Below, piece by piece: positions 1 through 64,000 of a stretch of 64,000 bases of DNA. Made by a program: the position numbers and the translations under genes. The notes beneath the pieces are model-generated. The model did no database searches. It had not been told where the DNA came from and saw only the letters and a list, made by a program, of their open reading frames with translations. How positions within the stretch are numbered: position 1 is the first letter of the stretch; every line of letters starts with the position of its first letter. The DNA comes from Streptomyces sp. MMBL 11-1. GTDB taxonomy: Bacteria; Actinomycetota; Actinomycetes; Streptomycetales; Streptomycetaceae. Location of the stretch: the NCBI RefSeq assembly GCF_028622875.1, contig NZ_CP117709.1, forward strand, positions 868,001 to 932,000, in the 5' to 3' direction.

Positions 1-761
1 AGAAGCAGATCGCGGCCTACCGCGCGGTGCTGGAGGCGTTCCCCGAGGGGCGTGTCGTCGTGCGCGTGCTGGACGCCGGCGCCGACAAGCCGCTGGACTT
101 CCTGACTCCGGCCGATGAGCCGAACCCGGCGCTCGGCGTCCGTGGGCTGCGGAGTCTGCTGGACCACCCCGAGGTGCTGCGTACGCAGTTGACCGCGCTG
201 GCGAAGGCCGCCGAGGGTCTGCCGGTGTACCTGGAGGTCATGGCCCCCATGGTGGCCGACCGCATCGACGCCAAGGCGTTCGCGGACGCGTGCCGCGAGG
301 CCGGGCTGCGGGCGAAGTTCGGCGCGATGGTGGAGATTCCGTCCGCCGCTCTGCGGGCGCGGTCGATCCTCCAGGAGGTGGAGTTCCTGTCGCTGGGCAC
401 CAACGACCTGGCGCAGTACACCTTCGCGGCCGACCGTCAGGTGGGCGCGGTGTCGCGGCTCCAGGACCCGTGGCAGCCGGCGCTGCTGGATCTCGTGGCG
501 CTGTCCGCCGAGGCGGCGCGTGCCGAGGGCAAGAGCTGTGGTGTGTGCGGTGAGGCGGCGGCGGATCCGCTGCTGGCGTGTGTGCTGACGGGTCTGGGTG
601 TCACCTCCCTGTCGATGGGCGCCGCGTCCATTCCTTATGTGCGGGCCACGCTGGCCAAGTACACGCTGGCGCAGTGCGAGCGGGCTGCCAACGCCGCTCG
701 TGCGGCGGACTCGGCCGACGAGGCGCGCAGCGCCGCTCAGGCTGTGCTGTCCGGCGAGTAG
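1..761 (+). CDS. ptsI: PTS Enzyme I (phosphoenolpyruvate-protein phosphotransferase), C-terminal part
   Basis: Enzyme I takes phosphate from phosphoenolpyruvate and passes it to HPr, starting the sugar phosphotransferase chain in the cytoplasm. Only the C-terminal PEP-binding TIM-barrel half (about 253 residues) is present; the gene enters from the left edge in frame at base 3. Family hallmarks visible are VVVRVLDAGADKPLDF, the SLGTNDLAQYTFAADR loop and SCGVCGEAAADP, whose cysteine matches the general acid of Enzyme I. It ends at TAG 759-761, followed by a strong hairpin. The N-terminal HPr-binding and phospho-histidine domains lie outside the window. In streptomycetes this gene usually follows crr, which cannot be seen here. 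Identification is very secure. Confidence 0.96.
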   Translation, partial: KQIAAYRAVLEAFPEGRVVVRVLDAGADKPLDFLTPADEPNPALGVRGLRSLLDHPEVLRTQLTALAKAAEGLPVYLEVMAPMVADRIDAKAFADACREAGLRAKFGAMVEIPSAALRARSILQEVEFLSLGTNDLAQYTFAADRQVGAVSRLQDPWQPALLDLVALSAEAARAEGKSCGVCGEAAADPLLACVLTGLGVTSLSMGAASIPYVRATLAKYTLAQCERAANAARAADSADEARSAAQAVLSGE

Positions 762-780
762 ACGGGGTTCAGCAGGTCCG

Positions 781-820
781 CAGGAGGGGCTTTCCGCCGT
801 GGGGCGGGAAGCCCCTCCTG
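781..820. terminator. Bidirectional hairpin terminator between ptsI and a convergent gene
   Basis: An 18-bp stem starting CAGGAGGGGCTT, with one G-U-type mismatch and a 4-nt loop, sits 20 bp after the ptsI stop and 19 bp before the stop of the convergent hypothetical gene. There is no T tract, as is usual for Streptomyces terminators. Confidence 0.8.
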
Positions 821-838
821 CTGTGTGGCCGCGGCGTG

Positions 839-1762
839 TCAGCGGTGGGGCTCCGCCGGGTCTGCTCCGATGTCGAATCCCGCGCAGTACTCCACGCCGG
901 ATTCCGGGGAGACGGGTTCTCCGGTGTCCGCGTCGGTGCAGTAGGCGTTGAAGACCTCGCCCGCGGTGAGGGGGGCGAGGGCTCCGTGGGCCAGGCGCCA
1001 GCCGTGGACGCGGTCCGGGCTGTCGGGGGCGCTGGTGCGCAGGACGACTCCCGCGGGTGATTCCAGGGCGATGGCCACCGCGAGGACGGTGGCGAACTCC
1101 GCGCCCTCCGCGCTGTCGAGGCGGGCCGGTCCCGAGGTGTCGCGGTGGGTGTGGAGCACGGCCAGGAGCTGGTCGTTCTTCGTCGGGGTGCTGCACACCA
1201 GGTGGTGGGTGCCCGGTCCCGCCGTTTCCAGCAGGCGCGTGAGGAGGTGCGAGGCGCGGTCGAAGGCCGCGCGTCCGATGTCCTGTCCGCAGTCGGCGCA
1301 GGCGCCGAGGTCGGCCAGGAGGAGGGTGGCGTACTCCCAGGTGGCCTGGCGGACCGCGCGGGAGACGAGGACGGGGATGAGGTCGCTGAGGCGTTGGCCG
1401 GTGTAGGCGACCGTGGCTCCGGCGGCGGCGATCTCCGCGGTGAAGCGGCTGCGGCTGGCTCCGGTGTCGGGGTCGAGGCCCGATTCGGCGCAGAACTCCG
1501 CGTAGTCCTCCGGGTCGAAGAGGGCGACAGTGGTGTGCACGCCTTGGGCCGCGAGCGCTTTGAGCAGGCCTTCGACCTGCTGGAGATAGACGGAGTGGTC
1601 GTCGAAGGCGAAGGTGCGGTAGCGCCGCATGGCCGCGAAGTCCTGGGCGTCGGCGAGGAGGCCGATGGTGCTGGGTGCTTCGCGGCGCAACGTGCGTCGC
1701 AGGGTGGTGCTGTGCCTGGTGTGGTGGGTGGTGCTGTTCTCGGTGTGGCCGGTCTGCGCCAT
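839..1762 (-). CDS. Conserved hypothetical protein, possible sensory (MEDS/DcmR-like) fold
   Basis: A 307-residue soluble protein of unknown function. I chose the ATG at 1762 (MAQTGHTENS) because GGGGGA lies just upstream; an in-frame GTG at 1795 is the alternative and sits almost on top of a possible -10 (TACTCT, 1799-1804). No signal peptide or membrane segment is seen. Around residue 45 the phrase FAFDDHSVYLQQVEGLL and the following VHTTVALFDPEDY resemble a nucleoside-triphosphatase-like sensory domain, but this is weak. A CADCG motif near residue 165 has only two cysteines, too few for a zinc finger alone. It is convergent with ptsI and lies downstream of the acetoacetyl-CoA synthetase gene. 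The frame has typical codon bias and looks genuine; the function is not known to me. Confidence 0.8.
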   Translation of the reverse strand: MAQTGHTENSTTHHTRHSTTLRRTLRREAPSTIGLLADAQDFAAMRRYRTFAFDDHSVYLQQVEGLLKALAAQGVHTTVALFDPEDYAEFCAESGLDPDTGASRSRFTAEIAAAGATVAYTGQRLSDLIPVLVSRAVRQATWEYATLLLADLGACADCGQDIGRAAFDRASHLLTRLLETAGPGTHHLVCSTPTKNDQLLAVLHTHRDTSGPARLDSAEGAEFATVLAVAIALESPAGVVLRTSAPDSPDRVHGWRLAHGALAPLTAGEVFNAYCTDADTGEPVSPESGVEYCAGFDIGADPAEPHR

Positions 1763-1839
1763 GTGTCCCCCTGTGCGCGGTGAATCATTGCTCACTCAGA
1801 GTAATCAGGGGGACTGACAAGCGGGCTGCGGGGCAGCCC

Positions 1840-3819
1840 TTATCGGCGTCGGCGAGCGGCCAGTTCGGCGTAGAAGTGGAGGAGGTCGAGGTTGTCGACG
1901 GAGCCCGGGTTGACCGCCTTGGCCAGCTCGGTTCCCTGGAGGAGGCGCTTGACCGGGACCTCGATGCGCTTGCCGGTGAGGGTGTGCGGGATGGCGGGGA
2001 CCTCGATGACCTCGTCCGGTACGTGGCGCGGGGAGAGGTTCTCGCGGATGGTGTGCTTGATCGCCGCGCGCAGGTCCTCATCGAGGGTCGCGCCGTCGGC
2101 GAGGTGGACGAAGAGCGGCATCCAGTAGCCGCCGTCGGGTTCTTCGAGGCCGATGACGAGGGATTCGCGGATCTCGGGGAGCCGTTCGACGGCCTCGTAG
2201 ATGTCGGCGGAGCCCATGCGGACGCCCTGGCGGTTCAGGGTGGAGTCGGAGCGGCCGTGGATGATCACGGAGCCGCGGTCGGTGAGGGTGATCCAGTCCC
2301 CGTGCCGCCAGACTCCGGGGTACATGTCGAAGTAGCTGTCGTGGTAGCGGCTGCCGTCGGGGTCGTTCCAGAAGCGGATCGGCATGGACGGGAGCGGGTT
2401 GGTGACGACGAGTTCGCCGACCTCGCCGATGAGGGGCTTGCCTGCCGGGTCCCAGGACTGGAGGTCGGTGCCGAGGCAGGGGGCCTGGAGTTCGCCGATG
2501 TGGACGGGGAGGGTGGGGACAGCTCCGGCGAAGCAGCTGCAGACGTCGGTGCCGCCGCTGACGGAGGCGATCCAGAGGTCTTCGGCCACCTCGTCGTGGA
2601 GCCAGCGGAAGCCGTCGGGCGGGAGCGGGGAGCCGGTGGTGGCGACGCACTGGACGCGGGAGAGGTCGAAGTCGCGGCCGGGGTGGATGCCGGCCTTGCG
2701 GCAGGCCATGACGTACGCGGCGGAGGTGCCGAAGAGGGTGGCGCCGGTCTGTTCGGCGACCCGCCATTGGGCTTGGACGTCCGGATAGCCGGGGCTGCCG
2801 TCGTACAGGACGACGGTGGTGCCGGTGAGGAGACCGGAGACGAGGAAGTTCCACATCATCCAGCCGGTGGAGGTGTACCAGAAGAAGCGGTCCTCGGGTC
2901 CGAGGTCGCAGTGCAGGCCGATCTGCTTGAAGTGTTCGAGCAGAATGCCGCCCTGGGACTGGACGATGGCCTTGGGCAGGCCGGTGGTGCCGGAGGAGTA
3001 GAGGACCCAGAGCGGGTGCTCGAAGGGGACCTGTTCGAAGACCGGCTCGGTGTCGGCGGAGGTGAGGGCGGCCCAGGCGAGTGCGCCTTCGGGGGCGTCG
3101 GTGCCCAGGAGCGGGATGTGGACGACGGCGCGCAGGGTGGGCAGTTCGCGGCGCAGTTCGGCGACGGTCTCGGTGCGGTCGTGTTCCTTGCCGCCGTAGC
3201 GGTAGCCGTCGACGGTGAACAGGACGACGGGTTCGATCTGCTGGAACCGGTCGAGGACGCTGCGGGCGCCGAAGTCGGGGGCGCAGGAGGTCCAGATGCC
3301 GCCGACCGCCGCGGTGGCGAGGAAGGCGACGACGGCCTGCGGAATGTTGGGGAGGTAGCCGCTGACGCGGTCGCCGGGGGTGACGCCGAGGGCGCGGAGT
3401 TCGGCGGCGAGCGCGCCGACCTGGCGGCGGAGTTCGGCCCAGCTGACGGGGGCCTGGGTGTGGGTCTCGTCGACGTACAGCAGGGCGGGGGTGTCGGCGC
3501 GGGAGGGGTCCTCGGCGGTGCGCAGGGCGTGTTCGGCGTAGTTGAGGGTGGCGCCGGGGAACCAGGTGGCGCCGGGCATCGCGCGGTCGCCGAGGACGCT
3601 CTCGTACGGCGTGGAGAAGCGGATGTCGAACCACTCGGCGACGGCCTGCCAGAAGGTGTCGAGTTCGTCGACGGACCAGCGGTGCAGGGCCGCGTATCCG
3701 CCCTCGGCCGGGGCGCCGTACCGGGCCGCGGCCCAGTTCTGGAAGCGGGTGACGGCCGCGGCCTCGATGCGGTCGGGGCCGGGCTGCCAGAGCGGGGCGT
3801 CGGGCGTGGCTGCGGTCAT
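1840..3819 (-). CDS. Acetoacetate-CoA ligase (acetoacetyl-CoA synthetase)
   Basis: An ANL-superfamily ligase that activates acetoacetate with ATP to acetoacetyl-AMP and then acetoacetyl-CoA, feeding ketone bodies into central or polyketide/lipid metabolism. It is 659 residues, the usual length for this family. The adenylate-binding loop LYSSGTTGLPKAIVQSQGG lies mid-protein, followed by YTSTGWMMWNFLVSGL, typical of acetoacetyl-CoA rather than acetyl-CoA synthetases. The C-terminal TGKRIEVPVKRLLQG carries the catalytic lysine. I chose ATG at 3819 (MTAATPDAPLW) because GGGAGCA precedes it and N-terminal homology starts there; the frame stays open upstream but codes nothing recognisable. It is divergent from the GH31 gene across about 220 bp. 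Confidence in the family is high, and in the exact substrate good. Confidence 0.93.
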   Translation of the reverse strand: MTAATPDAPLWQPGPDRIEAAAVTRFQNWAAARYGAPAEGGYAALHRWSVDELDTFWQAVAEWFDIRFSTPYESVLGDRAMPGATWFPGATLNYAEHALRTAEDPSRADTPALLYVDETHTQAPVSWAELRRQVGALAAELRALGVTPGDRVSGYLPNIPQAVVAFLATAAVGGIWTSCAPDFGARSVLDRFQQIEPVVLFTVDGYRYGGKEHDRTETVAELRRELPTLRAVVHIPLLGTDAPEGALAWAALTSADTEPVFEQVPFEHPLWVLYSSGTTGLPKAIVQSQGGILLEHFKQIGLHCDLGPEDRFFWYTSTGWMMWNFLVSGLLTGTTVVLYDGSPGYPDVQAQWRVAEQTGATLFGTSAAYVMACRKAGIHPGRDFDLSRVQCVATTGSPLPPDGFRWLHDEVAEDLWIASVSGGTDVCSCFAGAVPTLPVHIGELQAPCLGTDLQSWDPAGKPLIGEVGELVVTNPLPSMPIRFWNDPDGSRYHDSYFDMYPGVWRHGDWITLTDRGSVIIHGRSDSTLNRQGVRMGSADIYEAVERLPEIRESLVIGLEEPDGGYWMPLFVHLADGATLDEDLRAAIKHTIRENLSPRHVPDEVIEVPAIPHTLTGKRIEVPVKRLLQGTELAKAVNPGSVDNLDLLHFYAELAARRRR

Positions 3820-4038
3820 GAGGGCTGCTCCCTGGCTGTACGGGTACGCGGTGTGGGCGTGTCGGTGCCGCACGGGCCGGGGTGTGCGCGTGAGCGGCTG
3901 ACACGGACGATGCCATGTGATCGTCCTCGGCACCAGGGTGGCCCGGTGTGACGGGGTTCCTGTTCGCGGGGCGCGGCATGGGTGAACGGGAGTTGAACGG
4001 GAGGTTCTGCGGGTCGGGCGGGTGGCAGGGTGTGCGCC

Positions 4039-6402
4039 ATGGACGGTCGTGACCTGGTGCGTCGGGTGAGGTTGGTCGGTTCGGTGCGGGGTCTGCGCAC
4101 GGTGCGTTCGGCGTGGCGGCGGCGGTCCGCGGACGCGGCGGCGCTGCCGGCGCGCGGGGCGGAGCGGGCCCGGGTCCCCGGTGCGCTGACGGGTGCGGAG
4201 CCGGGCCCGGGCGGGGGTGTGGTGCGGTTCGCCCGTTCGGAGCTGCGTATCCGTGTGTCGGTGGGCGGTGCGGTGTTCTGGGCGTGGGACGGGGCGGAGC
4301 CGCTGCCGTCGTACGCGGTGGCGGGTGAGGCGCCCGCGCCGGATCCGCGGGCGGTGCTGGAGCCGGACAAGGACGGCGGCTGGCAGGTGGTGTCGGAGCG
4401 GCTGACGGTGGTGGTGTCGCGGGCCGGGGCGGTGGAGCTGCGGACGCCGGGCGGGCTGCTGCTGCGGCGGGAGCTGCCGCCGCGCTGGTGGGAGCCGGTG
4501 GGCGGGGGGCCGGTGCGGTGGGTGCAGCGCTCGGAGGTACCGGCGGACGCGCGGTTCTTCGGGCTCGGGGGCCGGGCGGGCGGGCCCCGGTTGCGGGACG
4601 GGGTGTACGGGCTGTGGAACACCGATCCGGGCGGGCGTTTCGGTCCGGGGGACGATCCGCTGTATCTGACGATGCCGGTGCAGGTGGTGGTGTCGGACGC
4701 GGGGACGCATCTGATGTTCCACGACAACAGCTGGGCGGGACGGGTGGTGCTGCGGGAGGGCGAGGAGGGCGCCGGTTCGGGGCATGACCGGCCGGGCGCC
4801 TGCGAGGTGCGGATGGAGGGCGGGCCGCTGCGCTGCTGGGTGGTGGCGGGGACGCCGGCCCGGGTGCTCCAGGGCTGGACGGCGTTGACGGGTGCGCCGG
4901 CGCTGCCGCCGTCCTGGGCTCTGGGGCCGCAGCATGCCCGGTGGGGGTTCGGCAGCGAGGTGGAGGTGCGGCGGGTCGTCGACGGGTACCGGGAGCGGGG
5001 GCTGCCGCTGTCGGTGCTGCATCTGGACATCGACCACTATGACGCGCACCGGGTGTTCACGGTGGACCATGAGCGGTTCCCCGATCTGGCCGCGCTGGCG
5101 AAGGAGTTGCGCGAGGACGGGGTGCGGCTGGTGTCGATCGTGGATCCGGCGGTGAAGGCGGAGCCGGGCGAGGCGGTGTTCGACGGGGGCGCGGCGGTCG
5201 GGGAGCGGGGGGCGTACGTCCGGGACGCGCGGGGGCGGGTGGTGGTCGGGGAGGTGTGGCCGGGGGCCTCTGTCTATCCGGACTTCACTGATCCACTTGT
5301 GCGGGATTGGTGGGGATCTCTGTACGAGGAACGGCTTGCGCAGGGCTTCTCGGGGGTCTGGCACGACATGAACGAGCCGGTGTCGTTCGCGGCGTTCGGG
5401 GATCCGTCGCTGCCGCGCTCGGCCCGGCATGTGCTGGAGGGCGTCGGCGGTGATCATCGAGAGGCGCACAACGTGTACGCGCTGGCGATGGCACGGGCGG
5501 GCTATGAGGGGCTGCTCCGGTTCCGTCCGCAGGAGCGGCCGTTCCTTTTCTCACGGTCGGGCTGGGCGGGGATGCAGAGGTACGGGGGCACCTGGTCCGG
5601 TGATGTGTCGACGGGGTGGCCGGGGCTGCGGGCATCGTTGTCGCTGGTGGTGGGGCTCGGGCTGTGCGGGGTGCCGTATTCGGGTCCGGATGTGGGCGGG
5701 TTCGACGGGTTCCCGTCGCCGGAGCTGTATCTGCGGTGGTTCCAGTTGGGGGCGTATCTGCCGTTGTTCCGGACCCATGCGGCGATCCGCGCGGGGCGGC
5801 GGGAGCCGTGGGAGTTCGGTCCCGAGGTGCTGGAGCACGCGCGGGCGGCGCTGGTGGAGCGGGAGCGGCTGCGCCCGTACTTCGTGACGCTGTCGCACCT
5901 GGCTCGGCTGACCGGTGCGCCCTATGTGCGGCCGATGTGGTGGGGTGCGCCGGGCGACCGGGCGTTGCGGGAGTGTGAGGACGCGTTCCTGCTGGGCGAC
6001 GCGCTGCTGGTGGCTCCGGTGCTGGAGGCCGGGGCGCGGCGGCGGGCGGTGCGGCTGCCCCGGGGGCGGTGGTACGACACGGCGACGGGGCGGGCGTACG
6101 AAGGACCGGGCCAGGTCCTGGTCGACGCTCCGCTGTCGCGGGTGCCGGTGCTGGCGAGGGCGGGCGCGGTGATTCCGGTGCGGGGTGCGGGCGGCGGACC
6201 GGAGCTGGAGGTGTGGGCGCCCGCGCCGGGGGCTGCCGGCGGCGGGCTGGTGGTGCGGGACCCGGGCGACGGGTGGGCGGAGGCGGAGGTCGAGCGGTAT
6301 GTGACGCGGTGGGATGGCGACCGTGTGGTGGTGGAGCGGGACGGCTCGGAGGGCGGGGTCGACTGCCCGGTGCGGGTGCGGGGGGCGCGGGGGCGGGATT
6401 AG
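4039..6402 (+). CDS. Glycoside hydrolase family 31 (alpha-glucosidase/alpha-xylosidase type)
   Basis: A 787-residue retaining alpha-glycosidase that removes alpha-linked glucose (or xylose) from oligosaccharide ends; no signal peptide is seen, so it is probably cytoplasmic. The GH31 core is clear: LSVLHLDIDHYDAHRVF, the nucleophile motif GVWHDMNEP near residue 440, and the acid/base motif SGDVSTGW near residue 520, followed by GVPYSGPDVGGFDG. A beta-sandwich C-terminus follows. Start: ATG 4039 (MDGRDLVRR) with GGCAGGG at good spacing; an in-frame GTG at 4030 is less likely. The N-terminal 110 residues are Arg/Ala rich and variable. It is a stand-alone gene divergent from the ligase, without a transporter beside it, so the natural substrate cannot be fixed. 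The family call is very secure. Confidence 0.94.
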   Translation: MDGRDLVRRVRLVGSVRGLRTVRSAWRRRSADAAALPARGAERARVPGALTGAEPGPGGGVVRFARSELRIRVSVGGAVFWAWDGAEPLPSYAVAGEAPAPDPRAVLEPDKDGGWQVVSERLTVVVSRAGAVELRTPGGLLLRRELPPRWWEPVGGGPVRWVQRSEVPADARFFGLGGRAGGPRLRDGVYGLWNTDPGGRFGPGDDPLYLTMPVQVVVSDAGTHLMFHDNSWAGRVVLREGEEGAGSGHDRPGACEVRMEGGPLRCWVVAGTPARVLQGWTALTGAPALPPSWALGPQHARWGFGSEVEVRRVVDGYRERGLPLSVLHLDIDHYDAHRVFTVDHERFPDLAALAKELREDGVRLVSIVDPAVKAEPGEAVFDGGAAVGERGAYVRDARGRVVVGEVWPGASVYPDFTDPLVRDWWGSLYEERLAQGFSGVWHDMNEPVSFAAFGDPSLPRSARHVLEGVGGDHREAHNVYALAMARAGYEGLLRFRPQERPFLFSRSGWAGMQRYGGTWSGDVSTGWPGLRASLSLVVGLGLCGVPYSGPDVGGFDGFPSPELYLRWFQLGAYLPLFRTHAAIRAGRREPWEFGPEVLEHARAALVERERLRPYFVTLSHLARLTGAPYVRPMWWGAPGDRALRECEDAFLLGDALLVAPVLEAGARRRAVRLPRGRWYDTATGRAYEGPGQVLVDAPLSRVPVLARAGAVIPVRGAGGGPELEVWAPAPGAAGGGLVVRDPGDGWAEAEVERYVTRWDGDRVVVERDGSEGGVDCPVRVRGARGRD

Positions 6403-6480
6403 GGGGTGGCGCGGCTGGGCCCCCGGCGCGGGCGTGTGCGGCGCGCGGAGTCCGGTGGCGTCAGCTCTTCGGCCCCGGCG

Positions 6481-6555
6481 GTGGTGGCCCCGGACGTGGT
6501 GGCCCCGGACGTGCTGGCTCCGACTCTGGCGGCTCCGACTCTGGGGGCCTCAGCC
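6481..6555. repeat. Five tandem copies of a 15-bp repeat across the end of the Nudix gene
   Basis: Units begin at 6481, 6496, 6511, 6526 and 6541. The first two are identical (GTGGTGGCCCCGGAC) and the next three diverge step by step. Each is five codons long in any frame. The array fills the space between the GH31 gene and the convergent Nudix gene and overlaps the latter's stop codon. Confidence 0.8.
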
Positions 6556-7113
6556 TTTACGGCAGGCGAACCAGGCGTCGGCCGCCTCCGTGTGCAGCGG
6601 GAACGCCAGCGGGCGCGGGCTGTACAGGATGTCGTAGCCGGACGTTTCGGCGGTGGGGACCGAGGGCGGGAGGCTCGCGAGGGGGCGCGCCGGGAGGAGG
6701 CCGAAGACCAGGAGGTGGCCGGCGGTGTCGCTGAGGGTGTCGGCGAGGCGGACATCCTCGGCGGCGGCCTCGATGCCGGTCTCCTCGCGCAGTTCCCGGA
6801 CGACCGCCGCGCGCCAGTCCTCGGCGTGGTCGATGAACCCGCCGGGCAGGGCCGTACCGCCCTTCTGCGGCTCGATGGTGCGGGTGATGACGACGAGTCC
6901 GGTGGAGCGCGGGCCGGTGACGGGGAGCAGGGCCACCGCGACGGGGAGCGGGTTGCGGTAGACGGTGGTTCCGCAGTGTGCGCAGGTGCGTGGCCAGGTG
7001 CCGGCGGACGGGATCGCGGGGTACGGGGCTCCGCAGGTGGCGCAGTGGGAGTCCCGTACGTACCGGGGCGGTTGCGGGGCGGACGGGGATGGGCTGTTGC
7101 CTGGTTCGGACAC
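6550..7113 (-). CDS. Nudix hydrolase with an N-terminal zinc ribbon
   Basis: A 187-residue Nudix-family pyrophosphohydrolase acting on an unidentified nucleoside-diphosphate-type substrate. Residues about 22-55 form a zinc ribbon, with CATCG and CAHCG pairs as in NADH-pyrophosphatase-like proteins. The Nudix box follows: GGFIDHAEDWRAAVVRELREETG, split here as GGFIDHAEDW then REETGIEA, with the metal-binding REETG intact. It starts at GTG 7113. No Shine-Dalgarno is present, but a -10-like TACAGT lies 6 nt upstream, which suggests a leaderless mRNA. It is divergent from the dipeptidase gene and convergent with GH31. Its stop lies inside a 15-bp tandem repeat array, so the C-terminus may vary between strains. 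Cysteine motifs and Nudix box make the call secure; the substrate is unknown. Confidence 0.92.
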   Translation of the reverse strand: MSEPGNSPSPSAPQPPRYVRDSHCATCGAPYPAIPSAGTWPRTCAHCGTTVYRNPLPVAVALLPVTGPRSTGLVVITRTIEPQKGGTALPGGFIDHAEDWRAAVVRELREETGIEAAAEDVRLADTLSDTAGHLLVFGLLPARPLASLPPSVPTAETSGYDILYSPRPLAFPLHTEAADAWFACRKG

Positions 7114-7119
7114 GGGTGG

Positions 7120-7125
7120 ACTGTA
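7120..7125 (-). promoter_or_regulatory. Candidate -10 element for a leaderless Nudix transcript
   Basis: TACAGT on the minus strand ends 6 nt before the GTG start, the spacing expected if transcription starts at the start codon. No clear -35 is seen. Confidence 0.4.
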
Positions 7126-7295
7126 TCGAACCGTCCTCGCCGCTTCTCCGGCCTTTCCCGCGTCTGGGACCCCCCTCCCGCTCCCTGGCCCTTCCCGCTT
7201 TGCGGCCCTACCCGCTTCTCCGGCCCTTCCTCCTTTCCGGGGACGCGACCTGGCGTCCTTTCCCGAAGGCCGCGCAGCTGATAGACGGTGTGCCC

Positions 7296-8102
7296 ATGAC
7301 AGGAATGCGTACCGCTCTGCGTGCCCTGGCCGTCACGGCCGCCACCCTCCTCGCCGTCACCGCGCTCTCCCCCGCGGCACAGGCGCGCCCCGAACCGAAA
7401 GCTCCCGAGGAGTTCGTGGCGCTGCGCTCGGTGGACCCGACGATCATCCAGGAGATGCGTTACACCACACCGCACACCTTCCTGGGCGAGCGGGTGGACG
7501 GATACCGGCAGCCGGTCTGCGTCCTGACCCGGCCCGCCGCCCGCGCCCTGCACCTGGCGCAGGAACGGCTGTTGCGCCAGGGGTACTCGCTGAAGGTGTA
7601 CGACTGCTACCGGCCGCAGCGGGCGGTGGACCACTTCGTGCGGTGGGCGAAGGACCTCGACGACCAGTCCATGAAGGAGGAGTTCTATCCGCGCGTCGAC
7701 AAGGACCGGCTGTTCGAGGACGGCTACATCGCGGAGAAGTCCGGGCACAGCCGGGGCAGTACGGTGGACCTGACCCTGGTCCGCCTCCCCGCCCTGCCCA
7801 CCAGGCCGTACCGTCCGGGCGAGCGGCTGACCCCCTGCTTCGCGCCGCAGGGCGAGCGGTTCCCCGACAACTCGGTGGACATGGGCACGGGTTACGACTG
7901 CTTCGACACCCTGTCGCACACGGACGATCCCCGGATCCAGGGGCCTCAGCGCGCCAACCGGCAGCTCCTGAAGCGGACGCTGACCGAGGTGGGGTTCGTG
8001 AATCTGCCGGAGGAGTGGTGGCACTTCACGTTCAGGCCCGAGCCGTTCCCGGACACCTACTTCGACTTCCCGGTGCACCGCAGGGCGGTCGCCGGGCACT
8101 GA
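7296..8102 (+). CDS. Secreted D-alanyl-D-alanine dipeptidase, VanX/DdpX family
   Basis: A 268-residue zinc peptidase predicted to cleave D-Ala-D-Ala, recycling peptidoglycan dipeptide or altering wall precursors. Residues 1-33 form a signal peptide (MTGMRTALRALAV...ALSPAAQARPE), so unlike cytoplasmic VanX of glycopeptide clusters it is exported. The VanX core is visible: EMRYTTPHTFLGERVDGY, the arginine-bearing KVYDCYRPQRAV, zinc ligands in SGHSRGSTVDLTL (His and Asp), and the C-terminal EEWWHF that supplies the catalytic Glu and third ligand. The start is ATG 7296; MRTAL at 7305 is an alternative. There is no vanHA or vanRS beside it, so a housekeeping wall role is more likely than vancomycin resistance. 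A good hairpin follows the stop. Confidence 0.92.
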   Translation: MTGMRTALRALAVTAATLLAVTALSPAAQARPEPKAPEEFVALRSVDPTIIQEMRYTTPHTFLGERVDGYRQPVCVLTRPAARALHLAQERLLRQGYSLKVYDCYRPQRAVDHFVRWAKDLDDQSMKEEFYPRVDKDRLFEDGYIAEKSGHSRGSTVDLTLVRLPALPTRPYRPGERLTPCFAPQGERFPDNSVDMGTGYDCFDTLSHTDDPRIQGPQRANRQLLKRTLTEVGFVNLPEEWWHFTFRPEPFPDTYFDFPVHRRAVAGH

Positions 8103-8128
8103 CGGAACGGGCCGCCCCGAGGGGCGGG

Positions 8129-8173
8129 GAACGGGCGACCGGGACCACCCCCGTGGGCTCCGGCCGCCCGTTC
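8129..8173 (+). terminator. Hairpin after the dipeptidase gene
   Basis: GAACGGGCG at 8129-8137 pairs with CGCCCGTTC at 8165-8173, continued inward by CCGG/CCGG. It lies 26 bp after the dipeptidase stop. Confidence 0.6.
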
Positions 8174-8220
8174 TTCATCTCGGACGCGAAAGGGGCGTGT
8201 TCGGTTGCCGATCGGGCGGC

Positions 8221-8226
8221 TACGGT
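8221..8226 (+). promoter_or_regulatory. Candidate -10 element for a leaderless DUF962 transcript
   Basis: TACGGT ends 6 nt before ATG 8233, and there is no Shine-Dalgarno in between. The -35 region is not clear. Confidence 0.4.
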
Positions 8227-8232
8227 GCCCGT

Positions 8233-8646
8233 ATGCCACAGCAGACGTTCGATACGTACGAGGAATTCTGGCCGTACTACGTCGCGATGCACTCCCGTGC
8301 CGCCACCCGTTGGGTCCATCTGACCGGCACCCTGACCGGGCTCGCGATCTCCGCATACGGGCTCGCGCGGGGCCGGAAACGCTGTCTGGCGGCCCTGCCG
8401 CTGATCGGGTACGGGACGGCGTGGCCCGCGCACTTCCTGATCGAGAAGAACAACCCGGCCACGTTCGGACATCCGGTGTGGTCGCTGCGCGGGGACGCGC
8501 GGATGATCCGGACGATGCTCGCGGGCCGGGACGCGGAGCTGGCGGAGACCGCGGCGAAGTGGCTGGCGGAGCACGGCGGGGGTGAGCGCGGCAAGGCTGA
8601 GCCGCGCGGAGCGGAGGACGGCGGAGCGGAGGACGGTCGTGGCTGA
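8233..8646 (+). CDS. DUF962/Mpo1-like membrane protein
   Basis: A 137-residue protein of the DUF962 (YGL010w/Mpo1-like) family, whose yeast member is a dioxygenase in 2-hydroxy fatty acid degradation; the bacterial role is not established. It begins MPQQTFDTYEEFWPYYVAMH, typical of the family, followed by HLTGTLTGLAISAYGLARG and a second hydrophobic stretch ending IGYGTAWPAHFLIEKN. The conserved histidines (MHSR, WVHLTG, AHFLIEKN and FGHP) would bind metal. About 25 C-terminal residues are charged, low-complexity Gly/Glu/Ala. The ATG at 8233 has no ribosome site but has a -10-like hexamer 6 nt upstream, so the message is probably leaderless. The family call is good; function is inferred only. 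Confidence 0.85.
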   Translation: MPQQTFDTYEEFWPYYVAMHSRAATRWVHLTGTLTGLAISAYGLARGRKRCLAALPLIGYGTAWPAHFLIEKNNPATFGHPVWSLRGDARMIRTMLAGRDAELAETAAKWLAEHGGGERGKAEPRGAEDGGAEDGRG

Positions 8647-8785
8647 GGCCGGGCGCGACCTGGGCCGGCGGGCCGTACCTCCCGCCTGACCTGTCGCCTG
8701 ACTTCGCGCCGGGCAGAGACGCCCGTGGCACGGCCCCGACGTCCCGTCAGATCTAGTGCCGGGAGGGGCTTTGCGTACTTTGGGC

Positions 8786-9064
8786 TGTTCGCCCGCCGCC
8801 GCATGGGCGCTGCACGGCGACACATCGGAGGACTTCGCGCCGGTCAAGGTGGAGAGCGCGGCGGCGGGGGCGATGAACGGGTACGCCCGCTACCAGGCGC
8901 CGGTGACGGCCGAGGAGGTCGCCGCCTCCGCGATGATCGCCGATCCGCCGCGGCTGCTGGACATCTGCGCCCCGTCCGACGGCGCCGCCGCCCTGGTGTT
9001 GTCCGGCATGGAGTTCGCTCGGCGTCACGGGGCGCGTGATCCGGTGCGGATCCGGGCCGCCCCC
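8786..9064 (+). pseudogene. Remnant of a thiolase-superfamily (lipid-transfer/SCP-x type) gene
   Basis: In one plus-strand frame the translation reads HGDTSEDFAPVKVESAA, then YARYQAPVTAEEVAASAMIA, then DPPRLLDICAPSDGAAALVL. This is the central stretch of SCP-x/lipid-transfer-type thiolases (tSEDFa-vaV ... PVTaEEVlaS-MIADPLRLLD-sp-sDGAAAlvl). Neither the N-terminal catalytic-cysteine half nor the C-terminal catalytic half is present; the frame has an in-frame stop shortly upstream (near 8752) and ends at 9091 in unrelated sequence. About 93 codons are recognisable. It therefore looks like an internal fragment of a decayed gene. A tiny expressed protein is possible but there is no ribosome site at a sensible start. 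Confidence 0.75.
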
Positions 9065-9138
9065 ACCAGGTTTTCCCTGCCCTTTACTTGACGGGGCGTC
9101 ACCGCCGCAGAACACTCGGGGCCCGGTCCGCCGGACGA

Positions 9139-9180
9139 CGTGCGGCCCGTACCCCTGTCGGCGGGGGTACGGGCCGCACG
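9139..9180. terminator. Strong hairpin terminator downstream of the conservon
   Basis: A 17-bp perfect stem (CGTGCGGCCCGTACCCC with its complement at 9164-9180) and an 8-nt loop, 22 bp beyond the cvnD stop. It can stop transcription from both directions. Confidence 0.85.
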
Positions 9181-9201
9181 CGTGCCGGGACCGTCCCCGG
9201 C

Positions 9202-9810
9202 TCAGGTGGCGACGGGTTCGCGGGCCCGTGCCGCGCGCTCCAGGGCATGCTCCACGACCGCGACGAGGACGTCGCGCACGGAGGCCCGGTCCCGCGCGTC
9301 GCAGACGAGCACCGGGACCTCCGGGTCGAGGTCGAGGGCGGCCTGCACGGTCTCCGTCGGGAACCGCTCGGCGTCCTCGAAGGTGTTGACCGCGACCGTG
9401 AACGGGATCCGCCTGCGCTCGAAGTAGTCGACCGCGGCGAAGCAGTCCTCCAGACGCCGGGTGTCGGCGAGGACGACCGCGCCCAGGGAGCCCTGGGCCA
9501 GCTCGTCCCACAGGAACCAGAAGCGGTCCTGGCCCGGCGTGCCGAACAGGTAGAGGACCAGGTCCTCCCGCAGCGTGATCCGGCCGAAGTCCATCGCGAC
9601 CGTGGTGGTGGTCTTGGACTCGACCCCTTCCAGGTCGTCCACCGGACGGCCCGCCTCGCTGAGGCGCTCCTCGGTGCGCAGCGGCCGGATCTCGCTGACC
9701 GCGCCGACCGCGGTCGTCTTGCCGACGCCGAACCCGCCCGCCACCAGGATCTTGAGGGTGACGGGCTCGACGTGCCGCTGCTTTCGGCGGCTAGAGCGCC
9801 CGAAGGCCAT
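9202..9810 (-). CDS. cvnD: Conservon small GTPase CvnD
   Basis: A 202-residue Ras-like GTP-binding protein, the output component of a conservon, a membrane-associated complex likened to eukaryotic G-protein-coupled signalling. The P-loop GGFGVGKTT is at residues 25-33, the switch II region reads YLFGTPGQDRFWFLWDEL, and the base-recognition motif is AVNTFEDA (NxxD type). It starts at ATG 9810, inside the end of cvnC (20-bp overlap), so the two are translationally coupled. It is the last gene of cvnA-B-C-D; no cytochrome P450 (cvnE) follows as in some conservons. A strong hairpin closes the operon. Identification is secure; which process it controls is unknown. Confidence 0.95.
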   Translation of the reverse strand: MAFGRSSRRKQRHVEPVTLKILVAGGFGVGKTTAVGAVSEIRPLRTEERLSEAGRPVDDLEGVESKTTTTVAMDFGRITLREDLVLYLFGTPGQDRFWFLWDELAQGSLGAVVLADTRRLEDCFAAVDYFERRRIPFTVAVNTFEDAERFPTETVQAALDLDPEVPVLVCDARDRASVRDVLVAVVEHALERAARAREPVAT

Positions 9811-10228
9811 GGATAACCTCGCGAAGAATGTTCACGTCCGGCAGCTCGGCCGGCGGAACGGGACGGGTGACGTGCACCAGCTCGTCCTCGACGAGGTCGC
9901 CGACCAGGACCCGTACCACCCCTACGGGGAGGTCGAGTTCGGCGGCGAGCTCGGCAATCGACTGGGGCCTGTCGCTGCAGAGTTCGACGATCGCCACATG
10001 TTCGGGGGCGAGCGTCTGGTCCCGGCCGGGATCGTCGGCGGCCGGTTCCGGCACGACGAGCGCGATCAGGTCGAGGCGGTGACGGGAGGCGCTGCTGGTG
10101 CGCCCGCGGGTCATCGCGTACGGGCGGACCACCGGTCCCGCATCCGCGTCGTACCACCGCGAGACCTGGGGGTCCGTCGACCCGTCCGTGGATCCGGGGC
10201 CGGTGCCCCGGGGGGAGTCGGCGCTCAT
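9791..10228 (-). CDS. cvnC: Conservon protein CvnC (DUF742)
   Basis: A DUF742-family protein of about 145 residues with a winged-helix-like fold, one of the two small partners of the CvnA kinase. The diagnostic stretch is RPYAMTRGRTS followed by LDLIALV, and later ELAAELDLPVGVVRVLVGDL and the family-typical C-terminus PDVNILREVIHGLRAL. The start is uncertain: ATG 10228 is given, but GGAGG is placed better for the in-frame GTG at 10237, and a further GTG at 10243 overlaps the cvnB stop as GTGA. The N-terminal 25 residues are Ser/Gly/Asp rich and probably disordered. Its stop lies inside cvnD. Confidence 0.93.
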   Translation of the reverse strand: MSADSPRGTGPGSTDGSTDPQVSRWYDADAGPVVRPYAMTRGRTSSASRHRLDLIALVVPEPAADDPGRDQTLAPEHVAIVELCSDRPQSIAELAAELDLPVGVVRVLVGDLVEDELVHVTRPVPPAELPDVNILREVIHGLRAL

Positions 10229-10239
10229 GCCCGCCACGC

Positions 10240-10683
10240 TCACCCTCCGGCGGGCAGACCGGTCGTCCGTGGGGCGTTGGCCAGATGGGCCCCCACGCGC
10301 TTGACCATCAGGGTCATCTCGTACGCGACCTGGCCCACGTCGGAGTCGGCGTCCGCCAGGACCGCGAGACAGCTTCCGTCGCCGGCGGCCGTGACGAAGA
10401 GGAACGCCTCGTCCAGTTCGACGACGGTCTGGCGCACCCTGCCCGCGTCGAAGTGGTGGCCCACGCCCTTGGCGAGGCTGTGGAACCCGGAGGCGACGGC
10501 GGCGAGATGCTCGCTGTCCTCTCGGGTCAGGTCCGCCGACGCGCCGGTGGCGAGTCCGTCGCTGGAGAGCACCAGCGCCTTGCGGATGCTGGCGACGCGC
10601 TGGACGAGTTCGTCGAGCAGCCAGTTCAGTTCGCCCGAGCCGTGGCGTGCGGGGTTGGGTGCTGCGGCGTTCGGTGCGGTCAT
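10240..10683 (-). CDS. cvnB: Conservon roadblock/LC7 protein CvnB
   Basis: A 147-residue roadblock/LC7-domain protein, the MglB-like partner and possible GTPase-activating factor for CvnD. After a short Ala/Pro/Asn leader, the core reads LNWLLDELVQRVASIRKALV, LSSDGLATGASADL and FLFVTAAGDGSCLAVLAD, the normal alternating strands and helices of this fold. Its ATG overlaps the cvnA stop as ATGA (10680-10683), and its own stop is 11 bp from the cvnC ATG, so all four conservon genes form one coupled operon. Length and sequence are standard. Confidence is high. Confidence 0.95.
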   Translation of the reverse strand: MTAPNAAAPNPARHGSGELNWLLDELVQRVASIRKALVLSSDGLATGASADLTREDSEHLAAVASGFHSLAKGVGHHFDAGRVRQTVVELDEAFLFVTAAGDGSCLAVLADADSDVGQVAYEMTLMVKRVGAHLANAPRTTGLPAGG

Positions 10684-13600
10684 CGACCGTCCCCTCCCGG
10701 AGTGGTTCCTGGTGCTGTGCCACCGGGGCCGACGGAGTCCTCGGTGTTCGCGGTGGTTTCGGTGTTCTGAGTGCGATCGGCGGGTTCGGCGGCGTTCTCC
10801 CGACGGCCGCGCTGCCAGCCTCGCTGGAGCGAGGCCATACGGTCGCGTACTTCGTCGGCGTCGCGTTCGGCGTCGTCGAACGTGTCGACGGGCGCCCGCT
10901 GCGGAGTCCGGTCCGCGGAGTCCTCCCGGAGCTGGCGGGCGAGGCTGGCCTGCCGGACCCGCCGGGGCAGTCCGCCCACGGTGTCGGGCGCCGGTGCACC
11001 GGCCGGCGGCGGGGCCCCGTCGTGCCGTGGCTCCGCGGCGCGGGAGGGCTCTGTGACGCGCGGTGCTTCCGTGGCACGGGACGGCTCTGCGGCGCGGGAG
11101 GCCTCTGGTGTGCGGGACGGCCCTGGTGTGCGGGACGGCTCTGCCGTGCGGTGGGCGGCGGCTCGTACGGTCCAGGGCGCGTCGGAGGTCCGGGACCTGT
11201 CGGCCGCCTCGGGCGTCCGGCCGGCGGTGTGCGGGACCGGGCCGGTGGCCTGAGCGGCGGTCTCGGCCGGGTCGTCGAGCGGGGCGTCGCCCAGGTCTTC
11301 GACCCGGCGGCCCCGGTCGGTGACCAGCGCCGGCGGGGTACGGCGCGGCAACGGGGAGGGGCCCGCGGGGCGCATCGGGCGTACCTCCGCCGTGGGCTCG
11401 TCGCCGTGGTCGCGGGCCTGCTGGTGCTGGTCCGGGCCGGTGGCCCGGCGCGCGCCGGGCTCGTCGCGGCGGGGCTCGCGGTCGCCCTCGCGGCGCAGGT
11501 CCCGGGCGCGGAAGATGCCGCCGCGCTCGCTCTCGGTGTCCTCCAGATCGGAGACGCCGTCCAGGACGGGGCCGTGGGCCGGGTCCAGGGCCGGATCCGG
11601 TGAACGGTCCAGCGGGTCGCCGGCGAAGTCCAGGGGGCCGACCGGGGCCTCCAGCTCGACCGGGCCGTCCAGCACGCCCGGTCCGGTGAGCCCGGTGGGC
11701 ACCGGGGCCAGGACCGCGGACCTGCCGTTGACGCGGCGCTCCCCGCCCGGGGCCGTGCCCTGCGCGCCCTGCGCCGCGTCGGAGTTCCGGCCGCCGCCGA
11801 TCGCCCGCTCGGCCCGGCGGTCGAGGCGGAACCCGGTGCCGTGGGTGTCGGGGGCGTCGGTGAGCAGCGCCGCGGGGATGAACACGACCGCGGTGGTGCC
11901 TCCGTACGGCGACTTCTGCAGGGAGACGCGGACGTTCTGCCGCTGGGCGAGCCGGCTGACGACGAACAGGCCCAGCCGGTCGGTGTCGGAGAGCTCGAAG
12001 TCGGGGGTCTCGGCGAGCCGCAGGTTGGCGTCGAGGAGGATCTCGGGGGCCATGCCGAGGCCCCGGTCGTGGATTTCGAGCGTGAAGCCGTTGGAGACGC
12101 GTTCGCCGTGCACCTGGACCGCGGTGTGCGGGGGTGAGAAGACGGTGGCGTTCTCCAGGAGTTCGGCGATCAGATGGGTGAGGTCGGCGACGGCGGGGCC
12201 GCCCACGCCGATCCGGGCGAGGCGCCGGACCTCGATGCGTTCGTAGTCCTCGACCTCGGCGACGGCGGCCCGCACGACGTCCATCAGCTGGATCGGCTTG
12301 CGCCACTGGCGGGAGGGGGCGGCGCCGGAGAGGATCACGAGGCCCTCGGCGTGGCGCCGCATGCGGGTGGTGAGGTGGTCGAGGCGGAACAGGTCGGCCA
12401 GTTCGTCGCCGTTCTCGGTACGGCGCTCCATCGCGTCCAGCAGAGTGAGCTGACGGTGCAGGAGGACCTGGTTGCGGCGGGCGAGGTTGACGAAGACCTC
12501 GGAGACACCGCGCCGCATGTCCGCCTGCTTGACCGCGGCCTCGACGGCGGCCCGCTGGAGGGTGTTGAGCGCCTGTCCGACCTGGCCGATCTCGTCGGGC
12601 TCGTAGCTGAGGTGCGGGGCCTCGGTCTCGACGTCCACCTGCTCGCCCGCGGCCAGCCTGCGCATGACGCTCGGCAGTCGGACGCCGGAGACCTCGTGGG
12701 CGTCCTTGCGCAGCCGGGAGAGGTCGCGGACGAGTTGACGGCCGATGCGCACGGAGACGAAGACCGAGACGATCAGGGCCAGGAAGCCGAGGACTCCGGC
12801 GATCCCGGCCTGGACGAGGACCCGGTACGCGGCCGGTTCGGCGCGGTCCTGGAAGCGGTTGCCCATCTCCGTGGCGTCGTTCGCCAGCCGGTCGAGGACG
12901 GGCACGGCCGACTCCTCCCAGCGGTCGGCGTCGACGGCACCGGGGCGTTTCGCCGGACCGGCGGCGATCAGTGCGTCCTCGGCGGTGCGCAGCGGCTCGG
13001 TGTCGGGGCTGCCCCAGAACTGCTCGACACGTCGGCGCTCCGCGACGGGCAGGTGCTCCAGGCTGACCTCGTAGAGCAGCTCGCGCCGGGCCACGAGGCC
13101 GGATATCTGGCGCAGTTCGGAGGTGGTGAAGCGGCCCGCGATGAGGCCCGAGGCGATCAACGCGTCCTCGCGGGAGAGCATCTCCCGGGCCCGGGAGACC
13201 CCGACCAGGGCCCGCATCTGCTGGTCCATCGACACGTTCTCCAGGGGGTGGAGTCCGTTGAGGAAGCGGTACGAGGGGTCGACGAGGCCGTTGTAGAAGT
13301 CCAGCGCCTTCGCCCGGCTGATGGTGCGCTTCTCGACCGATACGCGCAGGGCGTCCAGGCCGTCGACGGCGCTGAGGATCGCGTCCAGGCGCGCGGCGTC
13401 GGAGGCGGTCAGCGCCTCTCGGACGTCCTGCTCCCGGGCGTTCTCCCTGACCTCGCCCACGATGCGGTCGGTGGCGGCGCGTTGGCCCATGAGGACGGGG
13501 AGCGCGTCGGAGGCCCGGGGGTCGGCGAGGAAGACCAGCGTCTGCCGTCGTTCGGCCTGGACGGCGCGGACGGCCTCCTCCAGCGGGTGGCCGACCTTCT

Positions 13601-13745
13601 CCACGATGGATCCGGCGCTCATCAGTTCGCCGGCCTGCCGGCCGGTGATGTAGGTCGCGAACACCCAGAGGCCTGTGAGGGAGACGAGCGGCACCAGCAG
13701 CAACGCCACGATCTTCCTGCGGATGGACTTCCCGCGAAAGCGCAT
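10680..13745 (-). CDS. cvnA: Conservon sensor histidine-kinase-like protein CvnA
   Basis: A 1021-residue membrane sensor, the input of the conservon. Membrane helix 1 (KIVALLLVPLVSLTGLWVFA) covers residues about 11-30 and helix 2 (GIAGVLGFLALIVSVFVSV) about 305-325; the extracytoplasmic part between them is a nitrate/nitrite-sensor (NIT)-like helical domain. A HAMP-like segment and a dimerisation helix pair follow (NLARRNQVLLHRQLTLLDAM). The ATPase N-box LIAELLENATVFSPP is near residue 525 and the G1 box DRGLGMAPE follows. The last 400 residues are a disordered Pro/Arg/Thr/Ala-rich tail with repeated SRTP/EPSR elements. ATG 13745 is preceded by GGGGGAGG, rather close to the start. No typical phospho-acceptor His motif is obvious, as in other CvnA proteins. 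Confidence 0.94.
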   Translation of the reverse strand: MRFRGKSIRRKIVALLLVPLVSLTGLWVFATYITGRQAGELMSAGSIVEKVGHPLEEAVRAVQAERRQTLVFLADPRASDALPVLMGQRAATDRIVGEVRENAREQDVREALTASDAARLDAILSAVDGLDALRVSVEKRTISRAKALDFYNGLVDPSYRFLNGLHPLENVSMDQQMRALVGVSRAREMLSREDALIASGLIAGRFTTSELRQISGLVARRELLYEVSLEHLPVAERRRVEQFWGSPDTEPLRTAEDALIAAGPAKRPGAVDADRWEESAVPVLDRLANDATEMGNRFQDRAEPAAYRVLVQAGIAGVLGFLALIVSVFVSVRIGRQLVRDLSRLRKDAHEVSGVRLPSVMRRLAAGEQVDVETEAPHLSYEPDEIGQVGQALNTLQRAAVEAAVKQADMRRGVSEVFVNLARRNQVLLHRQLTLLDAMERRTENGDELADLFRLDHLTTRMRRHAEGLVILSGAAPSRQWRKPIQLMDVVRAAVAEVEDYERIEVRRLARIGVGGPAVADLTHLIAELLENATVFSPPHTAVQVHGERVSNGFTLEIHDRGLGMAPEILLDANLRLAETPDFELSDTDRLGLFVVSRLAQRQNVRVSLQKSPYGGTTAVVFIPAALLTDAPDTHGTGFRLDRRAERAIGGGRNSDAAQGAQGTAPGGERRVNGRSAVLAPVPTGLTGPGVLDGPVELEAPVGPLDFAGDPLDRSPDPALDPAHGPVLDGVSDLEDTESERGGIFRARDLRREGDREPRRDEPGARRATGPDQHQQARDHGDEPTAEVRPMRPAGPSPLPRRTPPALVTDRGRRVEDLGDAPLDDPAETAAQATGPVPHTAGRTPEAADRSRTSDAPWTVRAAAHRTAEPSRTPGPSRTPEASRAAEPSRATEAPRVTEPSRAAEPRHDGAPPPAGAPAPDTVGGLPRRVRQASLARQLREDSADRTPQRAPVDTFDDAERDADEVRDRMASLQRGWQRGRRENAAEPADRTQNTETTANTEDSVGPGGTAPGTTPGGDGR

Positions 13746-14255
13746 GGCCTCCCCCAGATCGGCCCCGCACCGCGGGGGTGGTCTTCTCCCGGTCGTCCTC
13801 GGCCCTGCCCTGCCCCGCCGCGCACCGTGCGTACACCGGCGCGCATCGGGCTGACGCGGGCGAGGTCCGTCCTGCGTCAATAAACGGCGCGAGCCTACTA
13901 CTGACCCAGAGACAACTCGAAGACACGTCCGGATGGTTTTCAGCCGCCCAGCTTGGACTTGATCATGAGTTGTCCCGGTTTTCCCGGAGATGAAATTCGC
14001 GAAAGCGACAGAGGGCACCGGCCGGACCCGTCGGTACCGGCATGTATCAGTTGGCTGGATTTTTTCGCTCCGTGACCTTCTGTTCCCTGCGGGCGCTTTT
14101 CAGGGGAATCTTCGGGACGGGTGGTTCGTCCATGTGTACGGGGTAGGCGCACGGTGGGGTCGTGCGCGGCAGGACGGACGTGTTCCGCCCGCGTAGAACC
14201 GGCGCAAGCCGGGCAGCCACCCTGAAGTCGGACAGTGGTGGGGAGTTGAAGGTCC
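13746..14255. other. Divergent intergenic region between cvnA and a small membrane gene
   Basis: 510 bp without a convincing gene. It must hold the conservon promoter and the promoter of the plus-strand gene; I could not assign either with confidence. Just before the plus-strand start, 14199-14212 forms a hairpin CCGGC-GCAA-GCCGG with a GNRA tetraloop. CCACC at 14217 can then pair with GGTGG at about 14237, so the leader of that gene may be structured. Confidence 0.5.
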
Positions 14256-14726
14256 TTGAGCACGCAGGAACGCGGAAGCAGCGGAGTACCGGCGGCCGCG
14301 GATACGGAAGCCGCGGACGGGGCGCGGGTCCCGCGGCAGTTGTGGGTGGAGGAGCCGGCTTCGAGGCGGCGGATGCCCGACGCGGTGCGAACGGCCGCCG
14401 TGCGCGCCGTGCTCATCCTGTCGCTGACGATCATCCAGGCGATGGTCGCCTTTCTGAGCACCTTGACCGGCTCCTGGCTGGCCTTCCCGATGGTGCTCAG
14501 CAGTGTGGCCAGCACGGTGGTCGCCACCTGGTCGGTGCTCGACGTCTGGGTGACCCGGCAGGTGTGGAACCAGCGCAACGGCGTGGTGTCCATGCCGAGC
14601 AGTTCGGCCCGGCAGATACGTCGTGAGCGGCGTCGGTCCCGCCGGGCCGAGCGGGCGGCCGAGCGGGACGGTACGGGCGGTGGCATAGCCGGCCGCCGGA
14701 AGGCCGGAGACCTCTCCCGGGCCTGA
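14256..14726 (+). CDS. Small membrane protein of unknown function
   Basis: A 156-residue protein with two adjacent hydrophobic segments: VRAVLILSLTIIQAMVAFLS (about residues 49-68) and WLAFPMVLSSVASTVVATWS (about 73-93). A short amphipathic stretch and a strongly basic C-terminus (RRERRRSRRAERAAER) follow, probably on the cytoplasmic side. It starts at TTG 14256 with GGAG/AAGG-like sequence a few bases upstream; ATG 14373 is an alternative that would remove the acidic N-terminus. It is transcribed away from the conservon and towards the SMC-like operon, with a terminator between. I recognise it only as the type of small protein commonly found beside streptomycete core genes. Confidence 0.7.
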   Translation: MSTQERGSSGVPAAADTEAADGARVPRQLWVEEPASRRRMPDAVRTAAVRAVLILSLTIIQAMVAFLSTLTGSWLAFPMVLSSVASTVVATWSVLDVWVTRQVWNQRNGVVSMPSSSARQIRRERRRSRRAERAAERDGTGGGIAGRRKAGDLSRA

Positions 14727-14729
14727 CCC

Positions 14730-14782
14730 GCGGACCGCCGCTACTGCGGTCCGCCGGGCGTCTCGGCCCTGCGGACCGCAGT
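14730..14782. terminator. Double, mutually exclusive hairpins between convergent genes
   Basis: GCGGACCGC (14730-14738) pairs with GCGGTCCGC (14746-14754). The latter can instead pair with a third copy at 14771-14779, giving a 12-bp stem ACTGCGGTCCGC/GCGGACCGCAGT (14743-14754 with 14771-14782). It would stop both the small membrane gene and the SMC-like operon. Confidence 0.75.
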
Positions 14783-14795
14783 ATGACGACAGGCC

Positions 14796-17700
14796 CTACG
14801 CGCCGGGCCGCGGTGCCGGGGTTCCGGCGGCCGGCTGCTCGTTCCGTTTGAACATACGGGTCGCCGTGATCTCGCCGTGGACCGTCTCTCCGTCCGGGTC
14901 CTGCTGCGGCAGACCGGGGCGCAGATGCTCCTCCACGCTGATGTACTTGAGCCCGGCCCTCAGGTCCGCGTCGTTGCGCAGCCGGATGACGAGGGGGAAC
15001 TCGGCGAGCGCGGTCGTGTCGAACAGGCCGGTCGTGTAGAGCAGTTGCACGCCCAGGGCGTCCGACACCGCCCGCTGGAGCTCCAGCAGGTACGTGGCGT
15101 TGGCGCGGCCGATCGGGTTGTCGAGGAACAGGGTGCCCGCGTGCCGGTGGCGGTCGCGGCCCCGGTCGTTGCTGCGCAGGGCCGCCATCGTGCAGTAGAG
15201 GGCGATGGCGGCGGTGAGCAGCTGACCGCCGGAGAAGACGTCGCCCATCTGCCCGACGGGGACGCGCTCGGCGCGCAGCACGGCGTCCGGCTTGAGGATC
15301 TCCACCGCGATGCCCTTGGGGCGCAGCGCCGCCTCGACCCCCCTCAGCAGCAGGGACATGCCGTCCCTGCGCAGGTCGGAGTTCTTCTTGAGGGCGGCGC
15401 GGGTCGCCTCGTCGACGACCTCGCCGAGGCGTTCGGTGAGGGTGGCCTGGTCGGGTTCCTCGAAGCGGATGCGGAGGAATTCCTGTCCCGACCACTCCCC
15501 CAGTCCTTCGGGGAGCTGGGAGAGCCGCTGGGCGGAGCGCAGGGTGGTGAGCGCCGAGTCGACCAGCCCGCGCAGCCGGTCGACGATCGAGTCGCGGTTG
15601 CGTTCCAGCTGGATCAGCTCGTCGGTGAGGACGCGCAGCCGGGGGGCGAAGGCGTCGGCCCACTTCTGGGCGTGCTCGGGCAGTGCGGAGGCGGGCAGCT
15701 CGCGGATCTGCTGGCGGGCCGGGGTGCGGACCTGTTCGTACCGGGTGGAGTTGGCGTGCCGGACGAGGACGTCACTCGCATCCCGGACGGCGCTCTCGGC
15801 GGCCGAGAGGTCGGCGTTGCAGCCGCGCAGGGAGCGGCGGGACTCGGCCGCGGACTGCCGGGCCTCCTCCAGGGTGCCGGGGTAGGGGCCGGGGTGCTCG
15901 GCCCCGTCCTCCGCCCCGTGGTCGCGCAGGAGGTCCCGCAGCAGGGCCGCGGTTTCGTCGAAGCCGCCGGCGGAGTCCTCGGCGGTGCGGTGGGCGTGCA
16001 GCAGCTCGCTGTGGGCGGCGCGGGCGGTGTCCAGGGCGCCGGTGGCGGCGGCCAGCTCGGCGGTGGCGGTACGCAGGAGGGTCTGGGCCTCCTCCGCGTC
16101 GGCCGGGACCAGGTCGTCCGACAGTTCGGTGTGGTGCTGCCGCTCGTCGTCGGGGGCGAGCCGCTCGGCCTCGCCGCGCAGCCGTCCCAGATGCTCGCTG
16201 GCGGTGGAGGCGCGGGTCTCCAGGAGCTGGACGTGTGCTTCGGCGCGGGCGGCGGCAGCCTGACGGGAGGGGCCGTCGGCGCCGTCGGTGCCCTCCAGGA
16301 GCTGGGCGGCGCGGGTGCGGACCTTGTTGGTGAGGCGGTCCAGCTCGGCGCGGGCGGCGCTCTCGTCGCTCTCGGCGCGGGCCTGTTCGGCGCGCAGGTC
16401 GGCGCCGACGCCGACCTTCTCGTAGAGCTGGGACGCGGCCCGGTAGGCCTCGCGCAGGGTGGGCAGGGCGGTGCGGACGGCGGTCTCATCGGGCTCGGGA
16501 AGGACTTCGGGGACGCCGGCGATCTCGGCGCGCTCGGCCCGCAGGGCGCGGGCGGTGCGGCGGGCGTCGTCGCCGGCGCGCTGGGCGGCCCTGCGGTCCT
16601 CGTCGGCGGCGCGTGCGAGGTCGAGGCAGACGGCGGCGCGGGCCTCGGACTCGGCGGCCTCGTCGACCAGTTCGCGCAGCCGGGCCTGCCAGCCGGCCCG
16701 TTCCCGCAGCCGGTGGGCGAGCCCGGCCAAGGCGTCGGCGGCGCGGCGGGCCCGCTGGGCGGCTTCCTGGCGCTCGTCGCGGACCCGGGCGGTGTCGGCG
16801 GCGGCCTCGTCGGCCTCGGCGCGGGCGGTGCGGGCCTCGGCGAGCACGGCCTCGGCCCTCTCGGCCGCCGTACGGGCGGTGGCGGCGGCCTCGGCCAGTT
16901 CGGTGAGCATGCCGGGCGGGCAGTCGGCGCGCCAGGAGCCGATGCGGGCGGCGAGGGCGCGGTCCCCGGAGAGGCGGGCGGCGAGCGTCCTGATGTCCTC
17001 GTCGCGGGCGGCGGCACGGCTGCGCAGCGCGTGGCGCTCCTCGTCGGCGGCGTGTTCGTCGTGCATGGCCGGGTTCGGCGGGACGAGGAAGACGCCGTCG
17101 TTGTGGGCGTCGGAGCCGGTGCCGGGGGCCGGGACGGGGGCGAGGAGGGCTGCGGCGGTGCCGACGGCCACGGCCGATCGAGGCAGCAGGGCCGCGCCGC
17201 CGAGGACCTCGCGGGCGCGGGTGTGGGCGTCGGGGTCGGTGATGACGACGCCGTCGACGAGCTCCGGGCGGGCGGCGAGGACGGCGGCGTGGTCGGCCGG
17301 GTCGACGGCCTGCGCCAGGTAGCGCCAGCCGGGCAGGGCGGGGATGCCGTGCTCGCCCAGATACTCGACGGTGGCGAGGACGTCGGGGCCGGGCGGCAGC
17401 AGCCCGCCCTCGCCGAGCGCGCCGAGGATGCGGGCGTCGTCGGCGGCGGCGGTGCGCAGGTCGAAGAGGCGGCGTTCGGCGGCGGCGACGGACTGGTCGA
17501 GGAGGTCGCGCAGCTCGTCGGCGCTGCGGTCGAACTCCTCGGCGGTCAGCGGCTGCTGGGCGGGGCCGGGCCGGCCGGCGAGGGCCACCGCGCGGTCGGC
17601 GGCCGGTTCGGCGGCGGGGGCCGGGCCGTCGTCGGTCACCGGGCCGGGGCGGGCTCCGGCACCCTGGGCCGGTCCGGACGGTTCGTCGGCCCCTTCCCGG

Positions 17701-19568
17701 CGGGGGTGCGGGACGCCGGTGCCGGACGGGAGGCCCAGCAGGTCGCCCAGGCGGGGGTCGGCGGCGAGGGATTCGACCGCGCGGAGCTCGTCCTCGTAAC
17801 TCTGCTCGGCCGCCCTGGCCCCGTCGGCGGCGCGGGCGGCGGCCAGATCGGCGCGGCTCTCGGCCACGGCCGCCTCGCGGGCGGTGTCGGCGGCGGCGCG
17901 CGCGGCTTCGCGGGCGGTGTCCCAGGCGGCGACGGCGGACTGTTCGGCGTCGCTGGCGGCGAGGGCCGCGCGGGCGGGGTCGGCGTCGGGCGCGGTGTCG
18001 TCGAGCCAGCCCGCCTTGACGGCTTCGGCGGTCTCCTGGCCCACTTCGGCGAGGCGCTGGCGCAGGTGTCCGGCCTCGCTGCGGGCGCGCTGGGCCTCGG
18101 TGGCGGCGACGGTCGCGTCGCGGTGGGCGCGTTCACCGGTGGCCTGGAGGGTGTCGGAGCGCTCCTCCTCCTCGTTGGCGAGGCGCTCGCCCTCCTCGGC
18201 GGCCCGGTGCAGGGCGCGGACGAGGTCGGTGGCGGCGGCGCTGCGGGCGGCGAGGGCGGGGGCGGCGTCGCGTTCGGCCTCGCGGATGGCGACGGCGACC
18301 CGGGCGGAGCGGTCGGCGGCGGCCCGGTGGCGCAGGACGGCTTCGGCTGCCTGCCAGGCGGCGTGCAGGGTGCGGGCCTCGACCAGCTCCTTGCGGCCGG
18401 CGGCGGCGCTCCTCTCGGCGGCGGTCAGGGCCAGCGAGGCGTGCCGGTAGGCGAGTTCGGCGGCGATCAGGGAGCGGCTGCCCCGGGTGGACTCGGCCTC
18501 GGTGACGGTGTGGGCGGCGGCGGTGACCCGTTCGGCCAGCTCGGCGGTTCGGGCGCGCTCCTCGGCGGCGCGGGCGGTCAGCCGGCGGGCCAGGGTGCGG
18601 GTGCGGCGTTCGGCGCCGGCGTGGATGTCACGGGCGCGGTCGCGGGTGTCGGTGGCCTCGACGATCCGGTTGAGGAGGTCCACGGAGCCCGCGGTGAAGT
18701 CGCGTTCGGCGGTCAGCTCGGCGCGGCGGCCCAGCTTGTTGCCGAAGCCGCTGACCAGGTCGGCGAGTCCGTCGGTGTCGCGGGTGTCGGTGACGGCGCG
18801 GAGCAGGAGGTCGGTGAAGTCGGAGTCCTTCTTCACCGCGAAGAGCCCTGCGGCCTCGCCCTCGTCGGCGTTCATCTCGCGCTGGTAGCGGAAGAGTTCG
18901 GGGTCGAGGCCGAGGTCGCCGAGGTGTTCGTTCCAGCGGTCGTGGATCTCTTCCCAGTGCACGTCGAGGTGGGCGTAGAACTTGCCCGCGTCCATCAGCG
19001 CGTCGCGGAACCCCTTCATCGTGCGCCGTCTGCCGCGTGCGCCGGAGACGCCTTCGGCGGGGCGGCCCACGGCGGAGGACTCGGCGACGGGCAGGCTGTC
19101 CAGGCTGAGCCCGGGTCCGGGCCGGAACGAATACCAGGCCTCGGCGAACTTGCGGGGGTCGTTGGAGACCTGACGGCCGCGCCACTCGCTGACCTTGCCG
19201 ACGACGACGCACTCGCCGGTGAGGGTGTGCTGCCATTCCAGGGCGACGTGCCCGCAGTCGTCGGCGAGGAGGAACTTGCGCAGGACGCCGGAGCTGGCGC
19301 CGCCGAGCGTGTTGCGGTGGCCGGGGAGCATCACCGAGAAGATCAGCTTGAGCAGGACGGACTTGCCGCCGCCGTTCTCCAGGAAGAGGACGCCCGCGGG
19401 GGCGGGGCGGCGGGGCGGGCCGACCGGCTCGTCCTCGAAGAACTCCGCCTGGGCGGGGGCGGGGCTGGGAACGGGTGCGCCGACGCCGCGCAGGTCGAGG
19501 ACGGTGTCGGCGTAGCGCGCACCGGCAGGCCCGATGGAGTAGAGGCGGACCCGGGACAACTCGTACAT
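14796..19568 (-). CDS. SMC-like coiled-coil ATPase (MukB/MksB/JetC-type architecture)
   Basis: A 1590-residue ABC-type ATPase with the head split between the two ends and two long Ala/Glu/Arg-rich coiled coils between, the layout of SMC, MukB and Wadjet JetC proteins that extrude or clamp DNA. Walker A is LENGGGKSVLLKLIF at residues about 63-77. The signature motif FSGGQLLTAAIALYC is near 1445 and Walker B GTLFLDNPIGRAN near 1478-1490. The Walker B has Asp-Asn (codons 15117-15122) where SMC proteins have the catalytic Asp-Glu. A globular insert near residues 630-830 may be the hinge. It is the last gene of a kleisin-like/MksE-like/SMC-like operon and starts 64 bp after the MksE-like stop. Longer than MukB (about 1490) or MksB. 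Family call good; function (chromosome organisation or anti-plasmid) is inference. Confidence 0.85.
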   Translation of the reverse strand: MYELSRVRLYSIGPAGARYADTVLDLRGVGAPVPSPAPAQAEFFEDEPVGPPRRPAPAGVLFLENGGGKSVLLKLIFSVMLPGHRNTLGGASSGVLRKFLLADDCGHVALEWQHTLTGECVVVGKVSEWRGRQVSNDPRKFAEAWYSFRPGPGLSLDSLPVAESSAVGRPAEGVSGARGRRRTMKGFRDALMDAGKFYAHLDVHWEEIHDRWNEHLGDLGLDPELFRYQREMNADEGEAAGLFAVKKDSDFTDLLLRAVTDTRDTDGLADLVSGFGNKLGRRAELTAERDFTAGSVDLLNRIVEATDTRDRARDIHAGAERRTRTLARRLTARAAEERARTAELAERVTAAAHTVTEAESTRGSRSLIAAELAYRHASLALTAAERSAAAGRKELVEARTLHAAWQAAEAVLRHRAAADRSARVAVAIREAERDAAPALAARSAAATDLVRALHRAAEEGERLANEEEERSDTLQATGERAHRDATVAATEAQRARSEAGHLRQRLAEVGQETAEAVKAGWLDDTAPDADPARAALAASDAEQSAVAAWDTAREAARAAADTAREAAVAESRADLAAARAADGARAAEQSYEDELRAVESLAADPRLGDLLGLPSGTGVPHPRREGADEPSGPAQGAGARPGPVTDDGPAPAAEPAADRAVALAGRPGPAQQPLTAEEFDRSADELRDLLDQSVAAAERRLFDLRTAAADDARILGALGEGGLLPPGPDVLATVEYLGEHGIPALPGWRYLAQAVDPADHAAVLAARPELVDGVVITDPDAHTRAREVLGGAALLPRSAVAVGTAAALLAPVPAPGTGSDAHNDGVFLVPPNPAMHDEHAADEERHALRSRAAARDEDIRTLAARLSGDRALAARIGSWRADCPPGMLTELAEAAATARTAAERAEAVLAEARTARAEADEAAADTARVRDERQEAAQRARRAADALAGLAHRLRERAGWQARLRELVDEAAESEARAAVCLDLARAADEDRRAAQRAGDDARRTARALRAERAEIAGVPEVLPEPDETAVRTALPTLREAYRAASQLYEKVGVGADLRAEQARAESDESAARAELDRLTNKVRTRAAQLLEGTDGADGPSRQAAAARAEAHVQLLETRASTASEHLGRLRGEAERLAPDDERQHHTELSDDLVPADAEEAQTLLRTATAELAAATGALDTARAAHSELLHAHRTAEDSAGGFDETAALLRDLLRDHGAEDGAEHPGPYPGTLEEARQSAAESRRSLRGCNADLSAAESAVRDASDVLVRHANSTRYEQVRTPARQQIRELPASALPEHAQKWADAFAPRLRVLTDELIQLERNRDSIVDRLRGLVDSALTTLRSAQRLSQLPEGLGEWSGQEFLRIRFEEPDQATLTERLGEVVDEATRAALKKNSDLRRDGMSLLLRGVEAALRPKGIAVEILKPDAVLRAERVPVGQMGDVFSGGQLLTAAIALYCTMAALRSNDRGRDRHRHAGTLFLDNPIGRANATYLLELQRAVSDALGVQLLYTTGLFDTTALAEFPLVIRLRNDADLRAGLKYISVEEHLRPGLPQQDPDGETVHGEITATRMFKRNEQPAAGTPAPRPGA

Positions 19569-19632
19569 GGCGGCGGACTCTCGTCGTTCGGTGAGCGGAG
19601 GCGGAGCGGCGGGGAATGCGGGCTGGGCGGAG

Positions 19633-20580
19633 TCAGGAGTGGAAGGGCAGGCCCGCGTCGGCGGCCAGCTCCATGCTGTCGGGGTCGGGCGGCGGCAGCA
19701 GGGTGGCGGAGCCGTCGGTGACGGGGACGACGCCGAGCTCCAGCAGTTCGGCCATGGCGGCGCTGCCCGCCAGGTCGCGGACCTGAAGCTGGTAGCGGGC
19801 GGTGGTGCGGTAGGCGCCGCCCGCGTCGTCGCCGGTGCGCTGGAGGAAGCCGGAGTCGGTGAGGAAGGCGACGGCCTTGCCGATGATGCCGGTGGTGGAG
19901 CCGGCGAGCCGGCGGGCGTCCTTGGTCGCGCCGGTGGCGCTGCGGCGGGCGTAGACCCGCCAGCCGGCTTCCAGTCCGGGGGCGTCGCTGGCCGGGTCGG
20001 TGTTGTCGCCCTGTTCCTCGGCGCGCTCCTCCAGTCGCCGGCAGGCCTGGCGGACGAAGGCGTCGACGCCGTTGACCGTGATGCGGCCGATGTACGCGTC
20101 GTCGGCGAGGTCCTCGGGGCGGGGGAAGGCCAGGGCGGCGACGGCGAGGTGGGCGAGGCCGTGCAGGAAGCGGTCGGCGGCGTCGGAGGACGCGCGGCGG
20201 GCGTAGTCGCCCATGCGGACGGCGAAGACGGAGTCCTCGCCCGCGGTCACGGCCATCCCGGCGCGCGGGGAGACCTCCAGGACGATGAGGCCGAGGCCGG
20301 TGGCGACGGCGTCGGCGAGCCGGGCGAAGGCGCTCTCCTCGCGGTAGCGCCGCAGCAGGTCGGCGTATTCGGCGTCGCGGGCGGGCAGCAGCTTGGGCTG
20401 GAGCCCGAAGGAGACCAGGCGGGCGGCGTCGGCGGCGTCGGCCGGAGTGACGGGCGTCGGTCCGGCGGGCTCGGCGGCGCCTCCCGGGTGCGCGGAGTCG
20501 CCCGCGTACGGGGTGGCGGGCCCGGCGTACGCGGAGGGCTCGGTCCACGCGTCGGGGTGCTCGGCGTCGTGGTCGCTCAC
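19633..20580 (-). CDS. MksE/JetB-like accessory subunit of the SMC-like complex
   Basis: A 315-residue protein whose position (between a kleisin-like and an SMC-like gene) and predicted helix-rich, winged-helix-like content fit MksE/JetB, the subunit that binds the kleisin. The first 45 residues are low-complexity Ala/Pro/Gly. The folded part starts at DAADAARLVSFGLQPKLLPA. A middle motif RITVNGVDAFVRQACRRLEE and a C-terminal winged-helix-like stretch GIIGKAVAFLTDSGFLQRTG with a strand hairpin AYRTTARYQLQVRDLAG are visible. The ATG 20580 overlaps the stop of the upstream mini-ORF as ATGA. No enzymatic motif is seen. Assignment rests mainly on synteny and architecture, so it is moderate. Confidence 0.7.
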   Translation of the reverse strand: MSDHDAEHPDAWTEPSAYAGPATPYAGDSAHPGGAAEPAGPTPVTPADAADAARLVSFGLQPKLLPARDAEYADLLRRYREESAFARLADAVATGLGLIVLEVSPRAGMAVTAGEDSVFAVRMGDYARRASSDAADRFLHGLAHLAVAALAFPRPEDLADDAYIGRITVNGVDAFVRQACRRLEERAEEQGDNTDPASDAPGLEAGWRVYARRSATGATKDARRLAGSTTGIIGKAVAFLTDSGFLQRTGDDAGGAYRTTARYQLQVRDLAGSAAMAELLELGVVPVTDGSATLLPPPDPDSMELAADAGLPFHS

Positions 20581-20786
20581 GGCTGGGACTCCTCGGTACG
20601 GAAGACGTGCGGGTGCGGAAGGAGGGCGGGCCCGGTCGCGACGGACGACGGTGCGGGACTGTTCACGGCGGGGGCGACGAGGCTGTGCACGGCGGAGGCC
20701 GCGGGGCCGGTCACGACGGAGAGCGCGGGACTGTCCACGACGGGGGCGGCGGGACTGTCCACGACGGAGGCCATGGGCCCGGTCAC
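20577..20786 (-). CDS. Octapeptide-repeat mini-ORF coupled between SMC-complex genes
   Basis: A 69-codon frame that starts GTGA over the stop of the kleisin-like gene (20783-20786) and ends ATGA over the start of the MksE-like gene (20577-20580). This is the signature of translational coupling on both sides. Its first 48 residues are six imperfect copies of an eight-residue unit, for example VDSPAAPV, VDSPALSV, VTGPAASA, VHSLVAPA and VNSPAPSS. The rest is ALLPHPHVFRTEESQP. I recognise no homologue. It may be a genuine peptide, a tract that keeps ribosomes moving between the two large genes, or a repeat expansion in what was a spacer; the double overlap favours translation. Confidence 0.5.
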   Translation of the reverse strand: MTGPMASVVDSPAAPVVDSPALSVVTGPAASAVHSLVAPAVNSPAPSSVATGPALLPHPHVFRTEESQP

Positions 20787-20796
20787 GAGGCCTCCT
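20653..20796. repeat. Six tandem 24-bp imperfect repeats inside the SMC-like operon
   Basis: Units start at 20653, 20677, 20701, 20725, 20749 and 20773; units 4 and 5 share GCGGGACTGTCCACGACGG. The unit length equals eight codons and keeps the mini-ORF frame. The last unit runs into the 3' end of the kleisin-like gene. Confidence 0.85.
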
Positions 20797-22312
20797 TGCG
20801 GTCGGCGGCCATGCCGACGGCGTCCAGCAGGGCGGTGCCCACGATCAGGTCGGCGCCGCCGAACTCCGGGTCGTCCAGCTGTGCCCCGTCGTCCACGGCG
20901 AACAGCAGGCGGCGTTCGCCCTGGCGGTAGGCGGTGCCGACCGGCGGGCTGGCGGCGTGGACGGCGAGCAGGGCGACCAGGTACGGCAGGTCGGTGTCGC
21001 CGGTGCGACGGGCCTCGGCGAGCAGTCCGGAGAGCCGGCGCGGGGCGTCGTGCTCCAGGTCGAGCAGGGTCATGGCGCGGGCGAGCTGCTCCTCGCTGAA
21101 CCGGCTGTCGTCGGGGGTGGCGATGAGGTCGGGCTCGGGCATCTCCGCGCCCAGGTGCTCGCGCTCCAGCGGCGGGGTGAGCAGCAGGTCGACCAGGTCC
21201 CCGACCCGTACGGAGGTGGGGGTGCGCAGTCCGGTGCCGTGGGCGAAGAAGGCGTCGGTGGCCCGGGTGGACTGTTCGACGGAGAGGGGCAGGAGCGGGG
21301 CGAGGAGCTGCCCGTACAGGTCGAGGCCCGCGTGGCCGGCGGGCGGGGCGAACGCCTGCCGGTCCTGCTCCGCGCGGAAGAGGGGGCCCGCCTCCAGGAG
21401 CCGGGACTGGAGCTGGGTGTGGCGGCGGATGCAGTCCTTGACGATGTCGACCAGCTCGGCGGCCCGGCGCCTGTGCTCGGGGTCCTCGGCCTCGTCACGG
21501 GCCTTGCGGATGTTGGTGAGGATGGCGTTCTCGTGGCGGTAGCGGTCGGCCACGTGGTCCAGGGCCTCGGCGATCATGTCCGGGACGGTGTGGAGCCAGT
21601 CGACGGCGCGGACGTTGCGCCGGGTGGCCTCCAGGGTCCGGCGCAGGGTCTCGGCGTACTGCACGGTGCGGTAGCGGGCCTGTTCGGCGGCGAGTTGGGC
21701 GTCGGCGAGGCGGCCCCGGCTGATGAGGACCTCCAGCTTGACCTCGGCGGCGATCTGGGCGCTGGTGACATCGGTGTCCAGCGCGCCGACGAGGACATTG
21801 ACCGCTTCGTCGGTGGCGCGGAGGTAGACCGTGCCCCCGTAGCCCGGGACCTCTTCGATGAGCTTGAAGTCGTAGTCCCGGCGGACGTAGACCCCGTCGG
21901 GGCCGAACGTGCCGTAGACCGCGCGGAAACCGCGGTCGACACTGCCGACGTTGATCAGGTTCTCCAGGACCCAGCGGGCGACCCGTTCGTGCTCGGCGAC
22001 CGGACGGTCGGGGGCCTGGGCGCCGACCCGGGGCAGCAGTCTGGCCACTATCTGGTCGTGGTCGGCCCCGGTGTCGAAGTCCATGTTGAGCGTGACGTGG
22101 TCGATCGCGGCGAGGGCGACCTCCGCCATGGCGTACACCGTGTACTCGCCGGCCAGATTCGCCTTGCGGACGTCGAGGTCGTGCAGCGGCGCCGTGCACG
22201 CGAGCGCGCGCAGCCGCCGCGAGAGCCCCTCGTCGGCGGCGGGGCCCGGGGCAGGCCGCGGCCCCGCGCTGAGCTGCGGCGAGGCGGTGTCCGGGTAGGC
22301 AGGCGAAGTCAC
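20783..22312 (-). CDS. Kleisin-like subunit (MksF/JetA-type position) of the SMC-like complex
   Basis: A 509-residue, mostly alpha-helical protein and the first gene of the SMC-like operon, the position and size of MksF/JetA kleisins that bridge the SMC heads. Helical segments such as AEVKLEVLISRGRLADAQLA and QARYRTVQYAETLRRTLEAT are typical. It begins at GTG 22312 (VTSPAYPDTASP); a TTG at 22342 in frame is the alternative. I prefer GTG because TAATCT sits 7 nt upstream and no Shine-Dalgarno exists, which fits a leaderless mRNA. Its stop overlaps the following mini-ORF. No catalytic motif is seen. No JetD/MksG (Toprim-like nuclease) gene lies on either side. Assignment by synteny, size and helicity; moderate. 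Confidence 0.68.
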   Translation of the reverse strand: MTSPAYPDTASPQLSAGPRPAPGPAADEGLSRRLRALACTAPLHDLDVRKANLAGEYTVYAMAEVALAAIDHVTLNMDFDTGADHDQIVARLLPRVGAQAPDRPVAEHERVARWVLENLINVGSVDRGFRAVYGTFGPDGVYVRRDYDFKLIEEVPGYGGTVYLRATDEAVNVLVGALDTDVTSAQIAAEVKLEVLISRGRLADAQLAAEQARYRTVQYAETLRRTLEATRRNVRAVDWLHTVPDMIAEALDHVADRYRHENAILTNIRKARDEAEDPEHRRRAAELVDIVKDCIRRHTQLQSRLLEAGPLFRAEQDRQAFAPPAGHAGLDLYGQLLAPLLPLSVEQSTRATDAFFAHGTGLRTPTSVRVGDLVDLLLTPPLEREHLGAEMPEPDLIATPDDSRFSEEQLARAMTLLDLEHDAPRRLSGLLAEARRTGDTDLPYLVALLAVHAASPPVGTAYRQGERRLLFAVDDGAQLDDPEFGGADLIVGTALLDAVGMAADRKEAS

Positions 22313-22319
22313 GTGGGAC

Positions 22320-22325
22320 AGATTA
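22320..22325 (-). promoter_or_regulatory. Candidate -10 of the leaderless SMC-like operon promoter
   Basis: TAATCT on the minus strand, 7 nt before GTG 22312, placing the transcription start at or next to the start codon. A -35 is not well formed. Confidence 0.5.
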
Positions 22326-22382
22326 GGTCCTCGCACCGACAACGGTCGAAACGGCGTTTATGCGACCGGCCCCGGGCGGGGG

Positions 22383-26051
<3,669 letters not shown>

Positions 26052-26138
26052 GGCGCCATTCTGTGCCCGCGCCCGCGGGCTCGCAGGCCCGAAGCGTCCG
26101 CGGGAGATCTCGCGGGGGCGCGGCGTCCCGTCGGGGGT

Positions 26139-26711
26139 TCAGTCCTGGAAGAGCGCTGCCAGGCGGGGCAGCCGGAGGCGGTTCGCGGCGGCGTCCTCGG
26201 CGTCCCAGCTCTCGCCCGCCGGGTCCGCCGGGCGTATGCGGTCGCGCAGCGCGGCTTCGACCACGGCGTCGAGGGAGGCTCTCTCGCCCCGGAGACGGCG
26301 GTAGGCCTGGGCGATCGGGACGTTCAGGGACTCGTATCCGATCCAGCCCCGCTCTTCCCGGCTCATCCGGATCACCACCGGCAGTCCGGCCAGCGTGTCC
26401 GGATCGGCCACCGCCCGGGTGAAGGTCTCCCGGCCGAGCAGGGCCAGCCCGTCGCGGAAGTCCATGAAGCCGTCGTCGCCGCAGCCGCCCTCGATGAGGT
26501 GGGCCGCGTTCCACAGGGGCCACCGGTAGGCGGACCGGGTCACGTCCACCGCGGTGACGGCGAAGGCCGCGATCCGCTCCGGGTCCAGGGCCGCGAGCAC
26601 GTCGGTCAGGGCTCCGGGCAGGGGGTCGTCGGGCGGGTCCCGGTCGTCCGCCCGGTCCCCGGCCGCGTCGCGGGCCCGTTCGACGAGCCCCCACCACTCG
26701 TTGATGTCCAT
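26139..26711 (-). CDS. DUF4240 domain protein
   Basis: A 190-residue soluble protein of the DUF4240 family, common in streptomycetes and without known function. It starts MDINEWWGLVERARDAAGD, the usual family opening, and carries FVTAVDVTRSAYRWPLW-like and GGCGDDGFMDFRDGLALLG motifs typical of DUF4240 (here AVTAVDVTRSAYRWPLW). The ATG at 26711 has no Shine-Dalgarno; what precedes it is in fact the CCTCCTCC arm of a terminator. A -10-like TACGCT lies 6 nt upstream, so it is probably leaderless. It sits between the HEAT-repeat gene and the oxoprolinase gene on the same strand. Some DUF4240 proteins are found near toxin-immunity loci, but nothing here proves that role. Confidence 0.82.
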   Translation of the reverse strand: MDINEWWGLVERARDAAGDRADDRDPPDDPLPGALTDVLAALDPERIAAFAVTAVDVTRSAYRWPLWNAAHLIEGGCGDDGFMDFRDGLALLGRETFTRAVADPDTLAGLPVVIRMSREERGWIGYESLNVPIAQAYRRLRGERASLDAVVEAALRDRIRPADPAGESWDAEDAAANRLRLPRLAALFQD

Positions 26712-26717
26712 GGGAAA

Positions 26718-26723
26718 AGCGTA
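26718..26723 (-). promoter_or_regulatory. Candidate -10 element for a leaderless DUF4240 transcript
   Basis: TACGCT on the minus strand, 6 nt before ATG 26711, directly at the foot of the preceding terminator hairpin. Confidence 0.35.
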
Positions 26724-26753
26724 GGAGGAGGGTCTGACAACGACCCTCCTCCT
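26723..26753. terminator. Hairpin terminator between the HEAT-repeat and DUF4240 genes
   Basis: AGGAGGAGGGTC (26723-26734) pairs perfectly with GACCCTCCTCCT (26742-26753) around a 7-nt loop, 13 bp beyond the HEAT-repeat stop. Confidence 0.75.
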
Positions 26754-26766
26754 GGGGACCGTGCGG

Positions 26767-28185
26767 TCAGAGAGCCGGTGCGTCCGGCCCGATCCGGCTC
26801 CGTACCGCCGTCTGGACCTCGGCCTCCTCGGCCGGGTCGGCGGCGAGGCGGCGCAGGCGTTCGGCGACGCGGATGTCTCCGGTCTCGGCGTGCAGGGCGG
26901 CCACCTCGCGGGTGGTTTCCTCGCAGTCCCAGAGGCATTCCACCGCGAACCCGGTCGCGAAGGACGGATCGGTGGCGGCCAGGGCGCGGGCGGCCCTGCC
27001 CCGCAGGTGCGAGGAGGACGTCTCACGGTAGACGTGGCGCAGCACGGGCGCGGCGCAGGCGATGCCGAGGCGGCCCGCTCCGTCGACCAGGGTCCACAGC
27101 CGGGGGGCGTCGGGTCCGTCGCCGCGTACGGCCTCCCGCAGCGCGCCGAGGACTTGGGGAGCGTCCTGGGCGGTGCCTCGGCAGGCGAGCACTCCGGCGG
27201 CCGAGGCCCCGAGTGCGTCCGGGCGATGGGCCCAGCGCCGGGCCCGTTCTACGGCGTCGTCGCAGGTCATCCGCTCGAAGGCGGCGATGGACGTGTCCGC
27301 GACGGTGCGGGCGGGGCTGACGGCGGCGGCCTCGATGACGTCGAGGACGGTGGGGTCGCCCGCCTCCGCGAGGTAGTGCAGGGCGGCGCAGCGGGCGCCG
27401 TCGGGGCCGCTGCGGGCGGCCTCGACGATCAGGGGCAGGTCGTCGGGTCCGGCGACGGCGGAGAGGCAGCGGGCCGCGGGGACGTGCAGTTCGCTGCCGC
27501 GTTCCAGGGCCTGCTGGGCCCAGTCGAAGACGGCCTGGACGCTCCAGCCGGGGCGGGGGCCCCCGGGGCGCATCTGGCGTTGCCACCGGTCGAACGAGCC
27601 CTGTTCGCCGGCGGCCCGGACCCGGGCGCCGACCGCTGCGCGCGGGTCGTCGGCCCACAGCCGCCAGGGGCGTGGCTCGAAGGAGTCCCGTACGGCGGCG
27701 GCGAGGTCGGCCGAGCCCTGGTCGGTGGCCGGGAAGCGGGCGAGGACGGGCAGCGCGAGGGAGCGCAGGCCGGCGTCGTCGTCGCGCAGGGCGAGCTCGT
27801 CCAGGGCCCAGGCCCAGTTGGCGCCGGTCGCCGCGTAGCGGCGGAGCAGGGCCAGGGCGTCGTCGCGTCCGTAGGAGGCGAGGTGGCCGAGGACGGACAG
27901 CGCCAGACCGGTCCGGGAGTCGTCGGTGTCGAGGTGGTCGTCGGGATCGGCGAGGTGTCGCTCGATCTCCTCGATACCGCCGTCGAGGTCGAGGTAGAGG
28001 CGGGCGTAGTAGAGGGAGCGGTTCTCCACCTGCCAGTCGTGACGGGGGTCGCTCACGACGCAGTGGTTGAGAGCCGCGAGGGCCTCGGGGCGCGGCGCGG
28101 CGAGCGCGTGGAGCGTTCCGTCGCCGCGGCCCCTCTGCAACAGGCCGAGCAGGGTGCCGCTCGGCGCTATGAACGGATCGAACAT
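26767..28185 (-). CDS. HEAT-repeat protein
   Basis: A 472-residue all-helical protein built of HEAT-like repeats, a scaffold for protein-protein contact. The repeat pattern is visible from about residue 230 to the end: ARCLSAVAGPDDLPLIVEAA, then ARCAALHYLAEAGDPTVLDV, ADTSIAAFERMTCDDAVERA and RGRAARALAATDPSFATGF, each pairing two helices with conserved Ala/Leu and Asp. The N-terminal part (FDPFIAPSGTLLGLLQRGRG) is family-specific. ATG 28185 has a weak GAGG 8 nt upstream. No enzymatic residue or export signal is seen. It neighbours DUF4240 and ankyrin proteins on the same strand, but terminators and gaps suggest separate transcripts. The partner is unknown. Confidence 0.82.
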   Translation of the reverse strand: MFDPFIAPSGTLLGLLQRGRGDGTLHALAAPRPEALAALNHCVVSDPRHDWQVENRSLYYARLYLDLDGGIEEIERHLADPDDHLDTDDSRTGLALSVLGHLASYGRDDALALLRRYAATGANWAWALDELALRDDDAGLRSLALPVLARFPATDQGSADLAAAVRDSFEPRPWRLWADDPRAAVGARVRAAGEQGSFDRWQRQMRPGGPRPGWSVQAVFDWAQQALERGSELHVPAARCLSAVAGPDDLPLIVEAARSGPDGARCAALHYLAEAGDPTVLDVIEAAAVSPARTVADTSIAAFERMTCDDAVERARRWAHRPDALGASAAGVLACRGTAQDAPQVLGALREAVRGDGPDAPRLWTLVDGAGRLGIACAAPVLRHVYRETSSSHLRGRAARALAATDPSFATGFAVECLWDCEETTREVAALHAETGDIRVAERLRRLAADPAEEAEVQTAVRSRIGPDAPAL

Positions 28186-28475
28186 GGGAGAAAGCCTCAC
28201 ATCAAGCTGTCGACGCAACCGGGACTGTGCAGTGCCCCGCGCCTCTCGGCACGCGGGGGTGTCCGGGGGGACACCGTTACGCCGCGCAGTGACATGATCG
28301 GCCGACCGCCGTCTTTCGCCTGGTGAAGAGCATCTTCCTCTGCCTCTCGTCGGTGGCCCTGAGCGGGCCCGCGACGTCATGATGACCCAGCCATTTCGCC
28401 ACCGCGACCACATTTACGACGGACCGGTCAGCGGAGCCCACGGCGGACGCGCCCAGGGGCGTGCCCGCCGCCGTC

Positions 28476-28868
28476 TCACCGGGCACCGAAGCGTTCCAGC
28501 AGGTCGGACTTGCCGAACATCCGGGCCGTGTCCTGTGCGGACGGCGTTCCGGCGGCCGGGTCGGCGCCGACGGCGAGCAGCGCGTCGATGACGGCGTCCT
28601 CGCCCTTGAAGACGGCTCCGGCCAGCGGGGTCTGGCCCCGGTCGTTGGCCCGGTCCGGGTCGGCCCCACGGGCGACGAGGGCGGCGACCGCCCCGGCGTG
28701 CCCGTGGTAGGCGGCGAGCATGAGCAGCGTGTCGCCCCGGTCGTTGGTGAGGTTGGCGGGGACTCCGGCCTCGACGTACGCGGTGAGCGCCTCGGTGTCG
28801 CCGGCGCGGGCCAGGTCGAAGACCTTGGTCGCCAGCTCGACCACCTCGGGATCAGGGGTTTCGCTCAT
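28476..28868 (-). CDS. Small ankyrin-repeat protein
   Basis: A 130-residue ankyrin-repeat protein with about three repeats. Clear consensus pieces are NDRGDTLLMLAAYHGHAGAV, ALVARGADPDRANDRGQTPL and AGAVFKGEDAVIDALLAVGA; the last repeat ends with the short helix DTARMFGKSDLLERFG. It is cytoplasmic and probably binds one protein partner. The start is ATG 28868 (MSETPDPEVVEL), with GAGGAAGG about 11 nt upstream. In streptomycetes similar small ankyrin proteins can sit beside catalase genes, but no catalase is present here. About 290 bp separate its stop from the start of the HEAT-repeat gene, and I see no gene in that gap. Confidence 0.88.
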   Translation of the reverse strand: MSETPDPEVVELATKVFDLARAGDTEALTAYVEAGVPANLTNDRGDTLLMLAAYHGHAGAVAALVARGADPDRANDRGQTPLAGAVFKGEDAVIDALLAVGADPAAGTPSAQDTARMFGKSDLLERFGAR

Positions 28869-29194
28869 CGGACGGGCCGCCTTCCTCGACTGCTGCCGCG
28901 GCTGTCGCGCCGCGGTTGACCTGGTGGGGAGTACGGCACGGGACCGTACGAGTGAATCGACAGGGTACTGCTCCCGGGCCGACATGACCCGGCCCGGATA
29001 CGGCAAGGGATCACCGCGGCTGATCCTGCCCGGCACGGACGAGGTGATGCCGCTCCCTGGGGGCCCAGTTCTGTGGGCCGGTCAAGTGAAAGCACGGGAT
29101 ATTCACTCGATTGCACCTTTTGTCATATAGATACTTCCCGTGATCCTGGAAGGACTCATGGTGACTGTCCCCTTCTACCAGGAGAGAACCGCTC
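28869..29194. other. Divergent intergenic region with a candidate promoter for the membrane-protein pair
   Basis: 326 bp without a gene. Near the right end is an unusually A/T-rich stretch (about 29095-29135) holding a possible promoter TTCACT-18-TATAGA. Just upstream AGTGAA and TTCACT form an 11-nt-spaced inverted repeat around 29085-29110, overlapping that -35, which could be an operator. Confidence 0.4.
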
Positions 29195-29389
29195 ATGATC
29201 CTTTCCATCTCGGGCGTGGTACTGCTCGCCATCGTCGTCTTCCTGTTCTTCAAGAAGGACGGACTCAAGGCCTCCCACGCCATCGTCTGTGCCCTGTTCG
29301 GCTTCTACCTGGCCGGCACCGCCATCGCGCCGAGCATCACGGCGGGCGGGGCGAGCCTCGCCGGCCTGCTGGGCGGGATCAAGTTCTGA
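29195..29389 (+). CDS. Small two-helix membrane protein linked to an FtsK-like gene
   Basis: A 64-residue membrane protein: helix 1 ILSISGVVLLAIVVFLFF (residues 2-19), a basic loop KKDGLKAS, helix 2 AIVCALFGFYLAGTAIAPSI, and a small hydrophobic tail ending GGLLGGIKF-like (here LLGGIKF). AGGAG lies upstream of ATG 29195. The gene is 37 bp before the FtsK-like gene on the same strand and probably co-transcribed. The phrase FGFYLAGTAIAP reminds me of tiny membrane proteins encoded beside FtsK/TraB-type transfer genes on actinomycete integrative plasmids; that resemblance is from memory and unproven. Confidence 0.75.
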   Translation: MILSISGVVLLAIVVFLFFKKDGLKASHAIVCALFGFYLAGTAIAPSITAGGASLAGLLGGIKF

Positions 29390-29426
29390 CGCTCCGCAAC
29401 CGCTCCCACCCCTTCAGGAGACCGAC

Positions 29427-31112
29427 GTGGCCCGGCGACCACTCCCCCGCATTCTGAGCAGCGGCAGCGTTTCGATCACTCGCGGCAGAGAGATCGCGCG
29501 CACGGCCGCCGACAGTGCCACCGACGTCCTCCATCCGCTGATCACGGTGGTCCGCGGGCTGCGGCTGCTGGCCGTGTCCGGCCGGCGGAGGTGGGTCGCG
29601 ACGCCCAAGGAGCGCCGTGGTTCCAGGCTGTTCCTCGGCGCGGCCTGCGTGCTGGTGGTGGCGCTCGTCCCCTACGGGCCGATCCTGGCCCTGGTCACGG
29701 TGATGGGCGCCGCCGCGTGGAAGGGGCGGGAGCGGACCCCCGTGCGGAGCGGGCCCGGTGAGCCGGGGACCGCGCGCCTGCGGTCGTTGTACGAGGCGCT
29801 CGTGCCGTACTTCTCGACGGCGGAGGACCCCGATCCGCTGTTCTCCCACGGCGGCGACTGGGAGAAGGCCTTCGACGGGTACGCCTTCGACGCCGACGGG
29901 CGGCTCACCCGTCTGCGGGTCTCCTACCCCGCGTACTTCACGGACGGCGAGGCGGCCGCCCGCTCCCGGATCGAGCAGCTGCTCCACACCAAGTCCGGCC
30001 GGGGCCGCGAGTACCGCTTCGACTGGGACGAGGAGGCCAACCGTCTCGTCATGACCGTGCTGGACCCGCTCCCCACGACGATCGCCGCCCAGCGGTTCGT
30101 CACCGCCCCCGGCGAGACGGTGCTCGGCTTCACCGACCCGGACGCCGTCTCGCGCACCGTCCCCGTGCGCGACGGCGACATGACGGTGGACGCCTCGCCC
30201 GTGGTCTGGCGGACCGGCGGCCGCTCCACCGAACCGCACCTGCTGGCCCTCGGGCATCCCGGCGGCGGCACCACCACCCTGGTCCGCTCGATCGCCCTCC
30301 AGGCACTCCGGGACGGCGATGTCATCGTCGTCGACGGCAGCGGCGCCGGTGAGTACGGCGCCCTCGCCGGTCGCGGTGGTGTCCTCGCCGTGGAGTCCGG
30401 CCTCGGCGGGACGCTGGCCACGCTGGAGTGGGCGGCGCACGAGACGGAGCGCCGGCTGATCGCCGCCAACCGGGCCCGGCAGAGCGGCCACCCCGTGCCC
30501 GACGACATCCGGCGCCCGCTGTGGATCCTGCTGGACCGCCCCGGCGTGCTGGGTCATCTCGCGGCGGCCGACGGCAGGCCCGACCCGCTGGAGCTGCTCC
30601 GGATCCCGCTGCGGCACGGCCGGGCCGCCCAGGTCACCGTCGTACTGGCCGAACAGTTCGACGCACTGGACACCCTCACCGAGACCGTCACGACCCACAC
30701 CCGCGCCCGCGCGGTCCTCGGGCCGGCCTCCCGCGAGCAGATCGAGGCCGTCCTCGGCGCCGAACCGCACACCACACCGCCAACCGAGGTTCCCGCGGGG
30801 CGCGGTTACGTGCGGCTGGGCACCGGTCCGGTCCTGCGGCTCCAGGTGCCCGCCACGCCGGACCCGTACGGCGACGCCACCGGCGACGCCCACCGCCGGG
30901 CGGTGCTCGACCTGCTGCCCGGCCGGGACACCCCGACGGAGGCGGCACCGGCGCGGGAGCCCGCCGACGAGGGGCCCCTGACGGAGCGGGTACCCGTGGC
31001 GGCGGAGGCGGCGGCCCGGCCGGTCGAGGCCGTCGCGGTGGAGGCGGTGGTCGCCGAGGCCAGACCGTCCGGGCCGCTGGCGGAGGCGCAGCCGGCGGGC
31101 GCGGAGAGCTGA
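29427..31112 (+). CDS. FtsK-like membrane-anchored P-loop protein with degenerate nucleotide site
   Basis: A 561-residue protein with one hydrophobic hairpin near the N-terminus (residues about 70-92, LFLGAACVLVVALVPYGPIL) followed by a cytoplasmic part that resembles FtsK/SpoIIIE/TraB ATPases. The expected Walker A reads GHPGGGTTTLV at residues 276-286, with Thr where Lys should be. The expected Walker B reads LWILLDRP (Asp 370) without the catalytic Glu. A disordered Ala/Glu/Val tail of about 60 residues ends the protein. GTG 29427 has AGGAG at 6-nt spacing. It follows the 64-residue membrane gene and is closed by a strong terminator. If FtsK-derived, it has probably lost ATP hydrolysis and kept a structural or DNA/protein-binding role; that is inference. 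Confidence 0.72.
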   Translation: MARRPLPRILSSGSVSITRGREIARTAADSATDVLHPLITVVRGLRLLAVSGRRRWVATPKERRGSRLFLGAACVLVVALVPYGPILALVTVMGAAAWKGRERTPVRSGPGEPGTARLRSLYEALVPYFSTAEDPDPLFSHGGDWEKAFDGYAFDADGRLTRLRVSYPAYFTDGEAAARSRIEQLLHTKSGRGREYRFDWDEEANRLVMTVLDPLPTTIAAQRFVTAPGETVLGFTDPDAVSRTVPVRDGDMTVDASPVVWRTGGRSTEPHLLALGHPGGGTTTLVRSIALQALRDGDVIVVDGSGAGEYGALAGRGGVLAVESGLGGTLATLEWAAHETERRLIAANRARQSGHPVPDDIRRPLWILLDRPGVLGHLAAADGRPDPLELLRIPLRHGRAAQVTVVLAEQFDALDTLTETVTTHTRARAVLGPASREQIEAVLGAEPHTTPPTEVPAGRGYVRLGTGPVLRLQVPATPDPYGDATGDAHRRAVLDLLPGRDTPTEAAPAREPADEGPLTERVPVAAEAAARPVEAVAVEAVVAEARPSGPLAEAQPAGAES

Positions 31113-31134
31113 ACGGGGAGCCCGGCGTGGCGCT

Positions 31135-31176
31135 GCGGGCGGGAGGCGTCCCATGCGGACGACGCCTCCCGCCCGC
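31135..31176. terminator. Strong bidirectional hairpin terminator
   Basis: A perfect 16-bp stem GCGGGCGGGAGGCGTC with its complement at 31161-31176 and a 10-nt loop, placed between the convergent FtsK-like and MocR genes. Confidence 0.85.
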
Positions 31177-31207
31177 GGCCGTCTCCGCGGGGCCCGGGGA
31201 ACCGCCC

Positions 31208-32707
31208 TCAGGCCACGAAGCTGCGCGGGGCGTCGGCTCCCACGCCCGCCCCGGAGCGCACCAGGTCCACCGCCGCGGCCAGCCGTACGGCCGCCTCGTC
31301 GGCGACCGGCCCGCTGACCGTGAACGGCAGCCGTACGTATCCCTCGAAGGCCCCGTCGACCCCGAAGCGAGGGCCCGACGGCACCCGGACGCCGACCCGT
31401 TCGCCCGCCACGGCCAGCCGCGATCCGGAGAGGCCCCCGGTGCGCACCCACAGCGTCAGACCGCCGCGCGGCACGGCGAACTCCCAGTCCGGCAGCTCCC
31501 GGCGCACCGCCGTGACCAGGGCGTCCCGGTTCTCCCGTGCCTGGCTCCGCCGGACCTCGACGGCCTGTTCCCAGCCGCCCGTGCCCATGAGCCAGTTGAT
31601 GGCGAGCTGTTCCAGGACGGGGGTGCCCATGTCGGCGTAGGCACGGGCGGCGACCAGGCTGCGGATGACGTCGGGGGCCGCCCGCACCCAACCGATGCGC
31701 ATGCCGGCCCAGAAGGCCTTGCTGGCCGAGCCGACGGTCAGGACCGTGCTGCCCGCCGGGTCGAAGGCGCACACGCGGCGCGGCATGTCGATATCGGCGT
31801 CCAGGCGGAGTTCGTTCATGGTCTCGTCGACGACCAGGACCGTTCCGGCGGACCGGGCCGCGTCCACCAGGTCCCGGCGCTGCTGTTCGTCGGCGAGCGC
31901 GCCGGTGGGGTTGTGGAAGTCGGCCACCACGTAGGCGAGCCGGGGCGCGGCGTCCCGCAGCACCTGTCGCCAGCGGTTCATGTCCCAGCCGCCGAGCCCC
32001 TCCTCCATCGCGACCGGGACGAGACGGGCACCCGTCTCTCGCATCAGCTGGAGGATGTTGGCGTAACTGGGGGACTCGACCGCGATCCGTTCGCCGCGGC
32101 CCGCGAAGAGGTGACAGATCGCGTCGATGGCGCCCATAGCCCCGGTGGTGACCATGATCTGTTCGGGCATGGTCGGGATGCCGAGCGCGGTGTAGCGGTC
32201 GGCGATCATCTGCCGCAGGGCGGGCAGTCCGGCCGGGTAGTCGCCGTGCGTGTGGGCGTACGGCGGCAGCTCCTCCAGCGCCCCCTGGACGGCACGGGTC
32301 AGCCAGGGCTCGGGAGCCGGCAGGGCCGCGCAGCCCAGGTCGATCATCGAGCCGAGCGACTCCGGCGGCAGCGGTTCGAGGCCGCGGGCGGGCAGCGGGT
32401 TGCCGGCCGGGACAGCGGTCCAGCTGCCGGCGCCGCGCCGGGACTCCAGGAAGCCCTCGGCGCGCAGCGCCTCGTAGGCGGCCGCTACGGTCGTACGGCT
32501 GACGGCCAGGGCGAGGGCCAGTTCGCGTTCGGCGGGGAGGCGGGCGGCCACCGGGACCCTGCCCTCCAGGACGAGCAGCCGCACACCGTCGGCGAGCGCA
32601 CGGTAGGCGGGCGGCTTGCGGCCGCCAGGCCCGGTGGGCCGGGCCCGTTGCGACCGGAGTTGCCGGGCGAGCTGAGCCGCTCCCACCGTCGATGTCCACT
32701 GCACCAT
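31208..32707 (-). CDS. MocR-type GntR regulator with aminotransferase domain
   Basis: A 499-residue MocR/PdxR-class transcription factor. An N-terminal winged helix (ARLPAERELALALAVSRTTV, then AAYEALRAEGFLESRRGAGS) is fused to a fold-type I aminotransferase domain that binds pyridoxal phosphate as effector. The PLP-lysine motif VGSASKAFWAGMRIGWVR and the upstream DFHNPTGALADEQQRRDLV and VVDETMNELRLDADID are intact. ATG 32707 (MVQWTSTVG) was chosen because the helix-turn-helix begins soon after and AAGGTGG lies upstream. It is divergent from the YczE-like membrane gene across 102 bp, a recurrent MocR arrangement, so it probably controls that gene and itself. The effector besides PLP is unknown. 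Confidence 0.94.
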   Translation of the reverse strand: MVQWTSTVGAAQLARQLRSQRARPTGPGGRKPPAYRALADGVRLLVLEGRVPVAARLPAERELALALAVSRTTVAAAYEALRAEGFLESRRGAGSWTAVPAGNPLPARGLEPLPPESLGSMIDLGCAALPAPEPWLTRAVQGALEELPPYAHTHGDYPAGLPALRQMIADRYTALGIPTMPEQIMVTTGAMGAIDAICHLFAGRGERIAVESPSYANILQLMRETGARLVPVAMEEGLGGWDMNRWRQVLRDAAPRLAYVVADFHNPTGALADEQQRRDLVDAARSAGTVLVVDETMNELRLDADIDMPRRVCAFDPAGSTVLTVGSASKAFWAGMRIGWVRAAPDVIRSLVAARAYADMGTPVLEQLAINWLMGTGGWEQAVEVRRSQARENRDALVTAVRRELPDWEFAVPRGGLTLWVRTGGLSGSRLAVAGERVGVRVPSGPRFGVDGAFEGYVRLPFTVSGPVADEAAVRLAAAVDLVRSGAGVGADAPRSFVA

Positions 32708-32714
32708 CGAAATC

Positions 32715-32786
32715 AGTCCACCTTCCCCGGATTGGCCATAGTTGGCGGCCGATCCCCTGCCACAGAGTGGCATGAAGCAGTCCACC
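32715..32786. promoter_or_regulatory. Direct repeats in the MocR/YczE divergent promoter
   Basis: AGTCCACC occurs at 32715-32722 and again at 32779-32786, same orientation, 64 bp apart, flanking an A/T-richer segment with GGCCATAGTTGGCGGCC. MocR regulators often bind direct repeats, so these are candidate operators. Confidence 0.4.
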
Positions 32787-32809
32787 ACCACTACAGCAGG
32801 GGGCACACC

Positions 32810-33532
32810 GTGGCCAGGATCACCGGCCGGAGCACCACCCATCTCACCCGGCGGCTGGTCCAGCTGTACGTCGGCCTGACGCTGTACGGGGCGAGTTCCG
32901 CGCTCCTGGTCCGTGCCGAACTGGGCCTGGAGCCGTGGGGCGTGCTCCATCAGGGCCTCGCGGAGCTGACCGGGATCTCGATCGGCGTGGTGTCGATCAT
33001 CATCGGCGCGGTGGTGCTGCTGCTGTGGATCCCACTGCGGCAGCGGCCGGGGCTCGGCACGGTCTCGAACGTCTTCGTGGTCGGGCTGGCGATGGACGGG
33101 ACGCTCGCCCTGGTCGGCGACCTGGACGGACTCGGGCTCCGCGTCCCCGTGATGGTCCTGGGCATCGTGCTCAACGGGGTGGCGACCGGGCTGTACATCG
33201 CGGCCCGGTTCGGGCCGGGGCCGCGCGACGGCCTGATGACCGGGCTGAACCGGGTCACCGGGCGCTCCATCCGGCTGGTCCGTACGGCGATCGAGGTGGG
33301 GGTCGTGGTGACCGGGTTCATGCTGGGCGGCTCGCTGGGGGCGGGCACGGTGCTGTACGCGCTGGCCATCGGCCCGCTGGCCCAGCTCTTCCTGCGGCTG
33401 TTCGCGCTCCCCGAGCCCGCCCGCCCGGGTGTCACCGTCGCTACGGGCGAGCCGTCCTCCACCACCGCGCCGCCCGCCGGTTCCGGCCCCGTCACCGACC
33501 CGGCGGCCGGGCAGGCCATACTGCCGCAGTGA
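32810..33532 (+). CDS. YczE/YitT-like integral membrane protein
   Basis: A 240-residue membrane protein of the YczE/YyaS family with about five helices: LVQLYVGLTLYGASSALLVR, VVSIIIGAVVLLLWIPL, VPVMVLGIVLNGVATGLYIA, TAIEVGVVVTGFMLGGSLGA and GTVLYALAIGPLAQLFLRLF. The conserved ARFGPGPRDGLMTGL motif, typical of the family, sits in a loop. Its function is unknown, although these genes are repeatedly paired with MocR regulators, as here, and an efflux role has been suggested. GTG 32810 has AGGGGG at 6-nt spacing. Its stop overlaps the start of the GDPD gene as GTGA, indicating a coupled two-gene operon. Confidence 0.9.
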   Translation: MARITGRSTTHLTRRLVQLYVGLTLYGASSALLVRAELGLEPWGVLHQGLAELTGISIGVVSIIIGAVVLLLWIPLRQRPGLGTVSNVFVVGLAMDGTLALVGDLDGLGLRVPVMVLGIVLNGVATGLYIAARFGPGPRDGLMTGLNRVTGRSIRLVRTAIEVGVVVTGFMLGGSLGAGTVLYALAIGPLAQLFLRLFALPEPARPGVTVATGEPSSTTAPPAGSGPVTDPAAGQAILPQ

Positions 33533-34290
33533 ATCCGAGCCATCCCTATCTGGACCACCCGGCGCCGATCGCCTTCGCCCATCGCGGCGGGGCGGCGGAC
33601 GGCGTGGAGAACACCGCGACCGCCTTCCGCCGGGCGTCCGACGCGGGCTACCGCTACTTCGAGACCGATGTGCACACCACGGCGGACGGCCGTCTGGTCG
33701 CCTTCCACGACGCGACGCTGGACCGGGTCACCGACGCCCGGGGGCGGATCTCCGCCCTGCCCTGGAGCGAGGTGCGCCGGGCCCGGGTCGGGGGCAGTGA
33801 ACCGCTCCCGCTCTTCGAGGAGCTCCTGGAGGAGTTCCCGGAGGCCCGCTGGAACGTGGATCTCAAGGCCGAATCGGCGCTGGAGCCGCTGCTCGGCCTG
33901 ATCCGTCGCACCGATGCCTGGGACCGGGTCTGTGTCGGCTCGTTCTCGGAGGCCCGGGTGGCCCGCGCCCACCGCCTGGCGGGCCCTCGCCTGGCCACGT
34001 CGTACGGGGTGCGCGGTGTCCTGGGGCTGCGCCTGCGTTCGTACGGCGTCCGGGCGGCGCTGCGCGCGGGCGCGGTCTGCGCCCAGGTCCCGGAGCGGCA
34101 GGGCGGCATCCCGGTGGTGGACGCCCGCTTCGTCCGCACGGCGCACGCGCTGGGGCTCCAGGTGCACGTCTGGACGGTGAACGAGCCGGAGCGGATGGCG
34201 GCGCTCCTGGACCTCGGCGTGGATGGCATCATGACCGATCACATCGAGACGCTGCGTACGGTGCTGAGCGAGCGGGGGGCATGGTCCTGA
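33529..34290 (+). CDS. Glycerophosphodiester phosphodiesterase (GDPD/UgpQ family)
   Basis: A 253-residue cytoplasmic phosphodiesterase that splits glycerophosphodiesters into glycerol-3-phosphate and an alcohol. The GDPD signature is complete: IAFAHRGGAADGVENTATAF gives HRG and the metal-binding Glu, followed by YRYFETDVHTTADGRLVAFHD (ExD and the catalytic His). C-terminal GLQVHVWTVNEPERMAALLD and GVDGIMTDHIE complete the barrel. It has no signal peptide, so it acts on intracellular or imported substrate. The GTG start overlaps the stop of the YczE-like gene (GTGA), so the two are translated together. An MFS gene follows after 46 bp. Very secure family call. Confidence 0.95.
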   Translation: MNPSHPYLDHPAPIAFAHRGGAADGVENTATAFRRASDAGYRYFETDVHTTADGRLVAFHDATLDRVTDARGRISALPWSEVRRARVGGSEPLPLFEELLEEFPEARWNVDLKAESALEPLLGLIRRTDAWDRVCVGSFSEARVARAHRLAGPRLATSYGVRGVLGLRLRSYGVRAALRAGAVCAQVPERQGGIPVVDARFVRTAHALGLQVHVWTVNEPERMAALLDLGVDGIMTDHIETLRTVLSERGAWS

Positions 34291-34336
34291 CGCACGGTCC
34301 GTCCACGTCCACAGGGGACGACCGAGGGGACGCGGC

Positions 34337-35710
34337 TTGAGCACCGGGACCACAGGGAAGGCCGATCCGTCCGGGCAGTCGCCGGGTGACGGGACGGCCG
34401 CCGCCCGCAGACGGGAGCAGCACGGCTGGTACTTCTACGACTTCGCGTGCTCCGTCTACTCCACCAGTGTGCTGACCGTCTTCCTCGGTCCGTATCTGAC
34501 GTCGATCGCCAAGGCGGCGGCGGATCCCGACGGGTTCGTGCACCCGCTGGGCATACCCGTGCGCGCGGGCTCCCTGTTCGCGTACTCCGTCTCGGCCTCC
34601 GTCGTGGTGGCCGTCGTGCTGATGCCGATCGTGGGCGCGGCGGCGGACCGTACGGGGCGCAAGAAGCCGCTGCTGGCGGCGGCCGCCTACACGGGCGCCG
34701 CGGCGACGGCGGGGATGTTCTTCCTGGACGGTCACCGCTATCTGCTGGGCGCGTTCCTGCTGATCGTGGCGAACGCCTCCATCTCCGTGTCGATGGTGCT
34801 GTACAACGCCTATCTGCCGCAGATCGCCGCACCGGAGGAGCGCGACGCGGTCTCCTCGCGCGGCTGGGCCTTCGGCTACACCTCGGGCGCCGTCGTCCTG
34901 GTCCTCAACCTGATCCTGTACACCGGTCACGAGTCCTTCGGCCTCGCGGAATCCGACGCGGTGCGGATCTGCCTCGCGTCGGCCGGTGTGTGGTGGGGCG
35001 CGTTCACCCTCGTGCCGCTGCGCCGGCTGCGCGACCGCCGGATCCCGCCGGGCGGCGAGGGAGCCGTCGGATCCGGATGGCAGCAACTGAGAGCGACCTT
35101 GCGCGACATGCGGCGCCACCCGCTGACGCTCTCCTTCCTGCTCGCCTATCTCGTCTACAACGACGGGATCCAGACGGTGATCTCGCAGGCCTCGCTGTAC
35201 GGCTCCGAGGAGCTGGGCCTGGATCAGACGACGCTGATCGTCGCCGTGCTGCTGGTGCAGATCCTGGCGGTGGCGGGGGCGCTCGGCATGGGGCGGCTCG
35301 CCCGGACGTACGGGGCGAAGCGCACCATTCTGGGGTCGCTGGTGATCTGGACCCTGATCCTGGTCTCCGCCTATCTGCTGCCCGCCGACGCTCCGGCGTT
35401 CTTCTTCGTGCTGGCCGCGGCGATCGGCCTGGTGCTGGGCGGCAGCCAGGCCCTGTCGCGGTCGCTGTTCTCGCATCTGGTGCCGCGCGGCAAGGAGGCG
35501 GAGTACTTCTCGGCGTACGAGTTGAGCGACCGCGGACTGAGCTGGCTGGGGCCCCTGGTGTTCGGTCTGGCGTACCAGCTGACCGGCAGTTATCGGGACG
35601 CGATCATCTCGCTGATCGCGTTCTTCGCGCTCGGCGCGGTGCTGCTCGCGCGGGTCCCGGTGAGGCGTGCGGTGGAGGCCGCGGGCAACCCCGTGCCGGA
35701 ACGGATTTAG
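34337..35710 (+). CDS. MFS transporter, UMF1/Atg22-like (vacuole effluxer type)
   Basis: A 457-residue, twelve-helix transporter of the UMF1 branch of the major facilitator superfamily. The first helix carries the family motif GWYFYDFACSVYSTSVLTVF; the loop between helices 2 and 3 has GAAADRTGRKKPLL, the MFS motif A. Late motifs GGSQALSRSLFSHLVPRGKE and EYFSAYELSDRGLSWLGPL are also typical of UMF1. The substrate is unknown; related fungal Atg22 exports amino acids from the vacuole. It starts at TTG 34337 with GAGGGG about 7 nt upstream. It is probably co-transcribed with the YczE-like and GDPD genes. Confidence 0.9.
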   Translation: MSTGTTGKADPSGQSPGDGTAAARRREQHGWYFYDFACSVYSTSVLTVFLGPYLTSIAKAAADPDGFVHPLGIPVRAGSLFAYSVSASVVVAVVLMPIVGAAADRTGRKKPLLAAAAYTGAAATAGMFFLDGHRYLLGAFLLIVANASISVSMVLYNAYLPQIAAPEERDAVSSRGWAFGYTSGAVVLVLNLILYTGHESFGLAESDAVRICLASAGVWWGAFTLVPLRRLRDRRIPPGGEGAVGSGWQQLRATLRDMRRHPLTLSFLLAYLVYNDGIQTVISQASLYGSEELGLDQTTLIVAVLLVQILAVAGALGMGRLARTYGAKRTILGSLVIWTLILVSAYLLPADAPAFFFVLAAAIGLVLGGSQALSRSLFSHLVPRGKEAEYFSAYELSDRGLSWLGPLVFGLAYQLTGSYRDAIISLIAFFALGAVLLARVPVRRAVEAAGNPVPERI

Positions 35711-35887
35711 ACGTTGAAGTCAAAGGGCGGTAGTATACGTCTTTGGCCTGCCCGGAGGACCGTTACTGCCAGTGGAAGCGGCTCAACCGTTGGGTGACAA
35801 CATCCACCAGAGGTGACAAACCGGGCATGGGCGGGTACTCAACCCAGATAAAGCAGCGGCACGACGGGCGACGCATGACCGGCAACG

Positions 35888-35913
35888 GGAATCTTTACCG
35901 CCGACCGGACGTT
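35888..35913 (+). promoter_or_regulatory. Sigma-R promoter of rbpA
   Basis: GGAAT at 35888-35892, exactly 18 nt, then GTT at 35911-35913: a perfect match to the sigma-R consensus GGAAT-N18-GTT (oxidative/thiol stress). The implied start is about 57 nt before the rbpA ATG. rbpA of S. coelicolor is a known sigma-R target. Confidence 0.92.
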
Positions 35914-35975
35914 GACCGGATGACGACGACAGCGACATTTTGTCCTGTGGGCGACAAGCCCGGGAGGCACGATTC

Positions 35976-36350
35976 ATGAGTGAGCGAGCTCTCCGCGGCA
36001 CGCGACTTGTGGTTACCAGCTACGAGACGGACCGCGGCATCGATCTGGCCCCGCGCCAGGCGGTGGAGTACGCATGCCAGAACGGACATCGATTTGAGAT
36101 GCCGTTCTCGGTAGAGGCAGAGATTCCGCCGGAGTGGGAGTGCAAGGCGTGCGGCGCCCAGGCACTCCTGGTGGACGGGGACGGCCCCGAAGAGAAGAAG
36201 GGCAAGCCGGCGCGCACGCACTGGGACATGCTCATGGAGCGGCGCACCCGCGAGGAGCTGGAGGAGGTGCTGGCCGAGAGGCTGGCGGTTCTGCGCTCCG
36301 GAGCCATGAACATCGCCGTGCACCCGCGGGACAGCAGGAAGTCTGCCTGA
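35976..36350 (+). CDS. rbpA: RNA polymerase-binding protein RbpA
   Basis: A 124-residue actinobacterial transcription factor that binds the sigma-2 region of the principal sigma factor and RNA polymerase, stabilising open complexes and affecting rifampicin tolerance. The sequence is the standard RbpA: MSERALRGTRLVVTSYETDR, a core with CQNGHRFEMPFSVEAEIPP and CKACG, and the C-terminal sigma-interaction helix TREELEEVLAERLAVLRSG. GGGAGG lies 9 nt before ATG 35976. It is a monocistronic gene with its own sigma-R promoter and a 21-bp stem terminator. Two GGTGACAA direct repeats (35793 and 35812) lie farther upstream and may bind a regulator. Identification is certain. Confidence 0.98.
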   Translation: MSERALRGTRLVVTSYETDRGIDLAPRQAVEYACQNGHRFEMPFSVEAEIPPEWECKACGAQALLVDGDGPEEKKGKPARTHWDMLMERRTREELEEVLAERLAVLRSGAMNIAVHPRDSRKSA

Positions 36351-36372
36351 CCGCGTAACACCGCACAGCACC

Positions 36373-36421
36373 AAGAGCCGCGGGCCGTGACACAGAACGT
36401 GTGTCACGGCCCGCGGCTCTT
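36373..36421. terminator. Strong bidirectional terminator between rbpA and fxsA
   Basis: A perfect 21-bp stem (36373-36393, beginning AAGAGCCGCGGG, with its complement at 36401-36421) around a short loop, 22 bp after the rbpA stop. On the plus strand it ends in CTCTT. Confidence 0.92.
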
Positions 36422-36555
36422 CGGCGTGCGCCGAGGCATGACCCGACTCCATGGCCCTGGCCCATGACCATGGCCCTCGTGGATGACCCCGACCGGACGG
36501 CTCTCCGGTCACGCCCTGACGGAGAGCCTCCTGTCAGGGCCGTGAGGGGCGGGCG

Positions 36556-37161
36556 TCAGGGTGTGAGGGGCGGGCGGGGGTCCTGGGCGTCGTCGGGCCC
36601 GGAGGGCGCCTGGGAACCGTCCTCGCGGATGACCTCGCCCTGGACGACCTTTCCGTCCGGCCGCCCCATCCTGGCCTGCTGGAAGGCGTCCGAGAGGCCC
36701 CCCGGCGCCGCGGCCCGCACACGGCGCTCCAGCGAGCGCTCCGCGTACCGGCTGAGCATGGTGCGCACCGGCGGCACCAGCAGGACCAGTCCGGCCGCGT
36801 CCGAGATCGGACCGGGGATCAGGAGCAGCAGTCCGCCCAGCATCAGCAGCCCGTTGCCCCGGGAGCCCTTGCCGCCCGCGGGGGCGGCCGGCGGCGTGGT
36901 GGGAGCGCCGGGCTGCCCCGGCATCTGCTGGAGGGTCTCGGTCAGGTTCTTGAAGGCGCGTCGGCCCGCGCTCTTGATGACCGCGGCGCCGAGCGCGGCC
37001 CCGGCCACCAGGATCAGCAGGACGACGAGGCCGCCGGCGGCCGAGGCGACCAGGGTCAGGAGCCAGATCTCCAGGACCAGCCAGGCGGCCAGGGCCAGCG
37101 GCAGGAATCTACGGGCGCGCGAGCGCCGGGGACGGGTCGGGGGCGGAGTGCCGGTCGTCAT
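36556..37161 (-). CDS. fxsA: FxsA family membrane protein
   Basis: A 201-residue FxsA-family protein; E. coli FxsA relieves phage T7 exclusion by the F plasmid PifA protein, while the native role is unknown. Hydrophobic segments are LPLALAAWLVLEIWLLTLVA and GGLVVLLILVAGAALGAAVI, then a third containing the family signature LMLGGLLLLIPGPISDAAGL followed by VLLVPPVR. A Gly/Pro/Ala-rich insertion of about 30 residues sits between segments two and three, and the C-terminus is polar. ATG 37161 was chosen; the first 15 residues are basic and Pro-rich. It lies next to the ppm gene on the same strand but 106 bp apart. Secure family call. Confidence 0.93.
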   Translation of the reverse strand: MTTGTPPPTRPRRSRARRFLPLALAAWLVLEIWLLTLVASAAGGLVVLLILVAGAALGAAVIKSAGRRAFKNLTETLQQMPGQPGAPTTPPAAPAGGKGSRGNGLLMLGGLLLLIPGPISDAAGLVLLVPPVRTMLSRYAERSLERRVRAAAPGGLSDAFQQARMGRPDGKVVQGEVIREDGSQAPSGPDDAQDPRPPLTP

Positions 37162-37267
37162 GTCCCCAGTGTGCCTGTACGGGCGTGCGAACGGCGTAAG
37201 CGGGTGATCATGAAGCCGGTCGGGCGGCGCCCCGTTCACCGGTCCCGGGCGTCGCCGCTCCCGGGCG

Positions 37268-38035
37268 TCAGAGGGTCTTGCGGCCCAGGACCTTGTTCGC
37301 GCGGGAGGTGATGCCCCAGCCGGTGACCCGCCACAGCGCCTCGACGAGGATGTCCCGGCTCATCTTGGAGTCACCGATCTCCCGGTCGACGAAGGTGATG
37401 GGGACCTCGACCACGTGATAGCCCGCCTCGACCGCGCGGCGGGCGAGATCCACCTGGAAGCAGTAGCCCTGCGAGGCGACCTCGCCCAGCCCCAGGCCGT
37501 CCAGCGTCCCGGTGCGGAAGGCGCGGTAGCCGCCGGTGACGTCCCGGACGGAGAGACCGAGGGCGAGCCGGGAGTAGAGGCTGCCGCCGCGTGAGATCAC
37601 CTCACGGCTCCTGGGCCAGTTGACCACGCGGCCGCCCGGCACCCAGCGGGATCCGAGGACCAGGTCCGCGCCCTTGAGCGCGGTGAGCAGCCGGGGCAGC
37701 TCCTCGGGCTGGTGGGAGCCGTCGGCGTCCATCTCGACGAGTACGCCGTAGCCGTGCTCGGAGCCCCAGGCGAAACCGGCGAGGTAGGCGGCGCCGAGCC
37801 CTTCCTTGCCCTTGCGGTGCAGGACGTGGACCTGGCCGTCGGCCGCGGCGATCTCGTCGGCCGCCTTGCCGGTGCCGTCGGGGCTGTTGTCGTCGGCCAC
37901 CAGGATGTCGGCATCCGGGACGGCGGTGCGCACCCGGGCGACGATCGGTCCGATGTTCTCGACCTCGTTGTAGGTCGGAATGATCACCAGAACCTTGCCG
38001 AGCGGGCCGAACTGCCTCTGACCGCCGTCGTTCAC
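37268..38035 (-). CDS. ppm1: Polyprenol monophosphomannose synthase (GT2)
   Basis: A 255-residue family 2 glycosyltransferase that moves mannose from GDP-mannose to polyprenyl phosphate, supplying the donor for protein O-mannosylation and cell-envelope glycans. Motifs visible: VIIPTYNEVENIGPIVARV, VADDNSPDGTGKAADEIAA, the metal-binding EMDADGSHQPEELPRLL, GSRWVPGGRVVNWPRSREV, and ITFVDREIGDSKMSRDI near the C-terminus. No membrane helices are present, so the acyltransferase/membrane domain fused to Ppm in mycobacteria is absent, as in S. coelicolor. It starts at GTG 38035. In S. coelicolor the equivalent gene is needed for phage phiC31 adsorption. Confident. Confidence 0.93.
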   Translation of the reverse strand: MNDGGQRQFGPLGKVLVIIPTYNEVENIGPIVARVRTAVPDADILVADDNSPDGTGKAADEIAAADGQVHVLHRKGKEGLGAAYLAGFAWGSEHGYGVLVEMDADGSHQPEELPRLLTALKGADLVLGSRWVPGGRVVNWPRSREVISRGGSLYSRLALGLSVRDVTGGYRAFRTGTLDGLGLGEVASQGYCFQVDLARRAVEAGYHVVEVPITFVDREIGDSKMSRDILVEALWRVTGWGITSRANKVLGRKTL

Positions 38036-38621
38036 TACTGCCCCTTAGAGTCCGTACACAGGGGGACACCATATCCAGCGCATCGCCACCGGGCTCCGAC
38101 GCGGGTCGCGCGGGCGTGTGGCGCGACGCGGACAGACCCGTGGAACTGCGGACAGAACACGGGTCGACGTCACGGCGCCCGCTGGAGGAAGAAGACGCGG
38201 GAGAGGGCATCGGAACGTCGGATCGGGGCCCGGCGCCCTTCGGGCCGGCCCGGGCCCCGCTGGCTGCGGGTCGACCGAAAGCCGTTGTCTACTGAACGTC
38301 CGGGCCCCACCCGGGTCCCACCCTCCGTCCGGCTGAAACCTTCCCTCGCCCCCGAGGCGCGGGCGCTGAACCTGGCTGTCAGCGGTGGCGGGCCGGTGCG
38401 GCACACCACCTCATGACCCAGCGGCGTTCGACGACTGCGTGGAGGTTTAACCGGACGGACGTCCTGTGGTGGACCCGGCCGAACCTACCGGCCCGTGGGC
38501 GCTTTCTGTCAACAGGCTCCCGACCTGCCGCTTTCTCCGGAATTGCCTGGTCAGTGCCGAAGGGCCGCAGGTCGCGGACCGGCGATGGGGCCATCGATCG
38601 GCGGTACGGAATGTCCCGACG
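38036..38621. other. Long intergenic region upstream of ppm
   Basis: 586 bp between the amidohydrolase stop and the ppm start, both on the minus strand. All open frames in it are short and lack recognisable similarity or a ribosome site. I see only short inverted repeats such as GGTTTAACC near 38445. It presumably contains the ppm promoter and leader; I could not place either. Confidence 0.4.
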
Positions 38622-40268
38622 TCACTCGTTCGGTCGCACGTAGACCGTTTGTCCGAAGACCACGGTCCGCAGGCAGACGGGAAGGTCGGCCCCGGGGGTG
38701 AGGTCCGGCAGGCCTGGCGTGCCGGACCGGGGGTCGGTGGACCATCGGGCGACCCGGTCGTCGGGGGCCTGGACCAGGAGTTCGGCGGTGCGCCAGACGG
38801 CGTAGTCGGCCGGGGCGCCGGGCACCAGGAGGCCCGCGTCGTCGCGGCCGACGGCGCGCCAGCCGCCGCGGGTGTGCGCGGTGAACCCGGCGCGGACCGA
38901 GATGCGGTGCTCCGGGGTGCGGTGGTGGGCGGCGGCCCGCACGGTGCCCCAGGGGTCGAGCGGGGTGACCGGGCTGTCGGAGCCGAAGGCCAGCGGCACT
39001 CCGGCGCGCAGCAGCGCCGCGTACGGGTTGAGGGTGGCGGCCCGCTCCGCGCCGAGGCGCTCGGCGTACATCCCCTCCGGGCCGCCCCAGGCGGCGTCGA
39101 AGGCGGGCTGGACGGAGGCGGTGAGACCCAGTTCCGCGAAGGCGGCGATCGTCTCGGGGGTGAGCATCTCGGCGTGTTCGACGCGGTGGCGGGCGGCCCG
39201 GATCCGGTCGAGGCCGAGCGTCCCGGCGGCGGCCCTGACCCCGTCCACCACGGCGGTGACCGCGGCGTCGCCGATGGCGTGGAAGCCCGCCTGGAGGCCC
39301 GCCTCGGTGCAGGCGGTGACATGGGCGGCGATCCGGGCGGCGTCCAGGTGGGCGGTGCCGGCGTGCGGGTCGTCCGCGTAGGGCCGGTGCAGGCAGGCGG
39401 TGTGCGAGCCGAGGGAACCGTCGACGAACAGGTCGCCGGCCGCGCCGATCGCGCCCAGCTCGCGGATGCGCCGGGCGTCCTTCTCGTCGGCGATCTCCTC
39501 GGCCCAGAGGCCGAGGACGCGTGGTCCCGGCCGCTCGGCGGCGAGGGCGAGGAGGGAGGTGAAGTCCTCCTCGTCGGAGATCTCGGGCCCCCCGCACTCG
39601 TGCACACTGCCGATGCCGAGGGAGGCGGCGTGGTCGAGGGCGGCGCGCTGCGCGGCTCCCCGCTGGGCGGCCGGGAGCGCGCCGTGGGCGGCGGCCCGTA
39701 CCGCGTGGTGGGCGTCGCCGGTCAGCGGCGCGTCGGGGTGGAATCCGGTCATCGCGGTGACGCCGGGGACAAGGTCCAGCAGGGCCGTCGTGACGACCGC
39801 GGAGTGCACGTCGATCCGCGGCAGGTACAGGGCCCGGCCGCCGGCCGCCTCGTCGAGCTCGGCGCGCGAGGGGTGACGCCGCTCGGGCCAGCGGGCGGCG
39901 TCCCAGCCGTGTCCGAGCAGAACGTCCCCGGCAGGGCGCCCGTTCGCGAACGCGCGGATGAGGCCGAGGGCCTCGGACAGCGTGCGGGCGCCGGAGAGGT
40001 CGAGCCCCGTCAGGGCCAGGCCGGTGGCGGTGGTGTGCACATGGGCGTCGGTGAACGCCGGGGTGACCAGGGCGCCTTCGAGGTCGACCACCTCGTCCAC
40101 GCCGCTCGCGAAGGCGTCGGCGGCCCCTTCTGACCCCACCCAGGCGACATGCCCGCGTTCGACGACCATCGCGGTGGCGAACGGGTCGGCGGGGCTGTGG
40201 ACGTCTCCGCCGCGCAACAGCACGGTGCGGTGTTCGGGGGCGCTCTGGGGGGCGGTGCTCTGGCTCAT
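38622..40268 (-). CDS. YtcJ-like amidohydrolase (amidohydrolase family 3)
   Basis: A 548-residue metal-dependent hydrolase of the amidohydrolase superfamily, YtcJ/N-substituted formamide deformylase branch; the substrate is unknown. Metal ligands are TPAFTDAHVHTTATGLALTG (HxH), IDVHSAVVTTALL, the late His in RHRVEHAEMLTPETIAAFAE, and Asp in LAFGSDSPVTPLDPWGTVRA, all intact. The N-terminal LRGGDVHSPADPFATAMVVE and C-terminal LLVPGAPADYAVWRT form the beta-sandwich typical of the family. ATG 40268. It is transcribed from the intergenic region next to the Lrp regulator, 68 bp upstream on the same strand, which may control it. Family certain, reaction not. Confidence 0.92.
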   Translation of the reverse strand: MSQSTAPQSAPEHRTVLLRGGDVHSPADPFATAMVVERGHVAWVGSEGAADAFASGVDEVVDLEGALVTPAFTDAHVHTTATGLALTGLDLSGARTLSEALGLIRAFANGRPAGDVLLGHGWDAARWPERRHPSRAELDEAAGGRALYLPRIDVHSAVVTTALLDLVPGVTAMTGFHPDAPLTGDAHHAVRAAAHGALPAAQRGAAQRAALDHAASLGIGSVHECGGPEISDEEDFTSLLALAAERPGPRVLGLWAEEIADEKDARRIRELGAIGAAGDLFVDGSLGSHTACLHRPYADDPHAGTAHLDAARIAAHVTACTEAGLQAGFHAIGDAAVTAVVDGVRAAAGTLGLDRIRAARHRVEHAEMLTPETIAAFAELGLTASVQPAFDAAWGGPEGMYAERLGAERAATLNPYAALLRAGVPLAFGSDSPVTPLDPWGTVRAAAHHRTPEHRISVRAGFTAHTRGGWRAVGRDDAGLLVPGAPADYAVWRTAELLVQAPDDRVARWSTDPRSGTPGLPDLTPGADLPVCLRTVVFGQTVYVRPNE

Positions 40269-40336
40269 GGGACCAGTCTCGCGCCTGTCGGCCGCCGCCC
40301 GGCCCCCGCCCCCCTCCGGAGCGGGCGGTCCGCCGT

Positions 40337-40777
40337 TCAGATACGCGGGGGCCGGGCCTCGTACGGGGTGGACAGGACGACGGTGGTCCGGGTGGACACG
40401 CCGGCGAGCGTGCGGATCCGGGTGAGCAGGTGTTCCAGCTCCAGCGGCGTCGCCACGCGCACCTTCAGGATGTAGTTCTCGTCCCCGGCGACGCTGTGGC
40501 AGGCCTCCAGTTCGGGCACCCCGGCGAGCCGTTCGGCGATGTCGTCGGGTGCGCTCGGGTCGAACGGCTTCACCGAGATGAACGCGGTGAGGGGCAGCCC
40601 GACGGCCTCGGGGTCGACGACCGCGGCGTAGCCGCGGATCACCCCGCGCTGCTCCAGTCGGCGGACGCGCTGATGAACCGCCGATGTGGACAGGCCCGTG
40701 GCCTTGCCCAGGTCGGTGTAGCTCATCCGCCCGTCCTTGACGAGCAACTCAACGATCTGACGGTCCAGCTCCTCCAT
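40337..40777 (-). CDS. Lrp/AsnC family transcriptional regulator
   Basis: A 146-residue Lrp/AsnC-type regulator. The N-terminal helix-turn-helix reads MEELDRQIVELLVKDGRMSY and LGKATGLSTSAVHQRVRRLE; the C-terminal effector-binding RAM domain contains VDPEAVGLPLTAFISVKPF and ACHSVAGDENYILKVRVATP. The start at ATG 40777 has no convincing Shine-Dalgarno, but TAGGTT lies 7 nt upstream, which points to a leaderless message. It is adjacent to the amidohydrolase gene on the same strand and divergent from the 40980 gene. Likely targets are itself and a neighbour; the ligand is probably an amino acid. Secure. Confidence 0.95.
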   Translation of the reverse strand: MEELDRQIVELLVKDGRMSYTDLGKATGLSTSAVHQRVRRLEQRGVIRGYAAVVDPEAVGLPLTAFISVKPFDPSAPDDIAERLAGVPELEACHSVAGDENYILKVRVATPLELEHLLTRIRTLAGVSTRTTVVLSTPYEARPPRI

Positions 40778-40784
40778 GTGGATC

Positions 40785-40790
40785 AACCTA
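40785..40790 (-). promoter_or_regulatory. Candidate -10 element for a leaderless Lrp-gene transcript
   Basis: TAGGTT on the minus strand, 7 nt before ATG 40777. Confidence 0.4.
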
Positions 40791-40979
40791 TGGCCCCGGG
40801 CACCGCTCGGCACAGTCGCGCGGGTCACGGAACGGCACCTGCGGGCGGCATGTGACGAATGCCACAGTCTCACGGGTCGGTAACGGGCCGCCTCGCGGTT
40901 ATCGGCGACGCGCGGCGGGAAGTGCTTGCTGTGGTCGAGGCCGTGGCGCCTTGTCGGCCCACCCGAGGGGGGAATTTCC

Positions 40980-41393
40980 ATGCAGAGCCTGAAGCTCACC
41001 GAACGTACCGAACCGGAGCCCGTCGATCCGGAGCCTGTCGATCCGGACGACGACGGCGGCGCCGACGCGTACGACATGTTCGAGATGGTCCGGGTGATCT
41101 GCCCGGACTGCGCCCAGCCCATCGCCCTGCTGGCCGACGAGGACGTCCTGCCGGAGCACGCCCGGTGCCCCACGCCGTGGAACCCCTTCGTCCTCACCGT
41201 CTGCGCCGGGACCGGCCGCGGCGTGAGCGACGCCCGGCCCGCGGACGAGACGCTGGAGCTCCAGGAGCAGGAGGCGGGGCTGCTGTTGACGCTCCCCCAG
41301 GGGCTCGACTGGCGGATGCAGCCCTTCTCGCACGCCGGCGGGCCCGGCTCCCGTCCGCTGCGCGTGCCGCGGATGCGGCACGAGGCCGCCTGA
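40980..41393 (+). CDS. Hypothetical protein with a zinc-ribbon-like CPDC motif
   Basis: A 137-residue soluble protein. ATG 40980 is supported by GGGGGG about 7 nt upstream. The N-terminus is acidic, with a short tandem repeat EPVDPEPVDPDDD, followed by YDMFEMVRVICPDCAQPIAL and DVLPEHARCPTPWNPFVLTV. The cysteines (CPDC, RCP and VCAG) could form one zinc site. The C-terminus is basic. I do not recognise a named family; in composition and motif it looks like a streptomycete-specific protein. It is divergent from the Lrp regulator, so regulation by that protein is possible. Confidence 0.75.
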   Translation: MQSLKLTERTEPEPVDPEPVDPDDDGGADAYDMFEMVRVICPDCAQPIALLADEDVLPEHARCPTPWNPFVLTVCAGTGRGVSDARPADETLELQEQEAGLLLTLPQGLDWRMQPFSHAGGPGSRPLRVPRMRHEAA

Positions 41394-41558
41394 CCCGTAC
41401 GCCGTACGCCCCGCCCAGCACCACGACGGCCCCGCCGCCGTGGTGTTGTCCGCGGTCCCGCATCCCCCGGTCGCCGGCGACCGGGTGCGGGCACCCGCGA
41501 ACGAGCGCTCGAATCGGCGCGGCAGTGACCCCGGCCCGCCCCGCGGCGTTGGCCCTGT

Positions 41559-41864
41559 ATGACCACGCTGCATTCACCTGTCGGTTCGGGTCGCCGCCGT
41601 CTCGCCGTCCCCGCTTCCGAAGAATCGGTTCCGCAGCCGGGAACGCCCGCACAGCCGCTTCCCCGCTCCACGAGTACCTCACCCATGGGCGCCCCCGTGG
41701 ACCCGCCCATCTACAGCGCGCTCCTCGACCAGTGGGAGCGCGACGGCCGGGCACTGCCGGGCCGCCGCGACCCGGAGTGGCACCAGGCCGCGGCACTGCC
41801 CCCCTGGCCCGAGGCGCCGCCGATGTTCAGCGCGTCTCGGGACCCGCGAGGTGGCGGGCGATGA
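41559..41864 (+). CDS. Small hypothetical protein, conserved-looking C-terminal motif
   Basis: A 101-residue protein. The first 45 residues are Ser/Pro/Thr-rich and look disordered. The second half, APVDPPIYSALLDQWERDGR and ALPGRRDPEWHQAAALPPWP, resembles a motif (PVDPPvY..Ll..W...Gr.lPGRRD.EW) I have seen in short streptomycete proteins. ATG 41559 has no strong ribosome site. Its 3' end overlaps the convergent acyl-CoA dehydrogenase gene by 38 bp. Function unknown; moderate confidence that it is translated. Confidence 0.6.
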   Translation: MTTLHSPVGSGRRRLAVPASEESVPQPGTPAQPLPRSTSTSPMGAPVDPPIYSALLDQWERDGRALPGRRDPEWHQAAALPPWPEAPPMFSASRDPRGGGR

Positions 41865-42999
41865 CCATGCGCTGGATCTGATTGGTGCCCTCCACGATCT
41901 GGAGCACCTTCGCCTCGCGCATCAGCCGTTCGACCGGGAAGTCGAGCGTGTAGCCGTATCCGCCGAGCACCTGGACGGCGTCGGTGGTCACCCGCATGGC
42001 CGCGTCCGTGCAGAACAGCTTCGCCATGGCGGCCTGCCGGGAGAAGGGCTCCCCCGCGTCCCGCAGCCGCGCCGCCTCCAGATACAGCGCACGGCCGGCC
42101 TCGATCTGGGTGGCCATGTCGGCGAGCATGAAGCGCAGCCCCTGGAAGTCCGCGATGGGGCGGCCGAACTGCCGCCGGTCCGTGGCGTACCGGACGGCCT
42201 CGTCCAGGGCGGCCTGGGCGACCCCGACGGCACAGGCGGCGATGCCGAGGCGCCCGGAGTCGAGCGCGGACAGGGCGATGGCGAAGCCCTGGCCCTCCTC
42301 GCCGATGCGCCGGTCGACGGCGACCCGTACGCCGTCGAAGTGGAGCTGGGCCGTCGGCGAGCCCTTCATCCCCATCTTCTTCTCGGGGAGAGCGGCGTTC
42401 AGCCCCTCGGCGTCACCGGGGACGAGGAAGGCCGTGATGCCGCGGGGGCCCTCGACGCCGGTGCGGGCGAGCACGGTGCAGAAGTCCGCGACGCCGCCGT
42501 GGGTGATCCAGGCCTTGGTGCCGGTGATGACCCAGTCGTCCCCGTCCCGCACGGCCTTGGTGCGCAGGGAGGCGGCGTCGGAGCCGGATGCGGGTTCGGA
42601 GAGGCAGTAGGCGCCCAGCAGGCCGCCGGAGAGCATCGCCGGCAGGTGCGTGGCGCGCTGCTCGTCGGTGCCGTATCCGGCCAGGGCGTGGCAGGCCAGG
42701 GAGTGGACGCTGACGCCGAGACCGACGGTGAGCCGGGCGGCGGCCAGCTCTTCCAGGACCTGGAGGTAGACCTCGTAGGGCTGGTCACCGCCGCCATGGG
42801 CGGAGTCGTACGGCAGTCCCAGAAGTCCGGCCTCGGACAGGAGGGTGAAGACCTCGCGGGGGAAGACTCCCGCATCCTCCTCCTCGGCCGCCCGGGGAGC
42901 GATCTCCTTCGACACGATGTCGCGGACGAGCGCGACGAGCTGCCGGGACTCCTCGGTGGGCAGACGGCGTTCCACCGGCTGCGGGGCACGGTCGGACAT
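41827..42999 (-). CDS. Acyl-CoA dehydrogenase
   Basis: A 390-residue FAD-dependent acyl-CoA dehydrogenase catalysing the alpha-beta oxidation of an acyl-CoA thioester, with electrons passed to ETF. Motifs: YCLSEPASGSDAASLRTKAV and WITHGGVADFCTVLARTG (FAD binding), RRQFGRPIADFQGLRFMLAD, and LGGYGYTLDFPVERLMREAK leading to VEGTNQIQRMVIARHL, in which the Glu is the catalytic base of short/branched-chain enzymes. ATG 42999 has GGAGGAG 9 nt upstream. The gene stands alone, without enoyl-CoA hydratase or thiolase neighbours, so chain length and pathway are open. Family certain. Confidence 0.95.
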   Translation of the reverse strand: MSDRAPQPVERRLPTEESRQLVALVRDIVSKEIAPRAAEEEDAGVFPREVFTLLSEAGLLGLPYDSAHGGGDQPYEVYLQVLEELAAARLTVGLGVSVHSLACHALAGYGTDEQRATHLPAMLSGGLLGAYCLSEPASGSDAASLRTKAVRDGDDWVITGTKAWITHGGVADFCTVLARTGVEGPRGITAFLVPGDAEGLNAALPEKKMGMKGSPTAQLHFDGVRVAVDRRIGEEGQGFAIALSALDSGRLGIAACAVGVAQAALDEAVRYATDRRQFGRPIADFQGLRFMLADMATQIEAGRALYLEAARLRDAGEPFSRQAAMAKLFCTDAAMRVTTDAVQVLGGYGYTLDFPVERLMREAKVLQIVEGTNQIQRMVIARHLAGPETR

Positions 43000-43351
43000 G
43001 ACGGCGCTCTCCTCCCTGTCGGGCGTTGCGGCGGTCGCGCGCTCGGGGTCGGAGAGGCGCCGCCGGGTGATCTCCCGGAAGTGACCCGGGAAAAACAGGC
43101 TGCCCCGCCGATCCTGCCCTTCCGGATCACGGGTGGCACGGTCATCGGCTGTGGCGGGTTGAGTATGCCCGATCGAATGCCTCCCGTCACGGGGGGTCAA
43201 CGCGCAGGCCGGACGGGGTGGGAGAGGCCGTGGACCACGGCGAATTGGTCCGAACCATTGGCCCGGCCGGCCGAGCCCTTCCGCGGTTCCACCGAGACCT
43301 GTCGCGACCACGCCCCATCGGGCGCTCCCGCCCGCGGCTCGGCCCGGGCCG
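43000..43351. other. Intergenic region between the acyl-CoA dehydrogenase and a small membrane gene
   Basis: 352 bp. It should hold the promoter of the dehydrogenase gene, which points left. I see no gene, clear promoter or large inverted repeat. Confidence 0.4.
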
Positions 43352-43504
43352 TCAGAGCAGACCGAGCTGGGTGACGAGCATCGCGAACACGACCACGAAG
43401 GCCCAGCCTGCGATGTGTTCCATCAGCTTCGAGCCGTCCTCGGGGCCGCCGGTGCGCGCACGGCGGGCGTGGTGGGCGTTTCCTGCGGCGGTGGTCGCGG
43501 TCAT
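43352..43504 (-). CDS. 50-residue single-pass membrane protein
   Basis: A very short gene (50 codons) from ATG 43504 to TGA 43352. Translation: a basic, Ala-rich N-terminus (MTATTAAGNAHHARRARTGG), then PEDGSKLMEHIAGWAF and a single hydrophobic helix AFVVVFAMLVTQLGLL running to the end. The C-terminal anchor leaves a short cytoplasmic head. I cannot name a family, but the sharp change from basic head to perfect membrane helix and the clean stop make coding likely. Ribosome site weak. It stands alone between two gene-free stretches on the minus strand. Confidence 0.62.
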   Translation of the reverse strand: MTATTAAGNAHHARRARTGGPEDGSKLMEHIAGWAFVVVFAMLVTQLGLL

Positions 43505-43898
43505 GGCGTCTCGCTCTTCGTGCGGCTTCGGCTGGGGTCCCCCGGGACCCGACCAGACTGCCAGGACCTCGGGCTACGGAAAACGAGATCCCGGTCACGG
43601 CCGGGGCGGCCCGGGCCCCGGGGACTTCCCGCTCGCCCGGCGGGGCAGGGAAACGGACCGGGCCGGGAGGCGCGGAGGGGAGCGCGCAGTGGGCGACGCC
43701 ACACCGGACCGGGGCCAGGTCGTGTCCGCGAGTCCCGCCCGGCCCGCGACGCCTGGCACACACTCTCGCGGCGTTGCCGGAATGCCCGAGTAGCACCGCT
43801 ACGAGGACACTCCGGCGCCCGCGTACACCGCGACGGCCGCCTGCCGGCCCGGCCGGGGACGTCGGCGTCGTCGGGGACCGCCGCGAAGCCGCACATGC
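43505..43898. other. Intergenic region downstream of the C39-like peptidase gene
   Basis: 394 bp with very high GC. Open frames exist on both strands but none shows recognisable protein or a ribosome site. It must contain the promoter of the 50-residue membrane gene. Confidence 0.4.
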
Positions 43899-45263
43899 TC
43901 ACAGCAGGCCGAGCGACCTCAGCACGCGGTGCCGGCCCGGAGTCGTCCGGGTCGGCCAGTAGACGTAACACACCCCGCCCGTGCCGCTTCTGACCCGGCC
44001 ACCGGCGTCGTAGCGCTTGGTCCGCAGCCAGATGTTCTCGAACTCGCGCCGCCGGTAGACCCGGCGTACCGCGTCGTTGTCGGGCGACGCGGGGTCGTTG
44101 GCGATGACGTCTCCCCCGGGGGTGAAGCCGATGACCGTCATCAGGTGGCCGGCCGTCCCGTATCCGGCGCCGGTCAGTTCCTCCTCGCGGAAGGACTGGG
44201 AGGTGATGACGGGGATGCCGACGCGGACCAGCCGCTCCACGTCGGCGAGCGAGCCGAGCCGGGTGACGGCGGCGTTCAGGTCGCGGTACGTGGCGGCGTA
44301 GGCGGCGTTGAACGGCCAGTTGCCGCAGCCCTCGTACTGGTAGTCGTAGGTCTGGCGGGCGGCGTGGCAGACCTGGGGGTCGGGCAGGCCGGGCTTGACC
44401 CAGGCCAGGTCCTCCGCCGTCGGGCGCCGCCCCCAGTACTCGATGATCATCTGCGAGGAGGTGGGGCTGCACCATGCCTCGCCGCCGTTGTCGTACTCCG
44501 GGTACTGCCCGATGTGGATGTTCTGCGAGTAGCGGGGCACGGGCAGTTCGCGGGCGAGCGCGGGGGTGCTCGCGGGCACGGTGAAGCGGTCGGGGACGTC
44601 GGAGGCCATCGCGCCGACCCGCCAGACGGTCGGGGTGAGGCGGCTGCCCGGGGTGCGGTAGAGCGTGAGCCGCAGCCGGTAGGAGACCAGGCGGACGCCG
44701 CTCGCCGGGTCGTCCACCGAGAAGGTGTCCGTCCACACGGAGCTGTACGGGTCGCCCTGGCCGTCGACGGACGTACGGCGGATGTCGCCGTCGCCCGCCG
44801 CCCAGCGGCCCATCACGAACCAGGGCGTCGCGGTGCCGTCCGCGTAGACGCCGCTCAGCTCGACCTGGATCCAGGTGCCGGCCGGGGTGCGGGCGTTCCA
44901 GGAGGCGATCACCTCGGTGGCGGGGACGGCGGAGCGGTGCGCGGGGGAGGTCCAGGTGGCGTAGTCCCAGGCGGCCGTCCCGCCGGTGTGCGGGTCGGTG
45001 TAGTCGGTGCGGCCGGCCGGGGCGGCGATCACCACGCCGGGCCGGGGCCCCGGGAGCACCCGGGTTCCGTCGCCCGTGCCGCAGCGCCAGTCGGTGTAGG
45101 TGTGCCAGAAACGGTTGTCCACGAGGGCCCCCGGGGCGGCGGAGCGGCCGGCGGGCGAGGTCGGGGCGGCGGACGCGGACGGGGCGGAGCCCACCGTGCC
45201 GGCGGCCGCCGCGGCGGCGAGCGCGGCGGTCAGAACGGTTCTGCGCGAAGTCGGACTGGTCAT
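43899..45263 (-). CDS. Tat-exported C39-like papain-fold peptidase
   Basis: A 454-residue secreted protein. The N-terminus MTSPTSRRTVLTAALAAAAA is a twin-arginine (Tat) signal, with cleavage expected after the SASAAP region. The middle 180 residues form a beta-rich domain. The C-terminal half is a peptidase_C39-like domain: catalytic Cys in NGGEAWCSPTSSQMIIEYWG, His in AGYGTAGHLMTVIGFTPGG, and Asn/Asp in VIANDPASPDND. Such proteins are predicted thiol peptidases of the cell surface, substrate unknown. ATG 45263 with GGGGG nearby. It is divergent from the P-loop kinase gene. The catalytic triad and Tat motif are intact. Confident in the fold class, less in the activity. Confidence 0.9.
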   Translation of the reverse strand: MTSPTSRRTVLTAALAAAAAAGTVGSAPSASAAPTSPAGRSAAPGALVDNRFWHTYTDWRCGTGDGTRVLPGPRPGVVIAAPAGRTDYTDPHTGGTAAWDYATWTSPAHRSAVPATEVIASWNARTPAGTWIQVELSGVYADGTATPWFVMGRWAAGDGDIRRTSVDGQGDPYSSVWTDTFSVDDPASGVRLVSYRLRLTLYRTPGSRLTPTVWRVGAMASDVPDRFTVPASTPALARELPVPRYSQNIHIGQYPEYDNGGEAWCSPTSSQMIIEYWGRRPTAEDLAWVKPGLPDPQVCHAARQTYDYQYEGCGNWPFNAAYAATYRDLNAAVTRLGSLADVERLVRVGIPVITSQSFREEELTGAGYGTAGHLMTVIGFTPGGDVIANDPASPDNDAVRRVYRRREFENIWLRTKRYDAGGRVRSGTGGVCYVYWPTRTTPGRHRVLRSLGLL

Positions 45264-45435
45264 GGTCGTGACCCCCGGTCGGATGCGGAATGGTCTGCGG
45301 GTGCCGTGCGGTGGGCCAACTATCCCGGTTCCGGGCCGGATCGGGCCAGCGGTTCGGCAGCCGCCGCTCCACCAATATGGGTCTGGACCACTGGCGTGAC
45401 CTGCGGTGGACCCCGGACGCTTTCGTGCCGGAACG

Positions 45436-45441
45436 TACCCT
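45436..45441 (+). promoter_or_regulatory. Candidate -10 element for a leaderless kinase transcript
   Basis: TACCCT ends 6 nt before ATG 45448; no good -35 is visible. Confidence 0.35.
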
Positions 45442-45447
45442 GGAGCC

Positions 45448-46077
45448 ATGGACGACCTGGCCCGCCACGCCGATGACCTCTCCTGCCTGCCCCCGTCCTG
45501 CGGACCGGTGCGGCTCGTCGCGGTCGACGGGCACGCCGGCTCGGGCAAGAGCACCTTCGCCGCCCGCCTCGCGGCGGCGCTGGGCGGTGCGCCGGTCCTC
45601 CATCTGGACGACCTCGCCACGCACGAGGAGCTGTTCGGCTGGACGGGGCGGCTGCGGGAGCAGGTGCTCCTGCCCCTGTCGCGCGGCGAGAGCGCCCGCT
45701 ATGCCCCGTACGACTGGACGGAGCGCCGCTTCGGTCCGGCGCGGACCCTGGAGCCGGCTCCGGTGGTGCTGGTGGAGGGAGTCGGCGCGGGACGCCGTCA
45801 GGTGCGCCAGTGGCTGGCGGCGCTGTGCTGGATGGAGTTGGACCGGGACACGTCCTGGGAGCGGGGCCGGCGGCGGGACGGCGCCGGGCTCACCGGCTTC
45901 TGGGACGGGTGGATTCGCGCCGAGGAGCGGCATTTCGCCGAGGATCCCTCACGGCCCTACGCCGACACTCTGGTACGCCAGTTGCCTGAGGGATACGCGT
46001 GGCTGGCGGGGCCCCGCGCGACAGCGGGACCGAACCGAACCGTCACACACGGTAGCCGCGAGGCCCCGCCATACTGA
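45448..46077 (+). CDS. P-loop kinase, uridine-kinase-like
   Basis: A 209-residue cytoplasmic P-loop protein resembling uridine kinase/AAA_18-type small kinases. Walker A is VAVDGHAGSGKSTFAARLAA at residues about 25-44. HLDDLATHEELFGW follows, with the DD that usually binds metal and substrate. PAPVVLVEGVGAGRRQVRQW is the Walker B-like strand, then a lid with RDTSWERGRRRDGAG. ATG 45448 was chosen over an in-frame GTG at 45406; TACCCT 6 nt upstream suggests a leaderless message. The phosphorylated substrate is not known. It lies upstream of the 46.1 kb promoter/terminator module. Confidence 0.88.
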   Translation: MDDLARHADDLSCLPPSCGPVRLVAVDGHAGSGKSTFAARLAAALGGAPVLHLDDLATHEELFGWTGRLREQVLLPLSRGESARYAPYDWTERRFGPARTLEPAPVVLVEGVGAGRRQVRQWLAALCWMELDRDTSWERGRRRDGAGLTGFWDGWIRAEERHFAEDPSRPYADTLVRQLPEGYAWLAGPRATAGPNRTVTHGSREAPPY

Positions 46078-46114
46078 GCAGTCGGAAATCGCCCCGGAAG
46101 TGCCCCAACTCTGC

Positions 46115-46144
46115 TTGACCGAGGGGCCTTACTGGTCTTACGTT
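46115..46144 (+). promoter_or_regulatory. Strong vegetative-type promoter in front of a 17-codon ORF
   Basis: TTGACC (46115-46120), an 18-nt spacer, then TACGTT (46139-46144): one of the best sigma-HrdB-like promoters in the window. The implied start is at 46150-46152, that is, on the GTG of the short ORF. Confidence 0.7.
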
Positions 46145-46150
46145 CTCATT

Positions 46151-46204
46151 GTGCGGCTTTTCGAAGCCCTCCTGGACGCGAAGCCCCCGGTTGTTCCCCC
46201 GTGA
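46151..46204 (+). CDS. Leaderless 17-residue peptide ORF (possible attenuation leader)
   Basis: GTG 46151 opens a 17-codon frame, MRLFEALLDAKPPVVPP, ending at TGA 46202-46204. The promoter -10 ends 6 nt before the GTG, so the transcript would be leaderless. The last seven codons (AKPPVVPP region) lie over the 5' arm and loop of a 14-bp terminator-like hairpin, and the ORF also covers a small hairpin GGCTT-TTCG-AAGCC at 46154-46167. Two Pro-Pro pairs near the end could slow ribosomes. This layout resembles a leader peptide controlling read-through into the AAA+ gene 230 bp downstream, but it may equally be a short non-coding transcript. Confidence 0.4.
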   Translation: MRLFEALLDAKPPVVPP

Positions 46205-46217
46205 CCGGGGGCTTCGC
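46178..46217 (+). terminator. Terminator/attenuator-like hairpin at the end of the 17-codon ORF
   Basis: GCGAAGCCCCCGGT (46178-46191) pairs perfectly with 46204-46217 around a 12-nt loop. It sits only about 30 nt after the predicted transcription start, so it would yield a transcript of about 65 nt unless read through. Confidence 0.7.
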
Positions 46218-46434
46218 CCTGCGCCCCCACCGCCGCCCCGGCGACCACGCAGAGCGATTCACTCACCCTGGGTCACCACCGCGGAGGCCGACCGTCGAGC
46301 GGCCACCTCCCCGTGCGCGGGTACGATGCACCTCGGTGTGGTCAATTCCCTTCCTCCACGCCGTGATTCAGCACGCTCCGGTGGGCATGCTGTGCGGGCG
46401 GGACATCCTGGGGGCACGGTTTGTGGGGGACCTG

Positions 46435-48363
46435 ATGGACATCGGCACACAGGGCGCTGGAGCCCCTGCCGACCTCGCCTGGCTGCGTGGCGTGGACGCC
46501 TACACGATGGGCGCCTACCCGCAGGCCGAGGAGGAGTTCAGAGCCGCGGTGCGGTTCGATCCGGGCATGGCGGACGGCTGGCTCGGCCTCCACGCGCTGC
46601 GCATCGACACCACCACGGCCCTGTTACGCATGTACCGGCACCGCGACCGCTTCGGCGAGCAGCGCGCTCGCCACCGCCGTACGCTCAACTCCTGGTACTG
46701 GCTGGGCTGGTGGGTGCAGCCGGTGCTGGAGAGCCAGCGCGATCTGCTGCTGGCGCACGCCTCGCACTGGCTGGACGGCCGCCATGTCCCGGAGCTGGAC
46801 CGGGCGTTGGCGGGGCTTCCGCCGGTGGACGCGGACCCACAGGTGCGCTTCCTGCACGCCTGCCGGTCCTATCTGGTCAAGGACTGGGAGCAGTTGGTGC
46901 GCTGCACCGAGCAGCTCGTCGACGATCCGATGCTGGGCATCGAGGCGGGCCTGTTCGGCGGGATGGCGCGGGTGCGGCTGGAGATGTTCGGGCAGGCGGA
47001 GCCCCTGCTGTCGGCGGCGCTGATGCGCTGCCGCAGCGAACAGCCGCAGCGCAAGGAGCTGCGCTACTGGCTGGCGCGGGCCCACGAGGGCACCGGGCGC
47101 AGCGCGGCCGCCCTGCCGCTGTACCGGGCGGTGCACCGGGTCGACCCGGCCTTCATGGACACGTCCGCCCGGCTCGCCGCGCTCGTGGAGGGCGACGGGT
47201 ACGACGAGTCGGCGGATCTGGCCGCGGTGACACTGACCGGTTTCGGCTCGGGCGGATCGGGGCCGGGTGCGCAGCCGGAGGGCGACGCGCTGCTCGGCAC
47301 CGATCTGGTGGACGGGCGCGAGTCCTGGCCGGTGAGCGACGCGGGGCTGCTCGGCGAAGCCCCGGCCCCCGGCCCGGGCGAAGCCCCGGTCCCCGGTCCG
47401 CCCGCCCCCGTCGAGGGCGCCCGCCGCACCAAGACCCGGAAGCCGCCGCCCTTCCCGGCCGGGCCGAGCGATCCCGCCCTGCTCGCCGACGCGCTGGCGC
47501 AGCTGGAGCGCATGGTCGGTCTCGAACCGGTCAAGCGGCAGGTCAAAGCGCTCTCGGCGCAGTTGAACATGGCCCGGCTGCGGGCCGAGCAGGGGCTCCC
47601 CGTCCAGCCGCCGAAGCGTCACTTCGTCTTCTCCGGCCCCTCCGGCACCGGCAAGACCACCGTGGCGCGCATCCTGGGCCGGGTCTTCTACGCGCTCGGG
47701 CTGCTCGGCGGCGACCATCTGGTCGAGGCCCAACGCTCCGATCTGGTGGGGGAGTTCCTGGGGCAGACGGCGGTGAAGGCCAATGAGCTCATCGACTCGG
47801 CCCTGGGCGGGGTGCTGTTCGTCGACGAGGCGTACAGCCTGGCCAACTCCGGTTACAGCAAGGGCGACGCGTACGGCGACGAAGCGCTCCAGGTCCTCCT
47901 CAAGCGGGCCGAGGACAACCGGGACCATCTCGTCGTCATCCTCGCGGGTTACCCGGAGGGCATGGACCGGCTGCTCGCCACAAATCCGGGGCTCTCCTCC
48001 CGCTTCACCAGCCGGGTCGACTTCCCCAGCTACCGGCCGCTCGAACTCACCGCGATCGGGAGCGTGCTGGCCGCCGAGAACGACGACGTGTGGGACGAGG
48101 AGGCGGTGGACGAGCTGCGTTCGATCAGCGGCCATGTGGTGGACCAGGGCTGGATCGACGAGCTGGGCAACGGCCGGTTCCTGCGGACGCTGTACGAGAA
48201 GAGCTGCGCCTACCGTGATCTGCGGCTCTCCGGCTATCCGGGCGAGCTGACCCGCGAGGACCTGTCGACCCTGCGGCTGGCGGACCTGATGCAGGCCTAC
48301 GGCGAGGTGCTGTCGGGGCGCGGCCCGGTGGGCCGGGGCAAGCAGGAGCCGGGCGCGGGCTGA
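46435..48363 (+). CDS. EccA/CbbX-like AAA+ ATPase with N-terminal TPR-type domain
   Basis: A 642-residue protein with the layout of EccA, the cytoplasmic AAA+ ATPase of type VII secretion. The N-terminal helical TPR-like domain covers residues 1-260 (YPQAEEEFRAAVRFDPGMAD, WLARAHEGTGRSAAALPLYR). A Pro-rich linker follows (EAPAPGPGEAPVPGPPAP), then an AAA+ domain of the CbbX type from about residue 355. Walker A is FSGPSGTGKTTVARILG, Walker B is GGVLFVDEAYSLANSG, and sensor/arginine motifs are in ATNPGLSSRFTSRVDFPSY. ATG 46435 has GGGGGA 5 nt upstream. No other type VII gene (EccB-E, WXG100) is nearby, so it is an orphan. It is downstream of the attenuator-like module. Confidence 0.93.
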   Translation: MDIGTQGAGAPADLAWLRGVDAYTMGAYPQAEEEFRAAVRFDPGMADGWLGLHALRIDTTTALLRMYRHRDRFGEQRARHRRTLNSWYWLGWWVQPVLESQRDLLLAHASHWLDGRHVPELDRALAGLPPVDADPQVRFLHACRSYLVKDWEQLVRCTEQLVDDPMLGIEAGLFGGMARVRLEMFGQAEPLLSAALMRCRSEQPQRKELRYWLARAHEGTGRSAAALPLYRAVHRVDPAFMDTSARLAALVEGDGYDESADLAAVTLTGFGSGGSGPGAQPEGDALLGTDLVDGRESWPVSDAGLLGEAPAPGPGEAPVPGPPAPVEGARRTKTRKPPPFPAGPSDPALLADALAQLERMVGLEPVKRQVKALSAQLNMARLRAEQGLPVQPPKRHFVFSGPSGTGKTTVARILGRVFYALGLLGGDHLVEAQRSDLVGEFLGQTAVKANELIDSALGGVLFVDEAYSLANSGYSKGDAYGDEALQVLLKRAEDNRDHLVVILAGYPEGMDRLLATNPGLSSRFTSRVDFPSYRPLELTAIGSVLAAENDDVWDEEAVDELRSISGHVVDQGWIDELGNGRFLRTLYEKSCAYRDLRLSGYPGELTREDLSTLRLADLMQAYGEVLSGRGPVGRGKQEPGAG

Positions 48364-48464
48364 CGCCGGGCTCCGTCCAGCACCCGCGGGACGTCCGGTG
48401 GCGGTGGGACGGGCGGGATGCCGCCGCCCGCCGGAGTGGACGAGAAGGCCCCCGCCGGCGGGGC

Positions 48465-48935
48465 TCAGCCGCTGCGCGGGGTGTCGTCGCTGCCGGATCC
48501 GTGCGCCTCGGCGAGGGAGCGCAGGGCGCGGGCGTCGCGGATGGCCTGCTGCTTGGCCAGGCCGGGCTGGATGCCGAGGGCGGGCAGGCTCGTGCCGTCG
48601 CTGAGGTCGAGGTAGACCCAGGGGTCACCGGAGCGCAGGTTGACGCGGAGGATCTCCTCCCACGCCAGCCTGCGGGTCAGGGTGAGGTTGACGACCGTGA
48701 CCCCGGCGTCGTCGGCGGTGACCCGGGGCCTGCTGAGCAGGGCCAGGACGCCGAAGAAGAGTGCCGCGACGAAGACGAAGGTGATCCGCTCCCCCGGGTT
48801 GAGCCGCTCCAGCATCAGCGCGATGACGGTGATGACGAGGAACATCGCCAGGCCCGTGCTCAGCAGGACCACCCGGGTGAGGGTGGGCCGGAAGGTGACC
48901 GGCAGGGTGGGCTGTTCGGGCCTGGGCGCGGACAT
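48465..48935 (-). CDS. PH-domain (CFP-6-like) membrane protein
   Basis: A 156-residue protein with two membrane helices, LTRVVLLSTGLAMFLVITVI and ERITFVFVAALFFGVLALLS, followed by a bacterial PH-like (low-molecular-weight antigen CFP-6 type) domain: RVTADDAGVTVVNLTLTRRL, WEEILRVNLRSGDPWVYLDL and GIQPGLAKQQAIRDARALRS. It faces the cytoplasm and its role is unknown. It is the last gene of the rib/his operon, 39 bp after hisG, an arrangement conserved in many actinobacteria. ATG 48935. Confidence 0.9.
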   Translation of the reverse strand: MSAPRPEQPTLPVTFRPTLTRVVLLSTGLAMFLVITVIALMLERLNPGERITFVFVAALFFGVLALLSRPRVTADDAGVTVVNLTLTRRLAWEEILRVNLRSGDPWVYLDLSDGTSLPALGIQPGLAKQQAIRDARALRSLAEAHGSGSDDTPRSG

Positions 48936-48974
48936 CGGGGTCTTCTCTCGGAGGGGGCGGGCGGGCCGGGGCCG

Positions 48975-49823
48975 TCAGAGGCGACAGGCGTGGATGGCCG
49001 TGGTGAGGATGGCGCGGGCGCCGAGCTCGTACAGGTCGTCCATGATCCGCTGGGCCTCCTTGGCGGCGACCATGGAGCGGACGGCGACCCAGCCCTCGTG
49101 GTGCAGCGGGGAGATGGTCGGCGACTCCAGGCCCGGGGTGAGGGCGACGGCGCGCTCCAGGTGCTCGACGCGGCAGTCGTAGTCCATCATCACGTAGGAC
49201 CGGGCGACCAGGACGCCCTGGAGGCGGCGGAGGAACTGCTGCACCTTGGGGTCGTCGGCGGGGGCGCCGTTGCGGCGGATGACGACGGCCTCGGAGGTCA
49301 TGATCGGCTCGCCGATCACTTCGAGTCCGGCGTTGCGCAGGCTGGTGCCCGTCTCCACCACGTCGGCGATGACCTGGGCGACGCCCAGCTCGATGGCGGT
49401 CTCGACGGCGCCGTCGAGGTGGACGACGGAGGCCTTGACGCCCGCCTCGGCGAGGTGGGCGGCGACGATGCCCTCGTAGGAGGTGGCGATCGTCATGCCG
49501 TCGAAGTCCTGCGGGCCCGCGGCGGTACCGGGCTTGGTGGCGTAGCGGAAGGTGGAGCGGGCGAAGCCGAGCTGGAGGATCTCCTCGGAGTCGGCCCCGG
49601 AGTCCAGCAGCAGGTCGCGGCCGGTGATGCCGATGTCGAGCTTGCCGGAGCTGACGTAGATCGCGATGTCGCGGGGGCGGAGGTAGAAGAACTCGACCTC
49701 GTTCCCGGGGTCGACCAGGACCAGTTCCTTCGACTCCTTGCGCTGCTGGTAGCCGGCCTCATGGAGCATCGCCATCGCAGGTCCGGAGAGTGAACCCTTG
49801 TTGGGAACGGCGATGCGCAGCAT
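48975..49823 (-). CDS. hisG: ATP phosphoribosyltransferase (long form)
   Basis: The first enzyme of histidine biosynthesis: it joins ATP and PRPP to phosphoribosyl-ATP. At 282 residues it is the long HisG form with a C-terminal ACT-like regulatory domain for histidine inhibition, so HisZ is not needed. Motifs: MLRIAVPNKGSLSGPAMAML, the PRPP loop ETGTSLRNAGLEVIGEPIM, and C-terminal ESPTISPLHHEGWVAVRSMV. ATG 49823. It lies 93 bp after hisE and within the rib operon region, away from the main his cluster, a usual actinobacterial arrangement. Certain. Confidence 0.97.
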   Translation of the reverse strand: MLRIAVPNKGSLSGPAMAMLHEAGYQQRKESKELVLVDPGNEVEFFYLRPRDIAIYVSSGKLDIGITGRDLLLDSGADSEEILQLGFARSTFRYATKPGTAAGPQDFDGMTIATSYEGIVAAHLAEAGVKASVVHLDGAVETAIELGVAQVIADVVETGTSLRNAGLEVIGEPIMTSEAVVIRRNGAPADDPKVQQFLRRLQGVLVARSYVMMDYDCRVEHLERAVALTPGLESPTISPLHHEGWVAVRSMVAAKEAQRIMDDLYELGARAILTTAIHACRL

Positions 49824-49916
49824 GAGGTCGGCTTCCTTCGTGCGGTGGGAGTGTGCGGGCGGTTGCGCGGTGGTGTCGCCCGGGCGGGGGCCCGGGGAAA
49901 CGGCGTGGAGGTCGGC

Positions 49917-50189
49917 TCAGAGATGGGCGTAGACGTCGTCGAGCGAGATCCCGCGGGCGACCATCATCACCTGGACGTGGTACAGCAGCTGGGAGATCTC
50001 CTCGGCGGCGGCTTCCTTGCCCTCGTACTCGGCGGCCATCCAGACCTCGGCGGCCTCCTCGACGACCTTCTTGCCGATGGCATGCACGCCCTTGCCCACC
50101 AGTTCGGCGGTGCGGGAGGTCGCGGGGTCGCCCTCGGCGGCCTTGAGCTGGAGCTCGGCGAAGAGCTCTTCGAAGGTTTTGTCAGCCAT
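49917..50189 (-). CDS. hisE: Phosphoribosyl-ATP pyrophosphatase
   Basis: The second step of histidine biosynthesis: hydrolysis of phosphoribosyl-ATP to phosphoribosyl-AMP. It is 90 residues, the normal length of a free-standing HisE (not fused to HisI). The all-helical MazG-like fold is visible in [20 protein letters not shown] and the metal-binding [20 protein letters not shown], followed by [23 protein letters not shown] 50189, 35 bp after the ribH stop, so co-transcribed with the riboflavin genes. Certain. Confidence 0.97.
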
Positions 50190-50224
50190 GATGGTCCTCA
50201 GAATACGGGGTCGCCGGAGCCCGC

Positions 50225-50710
50225 TCAGCGCCAGGGTTCGCTGACGGTGCGCAGCGTGGCCGCGGTGGCCACGGCGGCGGTGACCGCTTCGTGCCCCTTG
50301 TCCTCCTTGGACCCTTCGAGGCCGGCCCGCTCCAGCGCCTGCTCCTCGGTGTCGCAGGTCAGTACGCCGAAGCCGACGGGAACACCGGTGTCGACGGTGA
50401 CCTGGGTGAGGCCGAGGGTGACGCCCTGGGAGACGTACTCGAAGTGGGGGGTGCCGCCCCGGATGACCACGCCGAGGGCGACGATCGCGTCGTAGCCGCG
50501 TCCGGCGAGCACCTTGGCGACGACGGGCAGCTCGAAGCTGCCCGGGACGCGGAGCAGGGTCGGCTCGTCGATGCCCAGCTCGCGCAGGGCGCGCAGGGCG
50601 CCGTCGACGAGTCCGTCCATGACCTTCTCGTGCCACTGGGCCGCGATCACGGCCACGCGCAGGTCGCCGCAGTTGCGTACGGACAGTTCGGGTGCACCCT
50701 TGCCGCTCAT
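50225..50710 (-). CDS. ribH: 6,7-dimethyl-8-ribityllumazine synthase
   Basis: The penultimate enzyme of riboflavin synthesis, condensing 5-amino-6-ribitylaminouracil with dihydroxybutanone phosphate. It is 161 residues and probably forms the usual pentamer or icosahedral shell. Conserved motifs: [40 protein letters not shown], and the active-site stretch [20 protein letters not shown] with the catalytic His. ATG 50710. It follows ribBA after 45 bp in the FMN-riboswitch operon. Confidence 0.97.
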
Positions 50711-50755
50711 GTCTCTCCTGATGCCGATGCTGGTGACGAGGTGTTCGGTCGTTCG

Positions 50756-52050
<1,295 letters not shown>

Positions 52051-52054
<4 letters not shown>

Positions 52055-52695
52055 GCCGTGGCTCCTTCCAGAGCGGGTGTCCGCGTACGCAGCCACCAGT
52101 CGCGCATCCCCCACAGGACGAGCGCGCCGTAGATGATGTAGACGAAGCCGGAGAAGGCGAACCCGTTGGCGAAGTTCAGCGGGACGCCGACCAGGTCGAC
52201 GAGCAGCCAGGCGAACCAGAACTCGACCATGCCGCGGGCCTGGGCGTACATCGCGACGACGGTGCCGACGAAGATGTACGCGTCCGGCCACGGGTCCCAG
52301 GAGAGCGACGGGAAGGCGGTGAACAGGCCGCCGACGGCGAGGGTTCCGAGGGCGGCGGCGCCGATCAGCACGCCGCGCTCGCGCCAGGTGGCGAAGCGGA
52401 CGGCGATGGAGCCGTCCTGGGCCTGCCGCTTGCCGCGGTTCCAGGACCACCAGCCCCACAGGGCGACGACGATGACGACCAGCTGCTTGCCCGCGCTGCC
52501 GGAGAGGTGCGCGGAGGCGAAGGCGACGAGCAGGATCACGCCGGAGAGGAGCTGGGCGGGCCAGGTCCAGATCGAGCGCCGCCAGCCGAGGGCCAGGGCG
52601 ATCAGGCCGACGAGGTTGCCGATCATGTCCGACCACTTGATGTGCTGGCCGAACACGGTGAACGCCTCGGAGTTGAGCCAGTTCGCGAGGTTCAT
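52051..52695 (-). CDS. ribM: Riboflavin transporter RibM (PnuC-like)
   Basis: A 214-residue, seven-helix protein of the PnuC family. PnuC members take up nicotinamide riboside or, in the RibM/PnuX branch found inside actinobacterial rib operons, riboflavin; S. davawensis RibM is the known example. Segments include [78 protein letters not shown] and [29 protein letters not shown] is the usual PnuC core motif. Both ends overlap neighbours by ATGA. The riboflavin specificity is inferred from operon and riboswitch context. Confidence 0.92.
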
Positions 52696-53300
52696 CGCGG
52701 GTCCTGTCCGGCCCGGTCGCCGAGCAGCCGCTCGACGTACTTGGCGAGGACGTCCACCTCCAGGTTGACCGGGTCGCCGGGCTGCTTGCGGCCGAGCGTG
52801 GTCAGGGCAAGGGTGGTGGGGATGAGGCTGATGGTGAAGTGGTCGGTCTCCGCGTCCACGACGGTCAGACTCACGCCGTCGACGGTGATGGAGCCCTTCT
52901 CCACGACGTACCGGGTCAGCTCGGGCGGCAGGGAGACCTTGACGAGCTCCCAGTGCTCGGAGGGGGTGCGCTCCACGATGGTGCCGGTGCCGTCCACGTG
53001 GCCCTGGACGAGGTGTCCGCCGAGCCTGCCGCCGAGCGCCATCGGGCGCTCCAGGTTGACCCGGGAGCCGGTGGTGAGCGCGCCGAGGCTGGAGCGCTTC
53101 AGCGTCTCGGCCATCACGTCGGCGGTGAACTCGCCGTCGGCGGTGTCCACGACGGTGAGGCAGACGCCGTTCACCGCGATGGAGTCGCCGTGCCGGGCGC
53201 CTTCCGTGACGACGGGGCCGCGCAGCCGGAAGCGGGAGGCGTCCGCCAGCTGCTCGACGGCGGTGACCTCACCCAGTTCTTCGACAATTCCGGTGAACAC
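52692..53300 (-). CDS. ribE: Riboflavin synthase alpha chain
   Basis: Dismutates two 6,7-dimethyl-8-ribityllumazines to riboflavin and a recyclable pyrimidine. It is 202 residues with the typical tandem duplication: [20 protein letters not shown], then [20 protein letters not shown] in the first barrel, and [20 protein letters not shown] with [20 protein letters not shown] in the second. It starts at GTG 53300 immediately after the ribD stop (zero spacing) and its stop overlaps the ribM start as ATGA. In some nomenclatures this gene is ribC or ribE. Confidence 0.97.
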
Positions 53301-54401
53301 TCAGTTTCCCTTCCGAGCAGGGGCGGGGACGGCGGTGATGCGCAGATCGGGGCCGATCGGCACGGTCTCGGTCACATCGAGGCGCAACGCCTCGGAGATC
53401 GTGGAGATTCCGGCGTCGGCGAGGGCGGCGGGGCCCGCGCCGAGGAGCACCGGGGCGAGATAGCCGACGACCTTGTCGACCTTTCCCGCCGCGACGAAGG
53501 CACCGGCGAGGGTGGGGCCGCCTTCGAGGAGTACGGAGAGGACGCCGCGCTCGTGCAGGGCGGCGAGGAGGGCGTCGAGGTCCAGGCCGGGGCCGGCCCC
53601 GGCGCGGGGCAGGCGCAGGACGGCGGCCTCGGGAAGGTGTCCGGCGGGGGCGTCGTCGGCGACGGCGACCAGGGTGGGCGCGGTGTCGTCCAGGACCCGG
53701 GCGCCGGGCTTCACGGCCGTGGCGTTCGTGTCGAGCACGACCCGCAGCGGCTGGGTGACGCCGTCGATGCCGCGTACCGCCAGCTGGGGGTCGTCGGTGC
53801 GGGCGGTGCCGGAGCCCACCAGCACGGCGTCGGCCTCGGCGCGCAGCCGGTGGACGTCGGCGCGGGCCTCGGGCGAGGTGATCCAGCGGCTGGTGGCGTC
53901 GGCGGCGGCGATCCGGCCGTCGAGGGTGGCGGCGTACTTCCACAGGACGTACGGCCGCCCGAGGCGCACCGAGGTCAGCCAGGCGGCGTTGCCCGCCTCG
54001 GCCTCCTCCGCGAGAAGGCCCCGCTCAACCCGGACACCGGCCGCGCGCAGCGTGTCGCCGCCGCCCGCGGCCCCCGGGTTCGGGTCGGCGACCGCGTAGA
54101 CCACGCGGCTGATCCCGGCGGCCAGGAGGGCCCGGGAGCAGGGGCCGGTGCGGCCGGTGTGGTCGCAGGGTTCGAGGGTGACGTAGGCGGTGGAGCCGCG
54201 GGCCCGTCCGCCGGCCGCGCGCAGGGCGTGGACCTCGGCGTGCGGCCCTCCGGCGCGCTGGTGGAAGCCTTCGCCGACCACGGCTCCGGAGGCGTCGGTG
54301 ATCACACATCCGACGACCGGATTGGGGCTGGTGGAGCCGAGACCGCGCGCCGCGAGCGTGATCGCTCGGCGCATGGCGGTGATGTCGGCTGCGGTGTCCA
54401 C
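53301..54401 (-). CDS. ribD: Bifunctional riboflavin-specific deaminase/reductase
   Basis: Carries out two steps, deamination then side-chain reduction, between GTP cyclohydrolase product and the lumazine synthase substrate. It is 366 residues: an N-terminal cytidine-deaminase-like domain (zinc His/Glu in AGGPHAEVHALRAAGGRARG; cysteines in VTLEPCDHTGRTGPCSRALL) and a C-terminal dihydrofolate-reductase-like domain (RPYVLWKYAATLDGRIAA, VLLEGGPTLAGAFVAAGKVD). GTG 54401 has AGGAGG at 5-6 nt. It is the first gene of the operon, 174 nt after the FMN aptamer. Confidence 0.96.
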   Translation of the reverse strand: MDTAADITAMRRAITLAARGLGSTSPNPVVGCVITDASGAVVGEGFHQRAGGPHAEVHALRAAGGRARGSTAYVTLEPCDHTGRTGPCSRALLAAGISRVVYAVADPNPGAAGGGDTLRAAGVRVERGLLAEEAEAGNAAWLTSVRLGRPYVLWKYAATLDGRIAAADATSRWITSPEARADVHRLRAEADAVLVGSGTARTDDPQLAVRGIDGVTQPLRVVLDTNATAVKPGARVLDDTAPTLVAVADDAPAGHLPEAAVLRLPRAGAGPGLDLDALLAALHERGVLSVLLEGGPTLAGAFVAAGKVDKVVGYLAPVLLGAGPAALADAGISTISEALRLDVTETVPIGPDLRITAVPAPARKGN

Positions 54402-54575
54402 CGGGTCCTCCTGCCTCTTCGGGCACGGACTCCGGGGCCTGTCGATGACGACAGAGAGACGGCTCACCAGCGGAAACGCCGAAAACCCGAGAACGGGAAC
54501 GCCAGGAACGCACGGCGTCACGGGAGACTCCCGGCCATGCGTCCGCCGACGGCGGCGTACCGATGACGAACCGCC

Positions 54576-54702
54576 GCGCACTGCCTCCCATCCGGACTTT
54601 CACCGTCGGTCCAGGAATCTCACCTGGTCAACCGGCCGCTGGCTGCGGACGGGTCGCGGACTATAACCGCCGGTTCGGAATTGCACCGACCCCGGAGTGC
54701 GC
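54576..54702 (-). promoter_or_regulatory. FMN riboswitch (RFN element) controlling the rib operon
   Basis: Read on the minus strand, the element opens and closes with pairing GCGCACT.../...AGTGCGC and contains the conserved RFN blocks GGGGTCGGTGCAATTCCGA, CCGGCGGTTATAGTCCGCGA, CCAGGTGAGATTCCTGG, and ACGGTGAAAGTCCGGATGGG ending in GAGGCAGTGCGC. All five arms can be recognised. The 174-nt expression platform to the ribD start includes possible hairpins; whether control is by termination or by hiding the AGGAGG site is not clear. Rising FMN would shut off all eight genes including the importer RibM. Confidence 0.96.
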
Positions 54703-54852
54703 TGCTACTGGTACGGAACCAGTCTGCCACGGACGCCTCACGGCCATGCGGGTGAGCACTGTGGGCTGGGTCACAGGAAACCTGGCGTGTTTCCATCGGC
54801 CGGAAGTCGACAACGTAGTCATCGGCGGGCCGCCGGGAAAGTTGACGCTTAA

Positions 54853-54886
54853 AGGTCCAGACCTATTGACGCACTGGTCTAGTCCT
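54853..54886 (+). promoter_or_regulatory. Two DasR-like (dre) sites in the chitinase promoter
   Basis: Site 1, AGGTCCAGACCT (54853-54864), is a perfect palindrome just before the -35. Site 2, TGGTCTAGTCCT (54875-54886), lies between -35 and -10. They are direct repeats 22 bp apart, two helical turns. This is the classic repeat pair of Streptomyces chitinase promoters bound by DasR, the N-acetylglucosamine-responsive GntR regulator. Confidence 0.82.
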
Positions 54887-54894
54887 CTTAATCT
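54866..54894 (+). promoter_or_regulatory. Chitinase promoter
   Basis: TTGACG (54866-54871), 17-nt spacer, TAATCT (54889-54894). The spacer holds the second DasR-like site, so a bound repressor would directly block polymerase. The predicted leader is about 105 nt. Confidence 0.85.
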
Positions 54895-55005
54895 CTGCGT
54901 CACCTCCGAGGTTCGGTCCGGCGGTGTGCGCACACCAGGACCCCGACACGACCCACCCCCTTTTGCCAGTTGTGTTCTGCCGACCTCCCCAGGAGGAACG
55001 ACCAC

Positions 55006-57369
55006 ATGCTGTCCCCCACCCGAGCGAGAGCCACGCTCCTCGCCGCCGGCGCCGCTGTCGCCGGCCTGTTGATGACCTCGCTCGCCGCGACTCCGTCGGC
55101 AGCCGCCACCGACCACGAGTCCTGTCGCCCCGACGGTCTGTACAAGACCCCCGGCGTCGACACCCCGTACTGCACCGTCTACGACGCCGACGGCCGCGAG
55201 AAGATGGGCGCCGACCACAAGCGCCGCGTCATCGGCTACTTCACCAACTGGCGTACCGGCAAGGACGGCAAGGACGCCTACCTGGTCCCGGACATCCCGT
55301 GGGACAAGGTCACCCACCTCAACTACGCCTTCGCGCACGTCGACGGCTCCAACAAGCTCTCGGTCGGCCCCGACAGCGCCGACAACGCCTCGACCGGCAT
55401 GACCTGGCCGGGTGTCGCGGGCGCGGAGATGGATCCGGCGCTCCCCTACAAGGGGCACTTCAACCTGCTGACGAAGTACAAGAAGCAGCACCCGAACGTG
55501 AAGACCCTGGTCTCCGTGGGCGGTTGGGCCGAGACGGGCGGCTACTTCGGCCCCGACGGCAAGCGCGTCGACTCGGGCGGATTCTACTCGATGGCGACCA
55601 ACGCCGACGGGTCGGTCAACCAGAGCGGCATCAACACCTTCGCGGACTCGGCCGTCGACTTCATCAAGAAGTACGGCTTCAACGGCGTCGACATCGACTA
55701 CGAGTACGCGACGACCATGAAGGACGCGGGCAACCCGCTGGACCACACGCTGTCCAACGGCCGCCGCGCCGGGCTGGTCAAGGGCTACGACGCCCTGATG
55801 AAGACGTTGCGCGAGAAGCTCGACCGCGCGGGCGCCGCCGACGGCAAGCACTACCTGCTGACCGTCGCCGCCCCCTCCTCCGGCTACCTGCTGCGGGGCA
55901 TGGAGACGTACCAGATGCAGAAGTACCTGGACTACGTGAACATCATGTCCTACGACCTGCACGGCGCCTGGAACGAGTACGTCGGCCCGAACGCCTCGCT
56001 GTTCGACGACGGCAAGGACGCCGAACTGGCGCAGGCGAGCGTGTACTCCACCTCGCAGTACGGCGGCACCGGCTACCTCAACACCGACTGGGCCTACCAC
56101 TACTTCCGCGGCTCGATGCCGGCCGGCCGGATCAACATCGGTCTGCCGTACTACACCCGTGGTTTCAAGAACGTCCAGGGCGGCACCGACGGGCTGTGGG
56201 GCAGGGCGGCCACGACCGACTGCCCGGCGGGCGCGGGTCTGACCAAGTGCGGTGACGGCGCGGTCGGGATCGACAACCTCTGGCACGACAAGGACACCAA
56301 CGGCAAGGAATCTCCTGCCGGTTCCAACCCGATGTGGCACGCGAAGAACCTGGAGAAGGGCATCGTCGGCGACTACGTCACCGACTACGGCTTCCCCGCG
56401 AACACCCAGCTGACCGGCACCTACGTCCGCAAGTACGACTCCACGCTGGTCGCCCCGTGGCTGTGGAACGCCCAGAAGAAGGTGTTCCTCTCCACCGAGG
56501 ACGAGCAGTCGGTGAAGGCCAAGGCCGACTACGTCGTGGACAAGGGCATCGGCGGCACGATGATCTGGGAGCTGGCGGGCGACTACCAGTGGAACGCGGC
56601 CAAGGGCCAGTACGAGACCGGCTCGACGCTGACCACCGCGATGTACGACGCGTTCAAGTCGGCGACCCCGTACGGCGCGAAGCGCTCCACGATCGACCTG
56701 CCCACCCAGGCCGTGAACATCGACGTCTCCTTCGGGCAGTTCCCGCTGGGCGACTCCAACTACCCGATCAGCCCCAAGCTGAAGATCACCAACCGGACCA
56801 AGGCCACGCTGCCCGGCGGTACGGAGTTCCAGTTCGACTACTCCACCTCCGCCCCGGCCAACGCCAAGGACCAGTCCGGCTTCGGCACGACGATCATCCG
56901 CAGCGACCACACGGCGGCCAACAACATCGGCGGCCTCAAGGGCGACTACAACCGCGTCTCGCTGAAGCTCCCGGCCTGGCAGACGCTCGCCCCCGGCGCC
57001 TCGGTGGAGCTGGACTTCGTCTACTACCTGCCCACCTCCACACCGTCGAACTGGACCGTGACCTTCGGCGGGAAGTCCTACTCCCTCGCCGGTGACCTGG
57101 CCCGGGGCACCACCGTGGTCGAGCCCGGCACCGGCACCGACCCCACGCCGACCCCGACGCCGGACCCGACCGGCCCGACGCCGACGCCGACCCCGACGCA
57201 GCCGGGCGGCAGCTGCACGGCCCCGGCCTGGAGCGCGACCACCGAGTACGGCGGCGGCTCCACCGTCAGCCACGGCGGCCACCAGTGGAAGGCCTCGTGG
57301 TGGACGAAGGGCGAGACGCCCGGATCCACCGGCCAGTGGGGCGCCTGGAAGGACCTCGGCGCCTGCTGA
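55006..57369 (+). CDS. Secreted family 18 chitinase with C-terminal chitin-binding module
   Basis: A 787-residue exochitinase/endochitinase hydrolysing beta-1,4-N-acetylglucosamine chains outside the cell. Residues 1-35 form a Sec signal peptide (cleavage after PSAAA). The GH18 barrel follows, with [15 protein letters not shown] and the catalytic [18 protein letters not shown] (DxDxE-type, Glu acid) and later [17 protein letters not shown]. It contains a large insertion typical of subfamily A. After residue 560 comes a beta-sandwich domain, then a (Pro-Thr)n linker and a CBM5/12 chitin-binding module with [26 protein letters not shown] is 9 nt before ATG 55006. From memory it corresponds to the chitinase gene beside ribE/ribD in S. 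coelicolor. Monocistronic, under DasR-like control. Confidence 0.95.
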
Positions 57370-57387
57370 CCCCTTCTCCGGTCGTCC

Positions 57388-57474
57388 GGCGGTGAACGGC
57401 TCCACCCCCCGTTCACCGCCGGGCCCCCGGCCCCGTCGTCCCCGGCCCCGGCGTCCATCGCTGGGGCCGGGGGC
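57388..57474 (+). terminator. Tandem hairpins after the chitinase gene
   Basis: Stem 1: GGCGGTGAACGG (57388-57399) with its complement at 57409-57420. Stem 2: GCCCCCGGCCCC (57423-57434) with its complement at 57463-57474. The first lies 18 bp after the chitinase stop. Confidence 0.8.
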
Positions 57475-57549
57475 GTTGCCGGGCCGGTCGCCCGGCGCCG
57501 GGCGCTCACCCCCGGCGGGCCGGACCCCGTTCTGGCAGGCCGGCACCAT

Positions 57550-57660
57550 GACGACGATTCTGGGGGGTTCCTCATCGACGCGGCGGAACGGGCCGGGACG
57601 CCGCATCTGCTCCACATCTCGATCGTGGGCGTGGACCGGCTGCCGCTGGGCTACCAGAGT
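57550..57660 (+). pseudogene. Remnant of an NmrA/SDR-type NAD(P)-binding oxidoreductase gene
   Basis: One plus-strand frame (codons aligned to 57571) reads LIDAAERAGTPHLLHISIVG then VDRLPLGYQS. This matches the loop before the active Tyr in NmrA-like NAD(P)-dependent oxidoreductases (AAErAGv-HlVyiSIVGvDr-PlGYYr). Only about 30 codons are recognisable; both sides lose similarity at once and there is no ribosome site. It is thus a decayed internal fragment between the chitinase and ROK genes. Confidence 0.65.
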
Positions 57661-57734
57661 TCCTCGACCGCCGCCACCGCCACCCGGCCTGAGCCGGGCC
57701 GGGCCGCCGGCGCTCACGCGGAGCTGTGGCCGGT

Positions 57735-58925
57735 TCAGCCCTCCGGGGCGAACAGCGCGTCCTGCGCGGCGTCCCGGGCGGTGATCAGCGCACCGCGCAG
57801 CACGGCGCCGTCGCCCAGCGAACCGGCACGGACCTCGGTCCGCAGGGGTGACATCGCGGCCAGCCGCTTCTCGACCCGGGCGGCGAGCGCGGATCCGCCC
57901 GCGTGACCGACGGCCCCCGCGAGCAGGACGCAGCCGGGGTCGAGCACCGAGACGACGGCGGCGGCGCCGAGGGCGAGGCGGTCCGCCAGCTCCTTCAGGA
58001 AGGGCTCGCCGGCCTCCCCCGCCTCCAGGGCGGTCCGCACCGCGGCCACGGCCGCCGCCTCCTCCCGGCCGTCGGTCACCGCGCCGGGGTCCACCAGGCC
58101 GTGCGCGGCGGCGAGTTCGCACAGGGCGGCGGAGCCGGCCAGGGAGTGGAAGCCGCCGTCGCAGTCGACCGCCGAGGGCAGCCCGCCCACTCCGGGGACG
58201 GGGAGGAAACCGATCTCCCCCGCACCGCCGGACGCACCCTGACGGAGCTTGCCGTCCAACATGACGGCGGCTCCGATCCCCTGGCCGAGCCAGAGCAGGA
58301 CGAAGGTCTCCCGGTCGCGGGCCGCGCCCGCCCGGTGCTCGGCGACGGCGGCGAGGTTGGTCTCGTTCTCGACCAGGACGGTTGCGGGCAGCCGCCGTTG
58401 GAGCTCCCGGACCAGGCCCCGGTGCCAGGCGGGCAGGCCGGTGCTGTCGCGCAGTTCGCCGGTGACGGGGTCGATGAGCCCCGGCGCTCCGACCCCGACG
58501 CTGTGCAGGGGGACGGACCCGGCCGCCCGGGCGGTGCGCTCCAGCAGGGCGACGGCCCGCTCGACGGCGGGCTCGGTGCCGGTGTCGCCGCCGATGGGCA
58601 GGGAGTCCTCGGCGAGCGTCGCCCCCAGCAGATCGGTGACGACCACACCGACGCTTCCGAGGCGCACGTCGAGCGCCGCGAGATGGGCCCGGTCGGCGAC
58701 GATCCCGTACAGCCGGGCGTTGGGTCCGCGGCGCACGGCCCCGGACTCGCCCACGACCTGGATCAGCCCGGCCCCCTGGAGCCGTTCGACGAGGTCGGCG
58801 ACGGTGGGGCGGGAGAGTCCGGTCAGCGTCTTGAGCTGGGTGGCCGTCAGGGGGCCGTCCTGCTGGAGCAGCCGCAGGGCGAGCCGGTCGTTGATGGCCC
58901 GAGCCGTGCTCGGTGATGCGGGCAT
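57735..58925 (-). CDS. ROK-family transcriptional regulator
   Basis: A 396-residue ROK (repressor/ORF/kinase) regulator: an N-terminal winged helix (RLALRLLQQDGPLTATQLKT, then LTGLSRPTVADLVERLQGAG) and a C-terminal sugar-kinase-like sensor domain (LAALDVRLGSVGVVVTDLLG; VGVGAPGLIDPVTGELRDST; LVENETNLAAVAEHRAGAAR; GQGIGAAVMLDGKLRQGASG; AGEIGFLPV). The classic CxCGxxGCxE zinc motif is replaced by VDCDGGFHSLAG, so the usual metal site is incomplete. ATG 58925 with GAAGGA 7 nt upstream. It is divergent from the MFS gene across a palindrome and likely represses it, responding to a sugar. Confidence 0.93.
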   Translation of the reverse strand: MPASPSTARAINDRLALRLLQQDGPLTATQLKTLTGLSRPTVADLVERLQGAGLIQVVGESGAVRRGPNARLYGIVADRAHLAALDVRLGSVGVVVTDLLGATLAEDSLPIGGDTGTEPAVERAVALLERTARAAGSVPLHSVGVGAPGLIDPVTGELRDSTGLPAWHRGLVRELQRRLPATVLVENETNLAAVAEHRAGAARDRETFVLLWLGQGIGAAVMLDGKLRQGASGGAGEIGFLPVPGVGGLPSAVDCDGGFHSLAGSAALCELAAAHGLVDPGAVTDGREEAAAVAAVRTALEAGEAGEPFLKELADRLALGAAAVVSVLDPGCVLLAGAVGHAGGSALAARVEKRLAAMSPLRTEVRAGSLGDGAVLRGALITARDAAQDALFAPEG

Positions 58926-58987
58926 AGCGGGATCCTTCCAGATCGCTGCCCCCGCCGTTCCTCCGAGGCCGCGAAGTAACGACTATT

Positions 58988-59008
58988 TATCAGGCAGGGT
59001 TCCTGATA
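58988..59008. promoter_or_regulatory. Palindromic operator between the ROK and MFS genes
   Basis: TATCAGG (58988-58994), 7-nt spacer, CCTGATA (59002-59008), inside the only A/T-rich patch of the divergent region, with A/T-rich flanks on both sides as in other ROK operators. Probable binding site of the adjacent ROK protein. Confidence 0.7.
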
Positions 59009-59084
59009 GTTTACGGCCCGCACCGTCGCACGCGAGCGCCGGACCGCCGGCATCCGGGAATTCCCGGGGGAGGGACACGACGGC

Positions 59085-60314
59085 ATGAGAGACGACCCGA
59101 CCGTCACGGTCTACAGCACGGAACAGGTGAAGCGGGCGCGGATCGCCATCGCCGCGGTCTTCACCGTCCACGGGGCGGTGACCGGCAGTTTCGCGACCCG
59201 GGTGCCATGGATCCAGGATCACGCCGGGGTGAGCGCGGGCCAGCTCGGCCTGGCGCTGGCCTTCCCGGCGATCGGCGCGTCGATCGCGATGCCGCTCGCC
59301 GGCCGGATCAGCCACCGGTTCGGCGCGCGGACCGCCCTGCGGTGGCTGCTGGTCCTGTGGACGCTGGCGCTGATCCTGCCCGCGCTCGCGCCGAGCCTGG
59401 TCACGCTGTGCGCGGCGCTGTTCGTCTACGGGGCGACGGCCGGGATGTCCGACGTGGCGATGAACGCCCTGGGCATCGAGGTGGAGAACCGTCTCGACAA
59501 GTCGATCATGTCGGGCCTGCACGGCATGTGGAGCGTGGGAGCGCTGATCGGCTCGGCGGCGGGCACCGTCGCCGCGCACACCGCGACCGATGCCCGTCTG
59601 CACCACGCCATCGCGGCCCTGGCGCTCACGGCACTGGGGCTGATCGCCTGCCGGGGCGTCCTCGATCTCCAGAGCCGCCCGGACGAGGAGCCGCCGCCGC
59701 GTTTCACGCTGCCGCCGAAGTCGGCCCTGATCATCGGGGCGGTCGGGTTCTGCGCGGTGTTCGCGGAGGGCGCGAGCCTGGACTGGTCGGCCGTCTACCT
59801 GCGGGACGTCCTGGACAGCTCGGACGGCCTCGCCGCCGCGTCCACCACCGCGTTCACCCTGACGATGGCGATAGCCCGGATCGCCGGGGACCGGATCGTC
59901 GACCGGTTCGGCGCGGTCCGCACGGTGCGCACCGGCGGCCTGATGGCCACCGCGGGCGGGCTGCTGGTCGTGTTCTCGCCCTCCCCCGCGGCCGCGATGT
60001 GCGGCTTCGCCCTGCTGGGCCTCGGCGTGGCGGTCGTGGTCCCGCTGGCCTTCGCGGCGGCGGGGCGCAGCGGGCCGAACCCGAGCCAGGCCATCGCGGG
60101 CGTCGCCACCATCACGTACACCTCCAGCCTGATCGCCCCCTCCGCGATCGGTTCGCTGGCCGAGGCCACCTCGCTGATGGTGTCGTTCGGCGTGGTGACG
60201 GCGCTGGCCTTCGGCCTGGTGCTGGGCGCCGGGGTGCTGCGGTCCGCCGACCGCAAGGTCGCCGGCCCGGCGGCCGGAAGCGGTACGGCGACGAAGAGCG
60301 CGACCGGGAGCTGA
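59085..60314 (+). CDS. MFS transporter (FucP/YbjJ-like)
   Basis: A 409-residue, twelve-helix transporter. Helix 1 and its following loop read IAIAAVFTVHGAVTGSFATR and VPWIQDHAGVSAGQLGLALA, and motif A-like ISHRFGARTALRW follows helix 2. Later DVAMNALGIEVENRLDKSIM, SGLHGMWSVGALIGSAAG and the second-half FAEGASLDWSAVYLRDVLDS match the YbjJ-like branch of MFS exporters/sugar transporters. ATG 59085 with GGGGGAGGG upstream. It is divergent from the ROK regulator with a shared palindrome, so it is probably induced by a sugar or glycoside. The substrate is unknown. Confidence 0.92.
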   Translation: MRDDPTVTVYSTEQVKRARIAIAAVFTVHGAVTGSFATRVPWIQDHAGVSAGQLGLALAFPAIGASIAMPLAGRISHRFGARTALRWLLVLWTLALILPALAPSLVTLCAALFVYGATAGMSDVAMNALGIEVENRLDKSIMSGLHGMWSVGALIGSAAGTVAAHTATDARLHHAIAALALTALGLIACRGVLDLQSRPDEEPPPRFTLPPKSALIIGAVGFCAVFAEGASLDWSAVYLRDVLDSSDGLAAASTTAFTLTMAIARIAGDRIVDRFGAVRTVRTGGLMATAGGLLVVFSPSPAAAMCGFALLGLGVAVVVPLAFAAAGRSGPNPSQAIAGVATITYTSSLIAPSAIGSLAEATSLMVSFGVVTALAFGLVLGAGVLRSADRKVAGPAAGSGTATKSATGS

Positions 60315-60356
60315 CCGGACGGGAAACGGCGGCGCGCACGAGTGCGGCGGCCCGGG

Positions 60357-60413
60357 ACGCGGTACGGCGGCGCGCGGTCACTGCGGCCCGGCACGCGGTA
60401 CGGCGGCGCGCGG
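60357..60413. repeat. Duplicated 21-bp sequence between the MFS and NCS2 genes
   Basis: The same 21 bp, beginning ACGCGGTACGGCGG, occurs at 60357-60377 and 60393-60413, a 36-bp period. The preceding bases are also partly repeated. Confidence 0.75.
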
Positions 60414-60539
60414 CGGGAGACCTCCGCGCGGGCACCCTCCGCCGCACCATTACCATGGCGCTGATCTTTTCCGCAGGTGAACACCGAACACCGGGTCGCA
60501 GACCGGCCGGCACACCGAGCAGACCTTCAGGGAGCAACC

Positions 60540-61928
60540 ATGAGTCTCGGCGTGCGCTGGAGACTGCACGGCGACGGGAAGAACCTCGCACCGGGCGAGA
60601 TCGTGAGGCCGGACGAACGGCTCACCTGGGGGCGCACCGCCGGTCTCGGTGCCCAGCACGTGGTCTCGATGATCGGGGCCTGCTTCGTCGCCCCGATCCT
60701 GATGGGGCTGGACGCCAACCTCGCCGTCATGGCATCCGGTGCGGCCACCATCCTCTTCCTGCTCATCACCCGTGGCCGCATTCCCAGCTATCTCGGCAGC
60801 AGCCTGTCGTTCATCGGCGTGGCCGCGGTCATCCAGACCCAGGGCGGCGACGCGGCGACCCTCACCGGCGCACTGCTGGTCGTCGGCGCGGTCCTCTTCC
60901 TGTGCGGGGCGGCCATCCGCGCCCTCGGCGCCCGTGTCATCCACGCCCTCCTGCCGCCGGTGGTCACCGGCGCGGTGGTCATGCTGATCGGCTTCAACCT
61001 GGCTCCCGTCACCGCCGGCACCTACTGGCCGCAGGACCAGTGGACCGCGCTGCTCACCATGGTCTTCACGGGCTTCGCCCTCGTCGTGCTGCGAGGCTTC
61101 TGGTCCCGTATCGCGATCTTCCTCGGCCTCGCCTTCGGCTACCTGGTCTCCTGGGTCTTCGACCGCGTCTTCGGCAAGATCCACTCCCCCGCCGGAGGCA
61201 CCGAACCGGTCGACCACTGGCGCCTGGACCTCTCGGGGGTGGCCGAGGCCGACTGGATCGGCCTTCCCACCCTCCACGCCCCGAGCTTCTCGCTCTCCGC
61301 GGTGCTCGTCGCCCTGCCCGTCGTCATCGCGCTCATCGCCGAGAACGCCGGACACGTCAAGGCCGTGGGCGAGATGACCGGCGACCCGCTGGACGACAAG
61401 CTCGGCACGGCGATCATGGCCGACGGCGCGGCCACCGTGATGGCGACGTCGGTCGGCGGTCCCGCGACGACCACGTACGCCGAGAACATCGGTGTCATGG
61501 CCGCCACCCGCGTCTACTCGACCGCCGCCTACTGGTGCGCCGCCGGCTTCGCGATCCTGTTCGGTCTCTGCCCCAAGTTCGGCGCCGTCGTGGCCGCCAT
61601 CCCCGGCGGCGTCCTCGGCGGGATCACCGTCATCCTCTACGGCATGATCGGCCTGCTCGGCGCCCAGATCTGGGTCCGCTCACGCGTCGACCTGTCCAAC
61701 CCGCTCCACCTCGTGCCCGTGGCCGCGGGGCTCATCGTGGGCATCGGCAACGTGAGCCTGAAGCTCACCGACAACTTCGAGCTGAGCGGCATCGCGCTGG
61801 GCACGCTGATCGTCCTCGTCGGCTACCACGCCCTTCGAGCCCTGGCTCCCGCCCACATGAAGGCCGAACCCCCGCTCACCGATCCGGACAACCCGGGGTA
61901 CGACCGGGGTCTGCCGGGCGGGTCGTGA
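60540..61928 (+). CDS. NCS2 uracil/xanthine permease
   Basis: A 462-residue nucleobase:cation symporter-2, twelve to fourteen helices, importing uracil or xanthine with protons. The N-terminal LTWGRTAGLGAQHVVSMIGA matches the UraA-like pattern, ATILFLLITRGRIPSYLGSS precedes the substrate-binding loop, VALPVVIALIAENAGHVKAV carries the family Glu, and GGPATTTYAENIGVMAATRV is the hallmark motif. The late IPGGVLGGITVILYGMIGLL is typical. ATG 60540 with CAGGGAG 5-6 nt upstream. The leader contains a TACCAT hexamer near 60450; no purine or PRPP riboswitch was seen. Specificity leans to uracil. Confidence 0.94.
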   Translation: MSLGVRWRLHGDGKNLAPGEIVRPDERLTWGRTAGLGAQHVVSMIGACFVAPILMGLDANLAVMASGAATILFLLITRGRIPSYLGSSLSFIGVAAVIQTQGGDAATLTGALLVVGAVLFLCGAAIRALGARVIHALLPPVVTGAVVMLIGFNLAPVTAGTYWPQDQWTALLTMVFTGFALVVLRGFWSRIAIFLGLAFGYLVSWVFDRVFGKIHSPAGGTEPVDHWRLDLSGVAEADWIGLPTLHAPSFSLSAVLVALPVVIALIAENAGHVKAVGEMTGDPLDDKLGTAIMADGAATVMATSVGGPATTTYAENIGVMAATRVYSTAAYWCAAGFAILFGLCPKFGAVVAAIPGGVLGGITVILYGMIGLLGAQIWVRSRVDLSNPLHLVPVAAGLIVGIGNVSLKLTDNFELSGIALGTLIVLVGYHALRALAPAHMKAEPPLTDPDNPGYDRGLPGGS

Positions 61929-61999
61929 GCGCGGACCGCGCGGGCGGGCCGGGACGCCCGAGGTGACTCCCGCGGCCGACTTCCGTCAAACGTGCCGCA

Positions 62000-62029
62000 T
62001 TGGCCGGATTCGAGGGTGCGGTCTAGAGA
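62000..62029 (+). promoter_or_regulatory. Candidate promoter of the LLM oxidoreductase gene
   Basis: TTGGCC (62000-62005), 18-nt spacer, TAGAGA (62024-62029), about 70 nt before the start codon. The -10 lacks the final T. Confidence 0.4.
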
Positions 62030-62106
62030 TCTCCTGACTCCGCGCGGAGGCGCTGGATCAGTACTGTCGGGAGCCCCGGGAAGCAGCAACGAATCTGGAG
62101 TCCGCC

Positions 62107-63012
62107 GTGCGCATCAGCGTCTGTATCCTGCCCGACCGTCCGTTCCGGGAAGCGGCCGCGAGCTGGCGGCACGCCGAGGAGCTGGGCTTCCACGCCGCCT
62201 ACAGCTACGACCACATCACCTGGGCCGGACTGCCGGACAGCGCCTGGTACGGGGCGATGCCCACGCTGGCGGCCGCCGCCGGGGTCACCTCGCGGATCAG
62301 GATCGGCACGCTGGTGACGTCGCCGAACTACCGCCACCCGGTGCCCCTCGCCCACGACGTCGTCACGCTGGACGCCATCAGCGAGGGCCGCTTCGTCCTC
62401 GGCTTCGGCGCCGGCTCGCCGGACGCCGACGCCTTCGTCCTCGGCCAGGGCGAGCGCGGCAAGGGCTGGTCGGTGCACGAACGCGGCGGCCGGTTCCGCG
62501 AGTCCGTGGAACTCCTGGACCGGCTGCTGACCGGAACGCCCGACGGCCGCAGGCGGACGACCTTCCTCGGCCGCTACTACGAGGCCATCGACGCCGGACT
62601 GGAGCCGGGCTGCGTCCAGCGGCCGAGGGCGCCCTTCGTGCTGGCGGCGAACGGTCCGCTGGGGATGCGCACCGTCGCGCGGTACGGCGCCTCATGGGTC
62701 GTCACCGACCAGGGGGACGTGCCCAGGCAGGAGCGGACCGCGTCCTGGACCTGGTCGGTGCTCGCGCGGCGTATGGAGCAGCTGGACGAGGCGTGCGAAC
62801 GGGAGGGCCGCGACCCGAAGTCCCTGGACCGTACGCTGCTGACCGGGTTCTCCCTGCTGCCGACCATGGAGTCCGCACAGGCGTTCGCGGACGTCTCGGG
62901 GCGGTGCGCCGAGCTGGGGTTCACCGAGATCGTGGTCCACTACCCGCGCGAGTCCGGGTTCTTCGCGAGTCCCCGCCACGTCATCGAGGAGATCGCCCCC
63001 GCCAACGGCTGA
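62107..63012 (+). CDS. LLM-class (F420-dependent) oxidoreductase
   Basis: A 301-residue luciferase-like monooxygenase-fold enzyme, probably using F420 or FMN. It opens MRISVCILPDRPFREAAASW and shows GFHAAYSYDHITWAGLPDSA, TSRIRIGTLVTSPNYRHPVP and LDAISEGRFVLGFGAGSPDA, the usual flavin/F420-binding pattern, and later FVLAANGPLGMRTVARYGAS. The C-terminus EIVVHYPRESGFF closes the barrel. GTG 62107 with GGAG 6-7 nt upstream. No partner genes; a hairpin lies after it. The substrate is unknown; in Streptomyces these often act on aldehydes, ketones or secondary metabolites. Confidence 0.92.
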   Translation: MRISVCILPDRPFREAAASWRHAEELGFHAAYSYDHITWAGLPDSAWYGAMPTLAAAAGVTSRIRIGTLVTSPNYRHPVPLAHDVVTLDAISEGRFVLGFGAGSPDADAFVLGQGERGKGWSVHERGGRFRESVELLDRLLTGTPDGRRRTTFLGRYYEAIDAGLEPGCVQRPRAPFVLAANGPLGMRTVARYGASWVVTDQGDVPRQERTASWTWSVLARRMEQLDEACEREGRDPKSLDRTLLTGFSLLPTMESAQAFADVSGRCAELGFTEIVVHYPRESGFFASPRHVIEEIAPANG

Positions 63013-63040
63013 GCGCCCCTGCCGCGTCTCACGGCCCTTC

Positions 63041-63073
63041 CGGCCCCGTCCACCGCGATCGTGGACGGGGCCG
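63041..63073. terminator. Bidirectional hairpin terminator
   Basis: CGGCCCCGTCCAC (63041-63053) pairs perfectly with 63061-63073 around a 7-nt loop, between the convergent LLM and carboxylic acid reductase genes. Confidence 0.85.
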
Positions 63074-63107
63074 GGCCCGTACGGAGGCCGCGGCGCGCGG
63101 ACACCGC

Positions 63108-64000
63108 TCAGAGCAGGCCGTGCAGCCGCAGGTCGGCCACGCACTTGGCGAGGTACGGAGGCGAGAGCGACGGCACCCGCCCCTCCCCCACCCCGAGGGC
63201 GCCGACCGCCGTGCTGAACCGGGTGGCCGGCACGGCGGAGCCCGCCCTCGGTACGCCCGGCCGGGCGTACGCCCGCATCAGCGGCAGCAGCGACAGCCGG
63301 CGCTGGTGGTCGGGCAGACCGCGCAGAGCCGCCTCGGCGCGCATGTGCCACTGCTGATGGTCGTCGAACCGGGCGATCGGGTGGCCCGCGTCGATCAGCC
63401 AGTCCACGAACTCGTCCCAGGAGATCCCGTCGTCGTGGGCGTTGACCGCGTTGTAGGTGACGTACCCGTCCTCGTTCCCGGCGCTGAGCGCGGTGATCGC
63501 GGCGGCGGTGAAGTCGACCGGCAGACCGCTGTAGTGCGCCCGCGAACGGCCGCCGTCCCGGTCGGGCCGGTAGAAGGAGCGCGGCGCCATGTGGGTCGTG
63601 AGGACGCTCAGGAGCAGCCGGCTGAACCGGTCGGTCAGGTTCAGCCCGCCCGGCAGGCTGCTGTGGGCCAGGATCATGTCCGGCCGGAACACCGTGACCG
63701 GCAGCCCCGCACTCTCGTGCGCCTCGCGCAGCAGGACCTCGCCCGCCCACTTGCTCGTGGCGTATCCGTTCGCGTCGGAGTCGTCCAGCGGCCGTACCGG
63801 GGACGCCGTGCGGATGTCGGCCGTCTCGTCGAGGAACGAGCCGTCGGGCAGCATCGCGGCCGCCACCGTCGACACATAGGCGAACCGCTTCGCCCGGCCG
63901 GTGAGCGCCAGCCTGATCAGCTCCGCCGTCGCGGCGACGTTCGGCGCGAACAGGCTCCGGTACGGCAGGACATGGTTGACCAGCGCCGCCGCGTGCACGA
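63108..64000 (-). CDS. Carboxylic acid reductase, C-terminal thioester-reductase domain (partial)
   Basis: The gene runs off the right edge; about 297 C-terminal codons are present. They form the NADPH-dependent thioester-reductase (R) domain of a carboxylic acid reductase, which releases an aldehyde from a carrier-bound acid. Visible: HAAALVNHVLPYRSLFAPNV, RFAYVSTVAAAMLPDGSFLD, the catalytic Tyr/Lys in NGYATSKWAGEVLLREAHES, LPVTVFRPDMILAHSSLPGG, RAHYSGLPVDFTAAAITALS, and YNAVNAHDDGISWDEFVDWL, ending VADLRLHGLL. This sequence pattern is that of CAR enzymes rather than of ordinary NRPS reductase domains. The adenylation and carrier domains must lie to the right of the window. Confidence 0.9.
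   Translation of the reverse strand, partial: VHAAALVNHVLPYRSLFAPNVAATAELIRLALTGRAKRFAYVSTVAAAMLPDGSFLDETADIRTASPVRPLDDSDANGYATSKWAGEVLLREAHESAGLPVTVFRPDMILAHSSLPGGLNLTDRFSRLLLSVLTTHMAPRSFYRPDRDGGRSRAHYSGLPVDFTAAAITALSAGNEDGYVTYNAVNAHDDGISWDEFVDWLIDAGHPIARFDDHQQWHMRAEAALRGLPDHQRRLSLLPLMRAYARPGVPRAGSAVPATRFSTAVGALGVGEGRVPSLSPPYLAKCVADLRLHGLL

Follow-up and report, generated by a model that had tools for sequence, protein, structure and literature searches.

The 64,000-nucleotide stretch of Streptomyces sp. MMBL 11-1 DNA analysed here (the window) carries, on the minus strand between positions 14796 and 22312, three open reading frames whose products are a kleisin resembling MukF/JetA, a subunit resembling MukE/JetB and an SMC ATPase, as judged from the reading-frame list, profile matches and structure models. 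The nuclease gene jetD does not accompany them, and this JetD-less jetABC arrangement is the state of the lineage, a conserved chromosomal operon in Streptomyces and some of its relatives. The favoured reading, which we give roughly an even chance of being right, is that the locus is a Wadjet type III JetABC motor retained without JetD and working like MukBEF and MksBEF, most likely as an auxiliary condensin. The operon and its surroundings contain the following features.

14256-14726, plus strand: gene for a small, probably membrane, protein; convergent with jetC, a neighbour outside the operon
14796-19568, minus strand: jetC / mksB-like SMC ATPase, 1590 aa (reading frame; JetC3 family PDLC00588, 1394 bits; ATPase motifs)
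19633-20580, minus strand: jetB / mksE-like KITE subunit, 315 aa (reading frame; tblastn and Foldseek)
20577-20786, minus strand: 69-aa low-complexity frame filling the jetA-jetB gap, a doubtful gene called from composition alone
20783-22312, minus strand: jetA (type III) / mksF-like kleisin (reading frame; PDLC00567, 626 bits)
22383-26051, minus strand: oxoprolinase/hydantoinase gene, the upstream neighbour (PF02538, PF01968, PF05378)

The order jetABC/mksFEB, an ATPase of about 1590 residues, and flanks consisting of a small membrane protein and an oxoprolinase had all been proposed in a first-pass annotation of this DNA, and each is borne out by the features above. MukB has about 1486 residues, so that JetC is the longer protein. 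The three frames are considered real genes because their GC3 is 0.94-0.97 and because orthologues keep the identical order in related genomes. The start of jetA is either the GTG at 22312 or the TTG at 22342 that gives the longest frame, the conserved part of JetA begins some 25-35 residues inside the protein, and the N-terminal extension of JetB is of low confidence. A further frame at 13940-14686 (minus strand) was rejected as a likely gene.

JetA and JetC match the curated PADLOC families of Wadjet type III, JetA3 and JetC3, and the named Streptomyces JetA sequences are 86-91% identical to that of the window. JetB has no PADLOC match, and was assigned by tblastn (56%) to the gene lying between jetA and jetC in a Rhodococcus plasmid. 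The PADLOC JetB models are weak for this branch, since the JetB proteins of JetD-bearing operons also score poorly (E 4e-4 for the Rhodococcus operon) or not at all (a Streptomyces plasmid operon). No Pfam or NCBIfam family exceeded its cut-off for any of the three proteins, and sequence searches of the PDB with JetA, JetB and JetC, and with profiles of JetA and JetB, gave no useful relative, the three proteins being without a match to MukBEF or JetABC chains. Confidence in the predicted structures is moderate to low. MukF is the nearest structure to the JetA model, which is consistent with a kleisin of the MukF/JetA fold, the lowest MukF rows lying within one Z unit of the unrelated CorA. With the JetB model, the top six Foldseek matches are MukE or JetB chains at E 0.025-0.12, and the matches of this model include chains of 8dk1 and 8as8, from the MksBEFG/Wadjet type I group; the best 50 rows listed by a second structural aligner are winged-helix proteins, with neither MukE nor JetB among them. 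The structural kinship with the Muk and Jet proteins thus held for JetA and was returned by one aligner of two for JetB.

JetC possesses the three sequence motifs of SMC ATPases (Walker A ENGGGKS, signature FSGGQ, Walker B LFLDNP), which are the same in 11 JetD-bearing copies and invariant in 24 aligned copies from Streptomyces and from f18, a family that may or may not be Pseudonocardiaceae. SMC proteins usually carry a catalytic glutamate at the Walker B site where JetC has an asparagine; the asparagine is not a loss, because the Asp-Asn pair is common to all 35 aligned type III copies, those with JetD included. The ATPase motifs of JetC are intact and ATP hydrolysis is a putative activity. 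Ratios of dN/dS, from eight pairs per gene, were 0.086-0.143 for jetA, 0.206-0.330 for jetB and 0.160-0.326 for jetC, and indicate purifying selection on all three.

With regard to JetD, none was found in the operon or elsewhere in the genome by JetD models with working controls. PF09983 and PF11795, both of which matched their Corynebacterium glutamicum (MksBEFG) controls, had no match genome-wide, nor did the type III model PDLC00594, which was silent in 14 fixed controls but picked up five almost full-length JetD genes elsewhere among the genomes of that search. TIGR02679 was also without a match in the genome, but its controls were likewise silent, so this zero carries no weight. The annotation's statement that no jetD/mksG gene adjoins the operon consequently stands, and the distant copy that it had left as a possibility did not appear with PF09983, PF11795 or PDLC00594. 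The window operon lacks the JetD that a Wadjet type III operon carries and shares the absence of an MksG/JetD gene with MukBEF-type condensins.

Among 61 genomes of the genus, jetA occurs in 60, the end of jetC in 60, and one or the other in all 61. Core jetA has no PDLC00594 match nearby in any of the 60 genomes that hold it (some on short contigs), and strong type III JetD genes were found in five of the 61, each adjoining a second, diverged jet copy. A draw of 81 genomes from the family was searched for jetA: 80 have a match, of which that in the sole representative of one genus is distant, so that the orthologue is present in 79 genomes (16 of 17 genera). Among 80 named relatives JetD is present in five, absent from 67, and the locus is too short to judge in eight. 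Where the draws of the class and of the family gave a second jetA copy, the check for JetD covered L080-L083. JetD-less jet operons also occur in further families. The annotation had suggested a conserved, unnamed housekeeping system: the conservation is confirmed, a housekeeping role would follow by analogy, and JetD-less operons of the Wadjet group are already known in print as a class. A literature search found no paper on this Streptomyces operon.

The closest known systems are Wadjet type III operons such as that of Rhodococcus pseudokoreensis plasmid NZ_CP070616.1, also found on Streptomyces plasmids, which share with the window the gene order A-B-C, the PADLOC families for A and C, and the Walker motifs. 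The best tblastn segments between the Rhodococcus and window copies are 54% for JetA, 56% for JetB and 43% for JetC, and jetD directly follows jetC in Rhodococcus, whereas none does in the window. MksBEFG, or Wadjet type I (C. glutamicum, E. coli GF4-3, P. aeruginosa PA14), likewise combines an SMC motor with a kleisin and a KITE subunit; it carries MksG/JetD and restricts plasmids, according to two reports (PMC10123090, PMC12647877). MukBEF and P. aeruginosa MksBEF are kleisin-KITE-SMC complexes of the Wadjet group reported, as in the window, without nuclease, and PMC7617805 places MukBEF with several other group members that lack MksG/JetD. A chromosome role has been shown for MukBEF and MksBEF; for the window complex it would be assumed by analogy.

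In PMC12647877, JetABC is described as an extruding motor, with JetD activated afterwards. If the window complex behaves as other Wadjet and MukBEF complexes do, JetC dimers joined by JetA and JetB would bind DNA and power loop extrusion with ATP hydrolysis, and with no JetD to fire once a small circle had been fully extruded, the motor would act without cutting. A conserved extruding motor that lacks its cutting subunit suggests retention for another job, possibly chromosome folding. The chromosomes of these mostly filamentous actinomycetes are large, and JetABC would most likely serve them as an auxiliary condensin beside the usual Smc-ScpAB, a loop-extruding bacterial condensin of a separate family that is presumably encoded in the same genome.

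A nuclease-independent form of defence is a less probable alternative: JetABC would bind and compact incoming circular plasmids or phage circles, silencing or mis-segregating them without cutting, as Smc5/6 does on viral DNA. Streptomyces chromosomes are linear and would be spared by a complex that senses circles, the JetD-bearing relatives are Wadjet systems, some plasmid-borne, and compaction of circular DNA by SMC complexes to block viral gene expression is discussed in PMC10586767. However, most defence genes come and go, a pattern that the JetD-bearing copies do show (five of 61 genomes), whereas jetA is near-universal in genus and family and shares neighbour genes in many loci. It is improbable that the complex is a functional Wadjet relying on a nuclease from another locus of the genome. 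Weak, incomplete JetD3 matches (E 2e-7 to 7e-4) lie at a distance from the jet operons in six of the 61 genomes, and the partner could be a type II JetD or some unrelated nuclease; against this, the window genome has no JetD by PF09983, PF11795 and PDLC00594, and 50 of the 61 genomes have no PDLC00594 match.

The history of JetD does not reduce to one event. A single loss, with the JetD-less copies as one clade, was rejected (p-AU 0.0018) in a test of JetA only, with 34 JetD-less and 10 JetD-bearing rows on a quick tree that includes long branches; since the JetD-less copies are not one clade, JetD has been lost or gained repeatedly, and the trees imply 5-6 changes in its presence. The test used 45 rows of a 92-row tree, which left out L002, L003, L004, L064, L065, L083, L142, L059 and L167, rows of 450 residues or fewer, and all but eight named Streptomycetaceae chosen for thinning, and for which the JetD state of 19 of 125 loci was left unassigned (under 1.5 kb of sequence downstream of jetC, or no jetC). 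On a first tree, made before Pseudonocardiaceae were included, the Streptomyces and f18 copies grouped against the other rows (88/94). In Amycolatopsis rifamycinica a clean insert of ~1.08 kb carries jetD just after jetC and is missing at the same junction in the six close relatives compared, five of which have JetA, JetB and JetC 94-99% identical to its own. By eye, no consistent difference between JetD-less and JetD-bearing copies was seen in JetA or in JetB N-termini in the alignment rows listed.

JetD behaves as a removable module that this group has lost and may at times have reacquired. The A. rifamycinica insert and the repeated state changes would also suit a reservoir motor into which JetD is exchanged as a plug-in, so that a defence locus would be JetD-less only for a time; this has a small chance of being correct, because the lack of PDLC00594 matches near core jetA makes the JetD-less state look old and stable in the genus. 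That the operon is the decaying leftover of a former defence system and persists by chance is already disfavoured and very unlikely: the operon is broken in one of the 61 genomes (G012, where jetABC is therefore not essential) and L056 and L067 have interrupted jetC frames, possibly through sequencing error, but dN/dS lies well below 1, the ATPase motifs are invariant in the 24 Streptomyces and f18 copies aligned, jetA persists in 16 of 17 genera of the family, and JetD-less operons occur in further families.

The retained-motor reading extends to a bolder, more tentative proposal: that in two or more actinomycete families, probably three, JetD has been dropped repeatedly and an immune machine that cuts plasmids has thereby become a chromosomal SMC complex free of nuclease, a further and undescribed one for Streptomyces, with JetD re-insertable after jetC to restore the weapon. 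MukBEF and MksBEF have been proposed to derive from Wadjet (PMC10586767). The present loci would be additional examples of such a transition and offer sister copies with and without JetD for direct comparison, in hosts amenable to genetics. Streptomyces hosts have linear chromosomes and multigenomic hyphae, and if the complex folds chromosomes, studies of Streptomyces nucleoids in which smc alone was deleted have addressed only a portion of the machinery; plasmid silencing without cleavage would instead represent a new mode of SMC immunity.

The surroundings of 108 JetD-less loci (48 from Streptomycetaceae, 15 from f18 and 45 others, mostly Pseudonocardiaceae) were compared in a search for a replacement partner. 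Against an 18-sequence JetD profile these loci (2.08 Mb, some short) gave a best E of 0.59, and among the 28 largest neighbour clusters listed only jetABC was common to a majority of the loci in each of the three groups. The small protein of 14256-14726, whose membrane nature was judged by eye from its hydrophobic stretches, belongs to a cluster with frames in 30 of the 48 Streptomycetaceae loci and in none of the 60 other loci examined, and the oxoprolinase/hydantoinase cluster occurs in 19 of the 48. A mixed cluster of ~355 aa, absent from the window, is present in 42 of the 108 loci (32 Streptomycetaceae, 5 f18, 5 others).

The jetABC operon of the window is a widespread and constrained set of intact SMC motor genes for which no JetD (MksG nuclease) is found. 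The first-pass annotation had described a three-gene SMC-like set here, and PADLOC bears this out by assigning the kleisin and SMC genes to JetA3 and JetC3 at the same coordinates. The three genes share a common direction:

20783-22312, minus strand, jetA (MukF-like kleisin), open reading frame; PADLOC JetA3, 626 bits
19633-20580, minus strand, jetB (MukE-like KITE subunit), open reading frame between jetA and jetC
14796-19568, minus strand, jetC (SMC ATPase), open reading frame; PADLOC JetC3, 1394 bits
15117-15122, minus strand, jetC Walker B motif, from the alignment of type III JetC copies

JetB has no profile match in the PADLOC search of the window's proteins, and none of the three proteins has a Pfam or NCBIfam family above cut-off. 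A low-complexity, repeat-like frame lies in the jetA-jetB gap (20577-20786, minus strand), and an FMN riboswitch (Rfam RF00050, 97 bits) is found at 54574-54704 on the minus strand.

JetC carries Walker A (ENGGGKS), signature (FSGGQ) and Walker B (LFLDNP) motifs that are invariant in 14 Streptomyces full-length JetC proteins and 10 from f18, an actinomycete family outside the window's genus that holds JetD-less copies; 11 JetD-bearing copies have altered but identifiable forms of the same motifs. The Walker B Asp of SMC ATPases is usually followed by Glu, whereas in type III JetC it is followed directly by Asn. This Asn is present in 35 of 35 aligned copies and is thus a type III trait rather than damage.

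JetA is found in 60 of the 61 genomes of the genus, as is the end of JetC; the contig of G002, which lacks a JetC-end match, stops inside jetC, and in G050, which lacks a JetA match, part of jetC lies at the edge of a contig. JetA matches occur in 80 of 81 genomes (17 genera) of the family draw, where G362, the sole genome of its genus, has a distant match only. The class draw gives JetA in 44 of 296 genomes (28 of the window's genus, 15 of f18 at 61-64% identity, and one weak), and an Amycolatopsis JetA query recovers 43 of 296 from the same two families. Within 20-kb stretches of 15 core loci of the genus (the conserved, window-type copy), some of which may cut off neighbours, a roadblock-gene match flanks the jetC side in 13, and the opposite side has a HEAT-gene match in 10 and an oxoprolinase match in eight. 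Long frames for all three genes are present in 14 of 16 core loci, window counted; the jetC frame is shortened in L056, and the operon is broken in L059 (genome G012). There, the jetA match ends near residue 475 and contains a TAG, while jetC residues 674-1588 are found on the opposite strand at a distance of about 1.2 Mb (L168); neither 20-kb stretch has a match to jetB or the N-terminal half of jetC. The operon was split by rearrangement, an apparent natural loss. In eight pairs with the window, dN/dS is 0.086-0.143 for JetA, 0.206-0.330 for JetB and 0.160-0.326 for JetC, and selection on all three, as judged from these sequences, is purifying.

A distant JetD gene, a possibility raised by the first-pass annotation, is not found in the window's genome by whole-genome profile search with PF09983, PF11795 or PDLC00594 (the PADLOC type III JetD model). 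The last is the telling model, since the Pfam JetD model misses both Streptomyces plasmid JetD proteins and PDLC00594 scores them at 194-205 bits; it has no match in any of 14 fixed control genomes. It matches in 11 of 61 genomes of the genus, six weakly (partial and distant from jetA) and five strongly (E 1e-49 or better), about 6.5-6.8 kb from a second jetA. These five are exactly the genomes with a second, diverged jetA (27-53% identity), so that it is the accessory copies that carry JetD and the core copy is without it. A half-length JetD match in G230 (C82, 12087-12584) is on a different contig from the core jetA, and in G240 (L084, 10901-12426) jetD follows just the last ~100 residues of a jetC, a remnant of an accessory Wadjet.

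Outside the genus, the available DNA of the 15 f18 core loci, which extends at least 1.5 kb past jetC in eight, shows no JetD. A JetA-alignment scan of named genomes returned at least 559 relatives, of which the best 80 were analysed; the ranking favours relatives of the alignment's first row, so these are not a census. They come from Amycolatopsis, Prauserella, Pseudonocardia, Actinophytocola, Haloechinothrix, Sciscionella, Qaidamihabitans, Streptomyces and Actinacidiphila, with one Cellulomonas, one Micromonosporaceae and one Streptosporangiaceae MAG. Among these best 80, JetD is present in five (L087, L115, L126, L128, L129) and absent in 67, and eight end too early after jetC for a call. 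An unfiltered 18-sequence JetD profile run over 108 JetD-less loci (2.08 Mb) gave a best E of 0.59. All 125 loci divide into 89 JetD-less, 17 JetD-bearing and 19 without a call. JetD-bearing type III operons also reside on linear Rhodococcus and Streptomyces plasmids (L001, L002, L003), and a Streptomyces-type jetA at the start of a viral-collection contig (L167, 73-1509) may be host DNA at the contig edge.

JetD-less Wadjet-group operons are known as a class, to which the Streptomyces case would be an addition. MukBEF and several further members lack MksG/JetD, and the same study catalogues MksG-less operons in a data file (PMC7617805), so that window-type operons may already be listed there. 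Wadjet is reported in 42% of Actinobacteria, with enrichment at Streptomyces chromosome ends (PMC10482375); the portions seen of that paper make no mention of a near-universal JetD-less copy, nor do those of PMC13121528, PMC10123090 and PMC4255302 mention a JetD-less Streptomyces complex, and no description of one was found among the listed papers on Wadjet, JetABC and MksB/condensin. JetABCD complexes extrude DNA by means of their JetABC motor, and JetD becomes active on completion of extrusion (PMC12647877). The Streptomyces JetABC would accordingly extrude or entrap DNA without cutting it, its target most likely being the chromosome. Pseudomonas aeruginosa MksBEF, likely derived by JetD loss, is similarly nuclease-free and contributes to chromosome organisation (PMC10586767), a role that is reported there but that we infer for the window's jetABC; strain PA14, however, has mksFEBG (PMC10123090). 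The main rival to a chromosomal role is nuclease-free silencing of circular invaders by JetABC.

The JetD-less state is most simply explained by repeated loss of JetD, as the distant rows of the JetA tree (L002-L004, L063-L065, L082, L083) all carry it. In this 92-row tree a single branch sets the core Streptomyces copies, and another the f18 copies, apart from the other labelled groups, additional JetD-less groups consist of Pseudonocardiaceae copies, and JetD-bearing copies fall between and within the JetD-less ones; JetD state changes six times, on a quick tree with several weak forks. Placing all JetD-less rows in one group is rejected (p-AU 0.0018), and the tree used for that test has five state changes, of which starred branches force two. 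JetD may also be gained, as Amycolatopsis rifamycinica shows, and the change there may be read as loss or gain. The JetA, JetB and JetC of this species share 94-99% identity with their counterparts in five close relatives that gave no JetD match. Directly after its jetC, the jetD gene occupies a clean ~1.08-kb insert (L115, ~16687-17768) that is missing at the same junction in six of six compared close relatives.
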